The position numbers and the translations under genes were made by a program. The notes under the pieces are model-generated. The model worked only from the letters and a program-made list of their open reading frames with translations, made no database searches and was not told the DNA's origin. This document shows positions 1 to 64,000 of a stretch of DNA of 64,000 bases, one piece after another (position 1 is the first letter of the stretch; each line of letters starts with the position of its first letter). This DNA comes from Lutimonas halocynthiae (lineage in GTDB: Bacteria > Bacteroidota > Bacteroidia > Flavobacteriales > Flavobacteriaceae): positions 310,001 through 374,000 of the forward strand of contig NZ_JAUFQO010000016.1 in NCBI RefSeq assembly GCF_030409835.1, read 5' to 3'.

Positions 1-276
1 TCTGTTGAGTTTAGAACTTAATGCCAAAGCTTTTATACCTTTCTCCTCAAGGCTTTTTACTTGATCTTCCATTAGCGCTATCAATGGCGAAATGACAAGA
101 CATATTCCATCATTAAGCAGGGCAGGGAGTTGGTAGCACAAAGATTTTCCTGCTCCAGTTGGTAGTAAAACAAAGACATCTTGATTGGCCAAGACGGCAT
201 TTATGATTTCTTCCTGAGGTGCTCGAAAAGTGGAGAATCCCCAATGTTTTTCTAATAACTGTGTTGCTTTATTCAT
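1..276 (-). CDS. recQ: ATP-dependent DNA helicase RecQ, N-terminal fragment
   Basis: The gene begins at an ATG at 276 on the minus strand and runs off the left edge, so only the first 92 codons are visible. The protein opens with [14 protein letters not shown] and carries the RecQ zero/Q-motif region (FRAPQEEII, residues 18-26), a Walker A loop ([13 protein letters not shown], 39-51) and helicase motif Ia ([13 protein letters not shown], 61-73). These are the signatures of 3'-5' superfamily 2 RecQ helicases, which unwind recombination and stalled-fork structures. The upstream ATPase gene ends 7 nt before this start on the same strand, so the two may be co-transcribed. The name rests on the N-terminal motifs only; the RQC and HRDC domains lie outside the window. 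Confidence 0.9.
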
Positions 277-283
277 ATGATTA

Positions 284-817
284 TCAGAGGGATTTTAAAA
301 TAAAGTCCACTCTTGAACTGATGCTGCCTTCAGGTACTGTAATAATACTGTAATCCATAGCTTCATATGCCCTTATCAAATTTCGATAAATCACTAAAGA
401 TTGTTCAAAGGATTCATAACGCTCATTATCGGTTTTATAAATACCCTTCCAGGGAGGCATCATAAAAATAGTTGAATACCTATATTCATTACTTTTTTCA
501 ACGTATTCAATTGGATAGTCCATCCCAATATAATCCATATAACCATGAATATCAGGGATGCCTCTGTCAAAAAAAACAGTACTTGAATGGTGTAAATCAG
601 CTTCTTGATATTGTTTGATTCTTCCTTTTAATAAAAGTTTACTGAACAACAAAGGATCAGTCAGAAAAAGTTGATCTATTCCAGACTCTTGTGCCTCTTT
701 TGTAATAGTTCGTGAAATTTCAGGCATACAAGTAAACTTCATTTTTTCCAAATGATCAATAACTGTTGATTTTCCTGTACCAGGCCCTCCGGTAATTACT
801 ATTTTTTTTTGCTCCAA
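284..817 (-). CDS. small AAA_28-type P-loop ATPase/kinase-like protein
   Basis: This 177-residue protein has a P-loop at its very N-terminus (GGPGTGKST, residues 10-18) and a DRG acidic motif near residue 84 (FFDRGIPD). It matches the AAA_28 family, in which a single NadR/thymidylate-kinase-like domain makes up the whole protein. There is no signal peptide or membrane segment, so it should be cytoplasmic. Members are widespread in Bacteroidota and generally annotated only as ATP-binding proteins; some relatives bind nucleotides or phosphoinositides, but the substrate here cannot be read from sequence. It lies directly upstream of recQ on the same strand (7 nt gap) and is divergent from the DUF493 gene. 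Confidence 0.8.
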
Positions 818-868
818 GTAATGAGAATTATTCTTAATACAATTCCAAAATTAAGAAAATAATAATTG

Positions 869-876
869 TAAATTTG
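869..876 (+). promoter_or_regulatory. -7 promoter element (TAAATTTG) of the DUF493 gene
   Basis: TAAATTTG matches the Bacteroidota sigma-A -7 consensus TAnnTTTG, 28 nt before the ATG at 904. It overlaps the possible TTG start at 874, so a transcript starting from it could not use that codon. This decides the start of the next gene. I see no clear TTG -33 box. Confidence 0.5.
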
Positions 877-903
877 TACACTTTTGAATTCAAAATTTTA
901 GGA

Positions 904-1185
904 ATGAGTAAGGAGTCGGATTTTTATGAGAAATTAAAAAAAAGTTTGATTGAAACTACAGAGTTTCCAACCAAGTATATGTATAAATTTATCATTCCAA
1001 GCGGAGATGAAAAATTTAAACAAATAGAGAATATATTTGATAATATGGGGGCTGTCATAAATTCTAAACCATCAAAAACAGGGAAATACACCAGTTTGAC
1101 GATTTTAGTTAAAATGAAGTCACCAGATGATATTATAAATAAATACCAGGAAGTCTCAAAGGTGGAAGGCGTAATATCTTTGTGA
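904..1185 (+). CDS. DUF493 (YbeD-like) family protein
   Basis: This small cytoplasmic protein (94 residues from the chosen ATG) has the DUF493/YbeD pattern: an N-terminal FYEKLKKSL helix, the YMYKFIIPS strand around residues 26-34, and a C-terminal VKMKSPDDIINKYQEVSKVEGV segment. The fold is an ACT-like ferredoxin fold; family members are regulatory or of unknown function. A longer reading from a TTG at 874 is possible, but that codon lies inside the -7 promoter element and family members usually begin MS.(E/D).FYEKL, so ATG 904 is preferred. The gene ends 82 nt before the PPIase operon. Confidence 0.8.
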   Translation: MSKESDFYEKLKKSLIETTEFPTKYMYKFIIPSGDEKFKQIENIFDNMGAVINSKPSKTGKYTSLTILVKMKSPDDIINKYQEVSKVEGVISL

Positions 1186-1267
1186 TATTTTTAACAAGCC
1201 AATTGAAAAATATAAAATATTTTTGACCGTTTTAGTAGATTTATCAAGAGAGAGGAAACATTTGAAA

Positions 1268-3163
1268 ATGAGGATAAAAAAAGTAATGATCTTATCTGCC
1301 ATTCTGATGAGTTGTTTTGTCAGAGGACAGCAGGATGAAGACAAGAAACTTTTTAGTGTAAACGGTACTGATGTTTATGATTCAGAATTCGTTCGGGTTT
1401 ACGAAAAGAATAAGGATATCGTTGTTGAAGACGAGCGTAAAGGCTTTGATGATTATTTTGATCTTTTTGTTGATTTTAAACTAAAGCTTGCGCAGGCTCG
1501 TGAAATGAAGTTAGACACGGCGAGTGCTTATATTTCTGAATTAGAAAAATATCGAGAACAACTTATCCAACCCTATTTACAAAACCCAGAAGCTACAGAG
1601 GATTTAATTAGAGAAGCCTACGAGAGAACAGTTACTGAGGTTGAGGCTAGTCATATTTTGGTTCGCTTAGAACCTGATGCCAGCGCGATAGATACGTTGA
1701 AAGCTTTCGATAAAATATCCAAAGCTCGAAATGAGATTGTAAATGGTGCGCATTTTGACAGTATTGCCAGAATGTATTCTGAAGATCCATCAGTTCAAAT
1801 GAATAATGGAAGTTTGGGATATTTTTCCGCTTTTTCTATGGTTTATGCATTTGAAAATGCGGCGTACCAAACTGAAGTTGGTCAAGTTTCAAAACCTTTT
1901 AGAACCCAATTTGGGTACCATATAGTACAGGTTAATGATAAGAGAAAATCTCCAGGAGAGGTTCAGGTAGCACATATTATGGTTAAAAATGATAGTACAG
2001 ACCTGAATCAATCCAAAGATAAAATCTTTGAGATTTATCAAAAACTTGAACAGGGAGGAGATTTTGCGAATATTGCCAAAGAACATTCCGATGACCTTAG
2101 TTCTGCTCAAAAAGGTGGCGTATTGCCCAAATTTGGTCCAGGAAGAATGATCAAGACATTTGAGGACATTGCTTTTGCCCTGCAAGAGGAAGGGGATTAC
2201 TCTTCTCCTTTTGCAAGTGATTATGGATGGCACATATTAAAGTTGCTGGAGAAATTTCCAATTCCAGCATATGAAGCGTTACATGAAAAATTAGAATCAA
2301 AAGTTAAAAACGGCAGTCGTTCAAGTTATGTAGAAAAGTCATTGGCACGTAAGATTTCAGCAGACTATAAGGTTGTTACCTATAAGGCTAAATTACAATT
2401 ATATCCGAGCATAAGAGATTATGAAAAGAGTGAGGATACGTTGTTAAGAGTGCAGGATGTCATTTATACAGGGGATGATTTTTTTAACTATGCCAAGGAT
2501 TTTCAAAAGAAAACAAAAGCGGAGTCTTATGATGACTTTACCAATGCAAAGATCATCGATTATTATAAGAGTCATTTGGATGAAACCAATAAAGAATTCC
2601 GTTTGACATACCAGGAATACCAGGATGGGCTATTATTGTTTGAGTTAATTCAGAAAGAAGTATGGGAAAAATCTGAAAAGGATACCATTGGTCTGCGGAA
2701 TTATTTTAATGATCATAGAAATAAATATAAATGGGATACAAGGGCAAAGTTAACCATTGCTAGTTGTACACAATTGGAGAAAGCAAAACTTGTTAGAGAA
2801 TTGCTTATTCAAAATACAGAAACAGATTCAATTAAGAATTCAGTGAATGAGGGCGCAAGAATTCACGTCTTATTTAGTAAAGGGACATTAGAAACAGGTA
2901 GTTCTAAATTACCTGCCGATTATTCATTTTCTCAAGGCGTTTCTGAAATTTTTGAGGAAGAAGCAGATAATTTTACCATCATAAAAGTAGATACTATATT
3001 TGCCCCTGAATTGAAGGAATTAAAAGAGACCCGAGGAGAGGTAATGAATGATTATCAAAATTACCTTGAGTTACTATGGGTTGAAGAATTACACAAAAAG
3101 TATCCGGTGAAAATTAATCAAAAAAATTATAAGGAACTTAAGAAAAGATACGTAATTGAATGA
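1268..3163 (+). CDS. periplasmic peptidylprolyl isomerase with two parvulin domains
   Basis: This 631-residue secreted protein probably assists outer-membrane protein folding. From ATG 1268 it begins with a classical signal peptide (MRIKKVMILSAILMSCFVRG, cleaved before QQDED). A longer TTG reading from 1223 would put 15 charged residues before the signal and overlaps a -7-like TATTTTTG at 1218-1225, so it is rejected. Two PpiC/parvulin modules follow at about residues 126-224 (ASHILVRL to FGYHIVQV) and 232-330 (AHIMVKND to YGWHILKLL), each with the closing histidine strand. The C-terminal half is a helical SurA-like scaffold. Its last codons overlap the next ATG (ATGA), showing translational coupling in a three-gene chaperone operon. 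Confidence 0.9.
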   Translation: MRIKKVMILSAILMSCFVRGQQDEDKKLFSVNGTDVYDSEFVRVYEKNKDIVVEDERKGFDDYFDLFVDFKLKLAQAREMKLDTASAYISELEKYREQLIQPYLQNPEATEDLIREAYERTVTEVEASHILVRLEPDASAIDTLKAFDKISKARNEIVNGAHFDSIARMYSEDPSVQMNNGSLGYFSAFSMVYAFENAAYQTEVGQVSKPFRTQFGYHIVQVNDKRKSPGEVQVAHIMVKNDSTDLNQSKDKIFEIYQKLEQGGDFANIAKEHSDDLSSAQKGGVLPKFGPGRMIKTFEDIAFALQEEGDYSSPFASDYGWHILKLLEKFPIPAYEALHEKLESKVKNGSRSSYVEKSLARKISADYKVVTYKAKLQLYPSIRDYEKSEDTLLRVQDVIYTGDDFFNYAKDFQKKTKAESYDDFTNAKIIDYYKSHLDETNKEFRLTYQEYQDGLLLFELIQKEVWEKSEKDTIGLRNYFNDHRNKYKWDTRAKLTIASCTQLEKAKLVRELLIQNTETDSIKNSVNEGARIHVLFSKGTLETGSSKLPADYSFSQGVSEIFEEEADNFTIIKVDTIFAPELKELKETRGEVMNDYQNYLELLWVEELHKKYPVKINQKNYKELKKRYVIE

Positions 3164-3993
3164 AAAATAGTCTATTAACATACTTAATATTATTGATAGG
3201 TTTAATTAGCTGTGAGCAAGATGCACCTGACCAGAATGCTGTTGCCCGGGTCAATGATAAGTATTTATCTAATACAGAATTAGATGAAGCTATGCCCATT
3301 GGGCTGGCTATCGAGGATAGCATTCTTTATAGAAATAACTATATAAAAATCTGGGCAACTAAAGAGCTTTTATTAGAAAAAGCAAGAATCAATGTTGAAG
3401 ATGACAATGGTGAAATAGAGGCTTTAATTTTAGACTACAGGAGAGAGCTTTTGATTGATCGTTATAAAAAAGCCTTGTTGCAACAAGAGTTAGATACTGT
3501 GATTACTGACAGTGATATCAATGACTATTATGAGGCGAACAAGAATGTGTACAGACTAAACGAAGATTTAGTGCAGCTTAAGTATATTCATTTCAATAAA
3601 GATATGAGTGACAAAAAAGAGCTTGTTAGGTTATTCAAGTCAGAAACACCTGAAGATTTAGAAGAATTGATTGACAGGGAGCTGGAATTCTATTCTTTTT
3701 CATTCAATGATAGTATTTGGGTGGCCTATAGGGATGTAGAGAAAAAACTTGCTTTTTTAAAGGAGGAAAAAAACATAAAAAACAAACAATATATTCAAAA
3801 AGAAGATTCATTAGGAGTATATTTGCTCGCTGTTAAGGACTTGCGTCGAAGAAATGAGATTGCTCCATTGAATTATGTAATTCCAACGATTAAACAGATG
3901 ATTCTGCATAAAAGAAAGTTGGAGTTGATGAATGAAATAGAAAAGACAATTATGGTGGATGCCATTAACAATAAACAATTTGAACAGTATTAG
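3160..3993 (+). CDS. lipoprotein of the PPIase/SurA operon
   Basis: This 277-residue protein begins with a lipoprotein signal peptide ending in a lipobox (GLISC, Cys18), so it should be anchored in an envelope membrane. The rest is hydrophilic and mainly helical, with a segment ITDSDINDYYEANKNVYRL that resembles the SurA/PPIase N-terminal chaperone region, but no recognisable parvulin catalytic strand. Its start overlaps the stop of the upstream PPIase by 4 nt, and the SurA-like gene starts one base after its stop. The placement suggests a non-catalytic chaperone or partner of the two flanking isomerases. This role is inferred from context. Confidence 0.75.
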   Translation: MKNSLLTYLILLIGLISCEQDAPDQNAVARVNDKYLSNTELDEAMPIGLAIEDSILYRNNYIKIWATKELLLEKARINVEDDNGEIEALILDYRRELLIDRYKKALLQQELDTVITDSDINDYYEANKNVYRLNEDLVQLKYIHFNKDMSDKKELVRLFKSETPEDLEELIDRELEFYSFSFNDSIWVAYRDVEKKLAFLKEEKNIKNKQYIQKEDSLGVYLLAVKDLRRRNEIAPLNYVIPTIKQMILHKRKLELMNEIEKTIMVDAINNKQFEQY

Positions 3994-3994
3994 A

Positions 3995-5338
3995 ATGAAT
4001 AGAATTATAATGATCGTGATACTTGCCTGTGGTTTACAAATGCAAGCACAGGAAAAGTTAAAAATAGACGGAGTTGCTACAGTTGTTGGTGATAACATTG
4101 TTCTGGATTCTGAAATAGATGCCTTTAAACAAGAATTGATTCAACAGAGTGGCGGACAGATAGAGATATCTGACTGCGAAATGTTGGAGCAGATTATGAA
4201 CAGAAAATTACTGGCACATCATGCAGTTATTGATAGTGTCATGGTAAATGAAGGAGAGATTCAACAGCAGGTTCAGCGTAAGACAGATTATTTCACCCAA
4301 CAATTAGGATCAACAGAAAAGATGCTTGAATTGTATGGCTTTGATAATATGAAAGATTTAAAAGATGAGCTTTACAGAGTAGAGAAAGAAGGCTTGTTGA
4401 TTGATAAAATGCAACAGCAATTAACATCTGATATTGACATTACTCCTGAAGAAGTAAAGCGCTATTTTATTAGTCTAGAGGAAGAAGGGAATTTACCTGA
4501 GATTGGGGCTGAGATAGAATTGTCTCAGATTGTTCTGAATATCGAACCAACTAAGGAAGAAATTCAAAAAACAATTGATCGGTTAAAAGAACTTAAAAAG
4601 GAAGTTGAGGATGGAGGTAATTTTAAGATGAAAGCTATTTTATATTCGGATGATCCTGGTGTAACTCAAAATAGTGGCTTTTATAGTATTGAAAGGAACA
4701 GCCCTTTTGTAAAGGAATTTAAAGAGGCTGCTTTTAGTATGGAAGAAGGCGAAATTTCTCAGCCCTTTAAATCTGATTTTGGTTACCATATCTTAATGGT
4801 TGATAAAATAAAAGGAAAACAGAGAGATGTTTATCACATTTTAATGCAGCCCAAAGCTGATGATGCAGCGGCAGAGCAAATAAGAGATTCTCTTACTAAA
4901 TACAGAAGGCAAATTTTGAAATTGGAATTACCATTTGATGAGGCTGTTATCAAGTATTCTCAAGATAAAGATACACGAATGAGTAAGGGAGTGTTGATGA
5001 ATCCTGTTTCTGGAGACACGCATTTTGATTTGACAAGAATGGATCCTGAATTATATGCGAAAGTTAGTAATTTAAAAGAGGGAGAGATCAGCGAGGTATT
5101 TATGGACGAGACCAGACAAGGTTTAAAAATGTATAAAATTCTTCTGTTAAAAAGCAGAACAGAGGCACACACTGCTGATTTAGCCCAAGATTATGTTAAG
5201 ATCATGGAGTTGGCGCTACAGAAGAAGAAAACAGAATCCATTGAAAAGTGGTCATCCGAAAAAATAATGGATACCTACGTTAATATAAATGATGTTTACA
5301 CCAGTTGTGAATTTAAAAGTAACTGGGCCAAAAACTAA
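3995..5338 (+). CDS. SurA-like periplasmic peptidylprolyl isomerase
   Basis: This 447-residue protein starts at ATG 3995 with a signal peptide (MNRIIMIVILACGLQMQAQ). Residues about 30-150 form the SurA N-terminal domain (IDGVATVVGDNIVLDSEID is its typical opening). Two parvulin regions follow: one at about 165-270, ending FGYHILMVDKIKG, and a more divergent one starting at DVYHILMQPK. It should chaperone unfolded outer-membrane proteins in the periplasm. An in-frame ATG at 3959 exists, but it would place the signal peptide internally and overlap the lipoprotein gene by 35 nt. It is the third gene of the operon and is followed 3 nt later by moxR. Confidence 0.88.
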   Translation: MNRIIMIVILACGLQMQAQEKLKIDGVATVVGDNIVLDSEIDAFKQELIQQSGGQIEISDCEMLEQIMNRKLLAHHAVIDSVMVNEGEIQQQVQRKTDYFTQQLGSTEKMLELYGFDNMKDLKDELYRVEKEGLLIDKMQQQLTSDIDITPEEVKRYFISLEEEGNLPEIGAEIELSQIVLNIEPTKEEIQKTIDRLKELKKEVEDGGNFKMKAILYSDDPGVTQNSGFYSIERNSPFVKEFKEAAFSMEEGEISQPFKSDFGYHILMVDKIKGKQRDVYHILMQPKADDAAAEQIRDSLTKYRRQILKLELPFDEAVIKYSQDKDTRMSKGVLMNPVSGDTHFDLTRMDPELYAKVSNLKEGEISEVFMDETRQGLKMYKILLLKSRTEAHTADLAQDYVKIMELALQKKKTESIEKWSSEKIMDTYVNINDVYTSCEFKSNWAKN

Positions 5339-5341
5339 ATT

Positions 5342-6295
5342 ATGTCTGACGTTGCCAAAATCAATGCACTTGTAGAGAACTATTCCCTTTTAAAAAAGGA
5401 AATAGGAAAGGTAATTATAGGTCAGCACGATGCGGTTGATCACGTACTTCTTTCAGTGTTATGTGGAGGGCATTCTTTGCTCATCGGAGTTCCGGGACTA
5501 GCAAAGACATTATTAGTAAACACGGTTGCCAAAGCCTTAGGTTTAGATTTTAAGAGAATGCAGTTCACGCCAGATTTAATGCCCTCGGATATATTAGGAA
5601 GCGAGATTCTTGATGAGAACAGGCAATTTAAATTTATAAAGGGCCCCATCTTTGCCAATATCATTTTAGCTGACGAGATCAACAGAACACCTCCTAAAAC
5701 ACAGGCTGCTCTTTTGGAAGCCATGCAGGAAAAATCTGTAACGGTCGCGGGGCATAGTTTTGATTTAGATTTGCCATTTTTTGTTCTGGCTACACAGAAT
5801 CCTATTGAACAAGAAGGAACGTATCCACTTCCGGAAGCCCAGTTAGACAGATTTATGTTTAGCATTTATTTGAATTACCCCACTTTTGAAGAGGAAGTAA
5901 TTGTAGCAAAGAATACAACCAATGATGAGGATTTAATCGTAAACCCTGTTTTCTCTCAATCAGACATTATTGAATACCAACATTTGATCAGAAGAATTCC
6001 TATTGCCGATAATGTAGTTGAATACGCAGTGAAATTAGCAACACGTACCAGGCCATTACAGGAAAACGCACCTGAGATTGTGAAAAATTATATTGACTGG
6101 GGAGCGGGTCCAAGGGCCTCACAAAATTTGGTGCTTGCCGCAAAAGCTTATGCAGCGATTCACGGTAAATATTCTCCTGATATTGCAGATGTGCAAGCCG
6201 TTGCGCATGGCATTTTGCATCATAGGATTGTAAAAAACTATAAAGCAGAAGCTGAAGGTATTACAGAGACTCAGATTATCAACACACTTCTTTAA
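5342..6295 (+). CDS. MoxR-family AAA+ ATPase
   Basis: This 317-residue cytoplasmic ATPase is of the MoxR/RavA class, with Walker A GVPGLAKT (49-56), Walker B IILADEINR (108-115) and sensor-type motifs (ATQNPIEQEGTYPLPEAQLDRF). MoxR ATPases act as chaperones that mature protein complexes, usually with DUF58/von Willebrand A partners encoded next door. Here no such partner follows; the gene instead closes the PPIase/SurA cassette with a 3 nt gap and is followed by the rpsA promoter region. The linkage suggests joint expression with envelope folding factors. This arrangement seems common in Flavobacteriaceae, but the functional link is inferred. Confidence 0.9.
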   Translation: MSDVAKINALVENYSLLKKEIGKVIIGQHDAVDHVLLSVLCGGHSLLIGVPGLAKTLLVNTVAKALGLDFKRMQFTPDLMPSDILGSEILDENRQFKFIKGPIFANIILADEINRTPPKTQAALLEAMQEKSVTVAGHSFDLDLPFFVLATQNPIEQEGTYPLPEAQLDRFMFSIYLNYPTFEEEVIVAKNTTNDEDLIVNPVFSQSDIIEYQHLIRRIPIADNVVEYAVKLATRTRPLQENAPEIVKNYIDWGAGPRASQNLVLAAKAYAAIHGKYSPDIADVQAVAHGILHHRIVKNYKAEAEGITETQIINTLL

Positions 6296-6364
6296 TTTAA
6301 CGCATTGTATCTAAGCCGTTTAGGTAACCTTCATATATTGTCATTAAGAATATGTTTACAGCTA

Positions 6365-6395
6365 TTGTTAAAACAATAATTTGTTTGTATATTTG
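6365..6395 (+). promoter_or_regulatory. promoter of rpsA (TTG-N20-TATATTTG)
   Basis: A TTG at 6365-6367 and TATATTTG at 6388-6395, 20 nt apart, are a full match to the Bacteroidota -33/-7 promoter. Transcription should begin near 6401, which leaves a leader of about 110 nt before the rpsA ATG. Confidence 0.75.
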
Positions 6396-6399
6396 CACG

Positions 6400-6460
6400 C
6401 CTTTTGAGCGATTTCAGATTTACAAAAGGTGTAGCGAACTAAGTAATCATTTCTCTTAGT
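6400..6460 (+). promoter_or_regulatory. structured 5' leader of rpsA (two hairpins)
   Basis: Two inverted repeats occupy the leader. CCTTTTG (6400-6406) pairs with CAAAAGG (6423-6429), and ACTAAG (6438-6443) pairs with CTTAGT (6455-6460). In addition CAGATTT (from 6415) could pair with AAATCTG (6476-6482) as an alternative fold. The first stem would begin right at the predicted 5' end. Autoregulation by S1 binding its own leader is known in enterobacteria; that this leader does the same is a guess. Confidence 0.4.
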
Positions 6461-6513
6461 GTTTTAATCGTTTAGAAATCTGTAAGGCAATAAGATACAA
6501 AGTACAAGACACT

Positions 6514-8793
6514 ATGTCTAAACTACAAGAAAAAATTGATCTATACACAGGCGCAGCCGAAAAACTAGGTATAGAATTAAATGCAGACCTTTTTAAATTA
6601 GTAACCAAAGGACTTGGTCCTTCAATCTACAAAGAGGATGCTGAATTGGTTTCTTCATCAAATAAAGATGAATTAGAAACAATCAAAAAAAACTTTCTAA
6701 TCAAAAAACTTGGTCTTGACAAGGACGATGCATCTTTAGATGAGAGTATTTCTAAAGTAATCGAAACTATAGGAGCAAGCAACAGAAAAAAGTATCGCGC
6801 TTTGTTTTATTATTTATTGGTAAAAGAAACAGGATCAGAAGCTGTTTATGCTGAAGCCAAAGAAGATGCTAAAGAAGTTGCTCCGGCAAAAGTTGAAAAG
6901 GAAGTGAAAGCTGAAAAAAGTGCTAGTAAAAAAGTTGAAAAAACAAAAAAAGAAGAAGTGATAGAAGAAAAAGTAGCAGATAAAGCTGCAGCCCCAGTGG
7001 AAGAAGTTAAAGAAACCACTGCTGTAGTTGAAGAAAAAGCTGAAACAGTTGTTGATGCCGGTAAATTCTTAAGTGATTTTGATTGGCAAAAATATGAAGA
7101 AGGTATTGAAGCAGTAGACCAAATTCAATTAGATGAGTTTGACAAGGCTTTAGAAAATACTGTAGGATTTGTAGAGGAGCGTCAAGTAATTGACGGAACC
7201 GTAGTTCGTATTACTGATCGTGAAGCGATCATCGATATCAATTCAAAATCTGAAGGTGTTATATCTTTAAATGAATTTAGATATAATCCACATTTAAAAG
7301 TTGGAGATACTGTTGAAGTAAAAGTTGATAAACTTGAAGACAGTACAGGTCAATTAGTTCTTTCTCATAGAAAAGCGAGAGTGATCAAAGCTTGGGACAG
7401 AGTTAATAAAGCGCACGAAACGCAAGAAATTGTTACAGGTTATGTGAAGTGTAGAACTAAAGGTGGTATGATCGTTGACGTATTCGGAATCGAAGCATTC
7501 TTACCAGGTTCTCAAATCGATGTGAAACCAATTAGAGATTACGATCAATTCGTAGACAAGAATATGGAATTCAAAGTTGTGAAAATCAACCATGAATTTA
7601 AGAATATTGTTGTTTCTCACAAAGCACTTATCGAAGCGGATCTTGCAGAACAGAAAAAAGAAATCATTGGTCAATTAGAAAAAGGTCAAGTATTAGAAGG
7701 TGTTGTTAAAAACATTACTTCTTACGGAGTATTTGTTGATCTTGGTGGTGTAGACGGATTAGTTCACATTACTGACCTTTCTTGGAGTAGAATCAATCAC
7801 CCAAGTGAGATTGTTGAATTGGATCAGAAATTGAATGTTGTAATTCTTGACTTTGATGATGAGAAAACAAGAATTCAATTAGGATTGAAACAATTGAGCA
7901 AGCACCCATGGGAAGCTTTAGATGAAAATCTTAAAGTAGGTGATAAAGTAAAAGGTAAGGTTGCTATTATTGCAGATTATGGTGCATTTATCGAAGTAAG
8001 CGAAGGAGTAGAAGGATTAATTCACGTTTCTGAAATGTCTTGGTCAACTCATTTGAGATCTGCACAAGATTTCGTTAAAGTTGGAGACATCGTAGAGGCA
8101 GTTATTCTTACACTTGATAGAGAGGAAAGAAAAATGTCACTTGGTATCAAACAATTACAACCAGATCCATGGACAGATATCACTACTAAATACCCTGTTG
8201 GTTCTAAGCACACAGGTACGGTTAGAAACTATACTAACTTTGGTGTATTTGTTGAATTGGAAGAAGGAATTGACGGTTTGGTTTATATTTCTGATCTTTC
8301 TTGGACTAAGAAAATCAAGCATCCATCTGACTTTGTAAAAGTTGGAGACAAGCTTGAGGTTGAAGTTCTTGAATTAGATGTAGAAGGACGTAAATTGAAT
8401 TTAGGTCATAAACAAACTACTGAGAACCCTTGGGACAAGCATGAGGCAACATATACTATTGATTCAGTTCACACTGGTACAGTGAAAGAAGTGAATGATA
8501 AAGGTGCTATTGTAACTTTTGAAGATGGTGTTGAGGCATTTGTTCCTGGACGTCATATGGAGAAAGAAGACAGATCTAAAATTGTAAAAGGTGATACAGT
8601 TGAATTTAAAGTATTAGAATTCAATAAAGAATACAGAAGATTAGTTGTATCTCATTCTGCTATTTTCAGAGCACAAGAAGAAAGAAATATCAAAGCTGTT
8701 AACAAACAAGCTGATCAGGTTGAAAAAACAACCTTAGGAGATATTTCAGGTCTTGCTGATCTTAAAAAGAAAATGGAGTCTGGTAAAAAATAA
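6514..8793 (+). CDS. rpsA: 30S ribosomal protein S1 with N-terminal DUF2853 domain
   Basis: This 759-residue protein has three parts. Residues 1 to about 113 match the stand-alone DUF2853 family (LVSSSNKDELETIKKNFL, KKLGLDKDDASLD and RKKYRALFYYLLVKETG are family landmarks). Residues 114-182 are a low-complexity Lys/Glu/Ala/Val linker. From 183 on it is a standard flavobacterial S1: six S1 RNA-binding domains at about 224-289, 305-372, 390-462, 475-548, 560-634 and 650-716, ending GDISGLADLKKKME. S1 binds mRNA at the ribosome and is important where Shine-Dalgarno sequences are rare, as here. The usual Bacteroidota S1 has only a short charged N-terminal tail, so the fusion is unusual. The gene has its own promoter, leader and terminator. 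Confidence 0.95.
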   Translation: MSKLQEKIDLYTGAAEKLGIELNADLFKLVTKGLGPSIYKEDAELVSSSNKDELETIKKNFLIKKLGLDKDDASLDESISKVIETIGASNRKKYRALFYYLLVKETGSEAVYAEAKEDAKEVAPAKVEKEVKAEKSASKKVEKTKKEEVIEEKVADKAAAPVEEVKETTAVVEEKAETVVDAGKFLSDFDWQKYEEGIEAVDQIQLDEFDKALENTVGFVEERQVIDGTVVRITDREAIIDINSKSEGVISLNEFRYNPHLKVGDTVEVKVDKLEDSTGQLVLSHRKARVIKAWDRVNKAHETQEIVTGYVKCRTKGGMIVDVFGIEAFLPGSQIDVKPIRDYDQFVDKNMEFKVVKINHEFKNIVVSHKALIEADLAEQKKEIIGQLEKGQVLEGVVKNITSYGVFVDLGGVDGLVHITDLSWSRINHPSEIVELDQKLNVVILDFDDEKTRIQLGLKQLSKHPWEALDENLKVGDKVKGKVAIIADYGAFIEVSEGVEGLIHVSEMSWSTHLRSAQDFVKVGDIVEAVILTLDREERKMSLGIKQLQPDPWTDITTKYPVGSKHTGTVRNYTNFGVFVELEEGIDGLVYISDLSWTKKIKHPSDFVKVGDKLEVEVLELDVEGRKLNLGHKQTTENPWDKHEATYTIDSVHTGTVKEVNDKGAIVTFEDGVEAFVPGRHMEKEDRSKIVKGDTVEFKVLEFNKEYRRLVVSHSAIFRAQEERNIKAVNKQADQVEKTTLGDISGLADLKKKMESGKK

Positions 8794-8814
8794 GATTTCC
8801 ATTTAAAAATAAAG

Positions 8815-8857
8815 AACCGTTCTTATTTTGATTTTCAAAATTTGAACGGTTTTTTTA
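8815..8857 (+). terminator. intrinsic terminator of rpsA
   Basis: AACCGTTC (8815-8822) pairs with GAACGGTT (8844-8851), with an inner ATTTTGA/TCAAAAT stem, followed by a T run to 8857. It lies 22 nt after the rpsA stop. Confidence 0.85.
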
Positions 8858-8887
8858 TTGCCTAAATTTAGTTAAAAGGTATATTTG
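8858..8887 (+). promoter_or_regulatory. promoter of glmM (TTG-N19-TATATTTG)
   Basis: TTG at 8858-8860 and TATATTTG at 8880-8887 form a complete Bacteroidota promoter directly after the rpsA terminator. The predicted start near 8893 gives a short leader of about 17 nt. Confidence 0.75.
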
Positions 8888-8909
8888 TAACAGCTAAAAA
8901 AAAGACCAA

Positions 8910-10301
8910 ATGACATTAATAAAATCTATTTCTGGTATACGCGGAACAATCGGTGGTACTACTGACGAAAACCTGACTCCTCTTGATGCAGTCAAATTTG
9001 CTTCGGCCTATGGAGCTTGGCTTCTAAAAAGAAATACAGCTGGAAGTAAGCTAAAAGTAATTATAGGCAGAGATGCACGTATTTCAGGAAAAATGATCAG
9101 CAGCCTTGTTTCAAACACATTAGTTGGTTTGGGTATTGACGTCATTGACCTTGGTTTATCAACAACTCCTACAGTTGAAGTTGCCGTCCCGCTTGAGAAA
9201 GCCCATGGTGGCATTATTGTAACAGCCTCACACAATCCCAAACAATGGAATGCTTTAAAATTATTGAATGAAGCAGGAGAGTTTTTGAACGGGGAAGAAG
9301 GAAACCTAATATTAGATCTGGCGGCTTCTCAGGATTTCGATTATGCAGAAGTGGACGATTTAGGAGTATACTCAAAAAATAAAAACTACCTCAAAAAACA
9401 TATACAGGAAGTATTAAATTTACCTCTTGTTGATGTTGAAGCCATTAAAAAAGCAGGGTTTAAAGTAGTCGTAGATGCCGTAAATTCAACCGGCGGAATC
9501 GTTATACCTCAATTACTGGATGCTTTAGGAGTTCAGTGTATTAAATTATATTGTGAACCGAATGGGGAATTTCCTCATAATCCGGAGCCCTTGCCAAAAC
9601 ACTTAACTGAAATTTCAAAATTGGTAGTTAAAGAACAGGCTGATTTAGGGATTGTAGTTGACCCAGATGTAGATCGTTTGGCAATTATAAATGAAGATGG
9701 TAGTATGTTTGGTGAAGAATATACATTAGTGGCCTGTGCAGATTATGTCTTGTCAAAAACTCCTGGGAATACAGTCTCGAATCTTTCGTCTTCGCGAGCT
9801 TTAAGAGACGTGACTCAAAAACACGGTGGTGTTTATGAAGCCAGCGCCGTTGGAGAAGTAAATGTGGTAGCACTAATGAAAAAGAATAATGCAATCATTG
9901 GAGGAGAAGGAAATGGTGGAATTATTTATCCATCTTCTCACTATGGACGAGACTCATTAGTAGGAGTAGGTCTGTTTTTAAGCCATTTAGCACATCTTAA
10001 AATTTCATGTAAAGCCTTGCGGGATTCATATCCTTCTTACTTTATGAGTAAGAATAAGATTGAATTAACACCACAAATAGATGTTGATAGTATTTTGAAT
10101 GCGATGGCATCAACTTATAAAAATGAGGACATTAGTACTATTGACGGGGTGAAAATTGATTTTGAAAATGAATGGGTACATTTAAGGAAATCGAATACAG
10201 AGCCTATTATTAGAATTTATACTGAGAGTAATTCACAAGAAAATGCGGATGCTTTGGCACAGCGCATAATTGATGAAATAAAAGTAATTGCCAAGATATA
10301 A
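8910..10301 (+). CDS. glmM: phosphoglucosamine mutase
   Basis: This 463-residue enzyme belongs to the alpha-D-phosphohexomutase family. It has the active-site serine loop TASHNP (Ser107), the metal-binding loop DPDVDRL near residue 251, the sugar-binding GEGNGG motif near residue 330, and a C-terminal phosphate-binding loop (RKSNTEPIIRIY). The length and motifs match the Bacteroidota proteins annotated GlmM, which convert glucosamine-6-phosphate to glucosamine-1-phosphate for UDP-GlcNAc, peptidoglycan and lipid A. A phosphomannomutase role cannot be fully excluded from sequence. It starts its own transcription unit and is followed after 20 nt by the class V aminotransferase. Confidence 0.88.
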   Translation: MTLIKSISGIRGTIGGTTDENLTPLDAVKFASAYGAWLLKRNTAGSKLKVIIGRDARISGKMISSLVSNTLVGLGIDVIDLGLSTTPTVEVAVPLEKAHGGIIVTASHNPKQWNALKLLNEAGEFLNGEEGNLILDLAASQDFDYAEVDDLGVYSKNKNYLKKHIQEVLNLPLVDVEAIKKAGFKVVVDAVNSTGGIVIPQLLDALGVQCIKLYCEPNGEFPHNPEPLPKHLTEISKLVVKEQADLGIVVDPDVDRLAIINEDGSMFGEEYTLVACADYVLSKTPGNTVSNLSSSRALRDVTQKHGGVYEASAVGEVNVVALMKKNNAIIGGEGNGGIIYPSSHYGRDSLVGVGLFLSHLAHLKISCKALRDSYPSYFMSKNKIELTPQIDVDSILNAMASTYKNEDISTIDGVKIDFENEWVHLRKSNTEPIIRIYTESNSQENADALAQRIIDEIKVIAKI

Positions 10302-10321
10302 TTGGTATTTAAGAGAGCGTC

Positions 10322-11797
10322 ATGAGTTTAGAAGCATATTTTGACAAGTTTCGTAAAGAAATCATCGGTATTGATGAAACTTTTGAAACACCGTTTGGAA
10401 TCCAAAAAATGATCTATGCAGACTGGACTGCAAGTGGAAGACTTTACCGACCGATTGAAGATAAAATGCTTCATGAGTTTGGTCCATTTGTGGCGAATAC
10501 GCATACTGAAACTACTTTTTCTGGTTCTGCCATGACCCTTGCTTACCACGAAGCCAGGCAAATTATTAAAAGGCATGTGAATGCTGGGCCTGATTGTGCT
10601 TTAATTGCAGAAGGAACCGGAATGACTGGTGTTATCAATAAGTTTCAAAGAATACTTGGACTAAAGGTCTCCGAAAACCTTAAAGACTTGGTCGACTCCA
10701 TTCCTGAAGCAAAAAAACCAGTTGTTTTTATTACGCATATGGAGCATCATTCTAACCAAACCTCTTGGTTAGAAACAATAGCTGATGTTGAGATTATTCC
10801 TTGTGATAATACTGGCTTGGTTGATTATGATAGCTTGATCGAACTGCTTGATAAATACAAACACAAAGAGATAAAAATTGCATCGATTACGGCTTGTTCA
10901 AATGTAACGGGTATACAAACAGATTATCACCGAATCGCTAAAATGATGCATCAAAATGGAGGTGTTTGTTTTGTAGACTTTGCGTGTTCGGCACCTTATG
11001 TAAAAATTGATATGAATCCTAAGAATGAGGATGAACGTTTGGACGCTATCTTTTTTTCTCCGCATAAATTTTTAGGAGGGCCTGGTACATCAGGTGTCTT
11101 GATATTCCATAAATCTCTTTATAAGAATATGATTCCGGATAACCCTGGAGGAGGAACGGTGAACTGGACCAACCCTTGGGGAGAACATCGATACCTTGAT
11201 GACATTGAAACACGAGAAGATGGAGGAACCCCAGGATTTCTGCAAACGATTAGAACTGCCTTAGCCGTTCAGTTAAAAGAAGAAATGGGTATTGAAAAAA
11301 TTCATGACAGAGAGAATGAAATTATAGCCCAGGTTTTTGAAGAATTGAAGCCGGTAAAAAATTTGAATTTATTGGCGGCTCAACACAATGACAGGCTAGG
11401 GGTGTTTTCATTTTACATTGACAATTTACATTATAATTTGGGCGTAAAGCTTTTGAATGATAAGTTTGGGATTCAAACTCGTGGTGGCTGTTCTTGTGCA
11501 GGAACCTATGGACATTTCTTGCTTCATGTTGATCAGAAACAATCACATGAGTTACTTGAAAAAATGGATCAAGGCTGCCTAATCGAAAGGCCAGGTTGGA
11601 TTAGGATGTCAATTCACCCGACCACTACAGATGTTGAAGTGAGCTTTATCTGCCAAGCGATTAAAGAAATGGCTGCTAATTTTGAGGAATGGTCAAAAGA
11701 CTATGCATATGACTTGCCAAGCAATGAATTTTTGCATAAGTCATTTCAATCCAAAGAAAAGGAACTTGTGAAACAATGGTTTAATTTGAAAGAATAG
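10322..11797 (+). CDS. PLP-dependent class V aminotransferase (cysteine desulfurase-like)
   Basis: This 491-residue cytoplasmic protein has the class V fold: an N-terminal IYADWTASGRLYRPIE segment, a TEGTGMTG-like phosphate-binding stretch, THMEHHSNQTSWLE (the histidine that stacks on PLP), a VDFACSAPY aspartate and the Schiff-base lysine in FFSPHKFLGGPGT. A GGCSCAGTYGHFLL loop carries cysteines where desulfurases have their persulfide Cys, but the protein is longer than IscS/SufS and no Fe-S assembly genes are nearby. Substrate is unknown. It follows glmM by 20 nt and precedes the DUF1697 gene by 3 nt, so the three probably form one operon. Confidence 0.85.
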   Translation: MSLEAYFDKFRKEIIGIDETFETPFGIQKMIYADWTASGRLYRPIEDKMLHEFGPFVANTHTETTFSGSAMTLAYHEARQIIKRHVNAGPDCALIAEGTGMTGVINKFQRILGLKVSENLKDLVDSIPEAKKPVVFITHMEHHSNQTSWLETIADVEIIPCDNTGLVDYDSLIELLDKYKHKEIKIASITACSNVTGIQTDYHRIAKMMHQNGGVCFVDFACSAPYVKIDMNPKNEDERLDAIFFSPHKFLGGPGTSGVLIFHKSLYKNMIPDNPGGGTVNWTNPWGEHRYLDDIETREDGGTPGFLQTIRTALAVQLKEEMGIEKIHDRENEIIAQVFEELKPVKNLNLLAAQHNDRLGVFSFYIDNLHYNLGVKLLNDKFGIQTRGGCSCAGTYGHFLLHVDQKQSHELLEKMDQGCLIERPGWIRMSIHPTTTDVEVSFICQAIKEMAANFEEWSKDYAYDLPSNEFLHKSFQSKEKELVKQWFNLKE

Positions 11798-11800
11798 AAT

Positions 11801-12352
11801 TTGAAGGCTTATGTAGCTTTATTAAGATCAATTAATGTTTCGGGTCATCATATAATAAAGATGGCAGATCTGAAGGCGTTACTTGCAAGGCCCGAATTTC
11901 TGAATCTAACTACATATTTACAAAGTGGGAATTTGGTTTTTGAATCTGAGATTGAAAGCAATGAGTCACTTGAGATCCTGTTGGTTGAGATAATCAAAGA
12001 ACATTATGGCTATGATATCAAAGTGAAAGTGTATGATGCTGCTGCCTTTCAAGAGACTTATAAAAAAAACCCGTTTCTGGCGATTGAGCAGATTGATATT
12101 AAAAAACTCTATTATATCCATGTCTTAGGAAAGGCAGATAAAGCTACTTTCGAAGCAATAAAAAGCAAAGGAAATTTTCCTGAAGAAATGTTTTTAATAG
12201 ACAACACCGTCTATGTTCATTATTCAAATGGTTATGGGCGTTCTAAAGTAACAGGTAGCTTTTTTGAAAAGAACTTAAAATTATTTGTCACGGCTCGGAA
12301 CAATAATACCATGAAGAATCTATTAGAAAAAATAGAGAATCTGAAAAGATAA
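11801..12352 (+). CDS. DUF1697 family protein (TTG start)
   Basis: This 183-residue cytoplasmic protein has the DUF1697 signature: an N-terminal YVALLRSINVSGHHIIKMADL and TYLQSGNLVFES near residue 40. The function of the family is unknown. The only start that keeps the conserved first strand is a TTG at 11801, three bases after the preceding stop; the next in-frame ATG would delete the family's most conserved residues. A rare start codon right behind another gene suggests translation by coupling. It ends 4 nt before the convergent stop of the acyltransferase. Confidence 0.85.
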   Translation: MKAYVALLRSINVSGHHIIKMADLKALLARPEFLNLTTYLQSGNLVFESEIESNESLEILLVEIIKEHYGYDIKVKVYDAAAFQETYKKNPFLAIEQIDIKKLYYIHVLGKADKATFEAIKSKGNFPEEMFLIDNTVYVHYSNGYGRSKVTGSFFEKNLKLFVTARNNNTMKNLLEKIENLKR

Positions 12353-12356
12353 GAGA

Positions 12357-13256
12357 TTAACCCTTTGGGTCACTGTCTTTGGTTTCTCGCATGAATTTAA
12401 ATCGTTTATGACTCCAGAAATAGTATTCAGGCGCTTTTCTGATATGGGCTTCCAGCTTCTTCATAAAGAGATCTGTGATTTCAAAATCAGGAATCTCACG
12501 AGGATTTTCACTTAATATTCCCATTTTTGTTTCATAGAATCCGCGTTTTATTTTTGTGGTTTCTATATACATCACGGCATAGTCATATTTTTTTGCCAAC
12601 ATTTCAGTACCGGTTATTACTGGCACTTCTTTACCAAAAAACGTAGTCCAATGATACGCTTTGATCAATTTTGGTGATTGGTCAATCAGCATTCCATAAA
12701 CAGTCTTATCTCCTTTTGCATCATTCTTAGCCAATTCAGGAATTATTTGTTTTGTAGGTATAAGGGTCGTATTGAATCTTCCTCGTGATCTCACGATATA
12801 ATTATTGAAATATTTGTTCTTGACTTTTTTATAAGCAGCAAAACCCTTGTGTTGCACCCGAAGATTCAGGCTAAAGAGCCATTCGAAATTCGCGTAATGT
12901 GAACCCATTAAAAGTACATTATCATTCCTGCCCATAAAAGCATCCAGCTCTTCCTGATTCGTTAATTTAAAGCGTTTAAGGATCTCTTCATTAGAGATGG
13001 TAAAAGTCTTAATCATTTCCATAAAGATATCGAGGAAGTGATGATAGAACTCTTTCATTATTTTTTTCAATTCTGTATCAGATTTTTCCGGGAAAGCAAT
13101 TTTCAAATTGCCCATGACCGTTTTTTTTCGATAGCCAAGAATATAATAGATAATTAGAAAAAAGAAATCAGAAACCAGATACAATATTCTGAACGGAAGT
13201 ATAGAAATTAATACAATCAGTGGATAAATAAGAATGTAAACAATAAGATGTATCAT
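12357..13256 (-). CDS. lysophospholipid/lipid A-type acyltransferase (LpxL/HtrB-like), copy 1
   Basis: This 299-residue protein has one or two N-terminal hydrophobic helices (about residues 3-41) and the acyltransferase HX4E motif (GSHYANFE, His120-Glu125). A later conserved block is GKEVPVITGTEMLAKK, and it ends with a C-terminal YYFWSHKRFK, as in the LpxL/LpxM family that adds secondary acyl chains to lipid A at the inner membrane. It is clearly a paralogue of the gene just upstream (12357 is downstream in transcription), with the same layout and motif positions. The pair is most simply two late acyltransferases with different chain or position specificity, or one for another lipid. Confidence 0.85.
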   Translation of the reverse strand: MIHLIVYILIYPLIVLISILPFRILYLVSDFFFLIIYYILGYRKKTVMGNLKIAFPEKSDTELKKIMKEFYHHFLDIFMEMIKTFTISNEEILKRFKLTNQEELDAFMGRNDNVLLMGSHYANFEWLFSLNLRVQHKGFAAYKKVKNKYFNNYIVRSRGRFNTTLIPTKQIIPELAKNDAKGDKTVYGMLIDQSPKLIKAYHWTTFFGKEVPVITGTEMLAKKYDYAVMYIETTKIKRGFYETKMGILSENPREIPDFEITDLFMKKLEAHIRKAPEYYFWSHKRFKFMRETKDSDPKG

Positions 13257-13353
13257 ATAGAAAGCAAATATCGTTTTTTAGTTGTGATATTTGAGAAAAA
13301 AATGAATAATACGCAATGGACTTTATATAAAAGAATCAATTAGTTCCAGCTCT

Positions 13354-14250
13354 CTAACCTTTCTGCTCTGGTTTTTTACCCATGTGCTTAAATCGTTTGT
13401 GGGTCCAGAAATAATAAGCTGGATTTTTTCTGATTTGTTTTTCAAGTTCAAGAATATAATGATCGGTTATTTGGTTTAGTTCAACTTCTTCCGGTTTCTC
13501 TTCTAATAAAATAAAAGTAGATTCATAATACCCTCTTTTTACTTGTTCTGTGTGAAAATATAATACCGGTAAATTGAGTTTACGGGCAATGATTTCTGGC
13601 CCGTTGATAATGGGAATTTCCACACCCATAAAAGTGCCCCAATATTTTATCTGTTTCAATTTGGGTGATTGATCTGCTATAAATCCATAGGCCTGATAAT
13701 ATTCGTTTTTCAAATTGCTGAGAATATAGGAGTAAAATTCTTTTGACCTAACAACCGTTACGCCAAATTTGTTTCTATTTCTTTTAAATAGATTGTCAAT
13801 GTATTTGTTGGAAATTCTTTTATAGGCAACACTTAGATTGTATTTTATACTTGTTTCTACAACAGAAGAAACCCATTCCCAATTTGCATAATGTCCGGAA
13901 AGAATTACAACGCTTTGATTATTATCGTAATAAGCATTTGGCAACTCAGGATTTGTTAAAATAACTCTTTGTTTAAGCTGTTCCTCAGAAATCGAAAAGG
14001 ATTTAATCGTTTCCATAAAAATATCTGCAAAATGCCGATAGGATTTTTTCATTATTACATTCAATTCTTCCTTTGATTTTTCTGGAAAGGCAATACGCAA
14101 ATTCTTCATTACTATCTTTTTCCTATAACCAACAACATAATAAAGAATCAGAAATATAATATCAGAAATAATGTATATGACTCTAAACGGAAGAATCGAT
14201 GTCAAAAATATGACTGAATATAGCAGTATATAAACAAGAAAGTGGATCAT
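13354..14250 (-). CDS. lysophospholipid/lipid A-type acyltransferase (LpxL/HtrB-like), copy 2
   Basis: This 298-residue paralogue of the neighbouring acyltransferase has the same N-terminal membrane segment (residues 3-41), the HX4E motif (GHYANWE, His120-Glu125), GVEIPIINGPEIIARK and the ending PAYYFWTHKRFK. Motif positions agree residue for residue with copy 1, so the genes arose by tandem duplication. The first 60 residues are the most alike and the region after about 100 differs more, as expected if substrate preference has diverged. It is transcribed first, and a 97 nt gap separates it from copy 1. Confidence 0.85.
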   Translation of the reverse strand: MIHFLVYILLYSVIFLTSILPFRVIYIISDIIFLILYYVVGYRKKIVMKNLRIAFPEKSKEELNVIMKKSYRHFADIFMETIKSFSISEEQLKQRVILTNPELPNAYYDNNQSVVILSGHYANWEWVSSVVETSIKYNLSVAYKRISNKYIDNLFKRNRNKFGVTVVRSKEFYSYILSNLKNEYYQAYGFIADQSPKLKQIKYWGTFMGVEIPIINGPEIIARKLNLPVLYFHTEQVKRGYYESTFILLEEKPEEVELNQITDHYILELEKQIRKNPAYYFWTHKRFKHMGKKPEQKG

Positions 14251-14423
14251 AATAGCAGGTAAATAAATTTCATCTCCGTATATAAGCAGGCAAATATCGG
14301 GAATATTTTGTTTTTTATCATAGGAAAAAAAACAAGTATCATTATCAAATCATTCAGTATTAATTGATAAATTCGTGAGCGTTTACTTAAACGCATCCAC
14401 ATTATTAAGAAAAAAGAATATCT

Positions 14424-15074
14424 ATGAATATGAATCCAGCAGTATTGCTAATCATTATTGCAAATGTCGCCATCTCTTTTAAGGGATTTAAAGACAGAGG
14501 TTTCTTCGAGCAATATAAGTTTCAAGTAGGACCGATAATTAAAGGTGAAAAAATTAGAATTTTGGCTTCTGGGTTTTTACATGTTGATCAGTCGCATTTA
14601 TTTTTCAATATGCTAACCTTATATTTTTTTGCAGATCCTGTTATCAATTATATTGGCATCCCTAAGTTTTTAACGGTTTACTTCGGATCATTATTAGCCG
14701 GAAATTTATTTGCATTAAATTTTCATAAAAAAGAACCTTATTATAGTGCCGTTGGCGCATCTGGGGCAGTAATGGGTGTCTTATATGCTGCCATTATGTT
14801 GAATCCTGGTATGAATTTATATATGTTCTTTATACCAATACCTATTCCAGCGTATATTTTTGGAGTTGGTTACTTATTGTATTCAATTTTTGGAATGAAG
14901 AAGCAATGGGGTAATATTGGCCATAGCGCACATATTGGTGGAGCTATCGGAGGCTATATTTTATCTATTTTATTTTACCCAAGTATCTTGGAAAACAATA
15001 AATTAATTGTGATTTTATTGGCTGTGCCAATTGTATTGATGTTTATTTTCAAAGACAAACTTGAAAGGAATTAA
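14424..15074 (+). CDS. rhomboid family intramembrane serine protease
   Basis: This 216-residue membrane protein has about six hydrophobic segments. The catalytic dyad is visible: Ser113 in GASGA and His170 in HSAHIGGA. An upstream SHLFFNM (His58, Asn62) supplies the oxyanion-type residues found in bacterial GlpG-like rhomboids. Rhomboids cleave transmembrane substrates within the bilayer; the substrate here is unknown. The gene stands alone, divergent from the acyltransferases and separated from yidC by 266 nt. Upstream is a small GCGTTT/AAACGC hairpin (14380-14395) of uncertain meaning. Confidence 0.88.
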   Translation: MNMNPAVLLIIIANVAISFKGFKDRGFFEQYKFQVGPIIKGEKIRILASGFLHVDQSHLFFNMLTLYFFADPVINYIGIPKFLTVYFGSLLAGNLFALNFHKKEPYYSAVGASGAVMGVLYAAIMLNPGMNLYMFFIPIPIPAYIFGVGYLLYSIFGMKKQWGNIGHSAHIGGAIGGYILSILFYPSILENNKLIVILLAVPIVLMFIFKDKLERN

Positions 15075-15340
15075 CGCTGTATAATCAAATGTTCACGTTT
15101 AACATTTATGTATCGTATCCCTAAAAATATGATCATGTACAGTCACATTGATATACAATATATTATGATTCATTAGGGTGAAAGATCATGACCTTATAAT
15201 CATAATAATTTATGACATATTATAAATTTTAATTTCTCTTATTTCACTACATTTGCCGAACATTTCAAAAACCTGTGCAGACAATTTACAGATCCGACTA
15301 ATAAGAGGCGTCTGATCACTATCAGGTAAAAAAAATAAAA
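15075..15340 (+). promoter_or_regulatory. intergenic region and yidC promoter (TACATTTG at 15248)
   Basis: This 266 nt gap is very AT-rich and has no coding potential that I can see. TACATTTG at 15248-15255 fits the -7 consensus and is about 85 nt before the yidC ATG; no clear -33 TTG is present at the right distance. The leader (CCTG...CAGG pairs around 15270-15325) could fold weakly. No terminator for the rhomboid gene is evident. Confidence 0.45.
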
Positions 15341-17263
15341 ATGGAAGAAAAAAAATTCGATCTTAATTCTTTGATAGGATTCGTGCTACTAGGTGCGATC
15401 ATGATATATTATTTTTATACCAATCAGCCAACACAAGAAGAATTAGCCAAGCAGAAAATGGAGCAGGTTCAAGATTCAATTGATAAATTGACTCCAGTTG
15501 CCGAGCAAAATGATGTGATGTATGAGAAGGTGGAACAGGCGCCAGTTAACCCATCTGACTCTGTTGCTTTATCTCGCGCTCAAAATAGCTTAGGTGCATT
15601 TGCCTATAGTGCAGGTTTACCCTCAGCTACAAATGCTACCACGGTAATTGAAAATGAACTGGTAAAAATAACCATAAGTAATAAAGGTGGTCAGATTACC
15701 GAGGTCCTTTTGAAAAATTACCTAACCTATAATAAGTTGCCTCTTTATATTATTAAAGATCAAAATGCCTCTTTGAACTTGTCATTTGCAACCCAGGATA
15801 ACAGAAATCTTCAAACGAAGAATCTATATTTTGAACCAAGTTTAAGTAGTAATGGTGACAACCAGGTGCTCTCAATGAAATTGAAAGTAGCTGCTGATCG
15901 TTATTTGGAATATCGATACGAGCTAAAGCCTGATGAATACATGCTTGATTTTGCAGTTAGAACGCAGGGTATGGAACAAGCAATCAACACTAGCCAAGCG
16001 ATTAACCTTGATTGGCAATTAAAAAGTTTTAGGACTGAAAAAAGTGTCAAATACGAGAATCAATACACTGATCTTCGTTATTTGGAAAATGGGACGTTTG
16101 AGTACATGAACGCCATGAGTGATGAGGATGAAGAAGATGTAAGTAATTTAAATTGGGTTGCTTTTAAGCAACAGTTTTTCACTTCGGTTTTACTTGCTGA
16201 AGACAATTTTGAGTCGGCAAAGCTGATTTCAAAGAACTTGGTGGTCAACGAAGATATAGATACCATCTACACAAAAAAATATGAAGCATATATTCCACTA
16301 GTTGCTAAGAATGGTGAATTAGATTACAACATGAACATGTATTATGGACCTGTTGATTATACTGTTTTAAGCAAATACGAAGGGAAGCAATTAGATAGAA
16401 TTGTAAGTTTAGGATGGGGAATTTTCAGATGGATCAACAAGTTTGTATTTATCCCTGTATTTAGCTTTTTAAGTTCATTCATCGGTAATTTTGGAATTGT
16501 TATTATTTTGATGACAATAGTTGTCCGAATTATTATGTCTCCAGTAGTTTATAAATCTTATCTCTCAAGTGCTAAAATGAAAGTTTTAAGGCCTGAGATG
16601 CAGGATATAAATGAAAAACTTAAAGGGAAAGAAAATGCCATGAAGCGCCAGCAAGAAACAATGGCATTGCAAAGAAAAGCTGGAGTTAACCCGCTTAGTG
16701 GATGTATTCCGGCATTGATTCAAATGCCTGTATTCTTTGCCTTGTTTAGGTTTTTCCCATCAAATATTGATATTCGTCAAAAAGGATTTTTATGGGCAGA
16801 TGACCTTTCAGCTTATGATGAAGTCTTGCAATTACCATTTAAGATTCCGTTTTACGGTGATCACGTGAGTTTGTTTCCTATTTTGGCATCTATTGCCATC
16901 TTCTTTTATATGCAAATGACCCAGAGTCAACAAATGAATATGCAGCAACCACAACAAGAAGGTATGCCTGATATGCAAAAGATGATGAAAATGATGATGT
17001 GGTTCTCACCAATCATGATGATGTTCTTCTTTAACACTTATGCGAGTAGTTTGAGTTTGTATTATTTTGTATCCAACTTACTTACCATCATAATTATGTT
17101 AGTGATCAAGCACTTCATCATTGATGAGGATAAGATTCATGCAAACATCCAGGAAAATAAAAAACGTCCTGAAAAGAAGAAGAGCGCCTTTAGACAAAAA
17201 CTTGATGATGCGATGAAACAAGCGCAGGTTCAACAAGAAAAACAGAAAAAAGGAGGAAGATAA
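15341..17263 (+). CDS. yidC: membrane protein insertase YidC
   Basis: This 640-residue inner-membrane insertase has a first membrane helix at about 10-26, a large periplasmic beta-sandwich domain to about residue 345, then the conserved five-helix YidC/Oxa1 core. The core shows GNFGIVIILMTIVVRI, the positively charged groove and coiled loop (SSAKMKVLRPEMQDINEK), NPLSGCIPALIQMPVFFALF, and a methionine-rich MQKMMKMMMWFSPIMMMFFF helix. The C-terminal tail is strongly basic (KKRPEKKKSAFRQK and KQKKGGR), fitting ribosome contact. It inserts and folds membrane proteins with or without SecYEG. It is monocistronic here and followed by a bidirectional terminator. Confidence 0.95.
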   Translation: MEEKKFDLNSLIGFVLLGAIMIYYFYTNQPTQEELAKQKMEQVQDSIDKLTPVAEQNDVMYEKVEQAPVNPSDSVALSRAQNSLGAFAYSAGLPSATNATTVIENELVKITISNKGGQITEVLLKNYLTYNKLPLYIIKDQNASLNLSFATQDNRNLQTKNLYFEPSLSSNGDNQVLSMKLKVAADRYLEYRYELKPDEYMLDFAVRTQGMEQAINTSQAINLDWQLKSFRTEKSVKYENQYTDLRYLENGTFEYMNAMSDEDEEDVSNLNWVAFKQQFFTSVLLAEDNFESAKLISKNLVVNEDIDTIYTKKYEAYIPLVAKNGELDYNMNMYYGPVDYTVLSKYEGKQLDRIVSLGWGIFRWINKFVFIPVFSFLSSFIGNFGIVIILMTIVVRIIMSPVVYKSYLSSAKMKVLRPEMQDINEKLKGKENAMKRQQETMALQRKAGVNPLSGCIPALIQMPVFFALFRFFPSNIDIRQKGFLWADDLSAYDEVLQLPFKIPFYGDHVSLFPILASIAIFFYMQMTQSQQMNMQQPQQEGMPDMQKMMKMMMWFSPIMMMFFFNTYASSLSLYYFVSNLLTIIIMLVIKHFIIDEDKIHANIQENKKRPEKKKSAFRQKLDDAMKQAQVQQEKQKKGGR

Positions 17264-17313
17264 ACGTGTAGCTGTGTGAGGTAGTTACCTAATATACTAT
17301 TCGTAATTAATTT

Positions 17314-17352
17314 AAAAGCCCGTTAATTGAATTTATCAATTAACGGGCTTTT
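17314..17352. terminator. bidirectional terminator between yidC and the M20 peptidase
   Basis: A 17-bp perfect stem (AAAAGCCCGTTAATTGA at 17314-17330 with TCAATTAACGGGCTTTT at 17336-17352) flanked by A and T runs serves both convergent genes. Confidence 0.88.
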
Positions 17353-17417
17353 ACTTATGTACTGATCAAAAGAAATGGATTTTTATTTCTAGCAGAACGA
17401 TTTTCTCAAATCCAATC

Positions 17418-18821
17418 TCATTTTTCAGAAATCATCAGCTTTAAAAATCTGGCAAATACATTACCTCCATTATACAATGAGTTGATGTGTATGTGTTCGT
17501 TCTTTCCATGAACACTTCTTACTTCCTCTGTGTCACAATAAATGGGCAGTGTGCCGTAAGAAGGAATATTTTTAGCCCTAAACCCACCCAAGTCATTCGT
17601 GTTTGGCATCATCATGTTCATAGTGGTTGCAGTTGGATAGTTTTGCTCAATAGCAAGGGCCAGATTTTTGCGATACGAAGTCTCAGTATTACTAGGTTCA
17701 ACATGAGGGCTTGATTTAATCACCTTTATTTCTATATCCTCATTCTTGAGTTTCTTTCGAATCATAGTTAAAAATTCCTGTTCATTTGTATCAGGCAGTA
17801 AGCGACAATCTAATTGAGCACCGGCCACTGAGGCGAGCTTGTTTACAGCCTTACTGTTGCTATAAATATTGGTTAGGGTTATGGTGTTCGTAAATAATGA
17901 AAAAAGTTCAGGATGTGACCTGAGATTTGGCACCACGATTGGTCTAAAAAGCTTGGGATGTTTCAGGATCATTTTTTTCCCTCCTTTATGAAATGAGGCC
18001 ATATCCTTTAAGAATTGCGTGTTGATATCATTGAAAATTGCCTTAGGTTTTTTTCTTGTTAACCTATGGAGTGCCGCAACCAGCTCTTTATTTGCATAGG
18101 TTTGCGGTGTTATAGAGCCATGACCATTTGTTTTTGATTCTAATACCAGTTCTAACCACAAAGGTTTTTTTGTAATAATTGAAACGCCAAAAACAGGATA
18201 GTCGAAATCACCTTCCATTAAAGACGTTAATTCAGAGGGTCCTTCCCCCAGAACAACAGCAGCATTCAATTCTTCATAATGGTGTTGGATTACATAACTT
18301 ATACCTCCTGAACATTGTGTTTCTTCACATGATACTGCCAAAAAAGTAATATTGAATTCACTATCTTCTATATCGTTCTCATCAATGAATTTTAAGATGC
18401 CATATAATTGCATCATAGCCGCTCCTTTGTTGTCAATTGAGCCACGCCCATAAATAATACCGTCTTTAATTTCACCGCTATAGGCTTCATGTTCGTTTCC
18501 GCTACTTTCAGGAACTACATCGATATGGTTCAGAAAAATGATATTGGGTTTATTTGATGTCAATGGAAATACAGACGCTGCAAAATTATACTGACCATCT
18601 TCATTCCCGAAGTCTGAAATATGAAGCTTATTATTTTCACAAACTTTTTTAAGAAATTCTCCAGCTTCTTTTTCTGCCCCACTAATAGACGGAATTTGAA
18701 TATATTGCTGAAGAACGGTCTCAATATTCACTAGCTGGCCCAGGTCAGATTTTATCTGCATCTGCTGTGCATAAAACCAAAACTGGCACATGATCATTAT
18801 GAGAGAAAGTATAGCTTTCAT
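17418..18821 (-). CDS. secreted M20-family zinc metallopeptidase
   Basis: This protein of about 467 residues starts at ATG 18821 with a signal peptide (MKAILSLIMIMCQFWFYAQQ); a TTG three codons upstream is less likely. M20 landmarks are FLNHIDVVP (zinc His and the following Asp), GRGSIDNKGAA (bridging Asp) and SCEETQCSGG (catalytic Glu pair), and a dimerisation/lid domain lies between about residues 225 and 345. Such enzymes remove residues from peptides or deacylate amino acids; the exact substrate cannot be told. The protein should act in the periplasm or outside. It is monocistronic, convergent with yidC and divergent from hisS. Confidence 0.85.
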   Translation of the reverse strand: MKAILSLIMIMCQFWFYAQQMQIKSDLGQLVNIETVLQQYIQIPSISGAEKEAGEFLKKVCENNKLHISDFGNEDGQYNFAASVFPLTSNKPNIIFLNHIDVVPESSGNEHEAYSGEIKDGIIYGRGSIDNKGAAMMQLYGILKFIDENDIEDSEFNITFLAVSCEETQCSGGISYVIQHHYEELNAAVVLGEGPSELTSLMEGDFDYPVFGVSIITKKPLWLELVLESKTNGHGSITPQTYANKELVAALHRLTRKKPKAIFNDINTQFLKDMASFHKGGKKMILKHPKLFRPIVVPNLRSHPELFSLFTNTITLTNIYSNSKAVNKLASVAGAQLDCRLLPDTNEQEFLTMIRKKLKNEDIEIKVIKSSPHVEPSNTETSYRKNLALAIEQNYPTATTMNMMMPNTNDLGGFRAKNIPSYGTLPIYCDTEEVRSVHGKNEHIHINSLYNGGNVFARFLKLMISEK

Positions 18822-18956
18822 AAACTGCAAGATAAAACTCTTCTTTTGATTTGTATTGTTTAAAAAAAGGATATTTAAAAGAAATATTTTCAGATATTTG
18901 CAGCCATCAAGCGCTTAGGCGCTTACATATTCGCAATAATTAAATATTACATTATA

Positions 18957-20321
18957 ATGAAACCTAGTATCCCTAAAGGAACGAGAGATTTTTCTTCTAC
19001 TGAATTGGCTAAAAGAAATTTTATTTTCGATACAGTTAAAAGAAGTTTTCAATTATATGGTTTTGAGCCCATAGAGACACCATCTTTCGAGAATTCAAGT
19101 ACCTTGATGGGGAAGTATGGAGAAGAGGGGGATAGATTGATTTTCAAAATATTGAATTCAGGAGATTTTCTGAGAAAGGTTGATGAAAATCTATATGCAG
19201 AAAAGGATTCAAAGAAAATTACTTCCAAGATTTCAGAAAAGGCATTACGCTATGATCTGACGGTACCCTTTGCACGTTATGTTGTTCAGCATCAAAATGA
19301 AATCGTCTTTCCGTTTAAAAGATATCAAATTCAACCCGTATGGAGAGCCGACAGACCTCAAAAAGGTCGATTCAGAGAGTTTTTCCAGTGTGATGCAGAT
19401 GTGGTAGGAAGTGATAGCTTATGGCAGGAAGTTGAATTTGTGCAATTATACGATGCTGTGTTTTCTGATTTGGGTTTAAAGGATACGGTGATTAAAATTA
19501 ATAACAGGAAAATTCTATCAGGAATCGCAGAGATAATAGGAGCCAAAGACAGATTGATTGATTTTACAGTAGCCCTGGATAAACTTGATAAAATTGGTAT
19601 TGACGGTGTTCTTAAGGAAATGAGAAATAAGGAAATATCTGAGGAAGCCTTAGATAAATTGATGCCTTTATTTGAGCTGACTGGAAGTAATCAAGAAAAA
19701 ATGAGTGCGCTAAGTGATTTACTGTCAGAATCTGAAGAAGGTTTGAAAGGGGTTGCTGAATTGAGTTTTGTGATGGAACAAATCGAAAATCTAGGATTAA
19801 CTTCATCAAGCTTAAAACTTGATCTTACCCTGGCGAGAGGATTGAATTATTATACTGGTGCTATTTTTGAAGTAGAAGCAAATGGGGTCCAAATGGGTTC
19901 TATAGGTGGGGGAGGCCGTTATGATGATCTTACCGGTATTTTTGGATTGAAAAACATGAGTGGAGTTGGGATTTCTTTCGGACTTGACAGAATCTTTTTA
20001 GTCATGGAAGAATTAAATCTTTTTAATAACGCTCCAAACCCAAGACCAGATGTTCTTTTTATCAATTTTGGAGAACAAGAAGCGGCATATGCGATGAAAT
20101 CGATGAAGTGGCTGCGAAATGAGGGAATAAGGTCAGAAATGTACCCTTCTGCGGCAAAGCTTAAAAAGCAGATGAACTACGCCAATAGTAAGGAGGTTCC
20201 TTTTGTAGTCTTGGTGGGGGAAGAAGAAATCAAGCAAAAAACATTTAAGCTGAAGAACATGGCCTCAGGTGAACAAGTTACTTGTAATCAAGAAGAATTA
20301 ATACGACTAATCGGATCTTAA
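18957..20321 (+). CDS. hisS: histidine--tRNA ligase
   Basis: This 454-residue class II synthetase begins [14 protein letters not shown]. Motif 2 is around [12 protein letters not shown] and [15 protein letters not shown], the histidine-specific [18 protein letters not shown] lies near residues 288-305, and motif 3 is GGGGRYDDL. The C-terminal anticodon-binding domain (from about residue 360) includes [20 protein letters not shown]. It charges tRNA-His in the cytoplasm. A GATATTTG near 18894 is close to a -7 element. The folE gene follows after 53 nt with its own -7 match. Confidence 0.95.
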
Positions 20322-20346
20322 AAGAGAATTATTCACGGCAATATTG

Positions 20347-20354
20347 TATTTTTG
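20347..20354 (+). promoter_or_regulatory. -7 promoter element (TATTTTTG) of folE
   Basis: TATTTTTG fits TAnnTTTG and lies 20 nt before the folE ATG, so the leader is very short. No TTG is visible at the -33 position. Confidence 0.5.
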
Positions 20355-20374
20355 CAGATTAAACGAAATAGAGC

Positions 20375-21064
20375 ATGTTTGAAGGAAAAAACGGTAAGTT
20401 AAACGATATGATTGACGAAATAGGTGATAACCATGTTTCAGGTTCAGCAAAGAATCCAGTTAGAGAGGATGCCTTTGATCTAAGTGAAAAGGAAAAAATT
20501 GAATTGATTGAAAAGGATTTCACACATATCCTTCATACCCTTGGTATGGATCTTACTGATGACAGTTTAAGTGGCACACCACTTAGAGTTGCCAAGATGT
20601 TTGTGAAGGAAATTTTTGGCGGCTTAAATCCTGAAAGAAAACCAAAATTATCAACTTTTGATAATAATTATAAATATGGAGAGATGTTGGTTGAGAAAAA
20701 CATCACTTTGTATTCTACCTGTGAGCATCACTTGTTGCCAATTGTGGGTAAAGCCCATGTTGCCTATATTTCAAAAGGTAAGGTAATTGGTCTTTCAAAA
20801 ATGAACAGAATCGTTGAGTATTATGCGAAGCGTCCTCAGGTTCAGGAAAGACTTAATATGCAAATTGTGCAGGCACTTCAAGCGGCTTTAGGCACTGACG
20901 ATGTTGCATGTATTATTGATGCCAAACACCTATGCGTAAATTCAAGAGGTGTTAGTGATATAGCAAGTAGTACTGTAACTTCTGAATTTGGAGGAAAATT
21001 CAAAGAAGATTCTGTGAAAAGAGAATTACTGGATTATATTAAACTTGATACCAAGTTTGAGTAA
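20375..21064 (+). CDS. folE: GTP cyclohydrolase I
   Basis: This 229-residue enzyme converts GTP to 7,8-dihydroneopterin triphosphate, the first step of tetrahydrofolate (and in some organisms queuosine or biopterin) synthesis. The zinc site is visible as STCEHHLLP (Cys and His) and KHLCVNSRG (second Cys). SKMNRIVEYYAKRPQVQERL and a C-terminal FGGKFKEDS are family hallmarks. About 45 residues at the N-terminus are a variable acidic extension, common in Bacteroidota. It converges with the acyl-CoA reductase gene, only 7 nt between stops. Confidence 0.95.
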   Translation: MFEGKNGKLNDMIDEIGDNHVSGSAKNPVREDAFDLSEKEKIELIEKDFTHILHTLGMDLTDDSLSGTPLRVAKMFVKEIFGGLNPERKPKLSTFDNNYKYGEMLVEKNITLYSTCEHHLLPIVGKAHVAYISKGKVIGLSKMNRIVEYYAKRPQVQERLNMQIVQALQAALGTDDVACIIDAKHLCVNSRGVSDIASSTVTSEFGGKFKEDSVKRELLDYIKLDTKFE

Positions 21065-21071
21065 ATAAAGC

Positions 21072-22130
21072 TTATAATTTTTGTAAAAACGCCAGGGTAT
21101 CAACGTCATCAGCGTAATCCCAAAGTTGTGGATTTTGCGTTTCTCCAAAGCCTATCATGTTGTGATGTTCGGATTTCCCTACAAGGCACTGTATAGATTC
21201 TTTGTCATCAATTAACTTTTGTTCTAAACGTTTTTCGTTTTTATAATACTCAAAGAATAAAGTGGCGATAGGAGAGGCATAACTTTCATCCTCTTTTAGC
21301 ATAAGGAAGCCATTTTCTAATAATTTATACTGACTCATCAAATAGACCGCTTTATTGTAGTCGTAATTATTGATGTATTTATCATAATTAAGAACCACCT
21401 TATAATCATAAATAGCCGTAAAAAGCTTATCAAAATCATATCCTTCAGGAACAAATATTTTTGAAACACTCCTGCACCCCAATCCAAAATACCTAAAGAT
21501 ATCTTCTCCTAGATTTTTAAGATCTTCATGAGATTCATTACCAGTTAAAACAGCAGCAGAATTTCTATTGCGCCTGATGATATGTGGATATTTTCCAAAA
21601 TAATAATCGAAATATCTGGCTGTATTATTGCTGCCGGTTGCAATCACAGCATCAAAATCACCCAACTTATCGTCGGTAAAAACTATTTTTCCTTTAAAAC
21701 CTTCCTCAACGTATTCAAGGTATTTGGCAATTAATGGTAGAAAATAAGAATCAGAGCTTGATTGCTTTACAATGATGTCATGCCCAGAGATCAATACAAC
21801 AAGAAAGTCATGAAAACCTACTAAAGGTATGTTACCTGCCATGATAACTCCTATTTTTTTTGTCTTAATATTTTCTAATTTATAACTTGAGACCCATTTA
21901 TCTAAATCATTCTTATTCAGAATGTTAGACCATTTTGAAAAAGCAGTTAGCACATTGTCTTTGGTAAACCAACCATTAAATTCAGAAGCCCTGTTTAACT
22001 GCATGTTAAAAGGTTCAAAAAACATTTCATTTAATTCAATGGCATCATTTCTGACAATTCCATCGACTTGAAATTGTGATAAAAATGTACCAAGTTTCGT
22101 AAATGCCTCTATTCTTTTTTCGAGCTTCAT
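21072..22130 (-). CDS. acyl-CoA reductase (LuxC-like)
   Basis: This 352-residue protein (ATG 22130) belongs to the LuxC/acyl-CoA reductase family: a Rossmann-like first half with IGVIMAGNIPLVGFHDFL near residue 87, and the nucleophile in FGLGCRSVSKIFVPEG. Family members reduce acyl-CoA or acyl thioesters to aldehydes with NAD(P)H. No luxAB or fatty acid reductase partners are present, so bioluminescence is not implied. A longer reading to 22175 would run through the divergent ferredoxin promoter and is rejected. The divergent partner is a ferredoxin, a pairing I believe recurs in Flavobacteriaceae, which may supply electrons. Confidence 0.82.
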   Translation of the reverse strand: MKLEKRIEAFTKLGTFLSQFQVDGIVRNDAIELNEMFFEPFNMQLNRASEFNGWFTKDNVLTAFSKWSNILNKNDLDKWVSSYKLENIKTKKIGVIMAGNIPLVGFHDFLVVLISGHDIIVKQSSSDSYFLPLIAKYLEYVEEGFKGKIVFTDDKLGDFDAVIATGSNNTARYFDYYFGKYPHIIRRNRNSAAVLTGNESHEDLKNLGEDIFRYFGLGCRSVSKIFVPEGYDFDKLFTAIYDYKVVLNYDKYINNYDYNKAVYLMSQYKLLENGFLMLKEDESYASPIATLFFEYYKNEKRLEQKLIDDKESIQCLVGKSEHHNMIGFGETQNPQLWDYADDVDTLAFLQKL

Positions 22131-22159
22131 TCTATATAGGATAGTAAATGGGTAAACAT

Positions 22160-22167
22160 TATATTTG
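22160..22167 (+). promoter_or_regulatory. -7 promoter element (TATATTTG) of the ferredoxin gene
   Basis: TATATTTG lies 26 nt before the ferredoxin ATG at 22193 and shows that coding cannot begin at the upstream ATG at 22148. The region between the two divergent genes is only 62 nt. Confidence 0.6.
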
Positions 22168-22192
22168 TGGCGCAAATTTAGTTAAAAAAATA

Positions 22193-22546
22193 ATGGCAAT
22201 AATCATAACAGACGAATGTATAAATTGTGGGGCATGTGAACCTGAATGTCCTAATAATGCGATTTATGAAGCAGCTGAAGAATGGAAATATTCAGACGGT
22301 ACAGAATTGAGCGGCGAGGTAGTTTTACCAAATGGTAAGGAGGTAAATGCCGATATAGACCAGGAGCCTGTCAGCGATGAAGTTTATTATATCATACCTG
22401 ATAAATGTACCGAATGTAAAGGCTTTCATGATGAACCTCAATGTGCGGCTGTATGCCCTGTAGACTGCTGTGTTCCGGATGATGAGCATGTAGAGTCTGA
22501 AGATGTTTTACTATCTAAAATGAGATTTCTTCACAAGGAGGACTAG
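22193..22546 (+). CDS. 4Fe-4S dicluster ferredoxin
   Basis: This 117-residue soluble electron carrier holds two cluster motifs. The first is CINCGACEPECPNNAI near residues 9-24, and the second is CTECKGFHDEPQCAAVCPVDC near 75-95, with an 8-residue loop between cysteines two and three as in the YfhL/Allochromatium type. The ending is acidic. ATG 22193 gives the canonical MAIIITDECINCGACEPECP start. It should donate or accept low-potential electrons; candidates in this window are the divergent acyl-CoA reductase and the Rnf complex, though neither link is proven. Confidence 0.92.
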   Translation: MAIIITDECINCGACEPECPNNAIYEAAEEWKYSDGTELSGEVVLPNGKEVNADIDQEPVSDEVYYIIPDKCTECKGFHDEPQCAAVCPVDCCVPDDEHVESEDVLLSKMRFLHKED

Positions 22547-22572
22547 CTGTTTTCTAAGTAAATACTATTTCT

Positions 22573-23100
22573 ATGAGAAAAATTACTTTTCTGCTTCTTT
22601 TCCTTTCTTTACAAGGGTTCTCGCAATTCAACAAAATGGATTCCTTAGGGAGTTTTTATGTAATTGATTATAAACTGGTATGGCAGAAATGGTATGATAT
22701 TGAGGATAAGGCTGAATTCAACCGTATGTTAAAGAGCAACGAGTTTACTTCTGATCTTGATATTTTAAAGTTTACTACTTCGACTAAAACAAAGCTTTTT
22801 AGGTTGAGTGGCAATAATCTGCCTGAATATGCCCAACACGATTATGAGGCTTTTCTTTCAGTAGATTATATTAAAGGGCGCTACCGTGTCAGTGTCAAGC
22901 AAATTGTTTTTCCGGATTTTGTAGAAAAAACATATTACAATGGCATGAGAATGGATAATCCTCGTGGCACATTGGAACAATACAACATGCGTAAAGATGG
23001 ACGAATCAAGCAAACCACCGGCACTATGAATGTACTATACACTTTTGATTCAGTGTTCTCACAAATTTTTGACCCGATGGGAGGGGAGTCTTATGAGTAA
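22573..23100 (+). CDS. secreted protein of unknown function
   Basis: This 175-residue protein begins with a good signal peptide (MRKITFLLLFLSLQGFSQ). The mature part is rich in aromatic and basic residues (LVWQKWYDIEDKAEF, FVEKTYYNGMRMDNPRGT) and I do not recognise a family. It starts 26 nt after the ferredoxin stop on the same strand, so it may be read from the ferredoxin promoter. It is likely periplasmic and soluble, with no lipobox and no further membrane helix. The end is just before a GC-rich palindrome. Confidence 0.6.
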   Translation: MRKITFLLLFLSLQGFSQFNKMDSLGSFYVIDYKLVWQKWYDIEDKAEFNRMLKSNEFTSDLDILKFTTSTKTKLFRLSGNNLPEYAQHDYEAFLSVDYIKGRYRVSVKQIVFPDFVEKTYYNGMRMDNPRGTLEQYNMRKDGRIKQTTGTMNVLYTFDSVFSQIFDPMGGESYE

Positions 23101-23132
23101 GACATTTTGCTCACCCTATGTTTTCTCATCAC

Positions 23133-23159
23133 CTCGGAAGTGAGCACCTCACCTCCGAG
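23133..23159. repeat. GC-rich palindrome overlapping the 3' end of panE
   Basis: CTCGGAAGTGAG (23133-23144) pairs with CTCACCTCCGAG (23148-23159) with one mismatch and a 3 nt loop. The panE stop codon (23149-23151) lies inside it. A related palindrome, with the core GGAGGTGA...TCACCTCCGA, is at 27206-27226. Both are far richer in GC than their surroundings, suggesting a REP-like dispersed element. Confidence 0.55.
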
Positions 23160-24078
23160 CGGCTCGCGCTTTTTCCTCCATTGGCCTTAAACTATAATAG
23201 ATAAAATCGTTAACGGGTGTTTCTATGCCTAATTTATCACCTTGATGTACAATATATCCGTTAAAATTTTCCAATTCACTGGGTTTACTTTCCATCATAT
23301 CGCGCTGTAAAGACATCGTGGTATTATAGTCAATGGCGTCAATTATTTTAAAACAGTTTTTGATGTCATCCTTTCCGATATGAATTCCTAGTGCTTTACC
23401 CACATTAACAACTTCTTCTGCTGTTTCCAGTAGTTTTTCTCTGATAAAAACATCCTCTCGCATCACGCCTAATACACTTCTGGTTAAGGCACCCATAGCA
23501 CTGATCGAGGAGATAAATAAAAATTTCAGCCAAATATCCCGTTGGATATCCGAAGAGATATTGTTTTTGAAGCCTGACTTTGTAAAGATCTCATGTATCC
23601 GGATAACTCTTTCACTTCTTGAATTATCCATTTCGGCAAAAAGTATCTCAGGCTCATATCCAAAGTGATCAATTATCCCTGGGCTTTCAATTTTTGCCAC
23701 AATCCTGCAAAGACCTGCTAATACTTGATCAGCGCTGAGGATATCGGCCAATCGATTTGCATTATCAGCTCCGTTTTGAAGGGGTAAAACCATGGCGTCT
23801 GGTTTTAGCAAGGTTTTTATTTTATGAGCAATACCTTCAATCTGCCAGGATTTTACACTGAGAATGACAAGGTCTGCTTTTTTGATGATGTCATAATTAT
23901 CTGTTGCATTCGGATAAACATGAAAATCACCTAAAATACTTTTCACCTGTAAACCTTTGTCTTGTATGGCCTCTAAGGTTTTTGAACGGACAAGAAATGA
24001 CGTATCATAACCAGCCTTAGTCAATTTTCCTCCAAAATAACCGCCTACACCGCCGGCTCCAATAATTACAATATTCAT
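23149..24078 (-). CDS. panE: 2-dehydropantoate 2-reductase (ketopantoate reductase)
   Basis: This 309-residue protein has an N-terminal NADPH Rossmann motif GAGGVGGYFGGKL (residues 7-19), the LSVKSWQ segment near 73-79 (active-site Lys region of PanE), LQNGADNANRL, and the C-terminal helical domain with KFLFISSISAMGALTR and SMQRDM-type MSLQRDMMESKPSELE. It reduces 2-dehydropantoate to pantoate for coenzyme A synthesis. Several ketopantoate-reductase-like paralogues with other substrates exist, so the exact role is likely rather than certain. Its last residues (RAARR) are encoded by the GC-rich palindrome and look recently altered. Confidence 0.85.
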   Translation of the reverse strand: MNIVIIGAGGVGGYFGGKLTKAGYDTSFLVRSKTLEAIQDKGLQVKSILGDFHVYPNATDNYDIIKKADLVILSVKSWQIEGIAHKIKTLLKPDAMVLPLQNGADNANRLADILSADQVLAGLCRIVAKIESPGIIDHFGYEPEILFAEMDNSRSERVIRIHEIFTKSGFKNNISSDIQRDIWLKFLFISSISAMGALTRSVLGVMREDVFIREKLLETAEEVVNVGKALGIHIGKDDIKNCFKIIDAIDYNTTMSLQRDMMESKPSELENFNGYIVHQGDKLGIETPVNDFIYYSLRPMEEKARAARR

Positions 24079-24189
24079 ACAAAAGTTTTAAGTCTTAAAA
24101 ATAATTCAATTTTGGCATATATAAAAGCAGCGTTATGACCTAAATCAATAATTCGATTGATCCTGATCATTGATTTTCATTTTATACTA

Positions 24190-24219
24190 TTGTAAATTAT
24201 TTGCCAAGTATTACATTTG
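24190..24219 (+). promoter_or_regulatory. promoter of the 44-residue small gene (TTG-N19-TACATTTG)
   Basis: TTG at 24190-24192 and TACATTTG at 24212-24219 form a full-consensus promoter 13 nt upstream of a short reading frame. It indicates that the otherwise empty gap between panE and the aminotransferase is transcribed. Confidence 0.7.
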
Positions 24220-24232
24220 ATATTAGCGTTTT

Positions 24233-24367
24233 ATGGAAACCAACTTAACATATTTTGATAAGTACGAGCTTGAACAAATAGAATTGTATCATTATTTATA
24301 TGATTTAAATACTGAAAAGATGAATGTTGGAGAAGAAATCAAGCTAAAAGAAATGAATAAATCTTGA
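24233..24367 (+). CDS. small acidic hypothetical protein (44 residues)
   Basis: The frame METNLTYFDKYELEQIELYH... runs 44 codons to a TGA at 24365. It is rich in Tyr, Glu and Lys, has no membrane segment and is predicted to be helical. Support for a real gene comes from its setting: a full promoter ends 14 nt before the ATG and an intrinsic terminator lies about 105 nt after the stop, so the transcription unit seems built for it. I recognise no family. It could also be a non-coding RNA with a chance frame. Confidence 0.5.
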   Translation: METNLTYFDKYELEQIELYHYLYDLNTEKMNVGEEIKLKEMNKS

Positions 24368-24472
24368 TACGTTCAATGTAATTTAATATTCCATTTACCC
24401 ACAATTAACAAATGATAAATAAATTTGAATCTCTTTCAAATATTTTGAATTTGTATGAGTTTTGTTTCGATT

Positions 24473-24502
24473 GGCCGGCATGATATTGTTGGCCTTTTTT
24501 TT
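24473..24502 (+). terminator. intrinsic terminator after the small gene
   Basis: GGCCGGCA (24473-24480) pairs with TGTTGGCC (24487-24494), with two G-U pairs, followed by eight T residues. It closes the transcription unit that starts at the promoter at 24190. Confidence 0.7.
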
Positions 24503-24577
24503 ATACTTCTTTTTGAATCAGGAGATTATCCATTATACTGAACATTTATTTGTATTTTTAGATTTAAACTTTTCCTT

Positions 24578-25690
24578 ATGAACCAATTAAATAGAAGAAA
24601 CTGGCTTAGAACAGCTGGTCTTAGCACTGGAATGCTGATGCTTGGAAATACAAGTGCTTTTGCCTTGAATCAATCAGAAGAGCTGTTTTTCAATGATGAA
24701 CTTATAATGCTCAATGCCAATGAGAACGCTTTTAGTCCGTCGTTTAGAATTCAAAATGCAATTAGTGAAAATTTTGATTTGGTCTGCAGATATCCTTTTC
24801 GGATACAGGATGAATTGATTGATGCTATAGCCGCCAAAGAAGGAGTTCCAAGAAGTTACGTTGTAATTACCGGAGGGTCTACAGAAGGACTAAAGGCAGC
24901 AGGTCTTATATACGGAAGGGATGGTGGAGAAATAATAGCGGCAGATCCAACATACCAATCACTTCTTTCATATGCCGAAAATCATGGCGCTAAAATTCAT
25001 CGTGTTCCATTAAATGATGCAATGGAACATGACCTTGATGCGATGGCCAATAGAATAAATGAAAAAACGCGATTAATTTTTATATGTAATCCTAATAATC
25101 CAAGTGGGACTATCATAGATGCCAATGACATGATTGATTTTTGTAAATCTTATGATCACAAAGCTGTCATATTCAGTGATGAAGCATATTACGATTATAT
25201 TACTGAACCCGATTACCCTTCTATGATAGCGCTTGTTAAGGAGGGACGTAATATTATCGTTTCTAAAACTTTTTCTAAAGTCTATGGTCTGGCGGGGCTC
25301 CGTGTAGGATATTTAATCGCAAAGCCGGTAATTGCGATGCAATTAAAGAAATCTGTAATGGCAAATACAAACGTGCTAGCCATTAAAGCTGCTCAGGAAG
25401 CGCTTAAGGATGATGATTTTTACAAATACAGCATTGCAAAAAATATGGAAGCCAAATTGTTCTTGTATAAAACCTTAGATGAACTTGGTCTTAGGTATGT
25501 TCCTTCACATGCTAATTTTGTGTTTTTTGAGTCTGGCAGGCCTATTTCACAATTACAGGCCCAAATGAAAGCGGAACAAATTTTAATTGGCAGACCATTT
25601 CCGCCTTTAGACAAGTGGGCGAGAATAAGTACTGGAAAAATGGAACATATGAAACAGTTTACTGTGGCCTTAAAAAAGGTGCTGTCATAG
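24578..25690 (+). CDS. Tat-exported class I/II aminotransferase (HisC-like)
   Basis: This 370-residue protein starts with a twin-arginine signal (NRRNWLRTAG, Arg6-Arg7, then a hydrophobic stretch ending TSAFA). The mature part is a fold-type I PLP enzyme: ITGGSTEGLKAAG (phosphate loop), FICNPNNPSGT (Asn contacting PLP), FSDEAYYDY (Asp/Tyr), SKTFSKVYGLAGLRVGYL (Schiff-base Lys) and a final RISTGK carboxylate-binding Arg. It most resembles histidinol-phosphate transaminase. Because the cofactor is inserted before export, a Tat signal makes sense for a folded PLP protein. No other his genes are nearby, so a biosynthetic role is unlikely; a periplasmic amino-compound transaminase is inferred. Confidence 0.85.
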   Translation: MNQLNRRNWLRTAGLSTGMLMLGNTSAFALNQSEELFFNDELIMLNANENAFSPSFRIQNAISENFDLVCRYPFRIQDELIDAIAAKEGVPRSYVVITGGSTEGLKAAGLIYGRDGGEIIAADPTYQSLLSYAENHGAKIHRVPLNDAMEHDLDAMANRINEKTRLIFICNPNNPSGTIIDANDMIDFCKSYDHKAVIFSDEAYYDYITEPDYPSMIALVKEGRNIIVSKTFSKVYGLAGLRVGYLIAKPVIAMQLKKSVMANTNVLAIKAAQEALKDDDFYKYSIAKNMEAKLFLYKTLDELGLRYVPSHANFVFFESGRPISQLQAQMKAEQILIGRPFPPLDKWARISTGKMEHMKQFTVALKKVLS

Positions 25691-25702
25691 AATAGTTACA
25701 AA

Positions 25703-26578
25703 TTATTCTTTAGAAAGATAATTATTAAAATTACCTGTGTAGAATCTGGGGTGGAATTCAAGTCCTAAACTATCTTTTTGAATTGAATCTTCCCATAGTA
25801 ATTCCAAGCCAAGTTGTTGATTTATTTTAAAGGAATCATAGCGCATGGTATAAGAGCAAAATTCATAATCTGTATTAGCAATATTTTTGAAAAAATTCAG
25901 ATACTGATGTGCTAAATAAAAAACATTATCATTGCAATCTGCAGTAAAATCATAATTAAAAAAAACTGGTTTTTCCTGGGTTTTGTAATTAACAAGATCT
26001 GAAACCGTAATTTCTGTATCCCTTATTTCCCGAGATTTTAATTTTAGATAAACGTCATAGCTTAGTGGTAAAACAATGCTATGCCCAGAATAGTTTTGAA
26101 AATCATCCATAATGATCAGATTCAGTTCTGGTATCAGCTCAATAGCCCTTGACAAAACATTTCTGGAAATAAGATCCTGGTTGTTTTTTTGAAGCAAAAG
26201 GTCTTTTTTTAATACTTCCAGGTCGGATTCTAATTCGATGGTTCGAATTCTTTTCGAAAACTCTTTCATTCTATCTTTTAGCCAAAATGCATTCGGTAAG
26301 TCATTGTTCAATTTGTTGAGTGCGTATTTTCGTATCCTAAAATCATAATAAGTAGGGATGGGGACGTTTGCATTTAAATTTCGAATGAGTTGATATGGCA
26401 GTAAGGTTTCTTCTACGATCTCCTTCTCTTTGTCTGGTTTAATGAGTGTTATATCTTTTTCCCAACGCTGTATAGTGCGTACATCTACATTTATCAAAGA
26501 AGACAAATCCATTTGAGATAAATCATGCTCTTGTCGATAATCAATAAAAAGTTCACCTATTGAAAAGTATTGTTTCAT
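25703..26578 (-). CDS. XRE-type helix-turn-helix transcriptional regulator
   Basis: This 291-residue protein has an N-terminal XRE/Cro HTH (residues about 7-45: IDYRQEHDLSQMDLSSLINVDVRTIQRWEK) and a long C-terminal domain of about 240 residues with no familiar motif, containing a basic helical stretch (LKDRMKEFSKRIRTIELESD) and a hydrophobic sensing-like core. Such HTH proteins with large unknown C-termini are frequent in Bacteroidota. Its stop is 12 nt from the convergent stop of the aminotransferase. A long non-coding gap lies upstream. Target genes cannot be inferred. Confidence 0.75.
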   Translation of the reverse strand: MKQYFSIGELFIDYRQEHDLSQMDLSSLINVDVRTIQRWEKDITLIKPDKEKEIVEETLLPYQLIRNLNANVPIPTYYDFRIRKYALNKLNNDLPNAFWLKDRMKEFSKRIRTIELESDLEVLKKDLLLQKNNQDLISRNVLSRAIELIPELNLIIMDDFQNYSGHSIVLPLSYDVYLKLKSREIRDTEITVSDLVNYKTQEKPVFFNYDFTADCNDNVFYLAHQYLNFFKNIANTDYEFCSYTMRYDSFKINQQLGLELLWEDSIQKDSLGLEFHPRFYTGNFNNYLSKE

Positions 26579-27061
26579 AAACGCTTTCTTAAGACTTAAA
26601 AATAATCATTTTTATCATATCCTCAACGTTCTGACGATAACGTAAGAAATCCTGTTAAAACTCAATCTAAATCATAGCAATATGTTAATGTATTTGGTTA
26701 TTATGATCGTAAGTAAAAAACTTAATTGATTATGGATTAAAAGGTTAGACAGCAGTTTTAAAAGTTGAACAGAATTATTACACTTTTCAAGTTCGGAAAA
26801 AAAACGCTTGCTAAATGAGTTAAAAAAACATAGAATTATTAACAAAAACAAGAGGAAATTGAACCTGATTCCACTCCTTTTAATCCATAATTTTACTTGT
26901 ATTCTATGCTCAAAGACCTTAGAATTTAAGGGGTTAGAATTTATTGAAACACATAAGTTGTTGATTAAGAGTCTGTTTAATGAATTGGTCTTTTTTGTTC
27001 ATAATTCTTAAACATTTTTAATGTGTATTTAGTACATAATAGAAAAAAATTCGTAATTTCG
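26579..27061. other. AT-rich intergenic region upstream of the XRE regulator
   Basis: About 480 nt without a gene that I trust. A 67-codon frame from a TTG at 26808 exists, but it has no promoter and an unlikely composition. CTTAAGACTTAAAAATAATC near 26588 contains short direct TTAA repeats. The right end holds TAATTTCG (27054-27061), a -7-like element for the RNA unit that follows. Confidence 0.4.
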
Positions 27062-27137
27062 AGTTGCGTTTCAAAATACTCGGGGGAAAAGTTTTGAAAC
27101 TAACCTAACCTGATAGATTTTTCTATCAGGTTTTTTT
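27062..27137 (+). ncRNA. putative small RNA A: G5-loop hairpin plus terminator
   Basis: TAATTTCG at 27054-27061 resembles a -7 element with TTCG in place of TTTG. Seven nt later, GTTTCAAAA (27068-27076) pairs perfectly with TTTTGAAAC (27092-27100), enclosing a 15 nt loop that contains CTCGGGGGAAAA. A strong intrinsic terminator follows at 27108-27137 (ACCTGATAGA / TCTATCAGGT, then seven T). No coding frame fits. The same architecture with different stem sequences but a G4 loop recurs at 51685 and 59773, which suggests a small-RNA family. The loop is complementary to C5 tracts at 62343-62354 and 63557-63570. It may correspond to a known flavobacterial RNA motif such as Rfam Flavo-1; I cannot check. 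Confidence 0.5.
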
Positions 27138-27205
27138 GTGTACATAATCCAAATTTTACTTGAACAACTAACGCTGAAAGGAGAATTTCGAATTCCGACC
27201 GGGTG

Positions 27206-27226
27206 GGAGGTGAAGGGTTCACCTCC
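27206..27226. repeat. GC-rich palindrome related to the one at 23133
   Basis: GGAGGTGAA (27206-27214) and TTCACCTCC (27218-27226) form a perfect 9-bp inverted repeat around GGG, inside a GC-rich patch (27196-27236) between two terminators. It shares the core GGAGGTGA...TCACYTCCGA with the palindrome at the panE end. Confidence 0.5.
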
Positions 27227-27237
27227 GAAGGGTTCGC

Positions 27238-27276
27238 AAAAAAAAAGGTTGCACATCCATTCTGATGTACAACCTT
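27238..27276 (-). terminator. intrinsic terminator of the glucan phosphorylase gene
   Basis: On the minus strand, AAGGTTGTACATC pairs with GATGTGCAACCTT (27245-27276, one mismatch) and is followed by a run of nine T (27238-27246). It lies 26 nt after the phosphorylase stop. Confidence 0.85.
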
Positions 27277-27301
27277 ATATTATGAAGTGTTTTATGCTGG
27301 A

Positions 27302-28954
27302 TTAGAACAGTTTCTTATAGTACTGATCTGCCATTCTATGACTTGTGAATTCTGGAATTACGTCATCAATACCATTAAATACAATTTCCTGCCATTTTTC
27401 AGGCTTATCGTAATAGGTTGGGATCACTTCGTTTTCAAGAATATCGTATAAATTATCAGCGTCCATTTTGTCTTGATCCCAATGTGGTAATTTGTAATCT
27501 ACTTCAGGAAGTATAAAACTGTTTTTACCATTTTTTTGAAATTCAGGAATCCATCCGTCGTTGATTGATACATTTACTGATCCGTTCATTGCAGCAGTCA
27601 TTCCGCTGGTACCTGAAGCTTCACGTGTAATTCTAGGTGTGTTTAACCAGATATCAGACCCGTTTTTTAGTTTTCTTGAAAGGTCCATTTCATACCCTAC
27701 AAGAACTGTCAAGTTTGGCTTTTGCTTTGAATAATTTACCAAGTGGTTAAATATATCAATGGCATAATAATCATAAGGATAAGGCTTTCCTGCCCAGATA
27801 ATCTGTACGGGGTATTTTTCGTTTGAAATTAACCTTTCAAATCTTTGAAGGTCATGAAGTAGGAGGTCGGCTCTCTTATAACCTGCAAAACGACGTGCCC
27901 AAACAAAGGTAAGTACTTTAGGGTCCATCTTTTTATTGGTTTGAAGTGCTACCTCATTAAAAAGATCTTGTTTTAATTCCAGTTTTCTTTTTTGATATGC
28001 TTTTACCTGCTTTCTCTCCCAAGTCCTTTTGATGACTTTATCTTGCCAAAAACTCTGATTCTGGGCATTAGTGATAGGAATAATATTACAAGTTCCAGGG
28101 TAGTCTTTCCACATGTCTTTAGCCACTTTTGCATGGAGTTTAGACACGGCATTGGCTTTTTTCGCCATTCTTAAAGCAGCAACAGTATAATTAATCATAC
28201 CGCCATTTACCATTTCTTTTTGCAACTCATCTTCTGACAAGTTTCTTCCGAAGAATCCACATCTGTTTAAATGACGTGCTTCTCTTTCTTCATTCCCGGC
28301 CTTTTCAGGTGTATGTGTTGTAAATACCAACTGATTCTTTTTAACACCCTGATCTCTTAAATAGTAAAAAGCAGGAAGTCCGTGACCTTCATTCAAGTGA
28401 TAAACATCTGAACCGCCTAAAGCTTCCACAACTTTGGCTCCACCCACACCTAAAATGATACTTTGAGAAACGCGAGTTACTTCGTTTGCATCATATAAAT
28501 GATTTGTGATTGTTCTGGATAAATGGTCATTACCGTCTACATCAGTGCTCAAAAAGTACATTGGGACTGTTCCAAATATTTCTGGCTTAAGTACATAAGC
28601 TCTTACTTTAACATGTGGATTATCATGTAACTTAACCTCTACTTCAATTCCAGTATCCTCTAAGAAGTCAAATACTTTCTCATTAAAATCTGCCTTAAGT
28701 GTTTGGTCATCATTTCTATTTTGATCGTAGTAGCCATATTTCCATAACATCCCGACGCCGATCATATTTTGCTTTAGCTCAAATCCTGAACGCATATGAG
28801 AACCAGCTAAAAAGCCAAGTCCACCTGAATAGATATTGAATGCTTGGTCTATACCAAATTCCATACTGAAATAGGCTACCCTTTTCTTATATGCAGCAGC
28901 AGGTTTATAAGGATGGTACCAAGTGCTGTATTTATTTTCTGTGATTGTTTCCAT
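27302..28954 (-). CDS. glgP: alpha-glucan (glycogen/maltodextrin) phosphorylase, GT35 short type
   Basis: This 550-residue cytoplasmic enzyme cleaves terminal alpha-1,4-glucosyl units with phosphate to give glucose-1-phosphate. Visible features are the N-terminal YFSMEFGIDQAFNIYSGGLGFLAG block, FTTHTPEKAGNEE, WARRFAGYKRADLLLHD (nucleotide/PLP-region Arg and Lys) and EASGTSGMTAAMNGSVN with the PLP Lys replaced in the usual position by the short-type pattern NGSVNVSINDGW. At 550 residues it is of the short GT35 type rather than the 800-residue muscle type. No other glycogen genes are adjacent. A -7 TATATTTG on the minus strand precedes it. Confidence 0.88.
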   Translation of the reverse strand: METITENKYSTWYHPYKPAAAYKKRVAYFSMEFGIDQAFNIYSGGLGFLAGSHMRSGFELKQNMIGVGMLWKYGYYDQNRNDDQTLKADFNEKVFDFLEDTGIEVEVKLHDNPHVKVRAYVLKPEIFGTVPMYFLSTDVDGNDHLSRTITNHLYDANEVTRVSQSIILGVGGAKVVEALGGSDVYHLNEGHGLPAFYYLRDQGVKKNQLVFTTHTPEKAGNEEREARHLNRCGFFGRNLSEDELQKEMVNGGMINYTVAALRMAKKANAVSKLHAKVAKDMWKDYPGTCNIIPITNAQNQSFWQDKVIKRTWERKQVKAYQKRKLELKQDLFNEVALQTNKKMDPKVLTFVWARRFAGYKRADLLLHDLQRFERLISNEKYPVQIIWAGKPYPYDYYAIDIFNHLVNYSKQKPNLTVLVGYEMDLSRKLKNGSDIWLNTPRITREASGTSGMTAAMNGSVNVSINDGWIPEFQKNGKNSFILPEVDYKLPHWDQDKMDADNLYDILENEVIPTYYDKPEKWQEIVFNGIDDVIPEFTSHRMADQYYKKLF

Positions 28955-28974
28955 GTTTAAAAAAAATTAAGTTG

Positions 28975-28982
28975 CAAATATA
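28975..28982 (-). promoter_or_regulatory. -7 promoter element (TATATTTG) of glgP
   Basis: Read on the minus strand, TATATTTG lies 20 nt before the glgP ATG. No -33 TTG is clear. The rest of the gap to the copper ATPase (28983-29181) is AT-rich and shows nothing else that I can support. Confidence 0.55.
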
Positions 28983-29181
28983 ATGAATAATGTAGTATCG
29001 ATATATATATTCTTAGAGAGAATATTTAGTTAAATTTTTAATAATAAATTAATTTAGAGCATGCTAGAACTCCTTTAAATGCTGAAGAGTTCAAAAGAAG
29101 GAATTGGTTTATGTTATTAAGAAAAGATGTGAAAATAAGATAAGCATTCAAAGCAAACCAAATTATCAATACAACAGCGGC

Positions 29182-31683
29182 CTAGATTTTAATATTTTTT
29201 AATCTTAATGCATTGGCAATAACAGATACTGAACTGAAGCTCATGGCCAAAGCTGCAATCATTGGCGATAAAAGAATACCAAAAATAGGGTAGAGTACTC
29301 CAGCTGCTACAGGAACACCTATCGTGTTATAGACCAATGCAAAAAATAAATTTTGCTTGATATTTTTCATCACTTGATGGCCTAAATTCTTTGCTTTTAC
29401 AATCCCTTGAAGGTCTCCTTTTACTAAAGTAATAGTAGCGCTTTCAATAGCCACATCAGTTCCGGTACCCATGGCAATTCCGACATCACTTATTGCCAGT
29501 GCAGGTGCATCATTGATGCCATCTCCAGCCATAGCCACTACATGACCTTGACTTTGTAATTTTTCAATTTCTTTCAATTTATCTTCTGGTAAACAAGAAG
29601 CTCTATATGATGTTAATTGTAAGGATTCAGCAACGTATTTAGCCGTATTCTCATTGTCACCTGTGAGCATAATAACTGCTATTCCTTGATCTTGCAGTTC
29701 TTTGATTGCTTTTGCACTGGTATCTTTAATAGGATCACTTATTACAGCAAACCCTCTTACAGAGCCGCTAATACTTATAAATGAAACGGTTTTCCCTTGC
29801 TTTTGAAAATGTGCAGCCTTATCATGTTGTTTCTCAGATAAACCAGCTCCTACAGATGCCATCATTTTATCATTTCCGAGTATTATTTCCTTTCCATTAA
29901 TAAGGGCCTGAACTCCCATGCCAGTAATTGACTTGAATTGATCAGCCTCTAACAGTTTTATATCCTTTTTCTTTGCGTAGTTTACAATGGCTTCTGCTAA
30001 CGGATGCTCACTCATTTGATTTAATGATGCCATGTATAATAAAATTTCACCCTCCTCATATCCATTATCAAAAACAGCGATCTTTTCAACAGAAGACTTG
30101 CCTTTTGTAATGGTTCCGGTTTTGTCAATTATCAAAGTGTCAATTTTATCTATTTTTTCCAATGCTTCAGCATTTTTGATCAAAACGCCACTTTGTGCGC
30201 TGCGGCCAACACCTACCATCACTGACATAGGGGTTGCAAGCCCTAAGGCGCATGGACAGGCGATAATTAAAACCGCAATTGAATTTACCAGGGCATATAC
30301 ATAAACAGGATCAGGACCCCATATGGCCCAGACGGCAAAAGTGATCACTGAAATAGCCACCACGATAGGTACAAAATAAGCCGACACTTTATCTGCTAAA
30401 TTTTGAATGGGAGCCCTGCTGCGACTTGCTTCGTTTACCATTTGTATGATCTGCGAAAGCAATGTGTCGGCTCCAATTTTTTCAGCCCTCATCAAAAATG
30501 TTTGGTTACCATTTATGGTACCGCTGTTAACAACATCGCCTATACTTTTTGAAACAGAAAGTGGTTCACCTGTAACCATAGATTCATCGATGATGCTACT
30601 CCCTTCTATGATAATACCATCAACAGGAATTTTGTCTCCGGGTTTAACCCTTAAAACATCTTGTAATTGAATTTGATCTGTTCCAATTACTTTTTCTACA
30701 CCATTCTTAAATAAATAAGCCGTATTTGGCGCAAGTTTTAATAATTCTTTTACCGCGCTATTGGTTTTGCTATGTGCCCTTGCCTCAAGAACTTGGCCCA
30801 ATAATACCAAGGTAAGAATAACAGTTGCTGCTTCAAAGTATACATGCACTGTTCCATTTTCAGTCTTAAACTGTTCTGGAAAGAAATCAGGGAAAAGCAT
30901 TGCAAAAACGCTAAATAGCCAGGCAATTCCGGCACCTATCCCAATTAGGGTAAACATATTTAAATTCCAAGTCATTATTGACCTATAGGCTCTCTGGAAA
31001 AACATCCAAGTTGTATAAAACACAACTGGAAGCGATAGCAGCAATTGTAACCAATTCCAATATTTCTGGTCTAATAACTTAAAAAGTGGATTATCAGGAA
31101 TCATCTCAGACATTGCAATCAAAAAAATTGGCAATGTAAATGCAACGGAGATCCAGAGTTTTCTCAGTAATTCCAGGTAATTTTTTTCCTCTGCGCTTGC
31201 ATCTGGTTCTATTAAAATAAGATCCATACCACAAATAGGACAGGCTCCAGGTTGGTCTTCAATAATTTCTGGATGCATTGAACAAATATATGAAAGAGCC
31301 GAAGTAGGGTTTAGCTGAATTTCTTCTACCAGGTCCATCCCACATACCGGGCAATCTCCAGCAGCATCATAAATTTTTTCCCCTTCACAATGCATGGGGC
31401 AATAAAACTTTCCTGTAGTACTTCCTTTCTTGATTTCTGGTTTTTGGGAGGTCTTATTTAAAGATTCTCCAAAAGGATGAATTGTATAAGCAGCACCATC
31501 GTTTCTAAGTGCCATTTTAAATTTATCAATTGAAATCGGGCTTATAGATTCGATCTGAGCAGATTTTTTATCTAAATCTACTTTGACAAACTGTACATCT
31601 TCAACTGCAGATAATATTTTTTCAACATGGTTTTTACAACCATTACATGACATGCCTTGTATTTGATAACTTTCTTTCATCAT
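29182..31683 (-). CDS. copA: copper-translocating P-type ATPase
   Basis: This 833-residue P1B-type ATPase probably exports Cu(I). It has an N-terminal HMA domain with MSCNGC (Cys13-Cys16), then two heavy-metal-binding zinc-ribbon-like modules (YCPMH...CPVCGMDL near 93-122 and ICSMHPE...CPICGMDL near 132-157), and eight predicted membrane helices with the ion-path motif CPCALGLATP. Other landmarks are TGE (actuator, VTGEP), DKTGTITKG (phosphorylated Asp), SEHPLAEAI (HP loop) and GDGINDAPALA. The double CPxCGMDL modules are common in Bacteroidota CopA. No copper chaperone, regulator or efflux pump gene lies beside it. Confidence 0.92.
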   Translation of the reverse strand: MMKESYQIQGMSCNGCKNHVEKILSAVEDVQFVKVDLDKKSAQIESISPISIDKFKMALRNDGAAYTIHPFGESLNKTSQKPEIKKGSTTGKFYCPMHCEGEKIYDAAGDCPVCGMDLVEEIQLNPTSALSYICSMHPEIIEDQPGACPICGMDLILIEPDASAEEKNYLELLRKLWISVAFTLPIFLIAMSEMIPDNPLFKLLDQKYWNWLQLLLSLPVVFYTTWMFFQRAYRSIMTWNLNMFTLIGIGAGIAWLFSVFAMLFPDFFPEQFKTENGTVHVYFEAATVILTLVLLGQVLEARAHSKTNSAVKELLKLAPNTAYLFKNGVEKVIGTDQIQLQDVLRVKPGDKIPVDGIIIEGSSIIDESMVTGEPLSVSKSIGDVVNSGTINGNQTFLMRAEKIGADTLLSQIIQMVNEASRSRAPIQNLADKVSAYFVPIVVAISVITFAVWAIWGPDPVYVYALVNSIAVLIIACPCALGLATPMSVMVGVGRSAQSGVLIKNAEALEKIDKIDTLIIDKTGTITKGKSSVEKIAVFDNGYEEGEILLYMASLNQMSEHPLAEAIVNYAKKKDIKLLEADQFKSITGMGVQALINGKEIILGNDKMMASVGAGLSEKQHDKAAHFQKQGKTVSFISISGSVRGFAVISDPIKDTSAKAIKELQDQGIAVIMLTGDNENTAKYVAESLQLTSYRASCLPEDKLKEIEKLQSQGHVVAMAGDGINDAPALAISDVGIAMGTGTDVAIESATITLVKGDLQGIVKAKNLGHQVMKNIKQNLFFALVYNTIGVPVAAGVLYPIFGILLSPMIAALAMSFSSVSVIANALRLKNIKI

Positions 31684-32036
31684 TAATGATTTACATAATG
31701 AATCATGGATGTTTGATAATTGTTTTTAGTTACATGATCTATCGAAGATAGAAACATTAGTCTTATAACAATATATCAAGAAACTCAATGCGTTGAATCA
31801 TTTCAAATTCAAAACTTTCCATGAATGACGGGATACTAAATTTTCTGCAATTTATTGAATTGTTCTTGTTTAACAGCACTGATTTTCATTAAAGCTAATT
31901 CATATAGTAATTAGCTGGTTCGTTATGATTCAATATGCGAAGTAGATGAAAAACTAATTGAGATTTTCAGATCAATTAGGTTTTATCGAAATAAATTAAT
32001 GAACAATTGTGTAAAAATATAGCAGATTGGTAATGA
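31684..32036. other. intergenic region between copA and the LuxR regulator
   Basis: This 353 nt gap has no convincing gene. It holds the copA promoter region on the minus strand (no clean TAnnTTTG seen) and, near its right end, the terminator described at 31949-31979. I see no copper box-like inverted repeat that I can defend. Confidence 0.4.
31949..31979 (-). terminator. terminator downstream of the LuxR-family gene
   Basis: CTAATTGA (31954-31961) pairs with TCAATTAG (31972-31979). Read on the minus strand the stem is followed by five T (31949-31953), placing a terminator about 58 nt after the regulator's stop. Confidence 0.6.
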
Positions 32037-32789
32037 TTAAATCAACCCTCTTTGCCTGCAATAGCTGAAAAGAGAAGCTGCACTAGAACAGCTGGATTTC
32101 TTAAAAATATTTTTTCTGTGCGTTGCAACGGTATGACTACTGATAAACAGTTTTTTTCCAATTTGAGTATTGCTTATACCGCTGCAGATTTCCTTAATAA
32201 GTTCAAGTTCTCGCGGTGAAAATGTATTGATATATTTTGTGGCAACAAGGTTCTTAAAATTCAATCTATTTGCTGCATCTGCCTGCAGTGTCCAGGCTAA
32301 ATTAGATTCGGGTGATATAAAATTAATATCTATAAACTTTATCAAAAGCTTGGTTAGCTGATTCTCGTGACTTTCCCAGACACTGATCTGACAGAGTGTT
32401 TTAATAAAAGACCCATTATTTTTTCGCATTTTAAAAGTGATACTCAGCGACGAAAAATCTTGAATCAATAGATTTTTTTTACAATAATCAAGATATGTTT
32501 TGCATACGTGCTTAACATGGAAGAGATGATCCTTATCACAGATCGCTTTTAAATCCTGTAATGACTTTGGCGCCTTGGAGTAGCCTAGCAATTTGCATAA
32601 ACTTACTTGATTAGAAAGAGATCCATTTTTCAAGTCAATGATGACAGAAGTCTCGTCTTTAAAATGATTTACTTGAGAATGAGAGTTAATTTTGTTTAAA
32701 TGAGACACCCTTCCCTCAATGTTAATTAGAGGTTCACGTTCTCTAGCGTCAAATAACTCTATTGCTGTTGAATGGGTTTTGTCTTTCAT
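32037..32789 (-). CDS. LuxR-family transcriptional regulator with PAS-like sensor
   Basis: This 250-residue protein has a C-terminal LuxR/GerE helix-turn-helix (about residues 187-245: FSPRELELIKEICSGISNTQIGKKLFISSHTVATHRKNIFKK) and an N-terminal region of about 120 residues that resembles a PAS domain (GSLSNQVSLCKLLGYSKAP, FSSLSITFKMRKNNGSFIKT, CQISVWES). There is no receiver aspartate, so it is not an ordinary response regulator; a bound ligand may control it. Flavobacteria carry several such PAS-LuxR proteins. It is divided from the two-component operon by 272 nt and has its own downstream terminator. Confidence 0.82.
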   Translation of the reverse strand: MKDKTHSTAIELFDAREREPLINIEGRVSHLNKINSHSQVNHFKDETSVIIDLKNGSLSNQVSLCKLLGYSKAPKSLQDLKAICDKDHLFHVKHVCKTYLDYCKKNLLIQDFSSLSITFKMRKNNGSFIKTLCQISVWESHENQLTKLLIKFIDINFISPESNLAWTLQADAANRLNFKNLVATKYINTFSPRELELIKEICSGISNTQIGKKLFISSHTVATHRKNIFKKSSCSSAASLFSYCRQRGLI

Positions 32790-32828
32790 AAGTTCATCAA
32801 GAATTGATTTGAAATGAAGACTTGGGAT

Positions 32829-32861
32829 TTCCCTAATGCTGCACTAAAAAGCATGAGGGAA
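32829..32861 (-). promoter_or_regulatory. hairpin upstream of the LuxR-family gene
   Basis: TTCCCT-A-ATGCT (32829-32840) pairs with AGCAT-G-AGGGAA (32850-32861), an 11-bp stem with one internal mismatch. It lies 40 nt upstream of the regulator ATG. No T run follows on the minus strand, so it may be a leader structure or operator rather than a terminator. A second perfect stem, CTTACGG/CCGTAAG, is at 33012-33029. Confidence 0.35.
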
Positions 32862-33061
32862 TGAAATTACAACAGAATTGGAAAACCCCTTGTGTCTCGC
32901 AATGCAAAGGCATTTCGATCCTTTTTCCTAATCATAAAGGGTTATATAACTTACCTTATTGATCAAAGCTTCAGTTCAAGTACCAAAAATAGTTTGAAAG
33001 CATGATTACACCTTACGGGATGCCGTAAGCCATGAAGAAAAATAATGTATTGTGTTTGAAA

Positions 33062-33727
33062 TTAGATAAGACCCAAATCTTTAACCTTTGCTACCAAGTG
33101 TATCGCATTATTAGCCTTAAATTCTATTTTAAGTTTATTGAGTCTTTTTTCAATAGAACTAAGACTTGAGGGGCTGATATTATGGTGTTTAAGTTCTGTA
33201 CTGATCTCTTCCTGAGATTTTCCTTTAGAGAGTTTTTCGAGCAAAATCAAATCAAACTCTTGCACTTCAAAATCGTGTTGAGGATGCAAAGCGTGGCTAA
33301 TATGATCAGATAAATAAACCTTATCCATAAAAACCTGCTCCACTGATTTGGCCAGATCTTTTAAGCCATGACGCCCCTTGCAAACATAGGCATTGATACC
33401 TAGCTGTTGAATCATTTGTCTTACTTTTTGAGCCCGATCTTCAATAGAATACATAATAACTTTTATATGAGGATAATCCCTTTTAATTAGTTCAGCCAGC
33501 GCATCACCTGAAGTTATTTTTTGAGCGCGATGATCCTTATTAAAAGAAAGGTCAGTAATGAGTAATTGAAATGGCTGTCCATCAAGCTCTGCCTTTTTTA
33601 TTTTAAGAATAGCATCATCACAATATTGCACTTGCTGAATTTCAGAGACACCGAGTTCAGACAACGTCTCTACAACGCCTTTGCTGATATCATCCATGTC
33701 TTCTGCTACTAAAACTTTACTGAACAT
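33062..33727 (-). CDS. response regulator (REC + helix-turn-helix)
   Basis: This 221-residue protein pairs a receiver domain (residues about 4-125; acidic pair ED at 9-10, the phospho-acceptor Asp in LLITDLS near residue 59, MYSIED with the conserved Ser/Thr, and Lys in YVCKGRHG) with a C-terminal HTH of NarL-like type (EKLSKGKSQEEISTELKHHNISPSSLSSIEKRL, about 160-195). It should be phosphorylated by the histidine kinase encoded 2 nt upstream. The DNA-binding segment is more divergent than canonical LuxR helices. Regulated genes are not evident. Confidence 0.85.
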   Translation of the reverse strand: MFSKVLVAEDMDDISKGVVETLSELGVSEIQQVQYCDDAILKIKKAELDGQPFQLLITDLSFNKDHRAQKITSGDALAELIKRDYPHIKVIMYSIEDRAQKVRQMIQQLGINAYVCKGRHGLKDLAKSVEQVFMDKVYLSDHISHALHPQHDFEVQEFDLILLEKLSKGKSQEEISTELKHHNISPSSLSSIEKRLNKLKIEFKANNAIHLVAKVKDLGLI

Positions 33728-33729
33728 AA

Positions 33730-35664
33730 CTAAATGATTATAGTTGTTTTAAATCCTTTACCTTTTTCAGATTGCAAGGTAATCTTTCCTCTCAGGCTGG
33801 TAATACGGTTTTCCGCATTGAGTAAACCATTATTCTTTTTTAACTGGCATCCAACGCCATCGTCACTGTATTTTATAAGAATTTTATTTTTCACTTCATC
33901 AAAGCTAAGGATCACTATTTGCGCCTCGCTGTGTTTTTTCATATTGGTCATCAATTCTTGAATCACTCTGAATATGGCCGTTTTTTTTAAGGAATTGGTT
34001 TTTTTCCAGGATACTTTTTTTAATCCTTTTGTAATGATATTAACCTCATCACTTTTATAACTCATTAATAAATCACTGAGTAATTCTCCAAAATCCTGTT
34101 CAAGGTCCAAAGCATTATTTTCTCTTGATATGTCACGTGTCTTGTTGTAGATACTGTCTAAGTCATTAAGTAAAGCATCTCTTTCAGTAGGTTGTTTTTC
34201 TAATTTAGTCATGACCTGGTATAAATCATTGGCCACTTCATCATGTACCTTCTTTGAAATCCTTGACTCAGTGAGTACCACTTCTTGCAGTTTTTCTTTT
34301 TGGTACCTTTCTCGTGAAAGCAAGAGAATGAATGCAAAAACAAAGATTGAAATAACACCAATTGCAATATAGACACTATTCATTCGCTTAGATTTCTCGA
34401 GGGCCAGTTGTTCTTCTGCACTTCTGGTTCTTAGCATCTCATTTTCAGCCCTGTTTTGAGTAGCATCGAATCGAATCTTAGCATATTTGTTTGACAATTT
34501 ATTTCTGACTTGTTGTATACTATCGCTAAGTGACATATACGCTTTTGCATAGCTGCTGTAGATCGTAGGTTGATTTTCGTATGAACGCATTAATAGATCT
34601 AAGGCCCCTAACTGATCATCAACATCATCTGATTTCAATGTCAAATCATGCATCTTATTCGCATGTTCTCTTGCCTTAGCCAGATCTGTTTCCAAATAGT
34701 ACTCGGTCAAATGCTCATGACTTGTAATTTGGCCTGAATTATTGTTTGCTTCTTCTCTCAATAAAAGCGCTTTTTTCATCCCAATTAATGAAGATTCATT
34801 TTTGTTGAAGAGCCATTGGGTATAACTAAGGTTATCCAAAATTCGGGCATATTCTTTTGTGTCATTTACTATTGCTGGTTCTGCTATTATCTGTTCATAG
34901 AGTCTAATGGCTTCAATAAATTCGCCTTTAATTCGTTTAATATTTGCAATGTTATTAAGATAAATGTTTCTATGCTTTATATTATTTGTTGTTTCGATAG
35001 CCAGCTTATACCAATATAAAGATTCCTCAAATTGATTTTGCTTTTTACCATTAATAGCTATACAATTCAAAATACTCGCTTTGGAAACTTCTTCATTCGT
35101 GTTCTGTAAAAAAGTAAGGCCCTCAATAGCGATCTCATCGCTTTGAGTATAGCTTCCGGCATCAGACAGTAAAATGGCCATATTTAGCAATGTTCGACCA
35201 GCCTGGGCACTATCCTTTAAGGCTTCATGTATTTTTTTTGATTGGTTGTAAAAATAATATGCCGAATCTTTAAGAGAAGCCAAATCATTATAATATCCTA
35301 ATTTCCAATAAGCTTTCCCGATTCCAACTGAATCATTGATATTTTCGACTATACTTAAAAGTTCTTTGGAATATAAAATAGCACTATCACGTTGCTTTAG
35401 TTTATTATGCAAAAGGGTCTTGCGATGCAATGCGAGGATCAACAGACTATCTGAATCTTGTTTATTTGCCAAACCATAGGCACGGTTTGCTGCACGCAAT
35501 TTAGACATATGATCAAATGAAGTATCCTTGCTTTGTACATAAGCATCATTGAATTTTTCATTGAAACCAAGTACTTCTTTTTTGTTTTCTAGTTTTGGTT
35601 CATTTTGGCAAGCAACACAGAGAATGCAAAGCAATAATAAATTCAATTTCAGAAAATGATGCAT
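33730..35664 (-). CDS. TPR-containing sensor histidine kinase (NarL/HisKA_3 type), lipidated
   Basis: This 644-residue kinase begins with a lipoprotein-like signal (LLLCILCVACQ, Cys near 19). Residues about 50-390 are tetratricopeptide repeats (for example YWKLGYYNDLASLKDSAYYFY and ALKDSAQAGRTLLNMAILL), followed by a coiled-coil-like stretch and one membrane helix (VYIAIGVISIFVFAFILLL, about 430-448). The kinase part has the phospho-acceptor in SKKVHDEVANDLYQ and an HATPase domain with N-box ELMTNMKKHSEA and G-box DDGVG and GLLNAENRI. Periplasmic TPRs probably sense a protein or peptide. It is translated ahead of its response regulator in one operon. Confidence 0.88.
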   Translation of the reverse strand: MHHFLKLNLLLLCILCVACQNEPKLENKKEVLGFNEKFNDAYVQSKDTSFDHMSKLRAANRAYGLANKQDSDSLLILALHRKTLLHNKLKQRDSAILYSKELLSIVENINDSVGIGKAYWKLGYYNDLASLKDSAYYFYNQSKKIHEALKDSAQAGRTLLNMAILLSDAGSYTQSDEIAIEGLTFLQNTNEEVSKASILNCIAINGKKQNQFEESLYWYKLAIETTNNIKHRNIYLNNIANIKRIKGEFIEAIRLYEQIIAEPAIVNDTKEYARILDNLSYTQWLFNKNESSLIGMKKALLLREEANNNSGQITSHEHLTEYYLETDLAKAREHANKMHDLTLKSDDVDDQLGALDLLMRSYENQPTIYSSYAKAYMSLSDSIQQVRNKLSNKYAKIRFDATQNRAENEMLRTRSAEEQLALEKSKRMNSVYIAIGVISIFVFAFILLLSRERYQKEKLQEVVLTESRISKKVHDEVANDLYQVMTKLEKQPTERDALLNDLDSIYNKTRDISRENNALDLEQDFGELLSDLLMSYKSDEVNIITKGLKKVSWKKTNSLKKTAIFRVIQELMTNMKKHSEAQIVILSFDEVKNKILIKYSDDGVGCQLKKNNGLLNAENRITSLRGKITLQSEKGKGFKTTIII

Positions 35665-35731
35665 AGGATATTTTTATAGCGTGGCTAATATAAAATAAAT
35701 GTTTACAATGATATTGTTAATTGGCATTGAA

Positions 35732-35739
35732 TATTTTTG
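35732..35739 (+). promoter_or_regulatory. -7 promoter element (TATTTTTG) of the Nudix gene
   Basis: TATTTTTG matches TAnnTTTG, with a TTG 15 nt upstream (35714-35716), slightly close for a -33 box. The predicted start is about 20 nt before the TTG start codon of the Nudix gene. Confidence 0.4.
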
Positions 35740-35768
35740 TTTTTTTGCTATTCATAAAAACGTAAATT

Positions 35769-36149
35769 TTGATATTAGTAGTAGCCGCCATTATTAAAAA
35801 ACAAAATAAGTATTTGATTGCCAAACGAGCATCACATAAGGCACACGGTGGAAGGTGGGAGTTTCCTGGAGGTAAGATTGAGGAAGGTGAAACACCTGAA
35901 ATTGCTTTGGAAAGAGAGCTCTTTGAAGAATTAAATATTAAGACTAGAATAGGTCCGTATATTATGAGTGCAATCCATGATTATAAGCGTTTTAAAATAG
36001 AATTAATGGCCTATGAAGCAACTCATTTAAGTGGTGAATTCACCTTGTCTGAACATGATGAAATTGCCTGGGTTACCGCTGCTCAAATGAAGGCTTATCA
36101 TATGTCAGGGGCAGACCTTCCTATTATTGATCATCTAATTAGAAATTGA
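35769..36149 (+). CDS. Nudix hydrolase (MutT-like), TTG start
   Basis: This 126-residue enzyme carries a nearly perfect Nudix box (GGKIEEGETPEIALERELFEELNI near residues 36-59; the last Gly of the consensus is Asn), preceded by RASHKAHGGRWEFPGG as in MutT-type (deoxy)nucleoside triphosphate pyrophosphohydrolases. It may sanitise 8-oxo-dGTP or hydrolyse dCTP-type nucleotides (CTP pyrophosphohydrolase-like). An in-frame stop lies two codons upstream of a TTG at 35769, so translation must start at TTG or at the adjoining ATT; no ATG would keep the first beta strand (ILVVAAIIKK). Confidence 0.88.
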   Translation: MILVVAAIIKKQNKYLIAKRASHKAHGGRWEFPGGKIEEGETPEIALERELFEELNIKTRIGPYIMSAIHDYKRFKIELMAYEATHLSGEFTLSEHDEIAWVTAAQMKAYHMSGADLPIIDHLIRN

Positions 36150-36218
36150 AGAAATAGGTACAAGGCTCAGGATGGTGATTTATTACCTTTTTATGCTTTT
36201 AAAACCGCTAATTAGACC

Positions 36219-36226
36219 TATATTTG
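36219..36226 (+). promoter_or_regulatory. -7 promoter element (TATATTTG) of the HAD hydrolase
   Basis: TATATTTG lies 69 nt before the HAD ATG. No TTG box is present at the proper spacing. The leader (36233-36295) shows no strong hairpin. Confidence 0.5.
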
Positions 36227-36295
36227 CACGAAATTTCAAGCGCCTTATAGTATTAAAATCTTTCCTGAATATAAGCTCCAATTAAACCCGTTTCC

Positions 36296-37105
36296 ATGCA
36301 AACTAAATTGATCTGTTCTGATATTGACGGAACCTTGTTGAATAAAGACCGTGAATTATCTACAAAGACCATTGCAGTGATTAAAGACATGGCACCTATT
36401 CCATTTATTTTGATCTCTTCAAGAATGCCTCAGGCTATGGAACATTTACAGGAAGAATTGGATATTACACATCTGCCACTGATCTGTTATAACGGTGGAT
36501 TAATAATTGAAGGGGAAGAAGTAGTTCACAGTACAGAAATAAATTTGGATATTACCAAGGCCTTGGTCGATTTTTGCTCAGACACTGAAATCCACAGTAG
36601 TTTGTATCATGGCAGAGAATGGTATGTACCGGGAATGGATTTTTGGGCCAATCGTGAAAGCAATAATACAAAGGTAGTGCCTGTATTACAGGCAATCGAG
36701 ATGACACTTGAAAAGTGGAAGTCAGAAGGTAAAGGAGCACATAAGATCATGTGTATGGGAAAACCAACAGAACTTGATTCTTTGGTTGCTTTTATCGAAA
36801 GCAATTATAATGATCAAATTATTGGTTACAGATCGAAACCAACTTATCTCGAAATTTCTCCTAAAAGTATTTCTAAAAAAACATCCTTAGAAACTCTGTT
36901 AAGTCTTCAATACCCTGAATTAGGACTTCAAAATGTAATGGCTTTTGGTGATAATTACAATGATGTGGATATGTTGAGTGCAGTAGGAGTAGGGGTTGCA
37001 GTTGAAAATGCTATTTCTGAAGCTAAAGATGTCGCTGATCATAAAACAGCTTGCAATATTGATGATGGGGTTGCCATGTTTTTGGAAGGATCGCTTTGTT
37101 CTTAA
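36296..37105 (+). CDS. Cof-type HAD-IIB family phosphatase
   Basis: This 269-residue cytoplasmic enzyme has HAD motif I DIDGTLL (Asp9, Asp11), motif II LISSRMP near 38-44, a C2B cap domain, Lys in motif III (SPKSISKKTSLE) and motif IV GDNYNDVDML. Cof-like HADs dephosphorylate sugar phosphates, pyridoxal phosphate or flavin mononucleotide; which one is not visible. The stop overlaps the convergent stop of the DUF6090 gene by 4 nt. It is preceded by a -7 element at 36219. Confidence 0.9.
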   Translation: MQTKLICSDIDGTLLNKDRELSTKTIAVIKDMAPIPFILISSRMPQAMEHLQEELDITHLPLICYNGGLIIEGEEVVHSTEINLDITKALVDFCSDTEIHSSLYHGREWYVPGMDFWANRESNNTKVVPVLQAIEMTLEKWKSEGKGAHKIMCMGKPTELDSLVAFIESNYNDQIIGYRSKPTYLEISPKSISKKTSLETLLSLQYPELGLQNVMAFGDNYNDVDMLSAVGVGVAVENAISEAKDVADHKTACNIDDGVAMFLEGSLCS

Positions 37106-37857
37106 TTATTTTTTTCAATATCAGACACAATTTCCTGAGCAAGATTTATTGTAGTTGCGTATAGATTGCGAAGCCGCATCGATTGAAAGCGCCTACCAAA
37201 TACCATAACCTCTAATTGTTTATCAGAGAGTAAGCTCTTTTCATCAATTTTTGCTATACTTCTAGGGTCATCTTTATAAAATTCTGTTTGCCTGGGCCAT
37301 GGATTTGTTTTGTTGTAGATCCATGAATAATTTTCTTTTACATAAGGTTCATACATTAGTTTGATATCTGTATTGGCATTTTCTTCCCTGCTAATTAATT
37401 GTTCGATATGTCTGTAATAATTTAATATTTTCACCTGTAGTTCCTCATTGATATAGGTTATTGAATTTGAATTGATAAGTGCGTCAATTCCACTTTTATT
37501 GACCTCAATATTATGTTCTAGCATTAAGGAAAGGATATACATCTGAATATTATCATCAATTGGTTTTAAGGTTTTAAATTGTTCTAAAGCAGTGTTACTG
37601 AAAAGGATGGCAGTGTCTGAAATGGACAGGAGATTTTCTGCCTGTTTCAAGTCGTCTTCAAGATTCAGTTTCAAAGTTGCTAAATGTTTATTTGCTTGGT
37701 CTGCATTATTTTTGTTCTGATTCCAGTTATTGATTTGCAAGGCGATTAGGATACCAATAACTACAAGTATGATCTCTCCAATGGCATATCTCATATACTT
37801 TATAGGTCGGTTATCATCTGCCATTTTTTTACGGATTTTTCTGAAAAAGGGGATCAT
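37102..37857 (-). CDS. DUF6090 family membrane-anchored protein
   Basis: This 251-residue protein has the DUF6090 hallmark: a short basic cytoplasmic start, then YMRYAIGEIILVVIGILIALQINNW (one membrane helix, about residues 21-42) and a periplasmic helical domain of about 200 residues with repeated hydrophobic heptads. The family seems confined to Bacteroidota and its function is unknown. The start ATG 37857 gives the canonical MIPFFRKIRKKM; a longer frame to 37920 adds an atypical hydrophobic peptide and is rejected. It is alone, convergent with the HAD gene (stops overlap). Confidence 0.85.
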   Translation of the reverse strand: MIPFFRKIRKKMADDNRPIKYMRYAIGEIILVVIGILIALQINNWNQNKNNADQANKHLATLKLNLEDDLKQAENLLSISDTAILFSNTALEQFKTLKPIDDNIQMYILSLMLEHNIEVNKSGIDALINSNSITYINEELQVKILNYYRHIEQLISREENANTDIKLMYEPYVKENYSWIYNKTNPWPRQTEFYKDDPRSIAKIDEKSLLSDKQLEVMVFGRRFQSMRLRNLYATTINLAQEIVSDIEKNN

Positions 37858-38005
37858 GAACTTTGATAGTTTAGTGATAAATATAAGGATTACGACTAAT
37901 TCTTGCTTCTCGATATTCATGAATATTGAATATTTTTCTCATTTCATGCATGCAGATTGCATAACTAAAAGTTGAGATTACCATAAATTAGTAGCAATTC
38001 AATCA

Positions 38006-38013
38006 TATATTTG
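38006..38013 (+). promoter_or_regulatory. -7 promoter element (TATATTTG) of the aldose epimerase gene
   Basis: TATATTTG lies 17 nt before the ATG at 38031. No -33 TTG at normal spacing. This gives a very short leader. Confidence 0.5.
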
Positions 38014-38030
38014 TAAAGAAAAACCGTAAC

Positions 38031-38828
38031 ATGAACCAGCAAGTTATTACCAGCCCGGATAAAGAGTCAACAGTAGTTATAGATCAAGGAGAGCTTGTTA
38101 GTTACAGTAAGTTTGGAGAAGAACTGATACACCAAAAAGGAGATAGAGGATGGGGCAATGCTGATACAGAGATGTTTCCGATCATTGGCCCAACTGAAGC
38201 CAATAATTTTAAAGTAACAACTGAAAGGGGTGAGGCTATTCAAGATCAACATGGACTATTGCGTGAAATGGCATATGAAGTGGTTGATCATTCCCGAGAC
38301 ACTTTGGTTTGTAAAAAGGTCTATAAAAAGAACACTAAAATTGAGAATTCGAAGTATCCGGCTAAATCTTCAGAACAATGGCTTTCCTGGCCATATGACT
38401 TTGAATTTAAAAAAATATTCAGTCTTAATGATGAAAAATTAAGCATTGAATTTGAGGTCGATGGTGAAAAAGGGATGCCTTTTATGTTAGGGTATCATCC
38501 TGCTTTCAGGCTTTCAGGCCATAATACAGAAAAAATAATGGCCAATGACAAAGAGATAAAGCTTCAAGACGTTTTAGATGCAGGAGCTATTGCCTTTAAA
38601 GTATTGGATAGCTCTGAAATCAAACTAATCAAAGAGCAAGGGTATCATATCCAGCTCGAAACAGAGGGGTTTCATAATTTTATGCTCTGGACTGAAGTTA
38701 AGGGAATGCTTTGCATAGAACCTATTACCGCTTATCCCTATACTGCAGGTAAACTTCTGGATAAATCCTTGTTTAAGGCATGTGATGGAACCGCTCATTT
38801 CAAAGTTAATATAAAGCCATTTAAGTGA
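38031..38828 (+). CDS. aldose 1-epimerase-like protein
   Basis: This 265-residue protein has the galactose mutarotase-like beta-sandwich pattern: MFPIIGPTEANNF, QDQHGLLREMAYEV (substrate His), FMLGYHPAFRLSG (catalytic His) and MLCIEPITAYP (catalytic Glu). It interconverts the anomers of a hexose or hexose phosphate. There is no signal peptide, so it acts in the cytoplasm. The neighbouring HAD phosphatase and serine hydrolase do not define a pathway. It is followed by an 84 nt gap before the serine hydrolase. Confidence 0.85.
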   Translation: MNQQVITSPDKESTVVIDQGELVSYSKFGEELIHQKGDRGWGNADTEMFPIIGPTEANNFKVTTERGEAIQDQHGLLREMAYEVVDHSRDTLVCKKVYKKNTKIENSKYPAKSSEQWLSWPYDFEFKKIFSLNDEKLSIEFEVDGEKGMPFMLGYHPAFRLSGHNTEKIMANDKEIKLQDVLDAGAIAFKVLDSSEIKLIKEQGYHIQLETEGFHNFMLWTEVKGMLCIEPITAYPYTAGKLLDKSLFKACDGTAHFKVNIKPFK

Positions 38829-38912
38829 TCCATACACTTTTGAGTAAATAAGCTTTCAGCCGATATTATGGTTTACAATTTTACTAAATTGCCCTATAGC
38901 TAAATCTATATT

Positions 38913-40460
38913 ATGAAATCAACACAATCCTTTTACAGTTTAATGTTTATTACATTATTCATCTCCTTTACGGCCTTTAGTCAATCAGATAAAGAGGTTG
39001 ATCTGAAAGCTCTTGATGCCTATTATGCCAAAATGGTTAAAGACTGGGATCTTCCTGCTGCATCGATAGGTATCGTTAAAGATGGAGAATTAATTTTTAC
39101 AGGAAACTACGGCGTTCTGGAAACGGGTAAAAAAGGTGGACCTGATGAGAACACTTTATACGCCATCGCCTCTAATTCTAAGGCCTTTACTTCTGCCATT
39201 ATTGGGATGCTTGTACAAGAAGGAAAGTTGAAATGGGATGATAAAGTGAAAAGCCATTTGCCCTATTTTGCAGTTTACGATGAATGGGTTAGCGAGCATG
39301 TCACCATCCGGGATTTGTTAAGCCATCGGGTAGGTTTGGGTACTTTTAGCGGTGATAATATCTGGTATAAATCAGACAAATCATCTGAAGAAATAATAAA
39401 AAGCATCAAATATGTACCCAAGGCCTATGATTTTAGAGCTGGCTATGGCTACTCTAATTTAATGTATATCACGGCAGGGGAATTAATCAAAACAGTAACG
39501 GGGAAAAGCTGGGGAGAAAATGTTAAAGAACGAATTCTGATTCCATTAGAGATGAACCGAAGTATCACATCTTTAAATGATTTAAAGATTAAAGGTAATT
39601 ATGCAACACCTCATAAAAGAGAAAAGGATGAAAATTTTGCCATTGACTGGGTTGATTGGGAAGAGGTTGCTGCTACCGGAGGACTTATTTCAAGTGTTTC
39701 TGATGTATCTAAATGGATGGTCTTTAATATGAATCATGGCATACATAAAAATGATACACTTTTAACTGCTGCCACCAGAAATATGATTTGGACACCGCAT
39801 AATAATTTTAGTATTGACCATACTAAGCCGAATGATTTTGGGCGCCAATTTAGCGGATACGGTCTTGGATGGGGTCTAAGTGATTATCATGGAAAGTTAC
39901 GCGTAGGACATACTGGAGGTTATGATGGCATGATCACAGCTGTGACGATGATTCCTAGTGAAAACCTTGGAGTTGTTGTTTTGACCAATGGAACAAAAAG
40001 CCCGATTATGGCAGCGACTTATTATGCGCTGGATCAATTCTTAGGGATTGATGGAAAAGATTGGTCGAAAAAGCATTTAGAACGCACTAATGGGCGGCAA
40101 GCAAAAAATGACAGCAGAATCGCTGACCGAATAGCTGCTCGTGTATTAGATACCAAACCAACGTTGGATGAGAAAAAGATTCTGGGAGATTATTACGATG
40201 ATATGGTAGGCAAAATAAGTATTAGTAATGATGGCGATCGTTTAAGTTTAAAATTCGAACATCACCCTTTGCTTTCAGCTAAATTGACGCATTGGCATTA
40301 TGATACTTATGAAATTCACTGGGATGAAGACCAGGCATGGTTTAGTTTTGGAACGATCAAAATTAATGCAGACAATAACCTTAAAGTGAAGGGCTTTGAA
40401 TTTGATGTTCCGAATGATGATATCTTTTTTTACGAATTAAAACCAAAAAAAATAAATTGA
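38913..40460 (+). CDS. secreted serine hydrolase of the class C beta-lactamase family
   Basis: This 515-residue protein has a signal peptide (to about residue 23, AFSQ) and all three motifs of the AmpC/esterase superfamily: SxxK (ASNSK, Ser87 and Lys90), YxN (YSN, Tyr180 and Asn182) and HTG (RVGHTGGYDG near 330). After residue about 400 comes a C-terminal DUF3471-like domain (KKILGDYYDDMVGKISI...). Members include D-aminopeptidases, esterases and peptidoglycan-modifying enzymes, most without real beta-lactamase activity. It should act in the periplasm. The ending meets the convergent FAD oxidoreductase with a gap of 11 nt. Confidence 0.88.
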   Translation: MKSTQSFYSLMFITLFISFTAFSQSDKEVDLKALDAYYAKMVKDWDLPAASIGIVKDGELIFTGNYGVLETGKKGGPDENTLYAIASNSKAFTSAIIGMLVQEGKLKWDDKVKSHLPYFAVYDEWVSEHVTIRDLLSHRVGLGTFSGDNIWYKSDKSSEEIIKSIKYVPKAYDFRAGYGYSNLMYITAGELIKTVTGKSWGENVKERILIPLEMNRSITSLNDLKIKGNYATPHKREKDENFAIDWVDWEEVAATGGLISSVSDVSKWMVFNMNHGIHKNDTLLTAATRNMIWTPHNNFSIDHTKPNDFGRQFSGYGLGWGLSDYHGKLRVGHTGGYDGMITAVTMIPSENLGVVVLTNGTKSPIMAATYYALDQFLGIDGKDWSKKHLERTNGRQAKNDSRIADRIAARVLDTKPTLDEKKILGDYYDDMVGKISISNDGDRLSLKFEHHPLLSAKLTHWHYDTYEIHWDEDQAWFSFGTIKINADNNLKVKGFEFDVPNDDIFFYELKPKKIN

Positions 40461-40471
40461 TGGTATTGTAG

Positions 40472-41527
40472 TTATTGCAATTTTGAAGCAATCTCTTTGG
40501 CATTGCGAACGGCACCTTCCATATACCCGGGAAACGCAGAGGCCGTTTCTGTACCGCCTATAAAAAGCCTTTCCTTTAAAAATGAATTTCTATATAGTTG
40601 ATGCCCATTATTCTGATGCGGAAACAAATGGCCTTCATAAGGTGTATAAGTAAGCGTTTCATGTTGCCATATGAGCTCTTCATAGTTCAAATAATTTCTA
40701 ACCCTTTGGCCATAGTACTTTTCAAGTTGTCTCATGATTAATTCAAGCCTTTCTTCCTTAGATATTGAATAATAAGCATTATTCAAAAAGCCTTTTAAAG
40801 CAAATCTATCTTGTTCAAAATTTGAATGATCATACATTTCGGTTACAGGACCTTGGTTACTAAAAATGGTACTGCTCAGCTTCATTTCATCCCAAAACGC
40901 ATCCGAATAACTAAGTCCTATTTTAATTGATTCTCCCATCCAGGTATGGGTATTCTGTGCTATTTCATGAAGCTCTTCTGGTAATGAGGGACTAACTTTT
41001 ATCGTATTAAGAAATAGAAAGGGTGGAAGTGTTGATACCACATGTTTAGTTTTGAATACGCCTTGATTTGTATTTACCAATAGAAAATCTTTACTTCCCT
41101 CAATGCTTTTTACCACGCAGCCCATAATTACATCTGTAGTTTTGATCTGTTGCGCTAAACTATTGATTAATAAATTGCTCCCTCCTTTGATTCTATAACT
41201 GGGTTCTTGATTTTGTGGTAAAGGCACAAGTTGGTGAGGGCTGTTTGTTGTTGGCTCATAAATGGCTGTTTCACCTAATTTCTGTTCAAATATATCAAGT
41301 TTTAGTTCCTTTAATAAAGCTAATAGTTGGCTGTGTTGCGGGCTGATCCAAGTAGCACCCATTTCAAGTGGCGTCTCATTATTACTTACTGTTAAAATAC
41401 GTCCACCCGTCCGATTTCTCCCTTCAAGGATACTAATTTCCAAGCCTTTTTCTTTTAGATAATAGGCCAAAGCTAATCCAGTCAATCCTGCTCCAATGAT
41501 CAGTATATCTTTCGTTGTGTCTTTCAT
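40472..41527 (-). CDS. FAD-dependent amine oxidase (monoamine oxidase family)
   Basis: This 351-residue flavoprotein opens with a dinucleotide-binding motif (IIGAGLTGLALAYYLKEKG, then ILEGRNRTGGRI), then MGATWISPQHSQL, a central substrate domain, and a C-terminal FAD motif (LFIGGTETASAFPGYMEGAVRNAKEIASKL). No signal peptide is present. It should oxidise an amine or similar compound with FAD; at 351 residues it is shorter than eukaryotic MAO and the substrate is open. It stands alone, convergent with the serine hydrolase; a gap of about 200 nt separates it from the next lipoprotein. Confidence 0.88.
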   Translation of the reverse strand: MKDTTKDILIIGAGLTGLALAYYLKEKGLEISILEGRNRTGGRILTVSNNETPLEMGATWISPQHSQLLALLKELKLDIFEQKLGETAIYEPTTNSPHQLVPLPQNQEPSYRIKGGSNLLINSLAQQIKTTDVIMGCVVKSIEGSKDFLLVNTNQGVFKTKHVVSTLPPFLFLNTIKVSPSLPEELHEIAQNTHTWMGESIKIGLSYSDAFWDEMKLSSTIFSNQGPVTEMYDHSNFEQDRFALKGFLNNAYYSISKEERLELIMRQLEKYYGQRVRNYLNYEELIWQHETLTYTPYEGHLFPHQNNGHQLYRNSFLKERLFIGGTETASAFPGYMEGAVRNAKEIASKLQ

Positions 41528-41686
41528 GAGTGAATTTTGAATCCTAAAAGTAAGGCCTTAAAAGTATCAATTATTAACAACATTGCTCCACGTTTTCTAA
41601 GCGTCTATTCTTCATGTAATTACAATATAAGCAGAAAGATGTCGTTTTAATCCAAAATTTAAATGATTGGTTCGATTCGGTTCTTT

Positions 41687-41695
41687 TCCCCTCAG
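41687..41695 (+). other. C-rich tract matching the loops of small RNAs B and C
   Basis: TCCCCTCAG (41687-41695) is the exact reverse complement of CTGAGGGGA in the loop at 51702-51710; the overlapping TTCCCCTCA (41686-41694) complements TGAGGGGAA at 59792-59800. It sits in the 3' region of the minus-strand lipoprotein gene. On the minus strand the same segment is a G4 tract between AATCCAAA and TTTGGATT arms, so it could itself be a G-loop hairpin. The gap 41528-41729 shows no other feature. Confidence 0.3.
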
Positions 41696-41729
41696 AGATA
41701 TTTGGATTGGGCCATGAGTTTAAATTTTT

Positions 41730-42161
41730 TTATTCCTCAATTATGATGGTGTATTTTTGTCTGTCAGAATCCTTTGCAAAACAAAAACCGTCTCCGACCC
41801 CCGAAATAACATGAGGGAGTTTAACTTTTATTTTAAAGGTGTAAGTTCCAGCTTCTGTTGGTTTCCCAAAAATTTCAAAAACCCGGCCATCACTTCTGTA
41901 ACCCAAGCCTGCGGGAAGATTTCCCGTCATGGAGAACTCATATTCAAAAGTTTCTTCATCTGCATTTTGGATATAGGCTGAAATAATCTCAGAATAACTG
42001 GATCCTACTTTACCAATTAGCATGTTTTTCCTTGGAAGTTTAGGGACAATCTTATCATTGCATTCAAGCAATTCATCAGTTAGCATTTCACAAGAATAGG
42101 AAAATAGTAAAATTGGCAAGACAAGAAGAAGTCTTTTTCTGAGGAGGAGCCGAAATAACAT
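41730..42161 (-). CDS. putative lipoprotein with an immunoglobulin-like (He_PIG-type) module
   Basis: This 143-residue protein starts with a basic, leucine-rich signal (MLFRLLLRKRLLLVLPILLF) and a lipobox-like YSC. The C-terminal part has the putative-Ig/cadherin-like pattern seen in He_PIG modules (NLPAGLGYRSDGRVFEIFG, then KPTEAGTYTFKIKV). It is probably a surface or periplasmic lipoprotein with a single Ig-like domain. I do not know its partner. It is transcribed away from the PPK2 gene, 106 nt divergent. Confidence 0.65.
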   Translation of the reverse strand: MLFRLLLRKRLLLVLPILLFSYSCEMLTDELLECNDKIVPKLPRKNMLIGKVGSSYSEIISAYIQNADEETFEYEFSMTGNLPAGLGYRSDGRVFEIFGKPTEAGTYTFKIKVKLPHVISGVGDGFCFAKDSDRQKYTIIIEE

Positions 42162-42267
42162 AATTCATAAGTTTATAATAGCTGCTAATTCAAATTCTGT
42201 GCCAAGCAAAATTCAAATTGTTTTTTTTATCTTTAGCCATAGCATTAAGCTTACTAAAACGCCTTAG

Positions 42268-43146
42268 ATGAAAGATATCAATACCTCCATTTTTAAAGTG
42301 GACAGCACTATAGAATTAAATGTACTTCCAACTAAAATTAAATTGGAAACAGATACGAAGGAAGTAGAAAAAGAATTAAGACGGGTACGCAAAAAACTAG
42401 GTAAACTTCAAGACACTTTATATGCCCATGGAAAATATGCAGTATTGATATGTATACAGGGCATGGATACCGCAGGTAAAGATAGTATGATCAGAGAGGT
42501 GTTCAAAGATTTCAATTCTCGTGGAGTAGTGGTGCATAGTTTCAAAGTGCCAACCCCTCTTGAATTGGGTCATGACTATTTATGGAGACATTATATCGCT
42601 TTACCTGCTCGGGGTAAATTCGGTGTTTTTAACCGAACACATTATGAGAATGTTTTGGTTACAAGAGTGCATCCTGGTTATATCATGGGTGAGAACATCC
42701 CGGGAATCAATTCAGTTGAAGACATTACAGAAAATTTTTGGGAAGAGAGATTTGATCAGATCAAAAATTTCGAAGACCATATTGCAAAAAACGGAACCAT
42801 CATTTTCAAATTCTTTTTACACCTTTCAAAAGAGGAACAGAAAAACCGTTTAATAAGGCGTTTGGAGAAAGAGGAGAAGCATTGGAAATTTTCTCCAGGT
42901 GATCTAAAAGAAAGGAAACTTTGGGATCAATACCAATTCTGTTATCAAGAAGCGATTAATAAAACGTCGAAGCCTCATGCCCCATGGTATACAATTCCTG
43001 CTGATGATAAGGCCACTGCCCGCTATCTTGTAGCCAAAATCTTATATGATACGTTGAAAATTTATAAAGACATCCAGGAGCCTGATTTAGATGATGAAGT
43101 GAAGGCAAAAATAAACATGTATATTCAGCAGTTGAATGAAGAATAA
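42268..43146 (+). CDS. polyphosphate kinase 2 family protein
   Basis: This 292-residue cytoplasmic kinase belongs to the PPK2 family, which transfers phosphate from polyphosphate to nucleoside mono- or diphosphates. The Walker A is GMDTAGKD (65-72); further landmarks are SFKVPTPLELGHDYLWRHY, GKFGVFNRTHYENVLVTRVHP (lid and Walker B region) and HLSKEEQKNRLIRRLE. One PPK2 domain indicates a class I or III-type enzyme. No ppk1 or ppx is next to it. The following lipoprotein starts 45 nt downstream. Confidence 0.92.
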   Translation: MKDINTSIFKVDSTIELNVLPTKIKLETDTKEVEKELRRVRKKLGKLQDTLYAHGKYAVLICIQGMDTAGKDSMIREVFKDFNSRGVVVHSFKVPTPLELGHDYLWRHYIALPARGKFGVFNRTHYENVLVTRVHPGYIMGENIPGINSVEDITENFWEERFDQIKNFEDHIAKNGTIIFKFFLHLSKEEQKNRLIRRLEKEEKHWKFSPGDLKERKLWDQYQFCYQEAINKTSKPHAPWYTIPADDKATARYLVAKILYDTLKIYKDIQEPDLDDEVKAKINMYIQQLNEE

Positions 43147-43191
43147 TATGAAGATGAATATTATTGAACAAGAATTAAAATGTAATTGATT

Positions 43192-43752
43192 ATGAATAAA
43201 ATTGTTTTTTACCTATTGATATTGTTAGTAATTGTATCATGTAAGCAAGAGAAAAAATCAAATGAATATATCGATTCTCCTATAGATGTTCCGTTACCTA
43301 TTGAAACTGAACTTCAGTTGGAGGAGGAAACAGAAGCCGAATTGCCGATTGTACCATTGGCTTATTTAAAAGCATATTCAGGGAAATACGCAACTCAAGA
43401 AAATCTATTGACAAATGGAGTCTTGTCGCAAAGACTTCAGAATTTGGAGCGGTTTAATTATAAAGCGCTGATACAAAATTATAACACAGAGACAAGCCTC
43501 GTTATCATAGACAATATTGTTCATATGAGTGGATGCAAACAGCACAATTGCCCGAGTAATGCCTATGACTTTTTTATCGATCTTGACAATGATAATATAA
43601 ATGTCTTTTATTTTAGAAGTAATATGTTGCGTGTTTATCAGGAAAAGGGCTTGATCGAACTTCCTGCTGAGTTTGCAAAGGACTTAAATACTAAAAAGGA
43701 CAATGCAGGGATCGGAAACCCGGATTCTATAGAGTCAAAATATGAGCTATAG
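43192..43752 (+). CDS. lipoprotein with a CxxHxC motif
   Basis: This 186-residue protein starts at ATG 43192 (a TTG two codons earlier is less likely) with a lipoprotein signal (MNKIVFYLLILLVIVSC, Cys17). An acidic spacer follows, then a globular domain with SGCKQHNCPSNAYDFFIDL near residues 118-136. A CxxHxC pattern ahead of a beta strand is also seen in the inhibitor-of-vertebrate-lysozyme (Ivy) group and related lipoproteins, so a lysozyme-inhibitor-like fold is one possibility, not a firm call. The gene follows ppk2 by 45 nt. Confidence 0.6.
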   Translation: MNKIVFYLLILLVIVSCKQEKKSNEYIDSPIDVPLPIETELQLEEETEAELPIVPLAYLKAYSGKYATQENLLTNGVLSQRLQNLERFNYKALIQNYNTETSLVIIDNIVHMSGCKQHNCPSNAYDFFIDLDNDNINVFYFRSNMLRVYQEKGLIELPAEFAKDLNTKKDNAGIGNPDSIESKYEL

Positions 43753-43802
43753 AAGGTGTTGGTAGCAAAAAAGAACAGATAAAATTTTTGATTTCTCATA
43801 TA

Positions 43803-43844
43803 CTAAATACTGATATTTAGAGTTTTAAATAGAGGTGCACCTCT
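43803..43844. promoter_or_regulatory. two adjacent palindromes upstream of a small membrane-protein gene
   Basis: CTAAATA-CTGA-TATTTAG (43803-43820) is a 7-bp stem. It is followed by AGAGGTGCACCTCT (43831-43844), a perfect 14-bp palindrome, 20 nt before the ATG of the next gene. The second is GC-rich and could be a dimeric repressor operator. A T run does not follow, so neither looks like a terminator. Confidence 0.35.
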
Positions 43845-43863
43845 TATTCGCGCCTTTATTGTT

Positions 43864-44187
43864 ATGAATATACTTCTCTTAATAGATGTTGGAAGCACCA
43901 TTCTAGTGATCATTACGATGATCCTATGGATTGCTATAATGATCGAAAAATTCATACATCCTGCTTATAAGGATTTTTTCAGAGGAAGCCGTTTATGGCC
44001 TAATGATGAAGATGAAAGACGGCGAATTAAAAAATGTATTCAAGGCGTAGGGTTATACTATTTTACAGCTGTCTTGGTCTTACTTTTTTCTCCTGCAATG
44101 GCATTAATTATGGGATTTGGAGGCATTTTTTACACGATCGTAATTTATTATTGGCTGGTGATCGTCAATAGACAGAAAAGAAATTAG
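43864..44187 (+). CDS. small membrane protein of unknown function
   Basis: This 107-residue protein has three hydrophobic segments: LLIDVGSTILVIITMILWIAIMI (residues 4-26), a central stretch YYFTAVLVLLFSPAMALIM (about 64-82) and FGGIFYTIVIYYWLVIV (about 83-102), with a charged loop NDEDERRRIKK between the first two. No family is recognised. It lies alone behind two palindromes and before a Tat-signal isomerase. The function is unknown. Confidence 0.6.
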   Translation: MNILLLIDVGSTILVIITMILWIAIMIEKFIHPAYKDFFRGSRLWPNDEDERRRIKKCIQGVGLYYFTAVLVLLFSPAMALIMGFGGIFYTIVIYYWLVIVNRQKRN

Positions 44188-44345
44188 TTCTACATTATTT
44201 TTTAGGATTCAAAGTTGCGTTTTATAAGGCTTTGATTGTCTTCATTTTTTAGATACATTTATTGTTCAAGATTTAATTAATCAAACAACACCTTTAATAT
44301 GCCAGCATATGTTGTGGTTTTTAATTATTTGTAAACAAATCAAGA

Positions 44346-45293
44346 ATGCATTATTCAAGAAGAACATTTGTTCAAAAGGCAACATTAGCATCTACTTCAC
44401 TTCCTTTATTGCCCCTTACGTCTATGTCACCATTATTTGAGGAGCATAATGATACGCTTGATGTGAGCATATTTTCAAAGCATTTGCAATTTTTAGATGT
44501 AAAAGAAGTGGGGCAGGTTGCAGCTGAACTCGGATTTAATGGTATTGATTTAACTGTGCGTCCAAAAGGGCACATATTACCAGAGGATGTTATTTCAAAT
44601 CTCGCACCAGCAATTCGTGACATAGAAAGATCAGGATCATCATGTAAAATGATTACTACGGCCATCGATAATGCTAATAAAACCGAGGATGTAGACATTA
44701 TTAAGACTGCAGGTGACTTAGGTGTGAATTTCTACAGGATGAATTGGTTTAAATACCATGAGGGTATGAGTATGGTTGCGTCATTAAACCTATATCAAGA
44801 AACCATTCAAAATCTAGTAAAGCTTAATAAAGAACATGGTATCACGGGCTGTTACCAAAATCATGCAGGTACTAAAGTTGGAGGCTCTTTTTGGGAAATT
44901 CAAAAAATGCTTGAAGGTATTGATCCAGATTATCTAGGTGTACAATATGATATTCGCCACGCAGTAGCCGAAGGTGGTTTTTCTTGGGAAAACGGACTAC
45001 AACTTTTACATCAAAAAATTAAAACCCTTGTATTAAAGGATTTTAAATGGGCAAAAGTAAATGGTGTATGGGAAGCCGTTAATGTACCTATAGGAGAAGG
45101 CATGGTTAATTTCACTAAATATTTTCAATTACTTAAGGCCTACAACTTGAACCCGCCTGTCTCCTTGCATTTGGAATATCCTCTTGGAGGTGCTGAAAAA
45201 GGTAAGTTTTCAATATCAGTTGACAAAAAGATAGTTTTTGATGCCATGAAAAAAGATCTTAGCAGCATAAGAGAATTATGGGCTAAAGCTTAG
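44346..45293 (+). CDS. Tat-exported sugar phosphate isomerase/epimerase-like TIM barrel
   Basis: This 315-residue protein starts MHYSRRTFVQKATLASTSLP, a twin-arginine signal (SRRTFVQ, Arg5-Arg6). The rest resembles the xylose isomerase-like TIM-barrel family: AAELGFNGIDLTVRPKGH, YQNHAGTKVGG, DPDYLGVQYDIRHA, LVLKDFKWAK and a GEGMVNFTKYFQLL segment, with Glu, Asp and His residues at expected metal positions. Such exported relatives act on sugars or sugar derivatives in the periplasm. The gene is isolated; a 254 nt gap follows before the Rnf operon. Confidence 0.85.
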   Translation: MHYSRRTFVQKATLASTSLPLLPLTSMSPLFEEHNDTLDVSIFSKHLQFLDVKEVGQVAAELGFNGIDLTVRPKGHILPEDVISNLAPAIRDIERSGSSCKMITTAIDNANKTEDVDIIKTAGDLGVNFYRMNWFKYHEGMSMVASLNLYQETIQNLVKLNKEHGITGCYQNHAGTKVGGSFWEIQKMLEGIDPDYLGVQYDIRHAVAEGGFSWENGLQLLHQKIKTLVLKDFKWAKVNGVWEAVNVPIGEGMVNFTKYFQLLKAYNLNPPVSLHLEYPLGGAEKGKFSISVDKKIVFDAMKKDLSSIRELWAKA

Positions 45294-45468
45294 TATTTTT
45301 CAAATATTTTTTGCTGTTTTCTCCTGTTTGGAGGTTTCATGTTGTTAGCTAACAATTTGACCGGCTCTGTATCTTGTTTCCAAATTCACTTCATAAATAG
45401 ACCTTTACTTAATGAAAAATTTGATTCAAATTCTGACTTAGGTCATATTCTATAACTTGTTTATGCCC

Positions 45469-45476
45469 TAATTTTG
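45469..45476 (+). promoter_or_regulatory. -7 promoter element (TAATTTTG) of the rseC-rnf operon
   Basis: TAATTTTG fits TAnnTTTG and lies 71 nt before the rseC ATG. No clear -33 TTG. The intergenic gap 45294-45547 otherwise has only a short CTCC...GGAG inverted repeat near 45321. Confidence 0.45.
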
Positions 45477-45547
45477 TAAATCGATGATGAAGCTTTTAAA
45501 GAGCGTTTTAACTCCTTTCTTTTTGAGCATAAGAATTTGAATAGTTT

Positions 45548-45970
45548 ATGAAGCATTCAGGGGCCATATCAAAAATTACCAATTCAACCATTACGGTTTC
45601 ATTAGAGCCTAATATTAATTGTGAGGGCTGTAAAGCGAAGGCCGCATGTGGTGCATCAGAATCTAGTTCCAAAGAAATTGAAATTGACAATCCCAATCTC
45701 ATCCAGAAACAAGCAGGGCAAAATTTTGTATTAAATGAAGAAGTAGCTGTTGTATTAAATGAAGAACTTGGCTTGAAAGCCGTGTTTTGGGCTTATTTGT
45801 TTCCATTTATGCTATTGGTAAGTGTATTAGTTATAGCCTCATCGTTCTTTTCAGAAGGGCTGGCAGGTTTAATAGCACTCTCAGTGCTGATCCCATACTA
45901 CATTACATTGTATATATTGAATGCCTTTTTCAAAAAGAAATTTAAAGTATCAATCCTAAAAATGATTTAA
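45548..45970 (+). CDS. rseC: SoxR-reducing system protein RseC family
   Basis: This 140-residue protein has a short N-terminal domain with cysteines C25, C28 and C34 (NINCEGCKAKAACGA) and then two membrane helices (about 78-100 and 102-124), the layout of RseC. In gammaproteobacteria RseC works with the Rsx/Rnf complex to keep SoxR reduced; here it is the first gene of the rnf operon, one base before rnfB, which supports the call. It may help assemble or tune the complex. Confidence 0.88.
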   Translation: MKHSGAISKITNSTITVSLEPNINCEGCKAKAACGASESSSKEIEIDNPNLIQKQAGQNFVLNEEVAVVLNEELGLKAVFWAYLFPFMLLVSVLVIASSFFSEGLAGLIALSVLIPYYITLYILNAFFKKKFKVSILKMI

Positions 45971-45971
45971 G

Positions 45972-46925
45972 ATGATAATATCGATTTTATATAGCGCTGT
46001 ACTTCTTGCCTCAATAGGCATCGTGGCAGCTGTTATATTATACGTCGTTTCCAAAAAGTTCTATGTTTATGAAAACCCCTTAATAAGTGAAGTAGACGAA
46101 ATTCTCCCTGCTGCTAATTGTGGTGGTTGTGGTTCTCCGGGATGCAAGGCATTTGCCGAAAAACTAGTTAATACTGAAGATATTTCAGAGTTGTTCTGTC
46201 CGGTAGGAGGTAATGATGTAATGAAACAGGTTGCAGGGCTTTTAGGGAAGGAAGTAGCAGAAAAGGATCCAACCGTAGCTGTATTACTATGCCAGGGAGG
46301 ATGCGATGTAAGGCCAAAAACTACCATTTATCAGGGGCCTCGCTCATGTGCTATTTCATCACTGGTTTATGGTGGAGAAACAGATTGCCAATATGGTTGT
46401 TTAGGTGATGGCGATTGTGTAGATGTCTGCGATTTTGATGCCATGTATATGGATGAAGAAACTGGCTTGCCAGTTATTATTACTGATAAATGTACATCCT
46501 GTGGTGCTTGTGTAAAAGCTTGCCCAAGAGATATTATCGAAATGCGACCGCTCAACAAAAGAGATTTAAAAATATTTGTTGGTTGTCTTAACCAGGATAA
46601 AGGGGGAATTGCCAAAAAAGCCTGTAATGTAGCCTGTATCGGCTGTTCAAAATGTGAAGACATTTGTCCGAAAGATGCCGTTGTTATGACAGATACATTG
46701 GCTTATATAGATCCTGCTTTATGTACCTTATGCAGAAAGTGTGTTGAGGTATGTCCTACACATTCAATTATTGAAACAAATTTTCCTCCCAAAAAAGTTA
46801 AAATCCCAAAGGATAAAAAGCCGAAAGTAACTCCTGCTAAAAAAACAGAAGTAAAACCGGTTGTCAAAGCCAAGATTGAAACGAAAGCTGATGTAGAATC
46901 TGAAAAACCCAATATAGATGCTTAA
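45972..46925 (+). CDS. rnfB: Rnf complex iron-sulfur subunit RnfB
   Basis: This 317-residue subunit has one N-terminal membrane helix (about 4-25), then the special [4Fe-4S] site C50, C53, C58 and C76 (NCGGCGSPGC and FCPVGG), and several ferredoxin-type clusters (CTSCGACVKACP, CIGCSKCEDICP, CTLCRKCVEVCP, plus a cysteine-rich YGCLGDGDCVDVCDFDA). It accepts electrons from reduced ferredoxin and passes them on within the Rnf complex. The end is a basic Lys/Pro/Val-rich tail of about 50 residues of unknown use. Its stop overlaps the rnfC start by 8 nt. Confidence 0.92.
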   Translation: MIISILYSAVLLASIGIVAAVILYVVSKKFYVYENPLISEVDEILPAANCGGCGSPGCKAFAEKLVNTEDISELFCPVGGNDVMKQVAGLLGKEVAEKDPTVAVLLCQGGCDVRPKTTIYQGPRSCAISSLVYGGETDCQYGCLGDGDCVDVCDFDAMYMDEETGLPVIITDKCTSCGACVKACPRDIIEMRPLNKRDLKIFVGCLNQDKGGIAKKACNVACIGCSKCEDICPKDAVVMTDTLAYIDPALCTLCRKCVEVCPTHSIIETNFPPKKVKIPKDKKPKVTPAKKTEVKPVVKAKIETKADVESEKPNIDA

Positions 46926-48246
46926 AACATTTCCAAAAGGAGGAATTCACCCAGCTGAAAACAAGATTACTTCGTTTAAAGCTATAAAAAGAATGCAGGT
47001 ACCTAAGGTTGTATACGTACCGATTGCACAACATATTGGTATACCCTCTGAAATTGTGGTAGATCGAAAAGACAAAGTTGAAATTGGTCAGGTAATCGCA
47101 AAGTCAAGCGGATTTGTTTCTTCCAATATACATTCTCCAGTAGCAGGAACTGTGACCAAACTCGATATGATGGTGGATAGCAGTGGCTATAAAAAACAGT
47201 GTATTGTAATCAGAACCGACCAAAAGAACGAATCGAATTTTGACATACAAGATTTCCCATTAAAAAAGGAAATCACTATGGATCAAAAGGATATTCTACA
47301 ACACATTACAGACTCTGGAATTGTTGGTTTAGGGGGCGCAACTTTCCCATCTCATGTCAAATTAGACCTTAAAAATGACAATCATGTTGATTGCCTTATC
47401 ATCAATGGTGTTGAATGTGAACCATACCTTACTGCTGATCACAGGCTCATGCTTGAAAAGGGAGAAGAAATTATTGTTGGGATACAAATTCTTATGCAGG
47501 CATTACATATTAAAAGTGCCATAATTGGAATTGAAAACAACAAAAAAGATGCGATCAAAGTTCTTAAAAACGCAGCAGCCAGTGATGACAGAATCAAAGT
47601 AGCGGCATTAAGAGTAAAGTACCCTCAGGGGAGTGAGAAGCAACTCATCAAATCAATTTTGAAAAGAGAAGTTCCAAAAGGGGGGCTACCGATGGATGTA
47701 GGCGTAATTGTGCATAATGTTGGAACCATTTTCGCTATTTATCAGGCTATTCAATATAACCAACCCTTAATTGAGCGTGTTGTAACAGTTACCGGTAAGA
47801 AAGTAGAGGATGCCTCTAATTTCTGGGTTAAAATTGGGACACCTATAAAAGATTTGGTCCAAGAAGTTGGCGGCTTGCCAGATGGGACAAGAAAAATTGT
47901 CAATGGAGGCCCGATGATGGGTAAAGCCATTAAGAATACAGATGTGCCTGTTACCAAAGGAACCTCTGGAATATTGATTATTGCTCAAGAGGAGGCAAGC
48001 AGACAAGAATCTAAAAACTGCATTCGTTGCAGTAATTGTGTTTTTGTTTGTCCGATGGGATTAGAGCCTCATTTGCTGATGAACTTATCTGAGAAAGGAT
48101 TGTATGAACGCGCTTCAGCAGAAGATATCATGACCTGTATTGAGTGCGGATCTTGTAGTTATGTATGTCCTTCACACAGACCTTTATTAGACTATATCAG
48201 ATTCGGTAAAAATATTGTTAAGAAACTACAAACTGTTAAGAATTAA
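46918..48246 (+). CDS. rnfC: Rnf complex subunit RnfC (NADH-side)
   Basis: This 442-residue peripheral subunit binds NADH and FMN. The start MLKTFPKGGIHPAENK is typical. Near residue 140 is GIVGLGGATFPSHVK, then INGVECEPYLTADHRLM. Two [4Fe-4S] motifs follow at CIRCSNCVFVCPMGLEP and CIECGSCSYVCPSHRPL. With the ferredoxin domain of RnfB it makes the soluble arm of the ferredoxin:NAD+ oxidoreductase. Coding overlaps the end of rnfB by 8 nt, a sign of coupled translation. Confidence 0.93.
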   Translation: MLKTFPKGGIHPAENKITSFKAIKRMQVPKVVYVPIAQHIGIPSEIVVDRKDKVEIGQVIAKSSGFVSSNIHSPVAGTVTKLDMMVDSSGYKKQCIVIRTDQKNESNFDIQDFPLKKEITMDQKDILQHITDSGIVGLGGATFPSHVKLDLKNDNHVDCLIINGVECEPYLTADHRLMLEKGEEIIVGIQILMQALHIKSAIIGIENNKKDAIKVLKNAAASDDRIKVAALRVKYPQGSEKQLIKSILKREVPKGGLPMDVGVIVHNVGTIFAIYQAIQYNQPLIERVVTVTGKKVEDASNFWVKIGTPIKDLVQEVGGLPDGTRKIVNGGPMMGKAIKNTDVPVTKGTSGILIIAQEEASRQESKNCIRCSNCVFVCPMGLEPHLLMNLSEKGLYERASAEDIMTCIECGSCSYVCPSHRPLLDYIRFGKNIVKKLQTVKN

Positions 48247-48247
48247 G

Positions 48248-49258
48248 ATGGTAGACGAAAAAATTATAATATCAGCCTCGCCACACGTACATTCTGATAA
48301 AACATCAAAAAAGGTGATGTATGATGTGCTCTATGCTTTGATTCCGGCTTTTATGGTTTCCATATACGTATTTGGATTAAGTGCATTGATCATGACTTCA
48401 GTAGCTGTGATTTCCTGTATAGCTTTTGAATACCTGATTCAGAAGTTTTTATTAAAAACAACCATTACAATAACTGATGGTTCGGCCCTGATAACCGGTA
48501 TTTTACTAGCCTTTAACTTGCCTTCTACACTTCCGCTTTGGATGGTAATCATAGGAAGTTTGGTTGCGATTGGGGTTGCTAAAATGTCTTTCGGAGGCTT
48601 AGGATTTAATATTTTTAATCCTGCTTTGGTAGGTCGTGTATTTTTATTGGTATCATTTCCGGTGCAAATGACTTCATGGCCGACTCCAGTTGAAAACAAC
48701 ACAAGTTTATTTGATGCCGTTACAGGAGAAACTACACTGGGTATTATTAAGGAAGGCCTAATGTATGGCGAAACCATGTCAACACTTTCAGATAAAATTC
48801 CAAGTATGATGGATTTATTTCTGGGAATCACAAGCGGTTCTGCCGGAGAAATGTCTGGCTTGGCATTGATAATTGGTGGAATATACTTATTGATTCGAAG
48901 AGTCATTACATGGCATATACCTGTCACTATTCTTGCTACGATGGCTGCTTTTACCGGAATATTTTGGTTGGTAAACCCAGAGATGTTTGCTAATCCATTG
49001 ATCCACATCCTTTCAGGTGGTGCTATTTTAGGAGCTTTTTATATGGCAACAGATTTGGTTACGAGCCCCATGACAAAAAAAGGGATGGTCATATTCGCAA
49101 TCGGTATCGCCGTTATTACGGTTGTTATTAGATTGTATGGCGCTTATCCTGAAGGTATTTCATTTGCCATACTCATCATGAATGCCTTTGTACCGCTTAT
49201 AAATACATACTTTAAACCAAGGCGTTTTGGTAGTAAAATCACAGCAAAAATCGTGTAA
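48248..49258 (+). CDS. rnfD: Rnf complex membrane subunit RnfD
   Basis: This 336-residue integral membrane protein has about ten hydrophobic helices, starting MVDEKIIISASPHVHSDKTSKKVMYDVL. The covalent flavin site is the Thr in DLVTSPMTKKG, the RnfD/NqrB motif where FMN is bound by phosphoester. Early hydrophobic sequence YALIPAFMVSIYVFG and GLGFNIFNPALVGRVFLL are family blocks. A longer frame reaching 48215 would overlap rnfC strongly; ATG 48248, one base after the rnfC stop, is preferred. Confidence 0.92.
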   Translation: MVDEKIIISASPHVHSDKTSKKVMYDVLYALIPAFMVSIYVFGLSALIMTSVAVISCIAFEYLIQKFLLKTTITITDGSALITGILLAFNLPSTLPLWMVIIGSLVAIGVAKMSFGGLGFNIFNPALVGRVFLLVSFPVQMTSWPTPVENNTSLFDAVTGETTLGIIKEGLMYGETMSTLSDKIPSMMDLFLGITSGSAGEMSGLALIIGGIYLLIRRVITWHIPVTILATMAAFTGIFWLVNPEMFANPLIHILSGGAILGAFYMATDLVTSPMTKKGMVIFAIGIAVITVVIRLYGAYPEGISFAILIMNAFVPLINTYFKPRRFGSKITAKIV

Positions 49259-49260
49259 TT

Positions 49261-49848
49261 ATGACTAAGAAAAAATCCACATTTATAAGTATGACCCTTA
49301 CACTTTTTGCCATTACTCTTATTGCAGGTGTTTCGCTGGGCTTTATAAATGATATTACCAAAGGGCCCAAAGAGCAAGCCAAATTGGCCCGTAAAATAAA
49401 TGCTTTAAAAAATGTGCTGCCAGAATTTAATAACAATCCCGTAGAAGATGTAAAGCGGATAAAAACTGATTTGGCTAAAGACAGTATTGAGATCTATGCA
49501 GGCTTTTTAAATGAAAATCAATCAGGAACTGCAGTTGTTGGATCGTCCGAAAAGGGTTTTAGTGGTTTGGTAAAAATAATGGTTGGTTTTAATCCAGATG
49601 GAAGCATCAAAAACATAGCAGTTCTCGAACAAAAAGAAACACCCGGTCTGGGAACCAAAATGAAGGATGAAAAATTTATCAAGCAATTTAGAGGTAAACA
49701 TCCGTCATCGTATAATTTAAAAGTCAAAAAAGACCAAGGTGATGTTGATGCATTAACTGGAGCTACAATAACAACAAGGGCTTTTGGTGAAGCCGCCCAA
49801 ATGGCATATGATGTATTTGTAGAAAATCAAAAAACAGCTAAAAACTAA
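49261..49848 (+). CDS. rnfG: Rnf complex flavoprotein subunit RnfG
   Basis: This 195-residue subunit has one N-terminal membrane helix (about 9-29) and a periplasmic FMN-binding domain with the covalent flavinylation motif TGAT (residues 166-169, DALTGATITTRAF; Thr169 should carry FMN). ETPGLGTKMKDEKFIKQF is the family's other block. The FMN must be added by an ApbE transferase encoded elsewhere. It lies 2 nt after rnfD. Confidence 0.92.
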   Translation: MTKKKSTFISMTLTLFAITLIAGVSLGFINDITKGPKEQAKLARKINALKNVLPEFNNNPVEDVKRIKTDLAKDSIEIYAGFLNENQSGTAVVGSSEKGFSGLVKIMVGFNPDGSIKNIAVLEQKETPGLGTKMKDEKFIKQFRGKHPSSYNLKVKKDQGDVDALTGATITTRAFGEAAQMAYDVFVENQKTAKN

Positions 49849-49853
49849 GCATA

Positions 49854-50459
49854 ATGGCAGCAGAAATTAGTCATAAACAAAACTTTTTAAAAGGAATAAT
49901 AAAGGACAACCCTGTTTTCGTAATGCTTCTGGGTATGTGCCCAACTTTGGGTGTTACCTCATCGGCATTTAATGGTTTGGGTATGGGAATAGCCACATTA
50001 TTTGTGCTCCTGATGTCAAATATTGTTGTCTCTCTTGTAAAGTCTCAGATTCCAAGTAAAGTGAGAATCCCTGCATTTATTGTCATTATTGCATCGTTTG
50101 TAACGATTGTAGAAATGGTTTTAGAAGCATTTATTCCATTTTTATATGAACAGTTAGGAATTTTCATTCCTTTAATTGTAGTGAACTGTTTGATACTCGG
50201 AAGGGCAGAAGCCTATGCTTCCAAAAAAGACCTTATGTCGTCAATAATTGATGCTTTGGGTATGGGAATTGGGTTTACGATTGCCTTAACCTTGCTTGGA
50301 GCAGTTAGAGAAATACTAGGAAGTGGCAGCTTATTCAATTTGAAAATGGTTTCAGAAGATGCGAGTACCTTAATTCTGTTTATTCTGCCTCCAGGAGCTT
50401 TTATAGCCTTGGCTTATCTCAGTGTGCTATTTAATAAAGTATCAATTAAAGAAAACTAG
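49854..50459 (+). CDS. rnfE: Rnf complex membrane subunit RnfE
   Basis: This 201-residue, six-helix membrane subunit has the conserved LGMCPTLGVTSSAFNGLGMG near residues 25-44 and VVNCLILGRAEAYASKKD. The two cysteines are in positions that hold an intramembrane [2Fe-2S] cluster between RnfA and RnfE in the related complexes. A short N-terminal segment SHKQNFLKGIIKDNPVFVMLLGMCP is cytoplasmic. It starts 5 nt after rnfG. Confidence 0.93.
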   Translation: MAAEISHKQNFLKGIIKDNPVFVMLLGMCPTLGVTSSAFNGLGMGIATLFVLLMSNIVVSLVKSQIPSKVRIPAFIVIIASFVTIVEMVLEAFIPFLYEQLGIFIPLIVVNCLILGRAEAYASKKDLMSSIIDALGMGIGFTIALTLLGAVREILGSGSLFNLKMVSEDASTLILFILPPGAFIALAYLSVLFNKVSIKEN

Positions 50460-50462
50460 AAC

Positions 50463-51038
50463 ATGGAATATATTTTAATTCTTATAACAGCAGTTTTTGT
50501 AAACAATATTGTACTCTCACAATTTTTGGGAATATGCCCTTTTTTAGGCGTGTCAAACAAGGTTTCAACTTCTGTAGGGATGTCAGGAGCTGTTTTGTTT
50601 GTCATGACCATTGCGACCCTTGTTACCTATTTACTACACGAATTTGTTTTAGTACCAACCGGTTTAGATTATTTACGTACGATCACATTTATTTTAGTTA
50701 TCGCAGCATTAGTTCAAATGGTAGAGATTATGCTGAAGAAAGTAAGCCCGCCATTATATCAGGCTCTAGGTGTGTTTTTACCCTTAATTACAACAAATTG
50801 CGCAGTATTGGGAGTCGCTATTTTAGCTTTAGGCTTAGAAAGCGGAAACCTTTTAAAGGCAGTATTCTTCGCCATAGCGAATGCTATTGGTTTTGCATTG
50901 GCACTGATCGTTTTTGCGAGTGTTCGAGAGCAGTTAGAATTAGCGGATATTCCAAAAGGAATGAAAGGAGTTCCTATTAATTTATTGGTAGCAGGTTTGT
51001 TATCACTGGCATTTTTAGGGTTTACAGGGCTGGTTTAA
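50463..51038 (+). CDS. rnfA: Rnf complex membrane subunit RnfA
   Basis: This 191-residue, six-helix subunit is a relative of RnfE and NqrE. It begins MEYILILITAVFVNNIVLSQ and has LGICPFLGVSNKVSTSVGMS and LITTNCAVLGVAILAL, the cysteines of the shared intramembrane cluster. It completes the operon rnfBCDGEA in the order of the classic Rnf complexes of clostridia and Bacteroides. The start is 3 nt after rnfE, and no further Rnf gene follows. Confidence 0.93.
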   Translation: MEYILILITAVFVNNIVLSQFLGICPFLGVSNKVSTSVGMSGAVLFVMTIATLVTYLLHEFVLVPTGLDYLRTITFILVIAALVQMVEIMLKKVSPPLYQALGVFLPLITTNCAVLGVAILALGLESGNLLKAVFFAIANAIGFALALIVFASVREQLELADIPKGMKGVPINLLVAGLLSLAFLGFTGLV

Positions 51039-51102
51039 TTTTCTTTTCAATTGGTACAAACCTAATCAACAAGTAGCGCGATCACCTTGTAACTTTGTGG
51101 TG

Positions 51103-51366
51103 ATGCTTTACTCTAATTACTTTTCTTCATTTACCAAAGACAATGGACCTCCTAACTTGAACCCTGATCAGTTCAGGCGCTTGATGAATATCATCTATTT
51201 GGAAGGTGTTATAACGGGCATCAGAAGAATCAAGGACAAGGAGAAAACCCAACCTTTCAAATACGATATTTTAATATTTAAGCATGACAATGTGCTGACT
51301 GACCTTACAGGGAATTTAAATCCGAGAGAATTATTAAGGGAGATGTATATGTTATCTAGAAATTGA
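51103..51366 (+). CDS. hypothetical protein
   Basis: This protein of 87 residues from ATG 51103 (two GTG codons directly upstream are also possible) is hydrophilic, with a charged middle (GIRRIKDKEKTQPFKYDIL) and no membrane segment or signal. I recognise no family. TAACTTTG at 51090-51097 matches the -7 consensus but is too near the ATG unless the message is leaderless or starts from a later Met. It is 64 nt downstream of rnfA and could also be read from that operon, as no terminator is seen. Confidence 0.5.
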   Translation: MLYSNYFSSFTKDNGPPNLNPDQFRRLMNIIYLEGVITGIRRIKDKEKTQPFKYDILIFKHDNVLTDLTGNLNPRELLREMYMLSRN

Positions 51367-51451
51367 TGTTACGCATACGTTTACGACACAATAAGTCGTA
51401 GCGATATCCCTTATGTAAGTATAATTTTGAGGAATCAAATATGACATTAAG

Positions 51452-51586
51452 ATGGAAGAAGGATTTTTTAATATACTAGGCATAAGCGGTGCTATTTTTG
51501 TCAGCGCAATTTTAGGGTTTAAACTATTATTGAAACTTGTTAAATACACGCAAGATTATAAAGAAAAAAATGCAGCCAAGATTTAG
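51452..51586 (+). CDS. small single-pass membrane protein (44 residues)
   Basis: The frame MEEGFFNILGISGAIFVSAIL... to a TAG at 51584 contains one hydrophobic helix (about residues 8-27) followed by a basic, charged tail (LVKYTQDYKEKN). A -7 element TAATTTTG at 51422-51429 lies 22 nt upstream of the ATG. The pattern is that of a small regulatory or stabilising membrane peptide. I know no homologue. Confidence 0.5.
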   Translation: MEEGFFNILGISGAIFVSAILGFKLLLKLVKYTQDYKEKNAAKI

Positions 51587-51684
51587 AAAATCACAGTTGT
51601 TCAATTGCTTCTTGTTGTTGCAATAATTTTCATGAAGCATCCATAGAATAATGATAGTTTTTTTAATTAATTATTGTATCTTCG

Positions 51685-51781
51685 ATCGGCTTAAAAATTT
51701 TCTGAGGGGATCTGATTTAAGCTACATACATTACGAATTTAATACGTATCAACCCAAGTAATTTTTTACTTGGGTTTTTTT
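51685..51781 (+). ncRNA. putative small RNA B: G4-loop hairpin plus terminator
   Basis: TATCTTCG (51677-51684) has the same TAnnTTCG form as the element in front of RNA A. Four nt later GCTTAAA (51689-51695) pairs with TTTAAGC (51716-51722), closing a 20 nt loop with CTGAGGGGATCTG. After a 28 nt spacer comes an 11-bp terminator (AACCCAAGTAA / TTACTTGGGTT, 51751-51776, then T run to 51781). Length about 97 nt; no reading frame. Stem sequence differs from RNA A and C while layout and loop motif are kept. The span upstream (51587-51676) has nothing else. Confidence 0.5.
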
Positions 51782-51946
51782 ATCACCCATAAAACATTAT
51801 TTTTATTTCTGCATAATATGATGGCTATATATTGATAATGGTCTCATTTATGCTAATGAGTTTATAATTGACATTGCAAACCAGATACATAATTTTGAGT
51901 TGTTTTTTAAATACAATAGATGTGATTTAATAAGACTAAGTTGTCT

Positions 51947-51980
51947 TTGCATTATGATAACTGAACACGTATTATATTTG
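51947..51980 (+). promoter_or_regulatory. promoter of the SDR dehydrogenase (TTG-N23-TATATTTG)
   Basis: TTG at 51947-51949 and TATATTTG at 51973-51980 form a promoter ending only 4 nt before the ATG at 51985. The expected start site falls on the ATG itself, so the message may be leaderless. Confidence 0.55.
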
Positions 51981-51984
51981 ACTT

Positions 51985-52773
51985 ATGGAATTATTCGATT
52001 TAAAAGGTAAGATAGCGCTTATTTCAGGAAGTACACATGGCCTTGGAATGGCTATGGCTAAAGGACTAGGCCTTGCTGGCGCCACAATTATAGTGAATGG
52101 AAACTCATCACAGGAAAAGATTGCCAAAGCGGTAAAATATTATGAAGCAGAAGGGATAAAAGCATTTGGCTATAAATTTAATGTGGCTAATGAAAATGAA
52201 GTGGTAGATGCAATTACTAAAATCGAAAGTGAAGTTGGTACTATTGACATATTGATTAATAATGCAGGTATCATAAAACGAACTCCATTGGTTGAAATGG
52301 AAGTTGCAGATTTTAAAGAAGTCATTGATATTGATTTGGTAAGCCCTTTTATTGTCTCCAAACATGTTGTAAAAGGCATGATTGCAAGAAGACAAGGAAA
52401 AATAATCAATATTTGTTCGATGATGAGTGAATTGGGTCGAAATAATGTTGGAGCCTATGCGGCAGCTAAAGGCGGGTTAAAAATGCTAACTCAAAATATG
52501 GCTACAGAATGGGCCAGACATAACATTCAAACAAATGGAATTGGTCCTGGTTATTTCGCAACGGAGCAAACAAAGCCAATTAGGGTTGACGGGCATCCGT
52601 TTAATGATTTCATCATTAATAGAACTCCTGCTGCAAGATGGGGTGATCCTGATGATTTAGCGGGAACGGCTGTTTTTTTATCATCCAAAGCCAGTGATTT
52701 TATAAACGGTCAGGTAATTTATGTAGATGGAGGCATACTTGCTACAATAGGAAAGCCTTCAAATGAATTATAA
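51985..52773 (+). CDS. SDR family oxidoreductase, gluconate 5-dehydrogenase-like
   Basis: This 262-residue short-chain dehydrogenase has the cofactor motif GSTHGLG (15-21), NNAGI near 91, catalytic Ser in NICSMMSE and YxxxK in AYAAAKGG. Sequence features such as RTPAARWGDPDDLAGTAVFLSS and the ending VDGGILATIG match gluconate 5-dehydrogenase (5-keto-D-gluconate reductase) and close relatives such as 2-deoxy-D-gluconate 3-dehydrogenase. Likely substrate is a sugar acid. It is monocistronic with a promoter that points to a leaderless mRNA. Confidence 0.85.
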   Translation: MELFDLKGKIALISGSTHGLGMAMAKGLGLAGATIIVNGNSSQEKIAKAVKYYEAEGIKAFGYKFNVANENEVVDAITKIESEVGTIDILINNAGIIKRTPLVEMEVADFKEVIDIDLVSPFIVSKHVVKGMIARRQGKIINICSMMSELGRNNVGAYAAAKGGLKMLTQNMATEWARHNIQTNGIGPGYFATEQTKPIRVDGHPFNDFIINRTPAARWGDPDDLAGTAVFLSSKASDFINGQVIYVDGGILATIGKPSNEL

Positions 52774-52934
52774 TAGAAATGAAATTATTTTCTCATGGTT
52801 TTCATAAACTTTTTCATTTTGCTTAATTGTCATCTGAATAAACATTTTGGTCAAATAAAAATATTTTTGTAATATTGATTATTCCCTTGATATATAAGTG
52901 ATAAGAAAATTTAATCTATCTAATAACTTCTAAT

Positions 52935-53090
52935 ATGAAAACAGAATTACATGATGATTTAAATCCAACTAAAAAGGTTGGTAGTTTTGCAAGAAGGAGT
53001 TACAAGATTTATTTAGAGCATTACAAATCTAGAAATTTAACCCCTACTTTAAGCATGGATGAATTTTTCGAGAATTATACATCAAATTAA
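52935..53090 (+). CDS. small hypothetical protein (51 residues)
   Basis: The frame MKTELHDDLNPTKKVGSFAR... to a TAA at 53088 encodes a soluble 51-residue protein with a basic middle (ARRSYKIYLEHYKSRN) and an acidic end (MDEFFENYTSN). A -7 match TATTTTTG lies at 52862-52869. The composition is protein-like, not random for this AT content, but no family is known to me. The gap between it and the next gene (53091-53254) holds the promoter of that gene. Confidence 0.5.
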   Translation: MKTELHDDLNPTKKVGSFARRSYKIYLEHYKSRNLTPTLSMDEFFENYTSN

Positions 53091-53220
53091 TACAGTACCC
53101 TCTACTTTCCGTACTTGAAATCTTTGGCATATTTTACATCAAAATGTGTTTACCACCGCTTAGTTAAAAAACGAGCATTACGATTCAAATGGTAAACTGC
53201 TACCTAACGAAGGTTTTATC

Positions 53221-53228
53221 TAAATTTG
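53221..53228 (+). promoter_or_regulatory. -7 promoter element (TAAATTTG)
   Basis: TAAATTTG fits the consensus 27 nt before the ATG of the following gene. No -33 TTG. Confidence 0.45.
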
Positions 53229-53254
53229 CGATACATTATTAACAGGATATTGAT

Positions 53255-53614
53255 ATGTCAATTGAAGAAATTGTTGGAGAATACACAATAATCGGAACCA
53301 ACCAGGATGCGGGTGATAACACCTATAAAGGATCACTGAATTTATCACTTGATTCTAACAATAGAATTGTTGCAGAATGGATCATAAACCATAATCAAAA
53401 GCAACTTGGTACGGGCTTTTTTAAGGATGATATTCTGGTCGTGAACTTTCATTATCATGGGGACGATGATCATATTTATAAAGGTGTTGCAGTGTATAAA
53501 TGTATTTCTAGAGATATACTTGATGGGTTTTGGTCTGAAAAACATGGCGATCCGCTTTACATTGGTGAAGAAAGAGGCTTTAGGATTAAGAAGGATAAAG
53601 ATTTGGTTAATTAA
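53255..53614 (+). CDS. hypothetical cytoplasmic protein, beta-rich
   Basis: This 119-residue protein has no signal or membrane segment. It alternates short beta-like strands (IVGEYTIIGTNQDAG, TYKGSLNLSLDS, RIVAEWIINH, DILVVNFHYHG, YKGVAVYKC, DILDGFWSEKHG), suggesting a small beta-barrel such as a lipocalin- or FABP-like fold. The GTGFF and GDPLYIGEERGF segments look conserved in spirit with Bacteroidota hypothetical proteins that I cannot name. Function unknown. It precedes the acid phosphatase remnant. Confidence 0.6.
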   Translation: MSIEEIVGEYTIIGTNQDAGDNTYKGSLNLSLDSNNRIVAEWIINHNQKQLGTGFFKDDILVVNFHYHGDDDHIYKGVAVYKCISRDILDGFWSEKHGDPLYIGEERGFRIKKDKDLVN

Positions 53615-53748
53615 TCCTTTGTGACTGTGTATTTCACCTTGTTGCAGTTTTATTTACAATTTTTATAAAGCGGATAATCATCTTATTAAGATAAAACTTT
53701 CTGTGATAAAAGTGTTTGGCTTCCAATGTGTTAGACACAATAATAAAT

Positions 53749-53896
53749 GATTCTTGCATGAAATGTTCACTGGCACTCAGATGTAGTTTATGGACGTATA
53801 ATGGGTTCTGTAGCTGTTGCCAGCTTACATGCAAACGAACAGTTTGTAATTGATCTGGAGGCTGCAAAACAAGAAATTAAAAATAGTAGCGAATAA
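53749..53896 (+). pseudogene. C-terminal remnant of a class A acid phosphatase (PAP2/PhoN-like)
   Basis: A frame ending at 53896 encodes VHWHSDVVYGRIMGSVAVAS (from 53765) and then LHANEQFVIDLEAAKQEIKN before its stop. This is the typical C-terminus of PhoN/PhoC phosphatases: the HWxSDV motif carries the catalytic histidine and aspartate of the PAP2 superfamily. Just upstream, in another frame, DSCMKC (53749-53766) fits the SRVxC residues that should precede it, so a frameshift lies near 53764. The N-terminal two thirds, with the first catalytic motifs, is missing and only non-coding DNA (53615-53748) stands in its place. It is a decayed gene. Confidence 0.6.
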
Positions 53897-53963
53897 TCAA
53901 AATATAATTTTAAAAATATCTAAATTTATAGGAGCAAAGCAGTGATAACAATAATATAAATCG

Positions 53964-55862
53964 ATGAAAAAACCAGCCGTATTTATTTTTACAGTTTTAC
54001 TGATGCTTCAAATTGACACTATTTACAGCCAATATTGTGTGCCATTTGAAATTGTAGAAACGGACTTTCAGGTAGAAACTAAATTTGTAAACGTTGAAGC
54101 AGAGTGGTATCCCAGTTGGATTAAATACAATAACGATAGCATCGTGTATCCCGAATCGCTTGAACCTTTGGTTAAATGGAAACATCCACATATGAAGGAT
54201 GGTCTGCCGAGTGCGATGCACGAAGATTCTTATGCTTCAGATATCAGTAATTTGCAAGGACCCGTTCCTGAGAATGCTAAAGTTCAATACTTTCAGGTTA
54301 AAGAAAAAGGAGATGAATTTTCAGGCATGTGTCCTTCTTTTGCCTTTGTGGATGAATTCACCATGGTAACTTTGTCCTTTGGCAGGAAAAACACCACTTT
54401 ATTGCTTCTCGATATACGTGATACGATTAAAGTTGTTGACGCTATTAAAATCCCCGGAAGAGGGCATAAGGCTATGGAACTGGCCAGTAAAAAGGCTCGC
54501 ATGGCTTTATTCAGAAATACTTCAGGAGGGGCTTATTTTTTTCTTTCCAAGAACAATGAAGTTATCATTCCAGGGCCAGAATACAGTATTTTTTATATTC
54601 CGATTGAAAACAAAAAATTTGTCAGAGACAGAGCGCTATCTTATGATATTCTGGAAGAAATTGAAAAAGGGGACCTTTTTATTGAAGGCATTTCTGCCAA
54701 GGAGGGACGTAACAAATTAACAGCGGTAATGCCCGATGCACAAGGTAATATCTGGTATACTTCGAAAATGGGTATCATTGGTGTCATCGATTTGCAAGGT
54801 TTCAAAAAGGGGGATTTTAAAGATAAAGGATTGTGCCCTAAAACCTATTCCTTCTATATAGGGAGCTTTGGCTTGTTAAAGAAGATTGAACATTTCTTTG
54901 GGAAGAAGTACGAACGGCTTGAAGATGTAGAGTTTTACAGAGAAGGGATGTCTGATGAGGAGTACAAAAAAGAATTTCGGGATTTTTTTATGATGGAACC
55001 TGAAACGCGCGAAGAGATACAGAATTCTTTTTCGATTGGGCCAGATGGCGTATACATTGTTTCAAATATTGCCTTGTATAAATTTAGGTTTAACGATGAG
55101 AAAAAGACCATAGAAATGGATGCCAACTGGAAGAAAACCTTCCATGATCAAGGAGATCAGATCTATCCCAATGACGGGACTCAAAAAAAAGGACAGTTAA
55201 ATGATGGTAGCGGCACAACACCCACATTGATGGATGATCGGTTTGTCATTATTGCTGATAATGATGCACGGCAAATTAACGTGAACATCTATGCACAAAA
55301 AGATGGCCACCTTGTTAGCCGGCACAGTGTGTTCGCCAAAGACAGTAGCGCTTGCGAAAACTCAATAGTAGCCTATAAGAACAGTTTGTTTATAGGTAAC
55401 ACGTCGAATTATATTGATCCGTTTGACTTTAATGATACGCCTGGCGGAATTGACCGTTTTGATTATAATGAACAAACAGGGAAATTTGCAAGGAAGAAAG
55501 ATTGGCCCATAGAGCATATCGATGCCAAAACGGCAACGCCTAAAATGTCTACTGCAACAGGTGTTATCTATGTTTATAATCGAGAAGAAGCATCCGATGA
55601 TGGGCATCATGATTGGCAAATGACGGCGATAGATTATGAAACAGGTAGGAAAGTTTTTTACTTACGGCCCGAATTTGAAAAAGGTGAATTCAAAGAAAGT
55701 ATCTCGTTTTTGATGAAATCGTTTTCAATGGGTTTAAAGAATTACGATCAGAAAGTATTCAACAATATATGGGCTACGTATACTTTTGGCCCCAATAATA
55801 GTATATTTATTGGTGCTTACAGGGGATTCTTGAAATTCTCTTCAGATCCAAAACCAAACTAG
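53964..55862 (+). CDS. large secreted protein, probable beta-propeller
   Basis: This 632-residue protein begins with a signal peptide (MKKPAVFIFTVLLMLQIDTIYSQ) and has no other membrane segment. Repeated beta-strand blades are suggested by patterns such as MPDAQGNIWYTSKMGIIGVID, FSIGPDGVYIVSNIALYKF, TPTLMDDRFVIIADNDARQ and MTAIDYETGRKVFYLRPEF, typical of PQQ/WD-like propellers. I do not recognise the exact family or an active site. It is followed 68 nt later by a beta-barrel gene, so the two may work together in the envelope, for example binding and passing a hydrophobic compound; that is only a guess. No promoter is clear. Confidence 0.65.
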   Translation: MKKPAVFIFTVLLMLQIDTIYSQYCVPFEIVETDFQVETKFVNVEAEWYPSWIKYNNDSIVYPESLEPLVKWKHPHMKDGLPSAMHEDSYASDISNLQGPVPENAKVQYFQVKEKGDEFSGMCPSFAFVDEFTMVTLSFGRKNTTLLLLDIRDTIKVVDAIKIPGRGHKAMELASKKARMALFRNTSGGAYFFLSKNNEVIIPGPEYSIFYIPIENKKFVRDRALSYDILEEIEKGDLFIEGISAKEGRNKLTAVMPDAQGNIWYTSKMGIIGVIDLQGFKKGDFKDKGLCPKTYSFYIGSFGLLKKIEHFFGKKYERLEDVEFYREGMSDEEYKKEFRDFFMMEPETREEIQNSFSIGPDGVYIVSNIALYKFRFNDEKKTIEMDANWKKTFHDQGDQIYPNDGTQKKGQLNDGSGTTPTLMDDRFVIIADNDARQINVNIYAQKDGHLVSRHSVFAKDSSACENSIVAYKNSLFIGNTSNYIDPFDFNDTPGGIDRFDYNEQTGKFARKKDWPIEHIDAKTATPKMSTATGVIYVYNREEASDDGHHDWQMTAIDYETGRKVFYLRPEFEKGEFKESISFLMKSFSMGLKNYDQKVFNNIWATYTFGPNNSIFIGAYRGFLKFSSDPKPN

Positions 55863-55930
55863 CTGCTTTCATTTGTAATGGTGTTAAGCAAATACTAGTA
55901 TCATAAAACTATCCTAATGAAAAAACTATT

Positions 55931-56857
55931 TTGACCTGCTTTCAGATTAGAATATTAATTTTTTGCTCTTTTTTGTGGATTCAAATGGAAGGGCAGGAAT
56001 TAGAGCCCAGATCTATCACTAATTTGCCAGTAGGATCCAATTTCGTAGTAGGTGGATACGGATTTTCTCGTATAAACACCTTATTAGATTCAGCATTCCC
56101 TATTAAAGAAATAGATTCAAGAGTACACACAGTGGCGGGTGCTTATGTACGGTCTATCAACTTCTTTGGTTTATCGTCGAAAATAGATATCATCGTGCCC
56201 TATTTCGCAGGACATTATGAAGGTGAGTATCAAGGGAGGGAAATTGGCATAAACCGCTCGGGATTTGGGGATATACGCATGCGATTCTCTTTTAACTTTG
56301 TAGGGTCAAAGGCTATGGATGCGAGCGAATATCAAAAGTATTCACCAGATTTTGTTTCGGGATTAAGTGTTCAGGTTATAGCCCCAACCGGATTTTATGA
56401 CAGCCAATATTTAATCAACATAGGCTCAAACAGATGGGTGATAAAACCACAATGGGGTGTGGCTAAAAATTATGAGAAATGGATTTTGGAAGGGTATTTG
56501 GGCGTCTGGTTGTTTGGAGAAAACAATCATTTTCTTGAAGGAAATTCATTGGAACAGGAGCCATTATTTACAATTAAAGGACATGCAATTAGAACCATGA
56601 AAAGTAATAGATGGATGTCTTTTAGTGCAGGGTATGCAGTAGGAGGTAATACCAAAATCAACGGAACACTGAGGGAAACACAAATATCAACCCTGCGTTT
56701 GGCATTTATGTATGCACTTCCTATATCAAAAGCAGGCAGCTTGAAGTTTTCGGCGATATCCGGAATTCGTTTTCAAAAAGGGAGTGATTATAACAGTCTT
56801 GCGGTTGCCTACCAATACAAATGGCTGGATAAAAAAGAAATGCTTAAACTAAAATGA
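55931..56857 (+). CDS. outer-membrane beta-barrel protein (Phenol_MetA_deg-like)
   Basis: This 308-residue protein has a signal-like start and a mature part of alternating amphipathic strands (VVGGYGFSRINTLLDS, KIDIIVPYFAGHY, GFGDIRMRFSFNFVG, LSVQVIAPTGFYDS, WVIKPQWGVAK) matching the MetA-pathway phenol degradation family of outer-membrane channels. The only in-frame start is a TTG at 55931 (MTCFQIRILIFCSFLW...) or an ATT before it. An ATG at 55917 reads MKKLF and stops, but one added A in its six-A run would join it in frame as MKKTILTCFQIRILIFC, a better signal peptide. It may therefore be frameshifted at its start. Paired with the propeller gene. Confidence 0.7.
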   Translation: MTCFQIRILIFCSFLWIQMEGQELEPRSITNLPVGSNFVVGGYGFSRINTLLDSAFPIKEIDSRVHTVAGAYVRSINFFGLSSKIDIIVPYFAGHYEGEYQGREIGINRSGFGDIRMRFSFNFVGSKAMDASEYQKYSPDFVSGLSVQVIAPTGFYDSQYLINIGSNRWVIKPQWGVAKNYEKWILEGYLGVWLFGENNHFLEGNSLEQEPLFTIKGHAIRTMKSNRWMSFSAGYAVGGNTKINGTLRETQISTLRLAFMYALPISKAGSLKFSAISGIRFQKGSDYNSLAVAYQYKWLDKKEMLKLK

Positions 56858-56974
56858 GAATGGAAAAGCCTTTTTTTGTTTAAATTGTTGACAATCTCTA
56901 TATTCACAGATAATACAAGTTATTTTAACCTGATAACAAATGATGCAATAGCTTAGTTCGCATTTAACAATGGA

Positions 56975-57748
56975 ATGAGAATACAAATACATATGAATTT
57001 AGAAACGATTAGAAGCATTGACTTGACTGATTATAAGACACTTGTTTTCTTGTTCTTGATCATCTTTTCAATCATTCTATTAAGATATGTGGTTTTTTCT
57101 TATTCGTATTATTTCTTGTTTCATGTAGTTTTAAAAAAGAAATACGCAGACCGAGTGCTGCTGACAGAGTTACCATCTGCTGATCAAATCAAAAGAGAAG
57201 TATGGCTTTCTCTTTATAGTACTTTCATTTTTGGGTTAATTGGGCTAGGTCTATTAGCACTCTGGAAAAATGGATATACCCAGATTTATTCAAATATAAC
57301 TGACTTTCCGCTTTGGTACTTTCCGGTTAGTATCATAGTATTCATGGTTTTACATGACACCTACTATTACTGGCTGCATAAATGGATGCATGACTTTAAG
57401 TGGCTGCGCCGTTTTCATTTAGTTCATCATAAAAGCATCAATACAACGGTGCTTACTTCTTTCTCTTTTCACCCTGTGGAGTCTTTTTTTCAGGCTATAA
57501 TTTTGCCAATTTTATTTATGCTTATTCCTATGCATCTTATCGCCATTCTCATCATACTATTGCTCATGACCATTTCGGCGATTATCAATCACGCCGGTGT
57601 AGAGATATATCCAAGGAATTCTTATTTTGATGGATTTCGAAAATACATAATAGGGGCCACACACCATGACATTCACCATCGTCATGCTAAAAAGAATTTT
57701 GGCTTGTACTTTACCTTTTGGGACCGGTTTATGAAAACAGAGTTTTGA
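56975..57748 (+). CDS. sterol desaturase/fatty acid hydroxylase family protein
   Basis: This 257-residue membrane protein has four or five hydrophobic helices and the histidine boxes of the diiron hydroxylase superfamily: HDTYYYWLHKWMH (about 131-143), HLVHHKS (about 150-156) and HHDIHHRH (about 234-241). It would hydroxylate or desaturate a lipid in the inner membrane. In Bacteroidota relatives act on fatty acids, sphingolipids, carotenoids or hopanoid-like lipids; the substrate is not visible. ATG 56993 (MNLETIRSID) is an equally possible start. The gene is alone. Confidence 0.85.
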   Translation: MRIQIHMNLETIRSIDLTDYKTLVFLFLIIFSIILLRYVVFSYSYYFLFHVVLKKKYADRVLLTELPSADQIKREVWLSLYSTFIFGLIGLGLLALWKNGYTQIYSNITDFPLWYFPVSIIVFMVLHDTYYYWLHKWMHDFKWLRRFHLVHHKSINTTVLTSFSFHPVESFFQAIILPILFMLIPMHLIAILIILLLMTISAIINHAGVEIYPRNSYFDGFRKYIIGATHHDIHHRHAKKNFGLYFTFWDRFMKTEF

Positions 57749-57797
57749 TTTTCAATATTAATAACAAATAGAATATTTTTATACCTTATAAAAAATA

Positions 57798-58412
57798 ATG
57801 GAAAATTTATATACATATTCGCTAACTGTTTTTATGAGCTTTTTCGCAATTATGAACCCAATAGCAAACACACCAATTTTTATAGGACTCGTTAAAGGAG
57901 AAAGTAAAGAAAATAAAAAAAAGGTAGCTAGAGTCGCAACAATTACAGCGTTTTTTATAGTTACTTCTTTTGTTCTGGCAGGAAAATTTATTTTTGAAGC
58001 ATTTGGACTTACTATTCCAGCATTTAAAATAACTGGGGGTATTCTAATATTCTATGTCGGGTTTGAAATGTTAATGTCTCAAAAGTCTAAAATTCACGAT
58101 AGTAGTAATTCTGAAGCAAATATGGGTATGGCAATTTCACCTTTAGCCATTCCTATTCTTGCAGGCCCAGGAACTATTGTAACAGCAATGAATAGCGTTA
58201 CAAATGCAAGTTTTATTCAGATAGGCATTGTTATTGCCATTTTTGCCTTAATGATTGTTCTGACCTATTTAGCATTTATTCTTAGTGACGTCATAGTAAG
58301 AAAAGTTGGGTCCAATTTAATTTCTGTTGTCGGAAAATTAATGGGATTAATCCTTGCGATAATTGGAACGGGAATGGTCACAGAAGGGATCAAATTAAGT
58401 TATAACTTATAA
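57798..58412 (+). CDS. MarC family integral membrane protein
   Basis: This 204-residue protein has six membrane helices and the MarC pattern: FFAIMNPIANTPIFIGLV (residues 14-31) and AISPLAIPILAGPGTIVTAM (about 112-131), two mirror-like NP/GP regions. MarC proteins are of unsettled function; the early link to antibiotic resistance was not confirmed. It follows the desaturase by 49 nt and is followed by a 79-bp tandem repeat with hairpins ending in a terminator. Confidence 0.9.
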   Translation: MENLYTYSLTVFMSFFAIMNPIANTPIFIGLVKGESKENKKKVARVATITAFFIVTSFVLAGKFIFEAFGLTIPAFKITGGILIFYVGFEMLMSQKSKIHDSSNSEANMGMAISPLAIPILAGPGTIVTAMNSVTNASFIQIGIVIAIFALMIVLTYLAFILSDVIVRKVGSNLISVVGKLMGLILAIIGTGMVTEGIKLSYNL

Positions 58413-58423
58413 TACTGAAGGAT

Positions 58424-58646
58424 ATCCTGAATATCCTCCATGTTGAGAATGAAAAGACCTAATCCGTCTAGCGACGGATTGCCTTAACGGATTACTTACG
58501 TGATCCTGAATGCCCTCCATGTTGAGAATGAAAAGACCTAATCCGTCTATCGACGGATTGCCTTAAAGGATTACTTACGTGATCCTGAATGCTATCCATT
58601 TTGAGAATGAAAAGACCTAATCCGTCTAGCGACGGATTGCTTTTTT
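58424..58646 (+). repeat. 79-bp tandem repeat, two full copies and one truncated
   Basis: Units start at 58424, 58503 and 58582 with an exact 79 bp period and only scattered differences. Each holds AATCCGTC-TAGC-GACGGATT (TATC in unit 2), an 8-bp hairpin, and the first two end with a CGGATTACTTACGTG-like spacer. In unit 3 the hairpin is followed by TTTTTT (58641-58646), so it is an intrinsic terminator for marC; the first two copies lack the T run. Not a CRISPR: no spacers and only three copies. Confidence 0.85.
58618..58646 (+). terminator. terminator in the third repeat unit, after marC
   Basis: AATCCGTC (58619-58626) pairs with GACGGATT (58631-58638), with GC then six T after it. It is the only unit of the repeat with a T tract. 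Confidence 0.65.
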
Positions 58647-58693
58647 ATTTGTCGAACCTTTAGGCAAATGAATTTGCCACGGTTTCTCCAAAT

Positions 58694-58724
58694 AAAAAAG
58701 ACCCGCAATTTGCGGGTCTTTTTT
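58694..58724. terminator. bidirectional terminator next to tRNA-Arg
   Basis: AAAAAAGACCCGCA (58694-58707) and TGCGGGTCTTTTTT (58711-58724) make a perfect stem with A and T runs on both sides. It lies 11 nt beyond the 3' end of the minus-strand tRNA. Confidence 0.88.
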
Positions 58725-58734
58725 CATTCATCTG

Positions 58735-58808
58735 TGATCGCGACAGGATTCGAACCTGTGACCGTCTGCTTAGAAGGCAGATGCTCTATCCAGCTGAGCT
58801 ACGCGACC
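58735..58808 (-). tRNA. tRNA-Arg (anticodon UCU)
   Basis: The minus strand of 58735-58808 folds as a cloverleaf. The acceptor stem GGTCGCG pairs with CGCGATC (one G-U); the D arm is GCTCAGCTGGATAGAGC; the anticodon stem TCTGC/GCAGA encloses the loop CTTCTAA with anticodon TCT (reads AGA/AGG); the T arm is ACAGGTTCGAATCCTGT. The discriminator is A and the CCA end is not encoded, as usual in Bacteroidota. A strong terminator follows. Confidence 0.95.
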
Positions 58809-58962
58809 ATTTATTCTTTTGCCTTTGATAATTGTGAAATTACAATACAGAATCTCCTTATCTTAAGCGGGTGCAAATATAAACGGACATTCCAAATAAA
58901 ACAAACTATATGTTATAATTTTTTGTCGAATTTTCTCTCTAATTGACTGTCAATGTTTCAGG

Positions 58963-58996
58963 TTGAAATTCAAAGAAAAAAAAATTACTATCTTTG
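58963..58996 (+). promoter_or_regulatory. promoter (TTG-N23-TATCTTTG) of a small secreted protein gene
   Basis: TTG at 58963-58965 and TATCTTTG at 58989-58996 give a full promoter. The expected start near 59002 leaves about 20 nt of leader, which includes ATCCCCCTCG (59011-59020) just before the ATG. That C-rich tract is nearly complementary to the G4 loops of small RNAs B and C. Confidence 0.6.
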
Positions 58997-59022
58997 AAGA
59001 ATTAATCATAATCCCCCTCGCT

Positions 59023-59328
59023 ATGATAAAGCCACTACTATTGCTGTTGTGCATCTTATTTATTCCTGTCACGCTAAGTGCCCAGGTTCGCATTACAGAA
59101 AAAAAAGTTGAAGAAGTTCTTATTCAGCTTGAAAACGCCGAAGTTGATATTATTCAAGTTAAAACCATGAGAAAATGGAAAGCACTTGAATTGAGCCATG
59201 AGATGAAACCTCAAATGGATTATAATATTGTTTTGGTAAAATATATGTCTAAAGGATCAAAGAGAACGGTCATTATAGATCGAAATCTTGTTCCAATCAG
59301 ATATGACTATCTGGATAGGATGGAATGA
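59023..59328 (+). CDS. small secreted protein of unknown function
   Basis: This protein of 101 residues from ATG 59023 starts with a signal peptide (MIKPLLLLLCILFIPVTLSAQ). The mature part is basic and beta-like (VRITEKKVEEVLIQLE, VDIIQVKTMRKWKALEL, RTVIIDRNLVPIRYDYLD). A TTG frame from 58963 that adds 20 residues is excluded because it lies in the promoter. No family is recognised. Its leader contains the C5 tract next to the start codon, so translation might be controlled by base pairing. Confidence 0.6.
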   Translation: MIKPLLLLLCILFIPVTLSAQVRITEKKVEEVLIQLENAEVDIIQVKTMRKWKALELSHEMKPQMDYNIVLVKYMSKGSKRTVIIDRNLVPIRYDYLDRME

Positions 59329-59388
59329 TTCTTTTCGTATGAAACTATGCGTTTTACTTAATTAAATTCTAAATAAGTTACAGCAGTA

Positions 59389-59598
59389 TTATTCTTTTAG
59401 GTTGTCATCTGCTTGATCTAAGGAATAACCTTTCTGCTCGTATACATATTTAATGAAGAAAAACGAGAAATATAGTCCAACGATTCCAAGAAGCATAAAA
59501 GCCACTATTTCTAGTCCATGAATCAATCCAGCAATTGAAAAAGTTGCCGTTATAAGTATAATTGCGGCAATAATTCGAAAGTGTTCTATTTTTGACAT
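59389..59598 (-). CDS. small membrane protein with two helices
   Basis: This 69-residue protein starts at ATG 59598 with a short basic stretch and has two hydrophobic segments (residues about 8-26, IIAAIILITATFSIAGLI, and 29-49, IVAFMLLGIVGLYFSFFFI), then a short acidic tail (DQADDNLKE). A longer start at 59637 adds an unlikely N-terminus. It is convergent with the small secreted protein gene and divergent from RNA unit C. Function unknown. Confidence 0.55.
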   Translation of the reverse strand: MSKIEHFRIIAAIILITATFSIAGLIHGLEIVAFMLLGIVGLYFSFFFIKYVYEQKGYSLDQADDNLKE

Positions 59599-59772
59599 AA
59601 TTACTTGTTTGATACAATAACGTAATAATATGGGCAAATAGTATGCCGCTACGTATTACTTGTTCACAAAGTTTAGTTAATAACTGTCACAATTATGTGG
59701 GGTTTTTATATAGTTTCAGCACTTCAATATGATAAATGTCATAGTGCTCTTAAACTTTAAATGATACATTTG

Positions 59773-59876
59773 AATGTGTCTTAAAGGTTTTTGAGGGGAA
59801 TATTTTTAAGTTCACACACAAGATTAAAACTCGACCAGAAGGTCCGAATAATGTATTTTATTCGGACCTTCTTTTG
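59773..59876 (+). ncRNA. putative small RNA C: G4-loop hairpin plus terminator
   Basis: TACATTTG at 59765-59772 is a consensus -7 element. CTTAAA (59780-59785) pairs with TTTAAG (59805-59810), and TGTG (59775-59778) pairs with CACA (59813-59816) across a small bulge. The 19 nt loop contains TTTTTGAGGGGAATATT. After a spacer of about 20 nt comes a 14-bp terminator stem (AGAAGGTCCGAATA at 59837-59850 with TATTCGGACCTTCT at 59859-59872) and a T-rich tail. No reading frame. Same plan as RNAs A and B. Confidence 0.5.
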
Positions 59877-59959
59877 TTTGTAATCGATACTTAAAAAGGC
59901 GTTACCTCATATTTGTTCAACTTTAAAAGATAAAAATTGAACATTTTTTAATAATATTA

Positions 59960-59989
59960 TTGTTTTGTTCATATATTATAGTATATTTG
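59960..59989 (+). promoter_or_regulatory. promoter of the 70-residue small gene (TTG-N19-TATATTTG)
   Basis: TTG at 59960-59962 and TATATTTG at 59982-59989 give a full-consensus promoter 19 nt before the ATG at 60009. Confidence 0.7.
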
Positions 59990-60008
59990 TTAAACAATAA
60001 ATTAAATA

Positions 60009-60221
60009 ATGAGCGTTAATAGTTTTCAAATAAATAGTCCCATTTTAAGATTACAACGATTAGACATGTTAGTATCTTTAGAGAACTATTCGTTCATTAA
60101 AATAAATTTCTTGAATAAATCAGGAAATTTTAAAAATGGGTTTGATTTTAGAGATAATTTAATTTATTCTTTGTTTTATGGTCTTTTAAGCGTTTTTATA
60201 ACTGAAAAAATTTTCAATTAA
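60009..60221 (+). CDS. small hypothetical protein (70 residues)
   Basis: The frame MSVNSFQINSPILRLQRLDM... of 70 codons has a perfect promoter upstream and a strong terminator 90 nt downstream, so it is a complete transcription unit. The product is rich in Phe, Leu, Asn and Lys; residues about 50-68 (LIYSLFYGLLSVFITEKIF) form a hydrophobic helix, so it may be membrane-attached. Codon use is very AT-rich. No homologue known to me; the RNA could be functional instead. Confidence 0.5.
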   Translation: MSVNSFQINSPILRLQRLDMLVSLENYSFIKINFLNKSGNFKNGFDFRDNLIYSLFYGLLSVFITEKIFN

Positions 60222-60310
60222 ATGTCGCATAGTATAGATTTCATAATTTGGTTTTGGTTTGATTTTTTCACAAAGAAAGATGATATTAAACTGATTTCAT
60301 TTCCTAAAAG

Positions 60311-60357
60311 AGTGCATAGTTGAGACTAACCCATAATGTTTCAACATTGCACTTTTT
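60311..60357 (+). terminator. intrinsic terminator after the 70-residue gene
   Basis: AGTGCA (60311-60316) pairs with TGCACT (60348-60353), and the inner GTTGAGAC pairs with GTTTCAAC across a 2x2 internal loop, followed by TTTTT. Confidence 0.7.
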
Positions 60358-60393
60358 GATTAATAATAAATAATAATAGATAAACAAAATATC

Positions 60394-62340
60394 ATGAACA
60401 TTCTATCAAACTACCGTTTTTTAATCCTTTTTATTTCATTGATAACCTTGTCCGCATGTAGTAGTGATTCGGGTGACATTGAGGTTGATCCACCAATTAC
60501 CCCAGAAATACCTGAATTTGAAGGACGCATAACCGTTTATAACCTTGCGCCAGCTTCAGAATCAGAAATTTCGGGAACTGCAACTTTTACTGAAAACGAA
60601 GACAATTCAATTACTATTGACTTAGATCTTGCAAATACGCCTTCGGGTGAACAACTTCCAGCTCACATTCATGTTAATTCAGCAGCAGAGGATGGTGAAA
60701 TAGTATTAACCTTAGGGCCTGTAGATGGTTCTACTGGAATGAGTAGTATTACGATCAACGCTTTCGATGATGGAACTGCAGTAACTTACGACACACTTAT
60801 TACTTACGACGGTGCTATTAATGTCCATCGCGATGAAGGAGAGTTGTTCTGGACCGTGATAGCTCAAGGTGATATTGGTGAAAATGTACTTACCGGTGTA
60901 TCGAAATCATATGATCTGAATGAAAAAATGGCACCTGGTATCCAAGGTACAGTTACTTTTTATGAACGTCTAAATGGAGAGTCTTTATCTGTTATACAAT
61001 TAGTTAATACACCTGAAGACGGAGTTCACCCAGCGCACATTCATAATGGCAATGCCTTAGAAGGAGGAAATATAGCAGTTTCTCTGAATCCAGTGGATGG
61101 AACATCAGGAACAAGTAAAACAAACATAGCGCAATTAGATGATGGCTCGTCTATATCTTATGATGATTTAATAGAATTTAGTGGACATGTAAATGTTCAC
61201 CTAAGTGCCGAAGAACTAGCAACAATAGTGGCGCAAGGAGACATAGGTGGAAATGAACTGTCCGGAACGCAGATGATGTATATGTTAGGAGAAAAAGATG
61301 CTCCAGGAATTTCTGGTATGGTACATTTTTACAAGAGAATGAATGGCGAAACCCTTGCCATGCTTGAATTAATGAATACTCCTGAAAATGGGGTACATCC
61401 TGCTCACATTCATAATAACTCCGCTGCAGAAGGCGGAGGAATCGCTGTAAGTTTTACACCGGTTGATGGAACAACTGGAATGAGCTACACAAATATTGCT
61501 GCGCTTAATGACGGTACTGCAATCAATTACGAAGGATTAATGGACTTTGATGGATATATTAATGTGCATTTAAGTGCAGAAAACCTGGCTGTTATAGTGG
61601 CCCAGGGAGATATTGGTCAAAATGAATTAACAGGTATGTCAATAATATATGACTTAGGCGAAAAAGATGCTCCCGGTATTTCAGGAATAGTGACTTTTTA
61701 TGAAAGAAAAAGTGGTGAAGCATTAGCTATGCTTAATGTAATGAATACGCCGGCAGGTGGTGTTCATCCAGCTCACATTCATAATAATTCTGCCGCCGTA
61801 GGAGGAGGGATCGCATTTTCTTTTAATCCAGTAAATGGAGATACAGGAATGAGTTTGACGCATGTAGCACAACTTGATGATGGAACTTCTTTTACATATG
61901 ATAATATTGAGTCTTTTGATGGATATATTAATGTGCACCTAAGTCCTGATAATCTTGCAACTATAGTAGCTCAAGGCAATATAGGATCAAACCTGAATGA
62001 TGATGGAGGAGAAGGTGAAACGGTTACCTATTCAGTTGGTAATACCGGTTCAAGTGCCTATCTCTTTACGGGTGCTGATTTAAACAATGAGTCAAATCCT
62101 GACTTCACATTCAAAAGAGGTCAGACTTATGTATTTGTTGTAAATGCTCCTGGTCATCCATTTTTAATAAAAACAACGGCATCTTTAGGAACTGGTGACA
62201 CATATGATGATGGTGTTGCTAACAATGGAGCAGCCACTGGAACAATAACCTTTACAGTACCTATGGATGCGCCAGATACACTTTTCTATATATGTGAATT
62301 TCATTCGGCAATGGTCGGTACTATTAATATAATCGATTAA
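60394..62340 (+). CDS. lipoprotein with four CHRD domains and a C-terminal cupredoxin domain
   Basis: This 648-residue protein has a lipoprotein signal (LITLSAC, Cys22). Four CHRD (chordin-like) repeats follow, about 123 residues apart (PAHIH at 89-93, 213-217, 336-340, 459-463; NVH partners near 143-145, 267-269, 390-392 and 513-515). A cupredoxin-like domain closes it (544-648) with possible copper ligands His588 (GHPF), Cys634, His637 and Met640 (YICEFHSAM). Each CHRD repeat keeps two His groups, so they may bind metal too. It is probably surface-exposed. Repeats 2-4 are most alike, including at DNA level, indicating recent duplication. The CHRD plus cupredoxin pairing is notable. The downstream region has two C5 tracts. 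Confidence 0.85.
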   Translation: MNILSNYRFLILFISLITLSACSSDSGDIEVDPPITPEIPEFEGRITVYNLAPASESEISGTATFTENEDNSITIDLDLANTPSGEQLPAHIHVNSAAEDGEIVLTLGPVDGSTGMSSITINAFDDGTAVTYDTLITYDGAINVHRDEGELFWTVIAQGDIGENVLTGVSKSYDLNEKMAPGIQGTVTFYERLNGESLSVIQLVNTPEDGVHPAHIHNGNALEGGNIAVSLNPVDGTSGTSKTNIAQLDDGSSISYDDLIEFSGHVNVHLSAEELATIVAQGDIGGNELSGTQMMYMLGEKDAPGISGMVHFYKRMNGETLAMLELMNTPENGVHPAHIHNNSAAEGGGIAVSFTPVDGTTGMSYTNIAALNDGTAINYEGLMDFDGYINVHLSAENLAVIVAQGDIGQNELTGMSIIYDLGEKDAPGISGIVTFYERKSGEALAMLNVMNTPAGGVHPAHIHNNSAAVGGGIAFSFNPVNGDTGMSLTHVAQLDDGTSFTYDNIESFDGYINVHLSPDNLATIVAQGNIGSNLNDDGGEGETVTYSVGNTGSSAYLFTGADLNNESNPDFTFKRGQTYVFVVNAPGHPFLIKTTASLGTGDTYDDGVANNGAATGTITFTVPMDAPDTLFYICEFHSAMVGTINIID

Positions 62341-62342
62341 CA

Positions 62343-62380
62343 TTCCCCCGAGTATGATTGATTAATCCCCCTGATAATTT
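62343..62380 (+). other. 3' region of the CHRD gene with two C5 tracts
   Basis: TTCCCCCGAGTA (62343-62354) is the exact reverse complement of TACTCGGGGGAA in the loop of putative RNA A (27077-27088). A second tract, ATCCCCCTGAT (62365-62375), follows. The segment lies between the CHRD stop codon and its terminator, so it would be in the mRNA tail. Confidence 0.4.
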
Positions 62381-62407
62381 AAAAAACCCGGTTTATCCGG
62401 GTTTTTT
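62381..62407 (+). terminator. intrinsic terminator of the CHRD lipoprotein gene
   Basis: AAAAAACCCGG (62381-62391) pairs with CCGGGTTTTTT (62397-62407) around a 5 nt loop, with T residues in the stem and after it. Confidence 0.88.
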
Positions 62408-62439
62408 ATTTAACTATCTTTACAAGAAATCATGATAAA

Positions 62440-63453
62440 ATGACTAATCCAGTAATACAAATTACCCCGCTTGGCTTTCCGTGGGAAACGAGTGATCCCT
62501 TCTTGTTTTGCGTACACCATGAAGATTTTTATCCAAAAGGGAACAAGAAGCTAGGGCCAGATGTCTCTTTAGAAGGACGCAACTTAGGCAATGACTTTAA
62601 CATTAAAGATGGGTTTAGGATGTACCACGGCGAAACAGTACCTGGATTTCCAGCACATCCTCATCGTGGATTTGAGACCGTTACAATCGCGAAAAAAGGT
62701 TTGGTAGATCATTCTGATTCGATAGGAGCGGCCGGAAGATTTGGAAATGGTGATGTACAGTGGATGACAGCTGGGCGAGGAGTGCAACATGCCGAGATGT
62801 TCCCGCTATTAAATCAAAAGGAAGAGAACCCCTTTGAATTATTTCAGATTTGGTTGAATCTTCCAAAAGTTAAAAAAATGGCTGATCCTCATTTTGCTAT
62901 GCTGTGGAAAGAAGACATTCCAGTTTATGTTTATAAAGATAAGAATGGGTTTGGCACCAAAATAGATCTCATTGCAGGTCAAATGGAGGGGGTTACGGCT
63001 CCCAGTCCAGCCCCTGATTCCTGGGCGGCTGACCCAAAGAACGAAGTCGCAATTTGGACTATTAAGATGGAGGCGAATGCAACTTTTCAATTGCCAAAGG
63101 CTTCTGAAGGCATCAATAGACGCTTATATTTTTATAAAGGCGGCGCTATGAAAGTTGCAGATAAAGACATCCCAACATATCATGCAGCAAGATTGCAAGC
63201 TGAAGGTGAAGTAATGTTAGAGAATGGGGAGGAAGATTCTTTTTTACTTCTTTTACAAGGCAGGCCCATTGCAGAAACTGTAGTTCAACACGGACCATTT
63301 GTTATGAATACGGCTCAAGAAATACAAAATACGATGAATGTTTTTCAGGCAACGCAGTTTGGTGGATGGCCTTGGCCCACTTATGATCATGTGCACCCTC
63401 ATCACGAAGGACGTTTTGCAAAATTTGCCGATGGAACTTTAGTTAAAAAATAA
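62440..63453 (+). CDS. pirin family protein
   Basis: This 337-residue cytoplasmic protein has two cupin domains. The first carries the metal ligands of pirins: HPHRGFE (His73, His75) and VQHAE (His117, Glu119). GDVQWMTAGRGVQHAEMF is the family signature. The second domain ends GRPIAETVVQHGPFVMN. Pirins may act as quercetinase-like oxygenases or as redox-sensing regulators; the true role here is unknown. At 337 residues it is longer than the 230-290 typical of bacterial pirins because of extra loops. TATCTTTA near 62415 resembles a -7 element. Confidence 0.9.
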   Translation: MTNPVIQITPLGFPWETSDPFLFCVHHEDFYPKGNKKLGPDVSLEGRNLGNDFNIKDGFRMYHGETVPGFPAHPHRGFETVTIAKKGLVDHSDSIGAAGRFGNGDVQWMTAGRGVQHAEMFPLLNQKEENPFELFQIWLNLPKVKKMADPHFAMLWKEDIPVYVYKDKNGFGTKIDLIAGQMEGVTAPSPAPDSWAADPKNEVAIWTIKMEANATFQLPKASEGINRRLYFYKGGAMKVADKDIPTYHAARLQAEGEVMLENGEEDSFLLLLQGRPIAETVVQHGPFVMNTAQEIQNTMNVFQATQFGGWPWPTYDHVHPHHEGRFAKFADGTLVKK

Positions 63454-63512
63454 AGCTCAAAAGTGATAAAGTAAATTTTTTTAATTTTTTTTCCATTATG
63501 GGTTGACTTTTG

Positions 63513-63598
63513 TCTTTTAAGCGCACTAATGGATACTTAAATCAATCAAAATAAAGAAACTTTTCCCCCGAAACCCCTGTTAAAGCAGGGGTTTTTTT
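63513..63598 (+). ncRNA. putative small RNA D: hairpin, C5 tract and terminator
   Basis: GACTTTTG (63505-63512) is one base off a -7 element. TTTAAG (63516-63521) pairs with CTTAAA (63536-63541). Then comes AAACTTTTCCCCCG (63557-63570), fully complementary over 14 nt to the loop and 3' stem of putative RNA A (27081-27094). A terminator follows at once: AAACCCCTG (63571-63579) pairs with CAGGGGTTT (63586-63594), then T run. Without a frame, it could be a small RNA or simply the tail of the pirin mRNA. Confidence 0.4.
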
Positions 63599-63713
63599 AT
63601 TTTTCCTTATAGATCATTATATGTAACATTTATTACTTTTTATATGATTTTTATCACAACTTTTATCTGAATATATTTTTAATTTTACCTTGTCGTGATG
63701 TAAAATTTGAATT

Positions 63714-64000
63714 ATGAAAACTTATAATAAATCTTGGAAACAAAAAGTTGAACATAAAATAAGTAACGATTGGACTTCGTTTTCTAACCCTATGAGTTTG
63801 AAAATTGAGGAAGATAATAGCAGTACCATTTTCATTTCTGCATCCTTGGAATTCACTAACCTACATAAAAGAGAAATAGATAAAAAACAACAAGGTTCTT
63901 TGTACTATAAAATTTTGGTAAATGACCAAGAGCTGGTTGAGTACCATGTTATAGATCCTTCGAATGATAGAAAGCATTCTGATGTTAGCCTCCATGCGGT
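63714..64000 (+). CDS. hypothetical protein, truncated by the window end
   Basis: A frame from ATG 63714 (MKTYNKSWKQKVEHKISNDW...) stays open to the last base, about 95 codons. The start is hydrophilic, with no signal peptide; strands such as STIFISASLEFTNL and YYKILVNDQELVEYHV suggest a beta-rich fold. No family recognised. The gap 63599-63713 holds no clear promoter of the usual form, though TAAAATTTG (with one extra base) is at 63701. Confidence 0.55.
   Translation, partial: MKTYNKSWKQKVEHKISNDWTSFSNPMSLKIEEDNSSTIFISASLEFTNLHKREIDKKQQGSLYYKILVNDQELVEYHVIDPSNDRKHSDVSLHA

Follow-up and report, generated by a model that had tools for sequence, protein, structure and literature searches.

A conserved, predicted hairpin-loop small RNA of Lutimonas and its putative sponge or target partners at the CHRD/pirin locus

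The window analysed here is a 64-kb stretch of the Lutimonas halocynthiae genome (G000 in our numbering of genomes), and it holds two predicted short RNAs that we call A and D. RNA A is flanked by a helix-turn-helix gene and a glycogen-phosphorylase-like gene, an arrangement kept in most relatives. RNA D belongs to a locus that reads, in order, CHRD-domain gene, 3′-UTR with a terminator-like hairpin, pirin-family gene, D and a gene for a 137-aa protein. The features are collected in Table 1.

Table 1. Predicted RNAs, their signals and the protein genes next to them (window coordinates)
Feature	Position	Strand	Basis
Operator-like dyad TGTGTA-N5-TACATA upstream of RNA A	27022..27038	+	nine-genome alignment
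RNA A −7 box TAATTTCG, flavobacterial TAnnTTTG type	27054..27061	+	nine-genome alignment; consensus PMC9723704
RNA A, predicted ~72-nt small RNA	27066..27137	+	start predicted from −7 box; fold z −4.4; conserved in nine genomes; covariance model R1
RNA A hairpin, stem GUUUCAAAA/UUUUGAAAC	27068..27100	+	invariant in nine genomes
RNA A loop, 15 nt, UACUCGGGGGAAAAG, G-rich, proposed seed	27077..27091	+	near-invariant in nine genomes
RNA A intrinsic terminator	27107..27137	+	covarying stem
CHRD-domain gene	60394..62340	+	Pfam CHRD; orthologues in G011, G013, G014, G017, G020
Second A-complementary site TTCCCCCGAGTAT, 13 nt	62343..62355	+	2 nt past CHRD stop codon; −24.4 kcal/mol
Second C-run TCCCCC, apparent tandem copy of site	62366..62371	+	matches single site of G011/G013/G017
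Terminator-like hairpin closing CHRD 3′-UTR, AAAACCCGG..CCGGGTTTTTT	62383..62407	+	read from sequence; missed by consensus terminator scan
Pirin-family gene, upstream of D	62440..63453	+	Pfam Pirin, Pirin_C
D promoter-like −7 box TACTTAAA	63534..63541	+	alignment; G014 has TACTTGAA, same 26-nt spacing from seed
RNA D, predicted ~53-nt terminator-proximal RNA or 3′-UTR end	63546..63598	+	start predicted; syntenic orthologue in G014
D seed AAACTTTTCCCCCGA, 15 nt complementary to A 27080-27094	63557..63571	+	complementarity, duplex energy; AACTTTTCCCC kept in G014
D intrinsic terminator	63570..63595	+	terminator scan

RNA A was present in 9 of the 22 Lutimonas genomes. Its 9-bp hairpin stem did not vary among these nine, and changes in the loop amounted to a single A/G substitution and the deletion of one base. 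The flanks and the terminator drifted; in the terminator stem both sides were changed in three pairs. Eight of the nine genomes had a TAnnTTTG or TAnnTTCG box just 5′ of the hairpin, and the ninth (G008) had TAAATTAG at this place. Because this box matches the −7 consensus of sigma-A promoters determined in F. psychrophilum (PMC9723704), we placed the predicted transcription start of A at position 27066. The dyad in front of the promoter, centred about 36 nt upstream of that start and readable as TGTG-N8-ACA in all nine genomes, is likely a regulator site, and the candidate regulator is the product of the divergent helix-turn-helix gene. Loose matches to the dyad elsewhere in the window numbered 32 versus 16 in shuffled sequence, most of them half-palindromes, and none was found upstream of CHRD. 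An Rfam search of the window returned a single tRNA, with no match near the gathering score for the stretches of A and D. All in all, the promoter signature and the terminator, kept throughout the nine genomes, would fit a free-standing transcript, and the invariant first stem and covarying terminator are those of a structure-conserved non-coding RNA, so that by sequence evidence A is a conserved small-RNA gene.

An open frame running from TTG/ATG to TAA (MRFKILGGKVLKLT, 27064-27108) spans the A hairpin in several species and is broken in others. We rejected a mini-gene at this position, since third codon positions were conserved as well and the start codon varied; the frame had no start in G015, was shifted in G001 and had lost its stop in G011. 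Interspersed repeats of the GAGGTGA/TCACCTC type were also seen at 27190-27240, around 23100 and at two further loci (L017 and L068), and they are found repeatedly between genes throughout the genus.

The covariance model returned weaker A candidates in G002, G009 and G010, each with a G-run loop, a TAnATTCG box and a related terminator. With these three provisional, diverged homologues added, stem 1 showed five compensatory pairs; the three lie in other gene neighbourhoods, and their alignment was fitted to the model itself. Outside the genus, inspection of loop matches and covariance-model matches yielded no convincing homologue: exact copies of the loop lacked the A hairpin and resembled coding sequence, and the weak model matches that we inspected kept the terminator alone. 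RNA A was also retained in G001, G008, G012 and G015, where no CHRD gene was found (some of these are incomplete MAGs), and the CHRD locus therefore cannot be its sole role.

The sequence-only reading had pointed to an exact 14-nt reverse complement between the two RNAs, AAACTTTTCCCCCG at 63557-63570 against 27081-27094. The match holds and extends one base further, to 15 nt (63557-63571 against 27080-27094), flanked by a G.U pair; the 15-nt plus G.U pattern did not occur in 100 dinucleotide shuffles of the window. Both sites lie outside open reading frames of at least 100 aa and have intrinsic terminators close downstream. Both strands of the window were scanned in a sliding duplex-energy calculation with the A loop (AUACUCGGGGGAAAAGUUUU). 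The best trans partner was D (−26.7 kcal/mol), followed by the site at 62343-62355 (−24.4 kcal/mol); the third partner, at −18.3 kcal/mol, was far behind and equal to the 0.1% quantile over all window positions. When the loop was shuffled 100 times, one shuffle found a partner as strong as D, and a second partner reaching −24.4 kcal/mol appeared in no case. Neither of the two best partners found in the 64 kb is coding; each is on the sense strand and 5′ of a terminator, and 1.2 kb separates them. The shuffles and energies thus indicate that the pairing of A and D is unlikely to be due to chance, with a second site present in the same 1.2-kb locus. This second site had been missed by the sequence-only reading.

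RNA D was known from the window genome and G014 only, and was absent 3′ of the pirin orthologues of other relatives. There is no pirin gene at the G014 locus, where the D orthologue sits between CHRD and the 137-aa gene. The spacers that contain D were 58% identical between the two genomes, and the A-complementary AACTTTTCCCC was the longest identical run in them (11 nt, tied with one AT-rich run). The complementary run is accordingly conserved in a sister species, 11 of the 15 nt and the G.U pair being kept while the flanks have otherwise diverged. Since the A loop hardly varies, it never covaries with a partner. The 66-nt stretch that encloses D (63540-63605) had a fold z of −3.7, and a promoter-like TACTT[A/G]AA box is spaced 26 nt from the seed in both genomes. 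On the strength of this conserved box D could be an independently transcribed RNA; it could equally be the 3′-UTR of the upstream gene.

A D-like sequence in G021 (CTTTTCCCC..GGGGTTTT) is outside the CHRD/pirin locus and was set aside, as was CTTTTCCCCGGG in G008 (L148), which has no shared hairpin and sits at the border of a coding gene. Non-syntenic D-like sequences were also seen immediately 5′ of strong hairpins in G020 (L136, C57:1777, CTTTTCCCCCG) and G017 (L255, C1:767991, AAACTTTTCCCC), the latter without a T-run.

In G011, G013 and G017, TCCCCCGA follows the CHRD stop codon immediately and is itself followed by a terminator, with no D at the locus. Compared with these single sites, the CHRD 3′-UTR of the window genome seems to hold a duplicate, in which the first copy would have grown to 13-nt complementarity. 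In G020 CHRD is present, A was not detected and the CHRD 3′-UTR contains no C-run. Thus, a site is kept in all five genomes that hold both A and CHRD but is missing from the single CHRD genome in which A was not detected; few genomes enter this comparison, and G011, G013 and G017 among the five are close relatives. A remnant of the pirin C-terminus was found in G017 between CHRD and the 137-aa gene, upstream of the latter (L153), which suggests that the gene order of the window is ancestral and that pirin was lost.

Pairing energies were also calculated as net values, keeping the A stem closed and charging the cost of opening both sites. Predicted net pairing with A was about −15.4 kcal/mol for D, about −15.6 kcal/mol for the CHRD 3′-UTR and −12.4 kcal/mol for the D of G014. 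The CHRD 3′-UTRs of G011, G013 and G017 reached about −9 kcal/mol through an 8-nt pairing core that is partly occluded. Among 357 3′-UTR starts the CHRD 3′-UTR of the window ranked first and those of G011, G013 and G017 7th to 9th; this background is conservative, because the starts were taken from fetched genus loci in which C-run sites are over-represented.

The CTTTTCCCC motif was not enriched genome-wide over a reversed control, and most of its sites in G000, G013 and G017 were antisense to coding genes; a broad regulon of C-rich seeds was for these reasons rejected. Individual sites were seen in the window genome. A lipoprotein gene at L103 (G000 C8:277648, minus strand) has ATGAAACTTTTCCCCCTG at its start, where 13 nt can pair with the A loop (−22.7 kcal/mol); A may target translation initiation here. 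CTTTTCCCC also follows two stop codons closely, at 1 nt for a berberine-bridge-type oxidase gene (L099, C1:380414) and at 5 nt for a globin-like gene (L101, C4:71811; globin by eye, not by profile). Both are placed as is the CHRD site, and they are possible further sites of A.

Taken together, we consider it probable (roughly 0.6) that A is a trans-acting small RNA seeded by its loop, with D and the CHRD 3′-UTR as its sponge or its targets in a 3′-UTR-based circuit. In such a circuit the exposed G-rich hairpin loop, near-invariant and with two strong partners 35-36 kb away, would be the pairing seed, and the CHRD/pirin locus would supply complementary C-rich seeds just 5′ of terminators, one behind the CHRD stop codon and the other within D. 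The loop would pair with these single-stranded 3′-end sites while the A stem is retained. Transcripts ending in C-rich seeds would titrate A, and A may in turn stabilise or destabilise them; expression of the CHRD/pirin locus would thereby feed back onto the other targets of A. Of the roles proposed earlier for the pair, that of D as decoy or target, implying a real RNA-RNA contact with A, gains support at the level of sequence from the run that survives in the sister-species D orthologue, from the second A site and from the 3′-UTR site in three more species. The other proposal, that A and D act as sense and antisense regulators, is not supported: they lie at unrelated loci 36 kb apart and have only the seed in common. 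As to the direction of regulation, we prefer a reading in which D and the CHRD 3′-UTR are sponges or targets to one in which D is the regulator, because A persists in genomes where CHRD was not detected and D keeps little beyond a seed and a terminator. Sponge and plain target are not distinguishable by sequence, and the sites may be either.

If A were a conventional regulator, the CHRD and pirin mRNAs would be plain targets in which 3′-UTR pairing alters decay or 3′-end processing, and A would not be sponged. The sites do lie downstream of protein genes with no intervening terminator, A is conserved more widely than its sites, and the binding of S. aureus RsaI to the icaR 3′-UTR offers a precedent (PMC9266662). 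We regard this as unlikely, though worth weighing, for D keeps little besides seed and terminator, and both species that have it show a promoter-like box at equal spacing, features that suit a sponge or a free small RNA better. It is improbable that D is instead the active regulator, a small RNA with a C-rich single-stranded seed for G-rich sites in mRNAs, and A its antagonist or one of its targets: D is short, exposes a CUUUUCCCCC seed before a terminator and has its promoter-like box at equal spacing in G014, but it occurs in two genomes only, versus nine to twelve for A, and the stronger structural conservation belongs to A. A chance match of pre-terminator C-rich runs to a conserved G-rich loop that binds a protein or something else would fit the lack of genome-wide enrichment of CTTTTCCCC, the one shuffled loop in 100 that equalled D and the retention of the loop where no CHRD locus was detected, but is hard to credit against two strong sites in one locus, the second not reproduced by shuffles, and seeds retained in orthologues.

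Within the favoured reading of A as a loop-seeded small RNA, a more specific proposal can be made only tentatively: a three-part RNA circuit in Bacteroidota composed of A, the CHRD 3′-UTR as target and D as a dedicated neighbouring terminator-proximal sponge, which would have arisen as C-rich seeds within a single locus were duplicated and strengthened. Few base-pairing small RNAs have been characterised in flavobacteria, and a limited literature search found no description of an RNA sponge in Bacteroidota. RNA A and its partners offer a specific, testable set with conserved seeds that bears on whether 3′-end sponge circuits exist in this phylum.

Several known systems resemble parts of this arrangement. 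Rfp18 of F. psychrophilum is a conserved structured small RNA of Flavobacteriaceae with predicted mRNA pairing, including one site between two genes of an operon (PMC9723704); unlike A, its predicted targets are proteases and no sponge has been described, a comparison made by description and not by sequence. ChiX is sequestered by a segment of the chbBC operon mRNA (PMC8383071), a trap located in an intercistronic spacer, whereas the Lutimonas sites are at terminators. Staphylococcus aureus RsaI binds the icaR mRNA 3′-UTR and the small RNA RsaG (PMC9266662), and the predicted partners of A are likewise an mRNA 3′-UTR and another short RNA, although the phylum is different and Rfam relates neither A nor D to a known family. 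In Enterobacteria, the 3′-UTR-derived SroC pairs with GcvB, and the mRNA of its own locus is also a GcvB partner (PMC8383071). Similarly, D sits a short way 3′ of the CHRD gene, which bears its own A site, and the sequence of D shows position at an mRNA 3′ end and complementarity to a small-RNA seed, as would suit a putative SroC-type sponge. The likeness is one of arrangement, with the difference that pairing would take place through the hairpin loop of A. By analogy, the A/D arrangement would work like these known 3′-UTR sponge and target systems, with D exerting a putative sponge effect on A.
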